In this document: positions 1 through 16,566 of the stretch, in pieces
Layout of the letters: each line of letters opens with the position of its first letter
Position numbering within the stretch: position 1 is the first letter of the stretch
NCBI GenBank assembly: GCA_016937175.1
Contig: JAFGWL010000055.1
Coordinates: forward strand, 1 to 16,566
Direction of reading: 5' to 3'
Source: Candidatus Mcinerneyibacteriota bacterium
GTDB taxonomy: Bacteria; Macinerneyibacteriota; Macinerneyibacteria; Macinerneyibacteriales; DSCS01
DNA: 16,566 nt
The notes under the pieces: generated by a model
Database searches by the model: none
The model's input: the letters and a program-made list of their open reading frames with translations, nothing else
What the model was told of the DNA's origin: nothing
Program-made: the position numbers and the translations under genes

Positions 1-157
1 CCGGAATCAGGCAGAGGAGCACATGTTCACGGGCGTAATCAACCAGCATATAAAAAGCTTCCAGGATCGCTCCCGTCACCCGCTGATGCTCAAAGGGGAT
101 GAAGTAAAGCCCCAGGAAGAGAGCCGTTAACAACCCGAGTTTTTTTATCTTGTCCAT
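1..157 (-). CDS. Putative ArsP/DUF318-type permease, N-terminal fragment
   Basis: This open frame starts at an ATG overlapping the end of arsC and runs off the left edge, giving 52 residues. It opens with a short basic stretch (MDKIKKLG) and a hydrophobic segment (LLTALFLGLYFIPF), followed by an amphipathic region containing YAREHVLLCLIP. From memory, a Y-A-R-E-H-V-L-x-C-L-x-P string is typical of the N-terminus of DUF318 permeases (the ArsP/SO_0444 group), which export organoarsenicals or metals. Position as the last visible gene of an arsenic operon fits that reading. A preceding AAGGAG lies inside arsC, so translation is probably coupled. Only the N-terminus is visible, so the catalytic or metal-binding part cannot be checked. 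Confidence 0.6.
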   Translation of the reverse strand, partial: MDKIKKLGLLTALFLGLYFIPFEHQRVTGAILEAFYMLVDYAREHVLLCLIP

Positions 158-579
158 TCCATCTCCTTGATCCATTGTTTCACTTTCTCCTCTATCCGAT
201 CGCGTATTTTCCGTGTCTCTTCCAGGATAAAAGACTCTTCTCCTTTTAATCCCGAAGGATCGGGAAAACCCCAATGCAGGCGCTCCGCTTCCCCGGGGAA
301 AACGGGGCATGTCTGCCCTACTTTAGGATCACAGACAGTGATGACGATGTCAAAGGATCTTCCGGCGTTATAGACATCCATGACGCTTTTTGGCTTATTG
401 CGGGAAATATCGATCCCCTTCTCTTTCATGGCTTCCACCACGTAGGGGTTTAAAACTCCGGGCTCTAAACCGGCGCTGTCGGCTGTGATCCGCCCTTTCC
501 CGTAAACGTTGGTAAAGGCGGCAGCCATCTGGCTCCGGGCGGAATTATGGACACAGATGAAAAGGGCTTTCTTTTCCAT
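145..579 (-). CDS. arsC: Arsenate reductase, low-molecular-weight phosphatase (thioredoxin-coupled) type
   Basis: A 144-residue cytosolic enzyme that reduces arsenate to arsenite so it can be exported. The N-terminal P-loop C9-x5-R15 (CVHNSAR) is the nucleophile loop of the low-molecular-weight tyrosine phosphatase fold. Two further cysteines, C83 and C91, sit in VCDPKVGQTC, the positions used for the intramolecular disulfide relay in B. subtilis-type ArsC. The general acid is the Asp in FPDPSG (around 107). I start at the ATG at 579; a GTG one codon upstream is also possible. It follows the thioredoxin-like gene with only a few bases between, and AAAGGG precedes the start. The C-relay implies reduction by thioredoxin, and the neighbouring CPKC protein is an obvious candidate partner (inference). 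Confidence 0.92.
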   Translation of the reverse strand: MEKKALFICVHNSARSQMAAAFTNVYGKGRITADSAGLEPGVLNPYVVEAMKEKGIDISRNKPKSVMDVYNAGRSFDIVITVCDPKVGQTCPVFPGEAERLHWGFPDPSGLKGEESFILEETRKIRDRIEEKVKQWIKEMEWTR

Positions 580-582
580 CAC

Positions 583-819
583 TTACCCTTTGAGCAGCTT
601 GAGGATCTCGTCTTTAGACGCTACCCGTCCGGATATCTTGACTTCATCGTCGATGGCCAGAGCCGGCGTCATCATGACCCCCATCTCCATTATGGTATCG
701 ATATCCGAGACCTTGACCACCTGGGCGTCGATGCCCGATTCCTCAACGGCCCGGCGGGCCTCTTCTTCCAGCTTCTTGCATTTGGGACATCCTGTCCCGA
801 GGATCTTGATAATCATCAT
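583..819 (-). CDS. Small thioredoxin-like (redox-active disulfide) protein
   Basis: A 78-residue protein with the minimal thioredoxin fold: a first strand ending in the dithiol C11-P-K-C14, a helix rich in Lys/Glu, and a later MTPALAI segment carrying the cis-proline expected opposite the active site. The size and the G-T-G-C-P-K-C motif match the archaeal/bacterial glutaredoxin-like family of MTH895/TM0996 ('redox-active disulfide protein 2'). The gene overlaps the acr3 stop (ATGA) and has AAAGGAGGC directly before its ATG. Placement between acr3 and arsC suggests it reduces oxidised ArsC, though members of this family also occur beside permease genes without arsC. No signal peptide is seen, so it should be cytosolic. 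Confidence 0.85.
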   Translation of the reverse strand: MMIIKILGTGCPKCKKLEEEARRAVEESGIDAQVVKVSDIDTIMEMGVMMTPALAIDDEVKISGRVASKDEILKLLKG

Positions 820-1871
820 GCCTCCTTTATTCCATTTTTACGGGGAAACCAATGTGTTGTCTTATTGGCGATCTTCACCAGCGTGAGCATCACCGGGACT
901 TCCACGAGGACACCCACAACCGTGGCCAAAGTCGCTCCCGACTGAAGCCCGAAGAGAGAGATGGCCACGGCTACAGCCAGCTCGAAGAAATTACTGGAGC
1001 CGATGAGAGCCGCCGGAGCGGCGATCTCATGCTTCAACTTCCATCCCTTCGCCCAGAGATAGGCCATAAAAAAGATAAAAAAGGTCTGAAGGGTGAGCGG
1101 AACGGCTATAAAAAGGATATGCAGAGGGTTTCCCAGGATCACATTCCCCTGAAAAGAGAAGATGATCACCAGGGTCAGAAGAAGCCCTGCAATAGTCGTG
1201 GAATGAAACTTAGGAAGGAATTTCTCAGTGAAATAAGCACTTCCTTTGTGCCTGATGACCATGGTCCGGGTGATATATCCGGCGGTGAGAGGGATCACCA
1301 CAAAAAGGACAACCGAAAGAAGCAGGGTGTTCCACGGAATCCCGATATCGCTGATCCCTAAGAGAAACGCCACAATGGGAGTAAACGCAAAAAGGATGAC
1401 CAGATCGTTCACCGCCACCTGCACCAGAGTATAGGAAGGGTTGCCGTCGGTGAGATAACTCCAGACAAAGACCATGGCTGTGCAGGGCGCTGCTCCCAGA
1501 AGTATGGCCCCGGCCAGATATTCTGTGGAAAGGCCCGTGGGGATCCACTGGGCAAAGACGACTTTTAAAAAGAACCAGGCGATGGCATACATGGTGAAGG
1601 GCTTGATGAGCCAGTTGGTGATGAGCGTCACGGTGAGCCCCCGCCCCTGTTTAGTGGCATTCACCACGCTTTTAAAATCCACTTTCAGCATCATGGGATA
1701 GATCATGAGCCAGATGAGGAGGGCAATGGGAATGGAGACCCGGGCATATTGCAGCTTCTCAAGCACACGGGGGACCGCAGGGAGAAATTGCCCGATAAGA
1801 ATCCCGGCTCCGATACACAAGAGGACCCAAATGGAAAGATAACGCTCAAAAAATTGCAATCGTTTTTTCAT
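816..1871 (-). CDS. acr3: Arsenite efflux transporter, Acr3 family
   Basis: A 351-residue inner-membrane protein with about ten hydrophobic segments that extrudes arsenite. Diagnostic Acr3 motifs are present: the conserved cysteine C130 in GAAPCTAMVFVWS, the following G-N-P-x-Y-T and N-D segments, and the glutamate E297 in GSSNFFELAVAVA. These residues are known to be essential in characterised Acr3 proteins. The length is normal for the family, with no fused reductase domain. The start ATG overlaps the arsR stop (ATGA), so expression is coupled to the repressor. It is distinct from the ArsB antiporter family, which lacks these motifs. Confidence 0.95.
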   Translation of the reverse strand: MKKRLQFFERYLSIWVLLCIGAGILIGQFLPAVPRVLEKLQYARVSIPIALLIWLMIYPMMLKVDFKSVVNATKQGRGLTVTLITNWLIKPFTMYAIAWFFLKVVFAQWIPTGLSTEYLAGAILLGAAPCTAMVFVWSYLTDGNPSYTLVQVAVNDLVILFAFTPIVAFLLGISDIGIPWNTLLLSVVLFVVIPLTAGYITRTMVIRHKGSAYFTEKFLPKFHSTTIAGLLLTLVIIFSFQGNVILGNPLHILFIAVPLTLQTFFIFFMAYLWAKGWKLKHEIAAPAALIGSSNFFELAVAVAISLFGLQSGATLATVVGVLVEVPVMLTLVKIANKTTHWFPRKNGIKEA

Positions 1872-2221
1872 GCCTTCTCCTTTCGTCCCGGACGGTCACA
1901 GACATAATTTCCGGTTATTAGTTTTTCTCTGTCCCGGCGGCATGTGTCGCACTCCATTTCGCTGATGATCTTCATCAGCGCTTTAGACTGCAGAGTCAAT
2001 TCAGGATTCAATTCATAATAGGTCCAGTAAGATGATTTTTCTTCGATGATCAAATCGACTGTTTTCATTTTTTTAAGATGTCCGGAGATCGTGGCATAAC
2101 TCAACCCCAGGATCCCCACAAGTTCACAGACGCAACACTTACGCTCCTGCAGAAGCTTGATGATACGAAGCCTTTTGCACTCTCCCAACACTTTCATCAC
2201 CTGAATGAACAAACAATCCAT
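1868..2221 (-). CDS. arsR: ArsR/SmtB-family arsenic-responsive repressor
   Basis: A 117-residue winged-helix repressor. The segment K-R-L-R-I-I-K-L-L starts the fold, the recognition helix is in LSYATISGHLKKM, and the wing is around EEKSSYWTYYEL. The metalloid site C-C-V-C (29-32) matches the C-x-C of the E. coli ArsR type. A second pair C91/C94 near the C-terminus could add ligands. I start at the ATG at 2221 because GGAGG lies 8 nt upstream. The longer frame begins with TTG at 2269 and would put the promoter inside the coding sequence. It heads the arsenic operon and probably autoregulates through the region just upstream. Confidence 0.9.
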   Translation of the reverse strand: MDCLFIQVMKVLGECKRLRIIKLLQERKCCVCELVGILGLSYATISGHLKKMKTVDLIIEEKSSYWTYYELNPELTLQSKALMKIISEMECDTCRRDREKLITGNYVCDRPGRKEKA

Positions 2222-2240
2222 TTCGCTTACCTCCGAAATC

Positions 2241-2269
2241 AATCTATTCCATTCTATCCATTTCGTCAA
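2241..2269 (-). promoter_or_regulatory. Candidate ars operon promoter with overlapping operator
   Basis: On the minus strand a TTGACG -35 (2264-2269) and a TAGATT -10 (2241-2246) are separated by 17 nt. The spacer contains two near-copies of an ATGGA-like element (ATGGATAGA and ATGGAATAG), a plausible ArsR contact site between the promoter boxes. The predicted start of transcription falls almost on the arsR ribosome binding site, which is unusually close, so the -10 call is uncertain. Confidence 0.4.
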
Positions 2270-2328
2270 GTTAAAAAATGGTTAATTTTCATTATGAAGA
2301 ATGAGAAGGGTGCTTTTTATAAAAACAG

Positions 2329-2368
2329 AAAAAAATAAGGAATCCCGCGCTTCTCTGAAGAAGCGCGG
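2329..2368 (-). terminator. Intrinsic terminator at the end of the ycaO-ABC-propeller operon
   Basis: A perfect 10-bp stem (arms 2345-2354 and 2359-2368, CCGCGCTTCT and AGAAGCGCGG) with a CTGA/TCAG loop lies 11 nt after the propeller stop codon. On the minus strand it is followed after about 9 nt by seven T residues. The T run is slightly distant, but position and stem strength fit termination, separating this operon from ars. Confidence 0.7.
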
Positions 2369-2379
2369 AATTGAGAGTT

Positions 2380-3414
2380 CTATTCGATATGACTGATGAT
2401 CAGCTCATGACTGTTAAGAGAAAATTTCTCTTTTTCTTCATCCCATACATATTTCTGATACGCTACAGACCCGTCCTCTCCAAAGGGATAAACAAGAACG
2501 ACGTCAAGTTCCTTCTGATCCTCTACAATGATGAAGCCGTCAAACTCTCCCTCCCATGTATAGGACTCAAGTAAGGACTTCGTCTCCCCTTCGGGAAGTG
2601 CCGTCAAAATCAAATAACCGTCTTTGTAGCAGGTGGTCATCATCACACTGGGGCGGGGAGGCATTCCCCCTTTCTTGACAAAATAGGCAGCTTTGGTTTT
2701 TGTAATCAACTCAGGCCTGTCATTCTCAAAAGAGTAAAACTCAAGCTCGCCGTTGAATATTCCTGAGTTTAACAATCCCCGGGGCGCTACGGTGACCCTA
2801 TACGCTGACTCCATGACTTTTGTCGGGGTCAGCTTTGTTTTGTCTACCGTCCCGTAACCTGAGACAAATTCCCCCTTTAAATTATATTCGGAGATCTTAT
2901 AGTCGGACATGGCCGTGGTTGCAAGCAGGCGTCCGGTTTCTAAGACATCAAGGCTCACGATCTGGCCGCTGTCAATGTAAAATTCATCTTCAAAGGCCAG
3001 TTCCCCGGTTACAGGATCGACAGTAAGGAGCAGGACCTTATTGTTCTTGGAGTCAGTGATATAGGCAGTGCCCTCTTTTATTACCCACAGATTACTGTAC
3101 TCGCTCATTTCCCCCGGTCCGGTGCCCGGTTTGTCATACTCGGATATGATTTTCCCCTCCATGGAAAAAGAAATAATAGAATCAGTTGTCCTGTTCTGAG
3201 CTATGATAAAATCGCGATAACAAAAGATATTAGTCAAAAACCCGGGCTTTTCCAATGAAACGACCATCTTTTCACGGCACTCCCCTTTGACTTCGTTTTT
3301 GTCAAACTGTCCGATCGTATCAGCTTTCCTCATACATGATTGAGCAGTCAAAAGAAGAACAGATAAAAGGATAAAAAACAGTCTTTTACGAAAGCCGGTT
3401 ATATTGCTGAGCAT
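2380..3414 (-). CDS. Six-bladed beta-propeller lipoprotein associated with the peptide cluster
   Basis: A 344-residue exported protein. Residues 9-26 form a signal peptide (RKRLFFILLSVLLLTAQS) ending in C27, so it is probably lipidated, although the lipobox AQSC is non-canonical. After it come repeated strand-rich units with S/T-D-S-x-N-K-V-type hairpins, and the motif G-T-G-P-G-E (97-102), a hallmark of the six-bladed beta-propeller family often found in Bacteroidota beside small secreted peptides. The start ATG lies 29 nt inside the end of the exporter gene and is preceded by GGGAGG at a 5-nt spacing, so translation is coupled to the exporter. No catalytic residues are recognisable. A surface receptor, display or chaperone role for the exported peptide is inference. 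NHL-type proteins are a looser alternative. Confidence 0.8.
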   Translation of the reverse strand: MLSNITGFRKRLFFILLSVLLLTAQSCMRKADTIGQFDKNEVKGECREKMVVSLEKPGFLTNIFCYRDFIIAQNRTTDSIISFSMEGKIISEYDKPGTGPGEMSEYSNLWVIKEGTAYITDSKNNKVLLLTVDPVTGELAFEDEFYIDSGQIVSLDVLETGRLLATTAMSDYKISEYNLKGEFVSGYGTVDKTKLTPTKVMESAYRVTVAPRGLLNSGIFNGELEFYSFENDRPELITKTKAAYFVKKGGMPPRPSVMMTTCYKDGYLILTALPEGETKSLLESYTWEGEFDGFIIVEDQKELDVVLVYPFGEDGSVAYQKYVWDEEKEKFSLNSHELIISHIE

Positions 3415-5122
3415 AGACGCCTCCCTTGCTTAATAATTCTTCGTGAACCCCCTCTTCGACAACGGCTCCTTCATTCAGGACAAAAATACGATGGCAACCG
3501 GAGATCGTATTCAACCGATGCGCCACGACAAAGACGATCATCTCTTCATTGATCCTGTCGATAATGTCAGAAATATACTTCTCTGAAACATTATCAATAT
3601 TAGATGTAGCTTCATCAAGGACAAGTATTTGCGGCTTTCTGACTAAGGCCCGGGCAATAGCGATCCGCTGTTTTTGACCGACAGATAGATTTGTTCCCCG
3701 TTCTTCTATGATTGTATTCTCTTTATCTTTTAAACCGCTGACAAACTCCCACACATGAGCCTTTTTTAATGCTTCGATCACATCTTCCCGGCGCGCCTCC
3801 CTATTCCCAAAAGCAACATTATTATAGATGGTGTCATTGAACAAAAAGGGCTCCTGCTCGACCAGGGCAGTCTTCTCCCGTAATGTATACATCATTTTTC
3901 TGTCCATGGGGACTCCGTTGATCAACACCGAACCCTCGAATTCATAGAGTCCCATGATGATGTTGATTAGTGTAGTCTTCCCCGCTCCGGATGACCCCAT
4001 GATACCGATCTTCTCCCCCCTCTTCCCCTTAATATGGATCTCCTTGAGAACGGGCTTTCCCGTCTCATATTCAAACCGTATATCTTTCAGTTCGACCTCA
4101 AGGATCTCCTTTTTGAACACATCTCTCTCCTTAGAGACTTCGGGTAATGCCAGGATCTCGTCGATTCGGAAAAGCGCTACTCTTAATTTCTGAATTTCAC
4201 TGTTAAACCCGATAAAACTGGACGCCGGCCCAAAGACAAAATTCATCAGGCTCATAAAGGTTACAAAATTACCGATGGTAATGTTTCCGATGATGATCTG
4301 ATATCCGCCGTACCCCAATAGGAGCAAAGGAGAGATGGTCCCGATAAAACTCATAAAGGCAGCATTGAGCATCTCAAGCTTGTTCAACCGGACCAAATCC
4401 CGGTAAGTCAGAGTCACGGCTTTCATATAACGTCGGATATTATGCAGATTGCGGTTAAAAGCCCGGCACAGTTCCACAAGACTGATATTCTCCTGCAGGG
4501 ACTTCGTGGCCATGGCTGCTGTCTCATAAGCCAGAGAAGACTGCTTTTTGATCTTCTTTCCGAAATAATGAGTGGCTGCAACAAACAACGGGATTATCAT
4601 AAGGGAAAGCAGGGCCAGCTTCCATTCGATATAGATCATGGCGGAGACCCCGACGATAAAGGTCAGGACTTGTTTGATCATTTCAATGATCTTTTCACCG
4701 AACAGAATACTTAACCGGTGGGGATCGTCTTTCAAGCGCGACATCAGGTACCCGGTACCGTATTTTTTAAACTCATTCAATTTTACACGTGCCAGCTTTT
4801 CAAAAAGGACCCGCCTGATATCGATGATTATCTTGTTGTTGACCTTATAGAAGAGAACCCCCACAAAAAAGAGCTGCAAAGCTTTTAGCAGATGGACCAA
4901 AAAGAGAAGGCCCACGGCAATCAACAGCATCCGTACGTCTTTATTGGGGAAGACGACATCGATGACGTACCCCATGGCAAAGGGACGGGGGAGAAGCATT
5001 AATGATCCTGCCAGGACCAGGATGCCGCCCAGAATGATCTTCCATCGATACATTCTGACTTCTTTTAAAACGAGCCGCAAAGCAGGTGACAGAGCTTTTC
5101 CCGCTCCTTTTTTTTTCTTCAT
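3386..5122 (-). CDS. Type I ABC exporter (fused membrane and ATPase domains)
   Basis: A 578-residue half-transporter that should work as a homodimer in the inner membrane. Residues about 25-310 contain six hydrophobic segments of the exporter fold. The ATPase domain follows from about 340: Walker A GSSGAGKT (376-383), Q-loop Q423, signature LSVGQ (479-483), Walker B ILVLDE (499-504) and switch histidine H535. There is no N-terminal C39 peptidase domain, so any precursor cleavage must be done elsewhere. It lies between ycaO and the propeller gene, overlapping the latter by 29 nt, with GGGGAG before the start. By context it exports the product of the nine small genes. Similar half-transporters also export lipids or drugs, so the substrate is inferred. 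Confidence 0.93.
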   Translation of the reverse strand: MKKKKGAGKALSPALRLVLKEVRMYRWKIILGGILVLAGSLMLLPRPFAMGYVIDVVFPNKDVRMLLIAVGLLFLVHLLKALQLFFVGVLFYKVNNKIIIDIRRVLFEKLARVKLNEFKKYGTGYLMSRLKDDPHRLSILFGEKIIEMIKQVLTFIVGVSAMIYIEWKLALLSLMIIPLFVAATHYFGKKIKKQSSLAYETAAMATKSLQENISLVELCRAFNRNLHNIRRYMKAVTLTYRDLVRLNKLEMLNAAFMSFIGTISPLLLLGYGGYQIIIGNITIGNFVTFMSLMNFVFGPASSFIGFNSEIQKLRVALFRIDEILALPEVSKERDVFKKEILEVELKDIRFEYETGKPVLKEIHIKGKRGEKIGIMGSSGAGKTTLINIIMGLYEFEGSVLINGVPMDRKMMYTLREKTALVEQEPFLFNDTIYNNVAFGNREARREDVIEALKKAHVWEFVSGLKDKENTIIEERGTNLSVGQKQRIAIARALVRKPQILVLDEATSNIDNVSEKYISDIIDRINEEMIVFVVAHRLNTISGCHRIFVLNEGAVVEEGVHEELLSKGGVYAQQYNRLS

Positions 5123-5153
5123 CTTCTCCCCTTATCTTTAATGAATCACCGCA

Positions 5154-7016
5154 TCAGGAGGGCGCAACAGCTGTCCACTGAAGATCACGCTGATCGATAT
5201 GTCTTTCTTTGAAGGCTTCAATCAGTCTCACTGTGGAATCGTAGCGAGAGCGTGTCAGGCAGGCATCGGATAATTCACACTGTTCACAATCAGGACACTT
5301 GGGGAATTTTGTATACCGGAATATATTCTCCCTTTCTTTCATATCTTCACAGACTTTTTCAATCAGCTCTCCGTCAAAACCCGCTTTTGACAACTCTTCG
5401 GCTATCTGTCCCTCTTCCTTCTTTTCGACCTTCAACTCGAGATACTTCTTTATCCCTTCATAATAGGGCTCTTTTTCTTCTTTTCGCAGCTCCAGGAATT
5501 TACAAAAATTATCGTACGCTTTTTCATCAAACCCTAATTTATACCAGAGCTGTGTCAGAAAAAAGGAGAGATTCAATCTCTTCCAGTAAGACGAATACTT
5601 GAACTCGATATTCAGCAGCTCACTCAGGAGCCTGTTGGGGGAAAAATGCTCCAGTTTTTCAGCGATACGGATGAGCTCCTCTCTTGAACAGCTGTTCATG
5701 TCAAATATCGGATCCAGCACTTTGTCCAGCTCGATGATGTGAAAGACCTTTGTCGGCAAGGTAGACCTGGGGCTTTTTCTCCCCTTGACAGAGACTTCCG
5801 GGATATAGATGATGTAAGTCGGGAAATCCAGATAGGAAACATTCCGAATATAGACATCATAGCCCAGATCATGCACTTTTTTGATGACCTTTTTCACTTC
5901 TTCCTCATAGGACTCCGCCGGAGTAAAGACCGCCGGGTCGAATGAATAAGATTCCTTCTCTTCAAAAAGGCTCAAGGGATAGATTCCGCTTCCGTCTTTG
6001 ACAAACTCGGAAAAATTGATCACGCAATCCATTTGAGAGGAGGTATCTTTTTTAATAAAATACTCATGCCGCTCTTTCGGGATATCCAAAAGCCTCTTTC
6101 TAAAAAACTCATCGTCCCGAATCCCCTGGTAGATCTCTGTCAAGCAACGGCTAAGGGCTACCTGGAACGAGGTATCCGACCCGACATTCAGCTTATATTT
6201 GTTTTCTTTGTCATCAATGATCATGACACCCATGGAAGGCAATCCGATACCGGCGGAAAAGTCTTTCACGACCACACGATACTGTCCGCTTTGTTCGATG
6301 CTTTTAATGATCTTATACTCCCGCTTGAAGAGTTTAAGATACTCCACAGGGATTGTAGGTGGCGTCAGTTCGTTATAGTAGATCTCCGCAGCAGCCCACC
6401 GCTCCATGATCTCAGCCAGTCCCTGGAAAATAGCCTCCGCTTCGGAGTTACCCGCAGCCATCCCATTGGAGCCAATGGCCAATATCAGCATGTTTAACGG
6501 CAGATCGATAAGCTCTCCGCTTTTTGTATCCAAAAAAGGAATAGAAAGAAGCCCGGGATAACCGTTCTCTTCCAGCCTTTTGAAATAGAGATCGATAAAC
6601 TTCTCCCTGTTTTCCCCTTTATGGGAAATAAGGTCATTTTTTATGGCATCCGGTAAAGCCATGAACTCATCCCGGGTCATATACTTTTCATCAGGATAAT
6701 AGCAAACTCCGGTTTTATCCTTTACTTTTGTTGTAAGGATCCGCGAAAAATTACCCATAAACCCGTTCTGGAGACGCTCCATAAATTCCGCATATCCGCT
6801 GGCTAAGGAAAACTCCTTTGTCCTGCCTTTTCCATTAGTCCCGAATTTTCCCCTCTCATCATCCAGTTCGACACGGCAGGAATGAATCCCGGGAAGAGGA
6901 TTCGTCGTAAAAGTCACCTCAGGTTTCAAATCGATTTTTGACAAAATATTCTTGATCTTTCTAACTGTGTTGTTAGCGCTCCTTGTCTTGTAGGGGCGTT
7001 TCATTGTGTTGAACAT
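5154..7016 (-). CDS. YcaO-domain protein, E. coli YcaO-like, with C-terminal cysteine motif
   Basis: A 620-residue protein. YcaO enzymes use ATP to activate a peptide backbone amide, giving azolines, thioamides or amidines. Seen here: T-N-G-K-G (60-64) followed by a helix with E-F-M-E-R, the nucleotide-binding stretch SEAEAIFQGLAEIMER (191-206), and QVALSRCLTEIYQG (285-298). The T-N-G-K-G-x-T-K and S-N-G-M-x-A-G-N segments resemble E. coli YcaO more than azoline-forming TOMM cyclodehydratases. The C-terminus lacks the P-x-P-x-P tail of those enzymes. After a helical region (about 440-560) comes C574-x2-C577-x2-C580-x5-C586, a possible Fe-S or zinc site. I start at the ATG at 7016 because AGGAGG lies 7 nt upstream; an in-frame TTG at 7034 lies upstream of that site. 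Its substrate is inferred to be the nine peptides encoded just upstream. No TfuA, ThiF-like or dehydrogenase partner is visible. Confidence 0.92.
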   Translation of the reverse strand: MFNTMKRPYKTRSANNTVRKIKNILSKIDLKPEVTFTTNPLPGIHSCRVELDDERGKFGTNGKGRTKEFSLASGYAEFMERLQNGFMGNFSRILTTKVKDKTGVCYYPDEKYMTRDEFMALPDAIKNDLISHKGENREKFIDLYFKRLEENGYPGLLSIPFLDTKSGELIDLPLNMLILAIGSNGMAAGNSEAEAIFQGLAEIMERWAAAEIYYNELTPPTIPVEYLKLFKREYKIIKSIEQSGQYRVVVKDFSAGIGLPSMGVMIIDDKENKYKLNVGSDTSFQVALSRCLTEIYQGIRDDEFFRKRLLDIPKERHEYFIKKDTSSQMDCVINFSEFVKDGSGIYPLSLFEEKESYSFDPAVFTPAESYEEEVKKVIKKVHDLGYDVYIRNVSYLDFPTYIIYIPEVSVKGRKSPRSTLPTKVFHIIELDKVLDPIFDMNSCSREELIRIAEKLEHFSPNRLLSELLNIEFKYSSYWKRLNLSFFLTQLWYKLGFDEKAYDNFCKFLELRKEEKEPYYEGIKKYLELKVEKKEEGQIAEELSKAGFDGELIEKVCEDMKERENIFRYTKFPKCPDCEQCELSDACLTRSRYDSTVRLIEAFKERHIDQRDLQWTAVAPS

Positions 7017-7023
7017 CTTTATA

Positions 7024-7029
7024 CCTCCT
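7024..7029 (-). promoter_or_regulatory. Strong ribosome binding site fixing the ycaO start
   Basis: A full AGGAGG on the minus strand sits 7 nt before the ATG at 7016. It lies downstream of the alternative TTG at 7034, which therefore would read through its own best ribosome binding site. This decides the start in favour of the ATG. Confidence 0.85.
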
Positions 7030-7164
7030 GTCAAATGATGCTCAGAACCGACATCTCCGGGTGATTTTAGCCTGAAGGCATAGAGGCTGGTATCGGGTGA
7101 TTCACTTAAATTTCATCAGTCGAAACACCCCTGATGTATCGGTGCTTTCAAATGAGAAGCCGAT
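7030..7164 (-). other. Leader region between precursor terminator and ycaO
   Basis: No gene fits here. The stretch holds two 9-bp direct copies of CGGGTGATT (7060-7068 and 7095-7103), an inverted pair CATCAG/CTGATG (7114-7119 and 7131-7136) and a small GCCTGAAGGC hairpin. A TATAAT (7165-7170, minus strand) sits at the end of the upstream T run but has no good -35. The repeats could be operator or RNA-leader elements controlling ycaO expression; this is only suggested by their presence. Confidence 0.3.
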
Positions 7165-7202
7165 ATTATAAAAAAAAAAGGCTCCCGAAGGAGCCCTTTT
7201 TC
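7165..7202 (-). terminator. Intrinsic terminator after the precursor array, before ycaO
   Basis: A textbook hairpin: GGCTCC (7180-7185), a CGAA/TTCG tetraloop and GGAGCC (7190-7195), extended by flanking A/T pairs, followed on the minus strand by about ten T residues. It begins some 25 nt after the stop of the ninth small gene and lies about 150 nt before the ycaO start. It should end most precursor transcripts while letting some read through. Confidence 0.88.
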
Positions 7203-7225
7203 AATTATGTGCACCGGGAAAGATC

Positions 7226-7354
7226 TCAGAGAACAGGACGGCCTGTCTCTTCAGTCGTTTCCTTATCTTCTTTTTCATTGTAATAATGAAAATGAAGTTC
7301 GAAATAGAAACCAGCTTCCACGCTATCAACGGCATTGACATCTTTGAATTCCAT
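7226..7354 (-). CDS. Precursor peptide 9 of the GRPVL family
   Basis: A 42-residue peptide beginning MEFKDV and ending EETGRPVL. The middle is aromatic (AGFYFELHFHYY, about 14-25) followed by N-E-K-E-D-K, clearly related to copies 1, 5, 6 and 7. It has no cysteine. An AACGAAAGGAGT ribosome binding region before the ATG is shared almost exactly with copy 1, so the duplicated unit includes the translation signal. It is the last copy of the array and is followed directly by the terminator. Small size and family repetition rather than homology to a known precursor support the call. Confidence 0.85.
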   Translation of the reverse strand: MEFKDVNAVDSVEAGFYFELHFHYYNEKEDKETTEETGRPVL

Positions 7355-7368
7355 GGGAACTCCTTTCG

Positions 7369-7494
7369 TTAAATAAGAGGCCGTCCCGTTTCTTCGATAC
7401 CAGGACAGTCATAGTAAGTCATATTCTCCATCTCTTTATCAAGATACAACAAAAGCGTTTCCGCTTCTTTTGCTTTAATGTCTTGATAATCCAT
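7369..7494 (-). CDS. Precursor peptide 8 (divergent copy, GRPLI ending)
   Basis: A 41-residue member of the array: MDYQDI at the start, EETGRPLI at the end. It is the only copy whose last two residues differ. The middle (about 7-33) is unlike the other copies: a charged helix-like stretch with LLLYL, then TYYDCPG with a single cysteine at C30. The ribosome binding site is weak (GACGG only, 26 nt gap from copy 7), so it may be poorly translated or decaying. The frame is intact, which favours a functional variant. Confidence 0.75.
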   Translation of the reverse strand: MDYQDIKAKEAETLLLYLDKEMENMTYYDCPGIEETGRPLI

Positions 7495-7520
7495 ATATTG
7501 AGCCCGTCAAAAAACTTCCG

Positions 7521-7649
7521 TCAAAGGACAGGCCGGCCTGTATCTTCTACCATATCTTTATCACTCTTCTCATTGTGATAATTGAATTTCAGGTAGAACA
7601 TGAATACAGCCTCGTCTTCGATCATGACTTCATTTTCTTTATATTCCAT
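7521..7649 (-). CDS. Precursor peptide 7 of the GRPVL family
   Basis: A 42-residue peptide with the N-terminal block MEYKEN, a hydrophobic aromatic middle (AVFMFYLKFNY, 14-24), the motif H-N-E-K-S-D-K and a C-terminal EDTGRPVL. No cysteine. The stop of copy 6 lies inside its own ribosome binding site (TAAGGAGG, 5 nt before the ATG), so the two are tightly coupled. It belongs to the main subgroup with copies 1, 5, 6 and 9. Confidence 0.85.
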   Translation of the reverse strand: MEYKENEVMIEDEAVFMFYLKFNYHNEKSDKDMVEDTGRPVL

Positions 7650-7658
7650 GTTTCCTCC

Positions 7659-7787
7659 TTAGAGAACCGGACGGCCTGTTTCTTCTGTCGCGTCTTTTTC
7701 ACTTTTTTCATTGTTATAGTCGAAATAGGCGAAAAAGAAGAACGCGGCTTCTTCCGAATAGGCTTCGGTACTTTCCATGTACTTCAT
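7659..7787 (-). CDS. Precursor peptide 6 of the GRPVL family
   Basis: A 42-residue peptide starting MKYMES, with four consecutive phenylalanines in AAFFFFAYFDY (14-24), then N-N-E-K-S-E-K and a terminal EETGRPVL. No cysteine. A second in-frame ATG three codons in is possible, but the M-K-Y start aligns with copy 5. It begins 9 nt after the copy 5 stop with only a modest GGGAAT signal, so it probably relies on translational coupling. Confidence 0.83.
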   Translation of the reverse strand: MKYMESTEAYSEEAAFFFFAYFDYNNEKSEKDATEETGRPVL

Positions 7788-7796
7788 GGCTATTCC

Positions 7797-7925
7797 CTAC
7801 AGGACAGGACGGCCTGTCTCATCCAGGTCATTCTTGTCGCTTTTCTCATTATTGTAATAAAAAGCCACCAGAAAGAATCCGGCTTGAGGATCCATATTCT
7901 CAACGTTCTCTTCTAAATATTTCAT
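7797..7925 (-). CDS. Precursor peptide 5 of the GRPVL family
   Basis: A 42-residue peptide starting MKYLEE. The central AGFFLVAFYYNNEKSDK (15-31) is nearly identical to copy 1, and the end is DETGRPVL. No cysteine. A GAAAGGAGT ribosome binding site lies just before the ATG. The copy 1 and copy 5 centres point to a recent duplication, while their N-terminal blocks differ more than expected. Confidence 0.85.
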   Translation of the reverse strand: MKYLEENVENMDPQAGFFLVAFYYNNEKSDKNDLDETGRPVL

Positions 7926-7943
7926 CTCAGACTCCTTTCATTG

Positions 7944-8081
7944 TTAAAGGACAGGGCGGCCCGTCTCTTCTGAGCTGTTTTCCTTACCCACTTCTGTTTC
8001 TCCCATTGCGGTTTTGAAGTAGAAATTATTCCAATCCAACCCCCCGGGTCCTTCGTTTTTTTTCACATCTCTGAAATCCAT
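7944..8081 (-). CDS. Precursor peptide 4 (divergent middle)
   Basis: A 45-residue peptide: MDFRDV at the start and EETGRPVL at the end, but a middle rich in glycine and asparagine (GPGGLDWNNFYF, 11-22) without the N-N-E-K-S block. No cysteine. Ribosome binding site AACGAAAGGAA precedes the ATG, again resembling copies 1 and 9. Conserved ends with an exchanged centre suggest a diversified product. Confidence 0.82.
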   Translation of the reverse strand: MDFRDVKKNEGPGGLDWNNFYFKTAMGETEVGKENSSEETGRPVL

Positions 8082-8107
8082 TGATGTTCCTTTCGTTCGC
8101 TAACCTC

Positions 8108-8236
8108 TTAGAGAACGGGTCGTCCCGTTTCTTCAAATCCGCTTATCTCAGCAGACAGACAAATCGTTTCTGTTGTTAATCCATACCAATGGGGATCAAC
8201 AGGCTTATCAACTTGTTTCACTTCTTTGTAATCCAT
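8108..8236 (-). CDS. Precursor peptide 3 (divergent, one cysteine)
   Basis: A 42-residue peptide: MDYKEV start, EETGRPVL end, and an unrelated centre with PHWYGLTTETICLSAE (15-30) that contains a cysteine at C26 and several threonines. Its ribosome binding site is AAGGAAT close to the ATG. The codons for the tail (GAAACGGGACGACCC) differ from those of most other copies, so this is an older branch of the array, sharing that codon style with copy 8. Confidence 0.82.
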   Translation of the reverse strand: MDYKEVKQVDKPVDPHWYGLTTETICLSAEISGFEETGRPVL

Positions 8237-8262
8237 TAGATTCCTTTTCTTTGGTATGACCA

Positions 8263-8400
8263 TTAAAGAACAGGACGGCCTGTCTCTTCCAGTTTCGCTT
8301 TATCACTTTCCTGGGAGGAGTAATAAACCGATCTGGCCATAGTCGCGAACTGATAGGGATACCTTTCTGCGTTCTCTGTCTTCATGTCTTTAAAATCCAT
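8263..8400 (-). CDS. Precursor peptide 2 of the GRPVL family
   Basis: A 45-residue peptide: MDFKDM start, EETGRPVL end. The centre reads YPYQFATMARSVYYSSQESDK split over 14-34, keeping the Y-Y...E-S-D-K pattern of the main subgroup but with S-S-Q instead of N-N. No cysteine. The ribosome binding site (AAAGGAA) is about 12 nt from the ATG, so translation may be weaker than for copies 1, 7 and 9. Confidence 0.82.
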   Translation of the reverse strand: MDFKDMKTENAERYPYQFATMARSVYYSSQESDKAKLEETGRPVL

Positions 8401-8424
8401 TAAAACACTTTTTCCTTTAGGCTT

Positions 8425-8550
8425 TTAAAGAACAGGGCGGCCTGTCTCTTCTACCCCTTCTTTAGTGCTTTTCTCATTGTTGTAATAGGCCGCGATCACC
8501 AAAAAGAAACCAGCTTCAGGCTCAACGTTCTGCACATCTTTGTACTCCAT
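8425..8550 (-). CDS. Precursor peptide 1 of the GRPVL family (first in the array)
   Basis: A 41-residue peptide: MEYKDV start, an AGFFLVIAAYYNNEKSTK centre (13-30) and EETGRPVL end. No cysteine, no signal peptide, and no double-glycine cleavage motif. AAAGGAG lies 6 nt before the ATG. It is the promoter-proximal copy, about 40 nt downstream of a candidate extended -10. All nine copies keep the same architecture and spacing (units of roughly 150 nt), which makes real genes far more likely than chance frames. I recognise no named precursor family. Confidence 0.87.
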   Translation of the reverse strand: MEYKDVQNVEPEAGFFLVIAAYYNNEKSTKEGVEETGRPVL

Positions 8551-8595
8551 AGTACACTCCTTTCGTTTAACGGTTAAACACAAGACAACAATGGG

Positions 8596-8604
8596 ATTGT
8601 ATCA
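8596..8604 (-). promoter_or_regulatory. Candidate extended -10 promoter for the precursor array
   Basis: TGATACAAT on the minus strand is an extended -10 (TG-n-TACAAT). The predicted transcript would start near 8589, leaving a leader of about 40 nt before precursor 1. No clear -35 is seen at the right distance; the upstream TTCACG is too close. The weak -35 would fit activator dependence. Confidence 0.4.
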
Positions 8605-8650
8605 AAATAAAAAAACGTGAATATCACCGTAAACACTGTTATTTTGTAAT

Positions 8651-8681
8651 GGAATTCAATGATTTGAAATCATTGAATTCC
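8651..8681. promoter_or_regulatory. 31-bp palindrome upstream of the precursor array
   Basis: Perfect 15-bp arms (GGAATTCAATGATTT and its complement) flank a single central base at 8666. It lies between the LuxR-type regulator gene and precursor 1, roughly 50-80 bp upstream of the candidate -10. No T run follows on either strand, so it does not look like a terminator. Position and symmetry fit a dimeric DNA-binding site; an mRNA-stabilising hairpin is the alternative. Confidence 0.55.
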
Positions 8682-8790
8682 CTTTGATATAAGAAAATAA
8701 TCAAATGCCCGGTTAAAATGATAAATCACAGTAGCCGAGCCGTGTCACAAACTATCTTTATTAGGATTAAGAAAAAATATTGAGAAAAGA

Positions 8791-9498
8791 CTAATGTTGA
8801 CAGGGGAAAATCTGATCAAGCGCTAAATAGCGTTGGCTGAAAAAACTGGCAAACAGGTAGAGATTCTCCGAATCACTGATATCAAGCTTATCCATGATTT
8901 TGTAACGATATGTCTCAACTGTTTTGACACTGATAAAAAGATCCTGGGCAATACCGGCTGGTTTTTTACCCTGCCCCAGAAGTTGAAGGATAACCGTTTC
9001 TCTGTCAGATAAATATCTGATATTGGGAATCAGATTAAAATAATCCTCTATGACACATTTACTGACATACATCTTTTTTTGATCGAGAATCTGATTAACC
9101 GCTTTACTGATCTCATCGATTTTTTCTTTCTTCGAGATGATTCCTTTGATCTTATTATTCATCAGCTTTTCAATACATATGATAGTATCCGGCTCAAGAA
9201 GCAAGACGATGTTACCTGTCTTTTGAAAGGATTCTGCAGCGCTTCGCTCATGGCAATAATAACAAATATCAATAATAACAAGATCGATTTTTTTGTTTTC
9301 CAGAAGGCTGTGGACTTTACTGTCCACATTACTGAAACACCCGATATTATAATCAGAGGGAAATACATTTTTAATGCTTTCCATAAGGATGGGGACTTTA
9401 GAAACGAGGACGACATTTTTCGTCTTACTGCTGTACTCCGTCTGGCTGATCATCCTCTCAAAATCACAAAGAGTCGTGTTCATGCCGGTATCATCCAT
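8791..9498 (-). CDS. LuxR-type transcriptional regulator with degenerate receiver domain
   Basis: A 235-residue regulator. Residues about 28-145 have the alternating strand/helix pattern of a response-regulator receiver, with the strand KIDLVIID ending at the usual phospho-acceptor position. The acidic pair normally found after the first strand is replaced by S-K (VVLVSKVP), so phosphorylation control is doubtful. Residues about 165-225 form a GerE helix-turn-helix: LSDRETVILQLLGQG, IAQDLFISVKTVETYRYKIM. It starts 6 nt after the CPBP gene stop and is the last gene before the palindrome and precursor array, so it is the likely regulator of the array. It is visibly more A+T-rich than the his genes. 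Confidence 0.85.
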   Translation of the reverse strand: MDDTGMNTTLCDFERMISQTEYSSKTKNVVLVSKVPILMESIKNVFPSDYNIGCFSNVDSKVHSLLENKKIDLVIIDICYYCHERSAAESFQKTGNIVLLLEPDTIICIEKLMNNKIKGIISKKEKIDEISKAVNQILDQKKMYVSKCVIEDYFNLIPNIRYLSDRETVILQLLGQGKKPAGIAQDLFISVKTVETYRYKIMDKLDISDSENLYLFASFFSQRYLALDQIFPCQH

Positions 9499-9504
9499 AA
9501 TGAC

Positions 9505-10233
9505 CTACTTCAGAATCACTTTCAGTAAAGATTCCACTCCGGACCCGGTGATATTAAACAGAGCATGAACGGCCACGGCTGGCCAGAGGCTCCCTGTCTT
9601 TTCTCTGAAAAAACCTGCAACCAGCCCCACGACCACGGCACCCGCTACGATCACAAGGACATATTTCGCCTCGACCTTCATGGTCAAAAGCCCCAAATGG
9701 ACCAATCCGAACAAAAGAGCCGCAATGATCACCGGCATACTCAGGGATATCGCACCCATGGAGAAACGCCAATGGCTCAAAGGCGACAACAGCCCCTGAA
9801 TCAGTCCCCTGAATAGAATCTCTTCAGCAAAGCTTGCCAGAATCCAGACAAAGAGGATCGTCTGAAGCAGGGAGTAATCCGCCGAGGGCCCGACGGGTTT
9901 TCCAATGAATGAAGGGACAATGAGATAGAGGATGAACTGAATAAAAACGCCCCCTATCAAAGCCCAAAGAAGAGGAGCCCGAAAATCATTCAGGGTACAT
10001 GATCTCAATCCGAAATCCGCAAACTTCCCCGTCCCATGCAAAATTATGATAAGAAAAGAGAAAAGGGCCATGAGAAGATGAGTCCAGACGGGGGTAAAGA
10101 AAGAACCCGGCGCGATCAGCCCGGAAGACTGAAGCATGGCGGGAATCATCGAGGATAAAGAAAAGATAACCATGACGGCCAACAGAGCAACAACAATTTT
10201 CCATGCGTAGATCAAAAGACCAGCCCCTTTCAT
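9505..10233 (-). CDS. CPBP (CAAX/bacteriocin-processing) family intramembrane protease
   Basis: A 242-residue polytopic membrane protein with about six to eight hydrophobic segments. All family motifs are present: E-E-x3-R (E137/E138 and R142 in AEEILFRG), the F-G-x2-H motif (H179 in FGLVHLG) and H-x3-N (H223/N227 in HALFN). These form the active site of glutamic-type intramembrane proteases related to Rce1. Bacterial members act in bacteriocin self-immunity and peptide maturation. Start uncertain: the ATG at 10233 is used here; a TTG at 10242 is in frame, and neither has a good ribosome binding site. It forms an operon with the LuxR-type gene, so it may cleave the peptides, protect the cell, or take part in signalling (inference). 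Confidence 0.88.
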   Translation of the reverse strand: MKGAGLLIYAWKIVVALLAVMVIFSLSSMIPAMLQSSGLIAPGSFFTPVWTHLLMALFSFLIIILHGTGKFADFGLRSCTLNDFRAPLLWALIGGVFIQFILYLIVPSFIGKPVGPSADYSLLQTILFVWILASFAEEILFRGLIQGLLSPLSHWRFSMGAISLSMPVIIAALLFGLVHLGLLTMKVEAKYVLVIVAGAVVVGLVAGFFREKTGSLWPAVAVHALFNITGSGVESLLKVILK

Positions 10234-10252
10234 AATTTTCAATAATATAATT

Positions 10253-10280
10253 ATTTTATCTCTTTTCCCCTTCTTGTCAA
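10253..10280 (-). promoter_or_regulatory. Promoter of the CPBP-luxR operon
   Basis: On the minus strand a consensus -35 TTGACA (10275-10280) and a -10 TAAAAT (10253-10258) are 16 nt apart. Transcription would begin about 10246, only some 13 nt before the ATG at 10233, giving a very short leader without a ribosome binding site. Confidence 0.65.
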
Positions 10281-10429
10281 CACATTAAAGTATTGATTGC
10301 CATGGTCATCTTCACATCTGTTATTTCAATAATTTAGCCGTTATTTTATTCTCTAAACGTACCGGCCGCAATCAGTGAATACACCTATTTATAATAAGTG
10401 ATAATTCTATTGAGATATAGACAGACAGA

Positions 10430-10463
10430 AAGAAAGAATAAAGGCATGGGGAAACATGCCCTC
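10430..10463 (-). terminator. Candidate terminator of the histidine operon
   Basis: GGCATG (10443-10448) and CATGCC (10455-10460) form a 6-bp stem, extended by a G-T and an A-T pair, with a six-base loop. It starts a few bases after the hisD stop and is followed on the minus strand by a pyrimidine tract, TTTATTCTTTCTTTC. The T tract is interrupted, so efficiency is uncertain. Confidence 0.6.
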
Positions 10464-10466
10464 GTT

Positions 10467-11750
10467 TCAACCTCTCTTTTTCAGCCGGCTTCCCGCCGAC
10501 CGGGCGTGCCCTTTAAGGCCTTCGGCCTCCGCCATGACCTGTGCTGCTGCATAGATACGGGAGTCACACCTCTCATCAGCCTGTAAAACTGTCTGACGCT
10601 TTAAAAAAGTCCAGACATTGAGCCCGTTCTGAAACCGCGCCGTTCCACCTGTGGGCAGTGTATGGTTAAGTCCGCTCACATAGTCCCCCAGGACTTCAGC
10701 GCTTTTCGCCCCGGCAAAAAGCGAACCGTAATTGGAAAGAACGTCCAGGTACAGGCCCGGCTCTTCTACATGGAGCTGGAGATGTTCCGGTGCCAGGCTG
10801 TCAGCCAGGGCGGCCGCCTCCTCAAAAGTTGAGACAAGGAAACATGCGCTCTTCTCTGTAAACGAGATCCGGGCTGTCTCTGCATCCGGTATCGTGTCCA
10901 GGAGAGCTTGCACCTCCTTCAGGATCCGCTCTCTTGTCTCTTCCCCGAACACGGCTAAAAGAGGCATGGCGTGGGTATCATGCTCCGCCTGGGCATAGAG
11001 GTCAGCCGCCACCAGAGCCGGATCGCAAGAGTCATCGGCGATGACCAGGATCTCTGAGGGCCCGGCTACAAGATCGATTCCCACATCACCGAAGACCTGC
11101 CTTTTAGCTTCAGTAACCCAGGAGTTCCCAGGCCCTGCGATAATATCCACTTTAGGGATACTTTCCGTCCCGTAGGCCATGGCAGCGATAGCCTGTGCTC
11201 CCCCCAGAGCATATACTTCTTCAATACCCAGAAGAGCTGCTGCAGCGAGGATCACGGGATGGGGTTTCCCATCCTTTCCGGGAGGGGTGAAGAGTGCGAT
11301 CTCTTTCACCCCTGCTACCCTGGCCGGTGCAATACCCATCAGGAGAGAAGAGAAGAGGGGAAAACGCCCTCCGGGGACGTAGACCCCCGCACGGCGCACG
11401 GGGACGATCCGCTCCCCTGCCCGGAGCCCCGGGGCTGTCTCCTTTTCTCTGAAGGAAAAGGGGTGAGTCTCTCCCAGCTGGAAACGGGCAAAATCTTCCA
11501 GGCGGGCATAACTCTCAAGAAGTGCGAGCCTTAATTTCCCAGGCAATGGCGGCACTTTTGCCATGGCTTCTTTGGCGACACGAAAATCGTGAATTTCGGC
11601 CAGATCGAATTTGAGAGAATAGGCGCGCAACTCTTCGTCTCCCCCCCGGATCACTCCTTTTATGATCTCTTCCACGTCACGCCTAATACTCTCCTGCCGA
11701 TCCACTTTTCGCTTCTGAAGAAAGTCCGTTACGGTCATTTTTTTTATCAT
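10467..11750 (-). CDS. hisD: Histidinol dehydrogenase
   Basis: A 427-residue zinc enzyme that oxidises histidinol to histidine with two NAD+, the last pathway step. The zinc ligands line up as Q254 and H257 (YAQAEHDTH), D356 (VLGDYVSG) and H415 (EGLKGHA); the catalytic pair is E322-H323 in PEHLQLHVE. The GPGNSWVTEAKRQVFG segment and the LNHTLPTGGTARF region are characteristic. Length is normal for the family. The ATG overlaps the hisA-hisIE stop (ATGA) with GGAGG 5 nt upstream. It is the last gene of the operon here, an unusual place because hisD often lies near the front. Confidence 0.96.
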   Translation of the reverse strand: MIKKMTVTDFLQKRKVDRQESIRRDVEEIIKGVIRGGDEELRAYSLKFDLAEIHDFRVAKEAMAKVPPLPGKLRLALLESYARLEDFARFQLGETHPFSFREKETAPGLRAGERIVPVRRAGVYVPGGRFPLFSSLLMGIAPARVAGVKEIALFTPPGKDGKPHPVILAAAALLGIEEVYALGGAQAIAAMAYGTESIPKVDIIAGPGNSWVTEAKRQVFGDVGIDLVAGPSEILVIADDSCDPALVAADLYAQAEHDTHAMPLLAVFGEETRERILKEVQALLDTIPDAETARISFTEKSACFLVSTFEEAAALADSLAPEHLQLHVEEPGLYLDVLSNYGSLFAGAKSAEVLGDYVSGLNHTLPTGGTARFQNGLNVWTFLKRQTVLQADERCDSRIYAAAQVMAEAEGLKGHARSAGSRLKKRG

Positions 11751-13003
11751 CTCACCCTCCAGCTTCTCCGGCGGAGTTCCGCCAAGACTTCTTTGAAAGA
11801 GATCCCCTCTTTCTGCAGCAAGACAGTAACAAAATAAAGAAGGTCGGCGGCCTCCCAGATCTTGTTCTCCCGGTCTGTCCCCTCCACAAGCTCACGGGCC
11901 TCTTCCATGATCTTTTCCCGCACAAGGGTATCGTTCAGCGTTGCTGTGAAGGACCCAGGCGGAGGGTTTTGAAAACGGTCCCCGATGATTCCATATAGTT
12001 TCTCTAAGCTAAACGACAAGTTACCGAAACAGCTCTCTTCCCCTGTGTGACAGGCAGGTCCGGCCGGCCGGACCACAGCACGCAGGGTATCCGAATCGCA
12101 GTCAGGGCGGAAACGCAAAAATCTCATCACATTCCCTGAAGTCTCTCCCTTGGTCCACATTTTTTTTCGGGAACGTGAGTAGAAAGTCAACAGGCCGCTC
12201 TTCAAAGTCTTTTGAAGAGATTCCTCATCGGCCCAGGCCATCATGAGTGTCTCCCCCTCCTCGTTCTCAGCGATAACGGGAATCAGCCCCTTCTCATTAT
12301 ATTTCAGGGCCGCCGTAAAAACCTCTGCGCCTGAAAGAACTCCCGTATAAATAGCCATCCCCACCTGGACATGAGCTCCCAAAGCAGAGATCTTCCTGAT
12401 CTCGCCGACACCGGTGATCCCCCCGGCAGCGGTGACGGGAAGAGTCGTCTTCTGAATCAAGCGTTCGATTCCCCCGATATCGGCTCCCTGCATCAAGCCT
12501 TCCCGCTCCACGTTAGTGGCCAATATTCCCCACACTCCTTCCTCTAATTGCTCCAAAAGCCTCTCATCCGGATTTTCTTTCGTGTCTTTTCTCCAACCCT
12601 TTGTTACGACCTTTCCGTCCCGCGTATCCAAGGCAGCAATGATCCGCTCACGGCCCACGGCTTGCTGAAACTTTTTTAAAGCTTCTGAAGAGAATGTCCC
12701 GTCAGGAAAGAGGGCGCTTCCCAGAATCACTTTTTGCGCTCCCATCGAGAGGATCTCCCGGGCTTCTTCCGGGGTACGTATCCCCCCTCCCACGCGCGCC
12801 TCACATGCCAAAGCGATTCTTTTGATCAAACTTCTGTTCTCTCCTTCTTTTTTAGCTGCATCAATATCAATGACGGCCACCGGCCCCAGGGGAGACAGTT
12901 CTTTAATGACAGCCTCGACATCGATGCGTTCAATTATCAATGTCTCTCCCTGCTCCAGCTGGACGATACGTCCTTTAGATAAATCCATGGATGGAATCAG
13001 CAT
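11747..13003 (-). CDS. hisA-hisIE: Fused HisA isomerase and HisIE cyclohydrolase/pyrophosphatase
   Basis: A 418-residue protein joining three activities. Residues 1-235 are HisA, a (beta/alpha)8 ProFAR isomerase: D7 in MDLSKG, GGGIR (72-76), D126 in ALDTRDG, T163 in ATNVEREG. Residues about 240-345 are HisI: GETSGN (286-291), the metal-binding DCDSD (301-305) and cysteines C318/C325. Residues about 350-418 are HisE, with EEAREL (367-372) and WEAADLLY (383-390). The domains join without a linker, and the frame is continuous with no internal start signal. HisA strand 6 carries T-N-x3-E-G where T-D/E-x3-D-G is usual. It overlaps hisF by 7 nt and hisD by 4 nt. All steps 2-4 activities of the pathway are therefore on one chain. 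Confidence 0.93.
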   Translation of the reverse strand: MLIPSMDLSKGRIVQLEQGETLIIERIDVEAVIKELSPLGPVAVIDIDAAKKEGENRSLIKRIALACEARVGGGIRTPEEAREILSMGAQKVILGSALFPDGTFSSEALKKFQQAVGRERIIAALDTRDGKVVTKGWRKDTKENPDERLLEQLEEGVWGILATNVEREGLMQGADIGGIERLIQKTTLPVTAAGGITGVGEIRKISALGAHVQVGMAIYTGVLSGAEVFTAALKYNEKGLIPVIAENEEGETLMMAWADEESLQKTLKSGLLTFYSRSRKKMWTKGETSGNVMRFLRFRPDCDSDTLRAVVRPAGPACHTGEESCFGNLSFSLEKLYGIIGDRFQNPPPGSFTATLNDTLVREKIMEEARELVEGTDRENKIWEAADLLYFVTVLLQKEGISFKEVLAELRRRSWRVR

Positions 13004-13752
13004 CGGACATCCACTCCTTTCTCCCTGAAATAATCTTTTATCTCTTTTACTGTCAGTCTCCCCTCATGGAGGAGAGAGGCCAGCAGGACAGCATCAGCCT
13101 GACCTTGTTGTAAACCCTCGAGCAATTGTTCTACCGTTCCCACTCCTCCGGAAGCGATCACGGGAATATCGACGGCTTGGCTCATGGCCCGGGTGAGCTC
13201 CAGATCGTAACCGGTTTGAGTCCCGTCCCGGTCGATGGAGTTGAGAAGGATCTCTCCGGCCCCGAGTTCCCGGCAGCGTTTCCCCCAGTCGATGGCATCG
13301 ATCCCCGTGTCTTGTTTCCCGCCATGGGTGCAGGCATGCCACCTCTCCCCTGCTTTGCGCGCATCAATGGAGATGACGATGCATTGACTCCCGAAAGCCC
13401 GGGCACCACGCCTGATGAGCTCGGGATCTCTCAAAGCCGCTGAACAGAGGGAGACCTTATCGGCGCCTGCTCTCAAGACGCTTCTCATATCCTCCTCAGA
13501 ACTGATCCCCCCTCCGGCAGTCAAAGGGATAAAGATCTCAGAAGAGATCTCTTCTAATAGCTTCAACGTCATTTTTCGGCTCTCCACTGTCGCCCCTACA
13601 TCCAAAAATACCAGTTCATCTGCCCCCTGCTCTTCATACGACCGGGCGAAGAGAAGAGGATCCCCTTTCTCTTCCAGGTTTTGAAAACCTACACCCTTGA
13701 CCACACAGCCGTTATTGACATCCAGACAGGGGATAACCCTTACACATCCCAT
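12997..13752 (-). CDS. hisF: Imidazole glycerol phosphate synthase, cyclase subunit
   Basis: A 251-residue (beta/alpha)8 cyclase that, with HisH, converts PRFAR plus ammonia to IGP and AICAR. Catalytic aspartates are in PCLDVNNG (near residue 11) and ISIDAR (near 130). Phosphate-binding segments GGGISS, NSIDRDGTQTGYD and ASGGVG are intact. I start at the ATG at 13752, preceded by GGAGG at 5-nt spacing; an upstream TTG at 13764 adds four residues without a signal. It overlaps hisH by 13 nt, which suits a stoichiometric heterodimer. Confidence 0.96.
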   Translation of the reverse strand: MGCVRVIPCLDVNNGCVVKGVGFQNLEEKGDPLLFARSYEEQGADELVFLDVGATVESRKMTLKLLEEISSEIFIPLTAGGGISSEEDMRSVLRAGADKVSLCSAALRDPELIRRGARAFGSQCIVISIDARKAGERWHACTHGGKQDTGIDAIDWGKRCRELGAGEILLNSIDRDGTQTGYDLELTRAMSQAVDIPVIASGGVGTVEQLLEGLQQGQADAVLLASLLHEGRLTVKEIKDYFREKGVDVRC

Positions 13753-14342
13753 GACTGCCTCCAATTCTTCAACAGGATCAACCCGTTTTTTCCGCTCTTT
13801 TCCGGATGAAACTGAACTCCATAGGCTTTCCCGATCCGGAAAGCCGCAGCGAAGGATGTGCCATACTCACTTAAAGCGATGGCCCCTTCTGTATCAGCCG
13901 GGAAAGCATATCCATGCACAAAGTAAAAATATGCTTTCTTACGGGGAATGTTGTGAAACAAAGGATCATCCTGAAAATCAACCCTGTTCCACCCCATGTG
14001 AATACGTCTTGGCCCCTCTATTTTGACGCAACTCTTTTTGACAAGCGAGATTCCCCGTCCGTTTGCGGATTCTTCACTGGATTCTCCCAGCAGCTGCATC
14101 CCCAGGCAGATCCCCAGAAAGGGCCGGCCTTCGTCTATCCACCTTTGAAGCGGGCTCTTCAATCCTGCGATCTCCAGCCTGTGGGCGGCTTCTCCGAATG
14201 CTCCTACTCCGGGGAGAATCACGGCTCTCACTTCATCAAGCTCTTCAGCCCGTGAGATAAAGATCGAATCCATCTCCAGATAGCGGAGCGCTTTTCTCAC
14301 TGAGTAAAGATTCCCTGCTCCGTAATCAATAATCCCCACCAT
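13740..14342 (-). CDS. hisH: Imidazole glycerol phosphate synthase, glutamine amidotransferase subunit
   Basis: A 200-residue class I glutaminase supplying ammonia to HisF. The triad is C79 in GICLGMQLL, H179 and E181 in VQFHPEKSG. The N-terminal IDYGAGNLYSV and the oxyanion-strand region PGVGAF (44-49) match the family, as does Y-F-V-H-G-Y (140-145). Its ATG lies 17 nt inside the end of hisB with a GAGG just ahead. Confidence 0.96.
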   Translation of the reverse strand: MVGIIDYGAGNLYSVRKALRYLEMDSIFISRAEELDEVRAVILPGVGAFGEAAHRLEIAGLKSPLQRWIDEGRPFLGICLGMQLLGESSEESANGRGISLVKKSCVKIEGPRRIHMGWNRVDFQDDPLFHNIPRKKAYFYFVHGYAFPADTEGAIALSEYGTSFAAAFRIGKAYGVQFHPEKSGKNGLILLKNWRQSWDV

Positions 14343-14934
14343 TGTCCATCACCTCTTTCGTACTGGGGAATCTATCCCCCAGGCGGTTGTCCCGGGTACA
14401 GGCCATGCGCAGGCTCTTCCCCAGGGCTTTAAAGATCGATTCCATCTTATGATGGTCACTTCGCCCCTGATACATGGTCACATTCACCGTGCCCCTGAGG
14501 CCCACAGAGAGCCCGTAAATAAAATCTTCCAGACAATCGGTGTCCATCTCTCCCACAAAGCGGCGCTTGAAAGAGGCCTCACATTTGAAGTAAGGACGTC
14601 CGCTGAGGTCCACCGCCACAGCGCTCAACGCATCCTCCATGGGAAAGATATAAAATCCGCTGCGGTAGATCCCCTTTCGCTCTCCCAGAGCTTTGGAAAA
14701 AGCTTCTCCCAACACCAGCCCTGTATCTTCCATCAGATGATGCTGGTCCACATGCAGATCGCCTTCAGCATGAAGGCTCAAGTCAAAAAGCCCGTGACAG
14801 ACTAGTGCCTCCAGCATATGAGAAAAAAAGGCCGGAAAGACCTCAATCTTCGTTTCCCCGCTTCCGTCAAGGTCCAAATGTATAGAAATCCGGGTCTCTT
14901 TTGTCTTTCGTTCGACTTGGCTGCAGCGCTTCAT
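14326..14934 (-). CDS. hisB: Imidazoleglycerol-phosphate dehydratase (monofunctional)
   Basis: A 202-residue manganese enzyme converting IGP to imidazole acetol phosphate. Metal-binding histidines appear as the HHLMEDTG repeat (65-72) and HHKMESIFKA (161-170), with H39 in FFSHML. The family usually has F-x-D-H-M there, so the D-to-S change at residue 38 is mildly unusual. There is no N-terminal histidinol phosphatase domain, so that activity must come from a separate gene not in this window. AGGAGG lies 5 nt before the ATG, which overlaps the hisC stop by 4 nt. Confidence 0.95.
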   Translation of the reverse strand: MKRCSQVERKTKETRISIHLDLDGSGETKIEVFPAFFSHMLEALVCHGLFDLSLHAEGDLHVDQHHLMEDTGLVLGEAFSKALGERKGIYRSGFYIFPMEDALSAVAVDLSGRPYFKCEASFKRRFVGEMDTDCLEDFIYGLSVGLRGTVNVTMYQGRSDHHKMESIFKALGKSLRMACTRDNRLGDRFPSTKEVMDNGGDY

Positions 14935-15929
14935 GACAACCTCCTTTGTACTGAGTCCACAGCTTTCAAAAGCCTGTTGTTTTCCCGGGGCCTCCCGACA
15001 GATATGCGAAGCCAGGAAGCTAAAGGCCCGTTTTCATAAACACGAGGGACAATCCTCTCGTGATCAAGGGAATCCAGAAGAGATCGATGGCTCTCCGGAG
15101 TCTTTCCCCGGACAAGAATGAAGTTCGCTTCGCCGGGGACGACAGTAAAAAAAGGACTCTTTTTGAGCCGGACGATAAGGCGGGCTCGTTCACTGCGTAA
15201 TTTTGCCACCCTCTTTTCCATGACTCTTTTCCTTCCCACAGCTTCTTTAAGAAGCAGGAGGGAAAAGAACCCCGGGTTATAGGGCAGACTCACCTTTCTC
15301 AATTCTTCTATGGTTCTTTTCGCGCCTATGGCATACCCGATGCGCGCTCCTGCCAGGCCGAAGGCCTTGGAAAGAGTCCGCAGGATCACCACATTCTCAT
15401 GTCTTTCAATAAGCGGGATGCAGCTTTCACCGGGGAACTCTCCATAGGCTTCATCAATAAGGACTCTTCCGGTACATTTCCCGGCGACCTTCTCAATAAA
15501 ATTCACAGGCAAAGACTCTCCTGACGGATTACCCGGAGAGATAAGAATGACAAGGTCTGCTCTTTTCACTTCATCAAGAAAGACTGTCCGGTCAAAAGAG
15601 AGGTCGTTTTTCAGAGGGACTCTGATCGCCTCACAGCCCGACCGGGCTGCCTCTTTCTCATAAGTGACAAAACCGGGGGAAATCATCAGAACCGTCTTCC
15701 CCCTATCTCCCCAGGCCAGAAAAGCCAGACGGATAAGCTCATTGGAGCCGTTGCCAAGCCAAAGGTTTTCCACATTTTTACCTGTGTAAAGACTCAGTTC
15801 GTTCAAGGCCTCATGGTTCGACTCTTCCGGATAGCGATTCCAGGATGTGAAAAGCGCTTTCAATGTCACCTTCAGTTTTGCTCTGAAAGGAAAATCATAG
15901 GGTGATTCGTTCATATGCATCCGTATCAT
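14931..15929 (-). CDS. hisC: Histidinol-phosphate aminotransferase
   Basis: A 332-residue PLP enzyme of fold type I. The lysine that binds PLP is K188 in RTLSKAFGLAGARIGY; the cofactor-binding NGSNELIRL (about 60-68), SPGNPSG (131-137), DEAYGEF (159-165) and the C-terminal arginine in LRISVGRP are all present. It is about 20 residues shorter than typical HisC. The start is the ATG at 15929, overlapping the hisG stop by one base (TGATG); a GTG one codon earlier is possible. Confidence 0.94.
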   Translation of the reverse strand: MIRMHMNESPYDFPFRAKLKVTLKALFTSWNRYPEESNHEALNELSLYTGKNVENLWLGNGSNELIRLAFLAWGDRGKTVLMISPGFVTYEKEAARSGCEAIRVPLKNDLSFDRTVFLDEVKRADLVILISPGNPSGESLPVNFIEKVAGKCTGRVLIDEAYGEFPGESCIPLIERHENVVILRTLSKAFGLAGARIGYAIGAKRTIEELRKVSLPYNPGFFSLLLLKEAVGRKRVMEKRVAKLRSERARLIVRLKKSPFFTVVPGEANFILVRGKTPESHRSLLDSLDHERIVPRVYENGPLASWLRISVGRPRENNRLLKAVDSVQRRLS

Positions 15930-16566
15930 CACGGCACCACCTTGTTAAAGGGATACTCCAGAATATCAGTAACGCCCCGTGCTTTTAAACGGGGAATAAG
16001 CCGGCGCGCCTCTTCGCGCAAAACAGCGCTCTTCACTGAGAAACCGGCTTCGTTATAGAGAGGGGCAACCGTGGGTGCGCGCATGGCAGGAAGAAGGGCC
16101 ACGACCTCGTCCAGCAGGTCAGGCGCCACATTCATCTCCAGCATCACACGTTTCCGGGCATCCAAAACGGCGGTAAAAAGCATGCAGAGTTCATCGAGCT
16201 TCTCCTTTTTCTCTCTATCTTTCAGCGCTTCAGGAGACGCTACAAAGACAGTCTGGGAAGTCAAAAGGGTATCGAGGATCTTCAGCCCGTGGCGCCGCAG
16301 GGTCTCTCCCGTTGAGGTATTGTCGATGATCATATCAGCATCACACGGGGGAAAGGCTTCCGTGGCGCCGTAACTGCGGATAATATGAAAACCCTTTACT
16401 CTTTGCTCCAACCAGGGACGGGCCAGATTGACATACTCTGTGGCCACGACCACACGTTTTGAAAAGAGCTCTTCTTCCTCGCGTTCTTCGGGAGTGGCGG
16501 CCACAATGGACACTTTGTCAAACCCCGTAAAAAGGAGGATCTCCACATGAGCCCTGGTCTCTCTGA
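15929..16566 (-). CDS. hisG: ATP phosphoribosyltransferase, long form (5' end outside window)
   Basis: The 3' two thirds of HisG, which makes phosphoribosyl-ATP in the committed step. The segment YGATEAFPPCDADMIIDNTSTGETLRRHGL matches the catalytic PRPP-binding region, split here as GATEAF and STGETLRRHGL. The C-terminal part (APTVAPLYNEAGFSVKS, then IPRLKARGVTDILEYPFNK) is the ACT-like regulatory domain found only in the long, HisZ-independent form, which is feedback-inhibited by histidine. The frame remains open to the right edge; an internal GTG near 16546 is not a real start. Confidence 0.93.
   Translation of the reverse strand, partial: RETRAHVEILLFTGFDKVSIVAATPEEREEEELFSKRVVVATEYVNLARPWLEQRVKGFHIIRSYGATEAFPPCDADMIIDNTSTGETLRRHGLKILDTLLTSQTVFVASPEALKDREKKEKLDELCMLFTAVLDARKRVMLEMNVAPDLLDEVVALLPAMRAPTVAPLYNEAGFSVKSAVLREEARRLIPRLKARGVTDILEYPFNKVVP

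Follow-up and report, generated by a model that had tools for sequence, protein, structure and literature searches.

RiPP enzymes mostly recognize their substrates by way of an N-terminal leader, and to our knowledge only a few YcaO reactions take place at a C-terminus. One of these, as described in PMC11002830 and PMC10352776, is catalyzed by ItfB, an enzyme of the itf cluster from Bacteroides (Clark and Seyedsayamdost 2022, via the same two sources) that joins a YcaO to an Fe-S-type domain and installs a backbone amidine at the C-terminus of a peptide with the end Ile-Thr-Phe. Another is due to MusD, a YcaO that works as an ATP-dependent peptidase and removes the terminal Gly-Val of its precursor (PMC10885120). 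Here, we analyzed a locus of Candidatus Mcinerneyibacteriota bacterium, a member of a poorly sampled lineage, within a window of 16,566 nt (the whole stretch of DNA considered; contig JAFGWL010000055.1 of GCA_016937175.1, forward strand).

Compared by description, ItfB and the window YcaO appear alike in having a Cys-rich C-terminal region, a small putative precursor with a conserved C-terminal motif and an exporter nearby. The tail CPDCEQCELSDAC (hereafter the Cys4 tail), whose metal binding is putative, and the peptide ending TGRPVL are both present, but the motif is not the ITF of the itf precursor, and the window differs from the itf cluster, as far as the latter is described in these sources, by being devoid of a radical SAM enzyme, a C39 peptidase exporter, a TonB receptor and a GG leader. 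The sequence of ItfB was not recovered in the Bacteroides genomes searched. E. coli YcaO (PDB 4q84-4q86) resembles the window YcaO in its whole-length fold and its ATP-site residues, yet the two are only about 20% identical in a structural alignment, and the window enzyme has the extra Cys4 tail and an adjoining peptide array.

Results

The locus comprises the following features.

2341-2372, minus strand: intrinsic terminator closing the YcaO-exporter-lipoprotein operon (14-bp stem and U-rich tail, z -5.95)
2380-3414, minus: lipoprotein-like protein, 344 aa (signal and lipobox by reading)
3386-5122, minus: ABC exporter half-transporter, membrane and ATPase parts (PF00664 and PF00005)
5154-7016, minus: YcaO, 620 aa, EcYcaO-like fold (PF02624, E 1.6e-45; ATG start, in-frame TTG at 7034 possible)
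7173-7202, minus: hairpin between peptide array and ycaO (z -4.1)
7226-7354, minus: putative precursor peptide 9, ends TGRPVL (this and the next eight by ORF and alignment)
7369-7494, minus: putative precursor peptide 8, ends TGRPLI
7521-7649, minus: putative precursor peptide 7, ends TGRPVL
7659-7787, minus: putative precursor peptide 6, ends TGRPVL
7797-7925, minus: putative precursor peptide 5, ends TGRPVL
7944-8081, minus: putative precursor peptide 4, ends TGRPVL
8108-8236, minus: putative precursor peptide 3, ends TGRPVL; without a sister-genome counterpart
8263-8400, minus: putative precursor peptide 2, ends TGRPVL; without a sister-genome counterpart
8425-8550, minus: putative precursor peptide 1, ends TGRPVL
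8651-8681, no strand assigned: perfect 31-bp palindrome in the gap between LuxR gene and array, which it precedes (z -6.4)
8791-9498, minus: LuxR/NarL-type regulator with degenerate receiver domain (PF00196, E 2e-13; PF00072, just 0.0099)
9505-10242, minus: CPBP (Rce1-like) glutamic intramembrane protease (PF02517, E 2.2e-18; EEILFR and H motifs by reading)
10253-10280, minus: TTGACA-16-TAAAAT, a promoter-like site preceding the CPBP gene (11/12 consensus positions)

Domain searches bear out the gene order of the original prediction, with the peptide array flanked by the LuxR/CPBP gene pair on one side and by the YcaO-ABC exporter-lipoprotein operon on the other, and the sister genome has the same layout around an array of 8 peptides. 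The terminators announced at both outer borders fared unequally: that at 2341-2372 is strong (z -6.0, rounded), but the hairpin at 10440-10463, on the minus strand directly after a hisD-like gene, is the end of the his operon. Likewise, a lipoprotein-like protein is indeed present, but its announced beta-propeller relies on a weak match to PF17170 (E 0.0013, under the family cut-off), which leaves a 6-bladed propeller possible. Two elements did not figure in that prediction, namely the 7173-7202 hairpin and the 8651-8681 palindrome. The former keeps its stem in the sister genome, with a compensatory change and loss of the U-run, and may be a terminator, an attenuator or a processing hairpin. 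The latter keeps an inner 23-bp dyad that is identical bar the centre base, with covarying outer arms, and may either serve the LuxR-type regulator as operator or form a 5' hairpin or a terminator.

The array consists of nine tandem ORFs (7226-8550, minus strand) of 41, 42 or 45 aa, most of them preceded by a Shine-Dalgarno-like stretch, and ORF calls, alignment and profile search agree on the nine peptides with common ends foreseen from the sequence. M1 and T-G-R-P are invariant among the paralogues, the C-terminal end being GRPVL in eight of them and GRPLI in the ninth, and the cores are nearly devoid of Cys (2 over all nine peptides). Since a profile of the nine retrieves these peptides alone from the whole genome (E 3e-20 to 9e-16), the next best match (0.4) being unconvincing, the array is not a product of chance. 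Moreover, the peptides evolve under purifying selection, most strongly at the C-terminus: against the sister genome, pN is 0.13 for a pS of 0.66 overall, with a pN of 0.04 over the C-terminal 8 residues and of 0.25 over the N-terminal 7. Fold prediction returned, at low confidence, a single helix at 13-29. The peptides belong to no named family according to Pfam and NCBIfam searches. A literature search for GRPVL peptides found none, matches to the peptide profile across the phylum were confined to the genus, and a degenerate EETGRPVL pattern had no match in viral contigs. No known leader, including Nif11 (TIGR03798), was matched by the four window peptides scanned. A GG-leader/C39 (PCAT) class was rejected, as the exporter harbors no C39 peptidase domain (PF03412) and the alignment displays no GG cleavage site common to the array peptides.

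The YcaO scores 156 bits against PF02624 (cut-off 25.7), which places it within the superfamily. Its AlphaFold2 model (pLDDT 89) aligns to 4q84-4q86 with a TM of 0.76-0.81; the positions matching EcYcaO K9, S16, E75, E78, N187, E191, E199, E202, R203, R286 and E290 are conserved, those of the ATP site from K9 to R286 being identical bar T for S16. Linear azol(in)e peptide (TOMM) clusters with a SagD-type YcaO also combine a YcaO domain, an exporter and a CPBP-type protease, the last of which occurs in SagE-containing clusters, but the window cluster has no E1-like/RRE partner. An azoline-forming TOMM was rejected in view of a TIGR03604 (SagD) score of 52 bits, below the cut-off of 219.25, a C-terminus that reads ...LQWTAVAPS and not PxPxP, and the nearly Cys-free cores. 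The genome search revealed no second YcaO. The Cys4 tail alone is not a sign of a RiPP, because YcaOs in non-RiPP surroundings have the same tail, for example after xanthine-dehydrogenase-like genes in locus L041.

In the YcaO tree, the window enzyme falls within a clade of six members with 100/100 support, which come from this genus (two loci), one Negativicutes, two Bacteroidales and one Oligoflexia. The expectation that homologues would adjoin short frames ending in GRPV[LI] held in a looser form only: over all YcaO loci, a GRPVL-type regular expression matched in this genus alone, and we therefore turned to the rule R-[PS]-x-hydrophobic. With this relaxation, 6/6 clade members carry, directly upstream of the YcaO, a small ORF whose product has the C-terminus R-[PS]-x-[LIM], a count of six loci of which two belong to one genus.

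Window: nine tagged ORFs (GRPVL; one GRPLI); sister genome: eight tagged ORFs
L029: tagged ORF ending LRPIL; YcaO 44% identical, the closest relative outside the genus
L031: tagged ORFs ending NRSLI and NRSVI
L136: tagged ORF ending NRSIL; examined after the rule had been set, and in agreement with it
L030: tagged ORF ending SRPRM, 25 aa, with an AAGGAG ribosome site; slightly looser rule used

Across 76 homologous loci, the ending R[PS][VIL][VIL] occurs in 3 of 5777 short ORFs, all 3 being tagged ORFs of the clade. The L029 tagged ORF is also hit by TIGR03798, the model of Nif11 RiPP leaders (E 1.4e-4, under the curated cut-off), and thereby resembles Nif11-leader precursors, unlike the window peptides. 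A protease and an exporter recur (CPBP and ABC in the window, M48 and ABC in L031, M29-like and MFS in L030), but no exporter adjoins the YcaO/peptide pair in the L136 and L029 stretches. In the L031 genome, the start pattern MKYFT has two other exact matches besides the two known sites.

Discussion

The co-location of short putative precursor genes with a tailoring enzyme, found across lineages in all six clade members, and the one Nif11-leader match support the original proposal that the array peptides are YcaO substrates. Because the same YcaO clade elsewhere adjoins R-(Pro/Ser)-x-hydrophobic peptides, the window peptides very probably are its substrates, and their last residues probably the part read. 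On these genomic grounds, we consider it quite probable that the locus is a RiPP cluster in which the YcaO recognizes a C-terminal tag and acts on the peptide backbone at that place. Taken separately, the tag is likely what the enzyme reads, and we slightly favor a modified bond within it; an ItfB-like backbone amidine, after the nearest precedent, is suggested by analogy as a tentative product, in competition with a thioamide, trimming or another reaction.

A rather unlikely variant of the RiPP reading is that the YcaO installs a backbone thioamide, with sulfide supplied by the surroundings or by a house-keeping carrier. E. coli YcaO, which provides both the closest solved structure and the best NCBIfam score, thioamidates uL16 without TfuA (PMC13063428), and the McrA and thioamitide enzymes offer further precedent; however, its substrate is a folded protein loop and not a C-terminal tag. 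That our genome contains no TfuA (PF07812) also speaks against a thioamide, albeit weakly.

It is less probable still that the YcaO of such a cluster uses water and cuts off the tag as a follower by ATP-dependent cleavage. A near-invariant tag preceded by a variable part is what a removable follower would look like, and MusD is a precedent for a YcaO acting on the last residues of its precursor (PMC10885120), with structure 7u58 among the fold matches. MusD nonetheless belongs to another branch, that of the cyanobactin heterocyclases, and matches at a distance (TM about 0.4).

We regard as very unlikely that the substrate is a house-keeping protein (uL16 or similar) and the array unrelated to the YcaO, its peptides being for instance pheromones for the LuxR-type regulator. 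YcaOs with protein substrates exist (PMC13063428), and a regulator, a protease and an exporter would also suit a peptide-signaling locus. Yet in all six clade members, which come from different phyla and have otherwise different neighbors, the YcaO is paired with R-[PS]-x-hydrophobic peptides, the score against NF040716 (YcaO_for_S12/uL16-type) is 197.7 bits for a cut-off of 700, and this YcaO is absent from the other genome of the order. Finally, among the rejected readings, it is highly improbable that the tag serves the CPBP protease, and not the YcaO, as a myxosortase-like signal for sorting or cleavage: the CPBP protein does match MrtJ/myxosortase models, but neither a transmembrane segment nor a basic end follows the motif, and in L029, L030, L031 and L136 no CPBP gene was seen next to the tagged peptides, whose sole constant neighbor is the YcaO.

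Returning to the preferred reading of a RiPP cluster with a tag-reading YcaO, one array would give rise to nine related precursor peptides, whose conserved tag TGRPVL (more generally R-[PS]-x-hydrophobic-COOH) would be bound by the stand-alone YcaO. With ATP, the enzyme would then activate a backbone amide in or beside the tag, the variable acidic/aromatic segment before it being the diversified part; the ABC transporter would export the product, which may serve in antagonism or signaling, the CPBP protease would probably trim it, and the LuxR-type protein would control transcription.

The cluster would be a variant within the known RiPP/YcaO type and not a described class. The tag occurs both on peptides of 25-48 aa that have no leader and on a precursor with a Nif11 leader, with the same YcaO clade and in several phyla; whether this delineates a RiPP class set by an enzyme that reads a short R-[PS]-x-hydrophobic-COOH tag, whatever leader or core precedes it, seems to us evenly poised. 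The short C-terminal tag being the only feature common to the putative substrates of the clade, its recognition is directly testable by two-gene co-expression, for which the array supplies one enzyme with nine natural cores. More clusters may be searched for by the rule that a small ORF with the end R-[PS]-x-[LIM] immediately precedes a YcaO with a Cys4 tail. If the proposal is true, the tag would offer a portable handle by which to direct ATP-dependent modification of the backbone to the C-terminus of a peptide.

A family of C-terminally tagged peptides

The array that the original prediction had read as part of a RiPP-like locus, together with its motifs and the order of its neighbors, was borne out by ORF reading, alignment, profile search, and family searches. 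At 7226-8550 (minus strand), nine ORFs of 41, 42, or 45 aa lie head to tail, and in alignment their products have M1 and T-G-R-P in common (9/9); position 3 is [YF], and two acidic residues precede a tag that ends in GRPVL in eight peptides and GRPLI in one. When the 1.88-Mb genome, of which the window is one entire 16.6-kb contig, was searched with a profile of this family, the nine members were recovered at E <= 9e-16 and the next best match at 0.4. On the minus strand, the array is preceded by genes for a LuxR-type regulator and a CPBP protease and followed by those for the only YcaO of the genome, an ABC exporter lacking a C39 domain, and a lipoprotein-like protein with weak propeller likeness. 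This layout stands as predicted, but the list of elements had omitted two hairpins.

Hairpins flanking the array
7173-7202, hairpin between array and ycaO
8651-8681, 31-bp palindrome ahead of array

In the sister genome, which represents the other species of the genus, both are retained with compensating base changes. Apart from its center base, the inner 23-bp dyad within the palindrome is identical there, which would suit an operator of the LuxR-type regulator; since the U-run that follows the 7173-7202 stem is not kept, that hairpin may act in processing or in partial termination.

The sister genome, one of 3 from this phylum in the collection searched, encodes YcaO at 86%, eight peptides, and the LuxR, CPBP, and his genes in identical order, with the start of the ABC gene present before the contig ends. 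Two window peptides have no sister counterpart and one sister peptide is duplicated, which indicates that the array turns over. Compared over the seven pairs of orthologs, pN amounts to 0.13 and pS to 0.66, with pN at 0.25 in the first seven residues after Met and 0.04 in the last eight. The array ORFs are genes, and the C-terminus is their most constrained part.

By reading, an arsenic-resistance set adjoins the cluster (145-2269: ArsC-like, thioredoxin-like, ACR3-like, ArsR-like), and a his operon ORF of 418-419 aa (window 11747-13003; L026 7760-9019) resembles a HisA-HisI-HisE fusion, which seems unusual.

The tag recurs within a YcaO clade

YcaO homologs were gathered from GTDB genomes and genome searches, and a maximum-likelihood tree of 55 YcaOs places the window enzyme in a six-member clade (support 100/100).

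Members of the clade (percentages relative to the window YcaO)
Window's genus, two YcaOs
L029, Negativicutes MAG, 44%
L031, Prevotellaceae MAG, 41%
L136, genome of the Bacteroides genus, 39-40%
L030, Oligoflexia MAG, 39%

No rule had been set when the first three outside relatives were inspected. L031 has two ORFs of 37-38 aa immediately ahead of ycaO (MKYFT...NRSLI and MKYFT...NRSVI), and L029 a 109-aa ORF ending in YLRPIL, preceded as in the window by a LuxR-type gene and matching a Nif11-like RiPP leader model at E 1.4e-4 (22 bits, below the cut-off of 32). The rule R[PS][VIL][VIL]-stop, derived from the window and these ORFs, selects 3 of 5777 short ORFs in 76 homologous loci, exactly the L031 pair and the L029 ORF. 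L136, retrieved after the rule was set, carries directly ahead of ycaO a 48-aa ORF ending in FNRSIL, and the 25-aa ORF of L030 (AAGGAG site, end LSRPRM) fits only the looser R-[PS]-x-[LIM]. Because the other neighbors vary among the six loci, protease and exporter recurring, tagged peptide and YcaO form the constant pair.

The enzyme and its possible chemistry

An AlphaFold2 model of the window YcaO (pLDDT 89) superposes on E. coli YcaO along its whole length (TM 0.76-0.81). Among 30 sequences from the clade and its vicinity, the invariant residues correspond to EcYcaO K9, S16, E75, E78, N187, E191, E199, E202, R203, R286, and E290, residues of a kind that binds ATP/Mg in the published structures 4q85/4q86; the position of S16 is Thr in the window enzyme. 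A PxPxP end was looked for in this enzyme and TfuA in its genome, and neither was found. The protein ends in CPDCEQCELSDAC and a helix, a Cys4 tail that many YcaOs from Clostridia and Bacteroidota share but the OsmC-YcaO type lacks. Some Clostridia Cys4-tailed YcaOs are without obvious small peptide (L041 6309-11803; L027, L105, L106); one directly follows xanthine-dehydrogenase-like subunits (by reading), others sit at ends of prophage contigs, and their substrate is possibly a protein.

The locus is best read as encoding a RiPP pathway, with the C-terminal tag as the proposed recognition element and probably also the reaction site. A precedent is ItfB, described in PMC10352776 as a YcaO making a C-terminal backbone amidine. 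In sister lineages of the clade, genes for a C39 exporter, an outer-membrane barrel, and radical-SAM/SPASM proteins are present, as in the itf cluster; the sequence of ItfB itself was not recovered in searches that included Bacteroides genus genomes. The window YcaO might instead perform thioamidation, as E. coli YcaO does on uL16 (PMC13063428), or ATP-dependent trimming, for which MusD is a precedent (PMC10885120).

Other RiPP-like loci were met. L045 (5500-13960) pairs two large YcaO-matching ORFs, one of 929 aa, with several precursors that look Nif11/GG-like by reading. The Prevotellaceae contig L124 (1275-6568; G386 C199) has several RiPP-like modules in series; among their parts are a second YcaO in truncated form (2230-2493), a gene resembling radical SAM, and a GG peptide. 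In Bacteroides, a YcaO cluster separate from these (L138 4622-12773; L055; L101) combines, by reading, radical-SAM-like genes with one peptidase-like gene and a peptide of 37-42 aa in which WCDxC..EGHP occurs.

Significance

Taken singly, YcaO RiPPs, arrays of several precursors, and YcaO chemistry at a C-terminus are already known; the peptide family, the YcaO clade, and a leader-independent tag, R-[PS]-x-h, common to several phyla are new. A diversified array with export and a dedicated regulator would fit an antagonistic or signaling peptide family.
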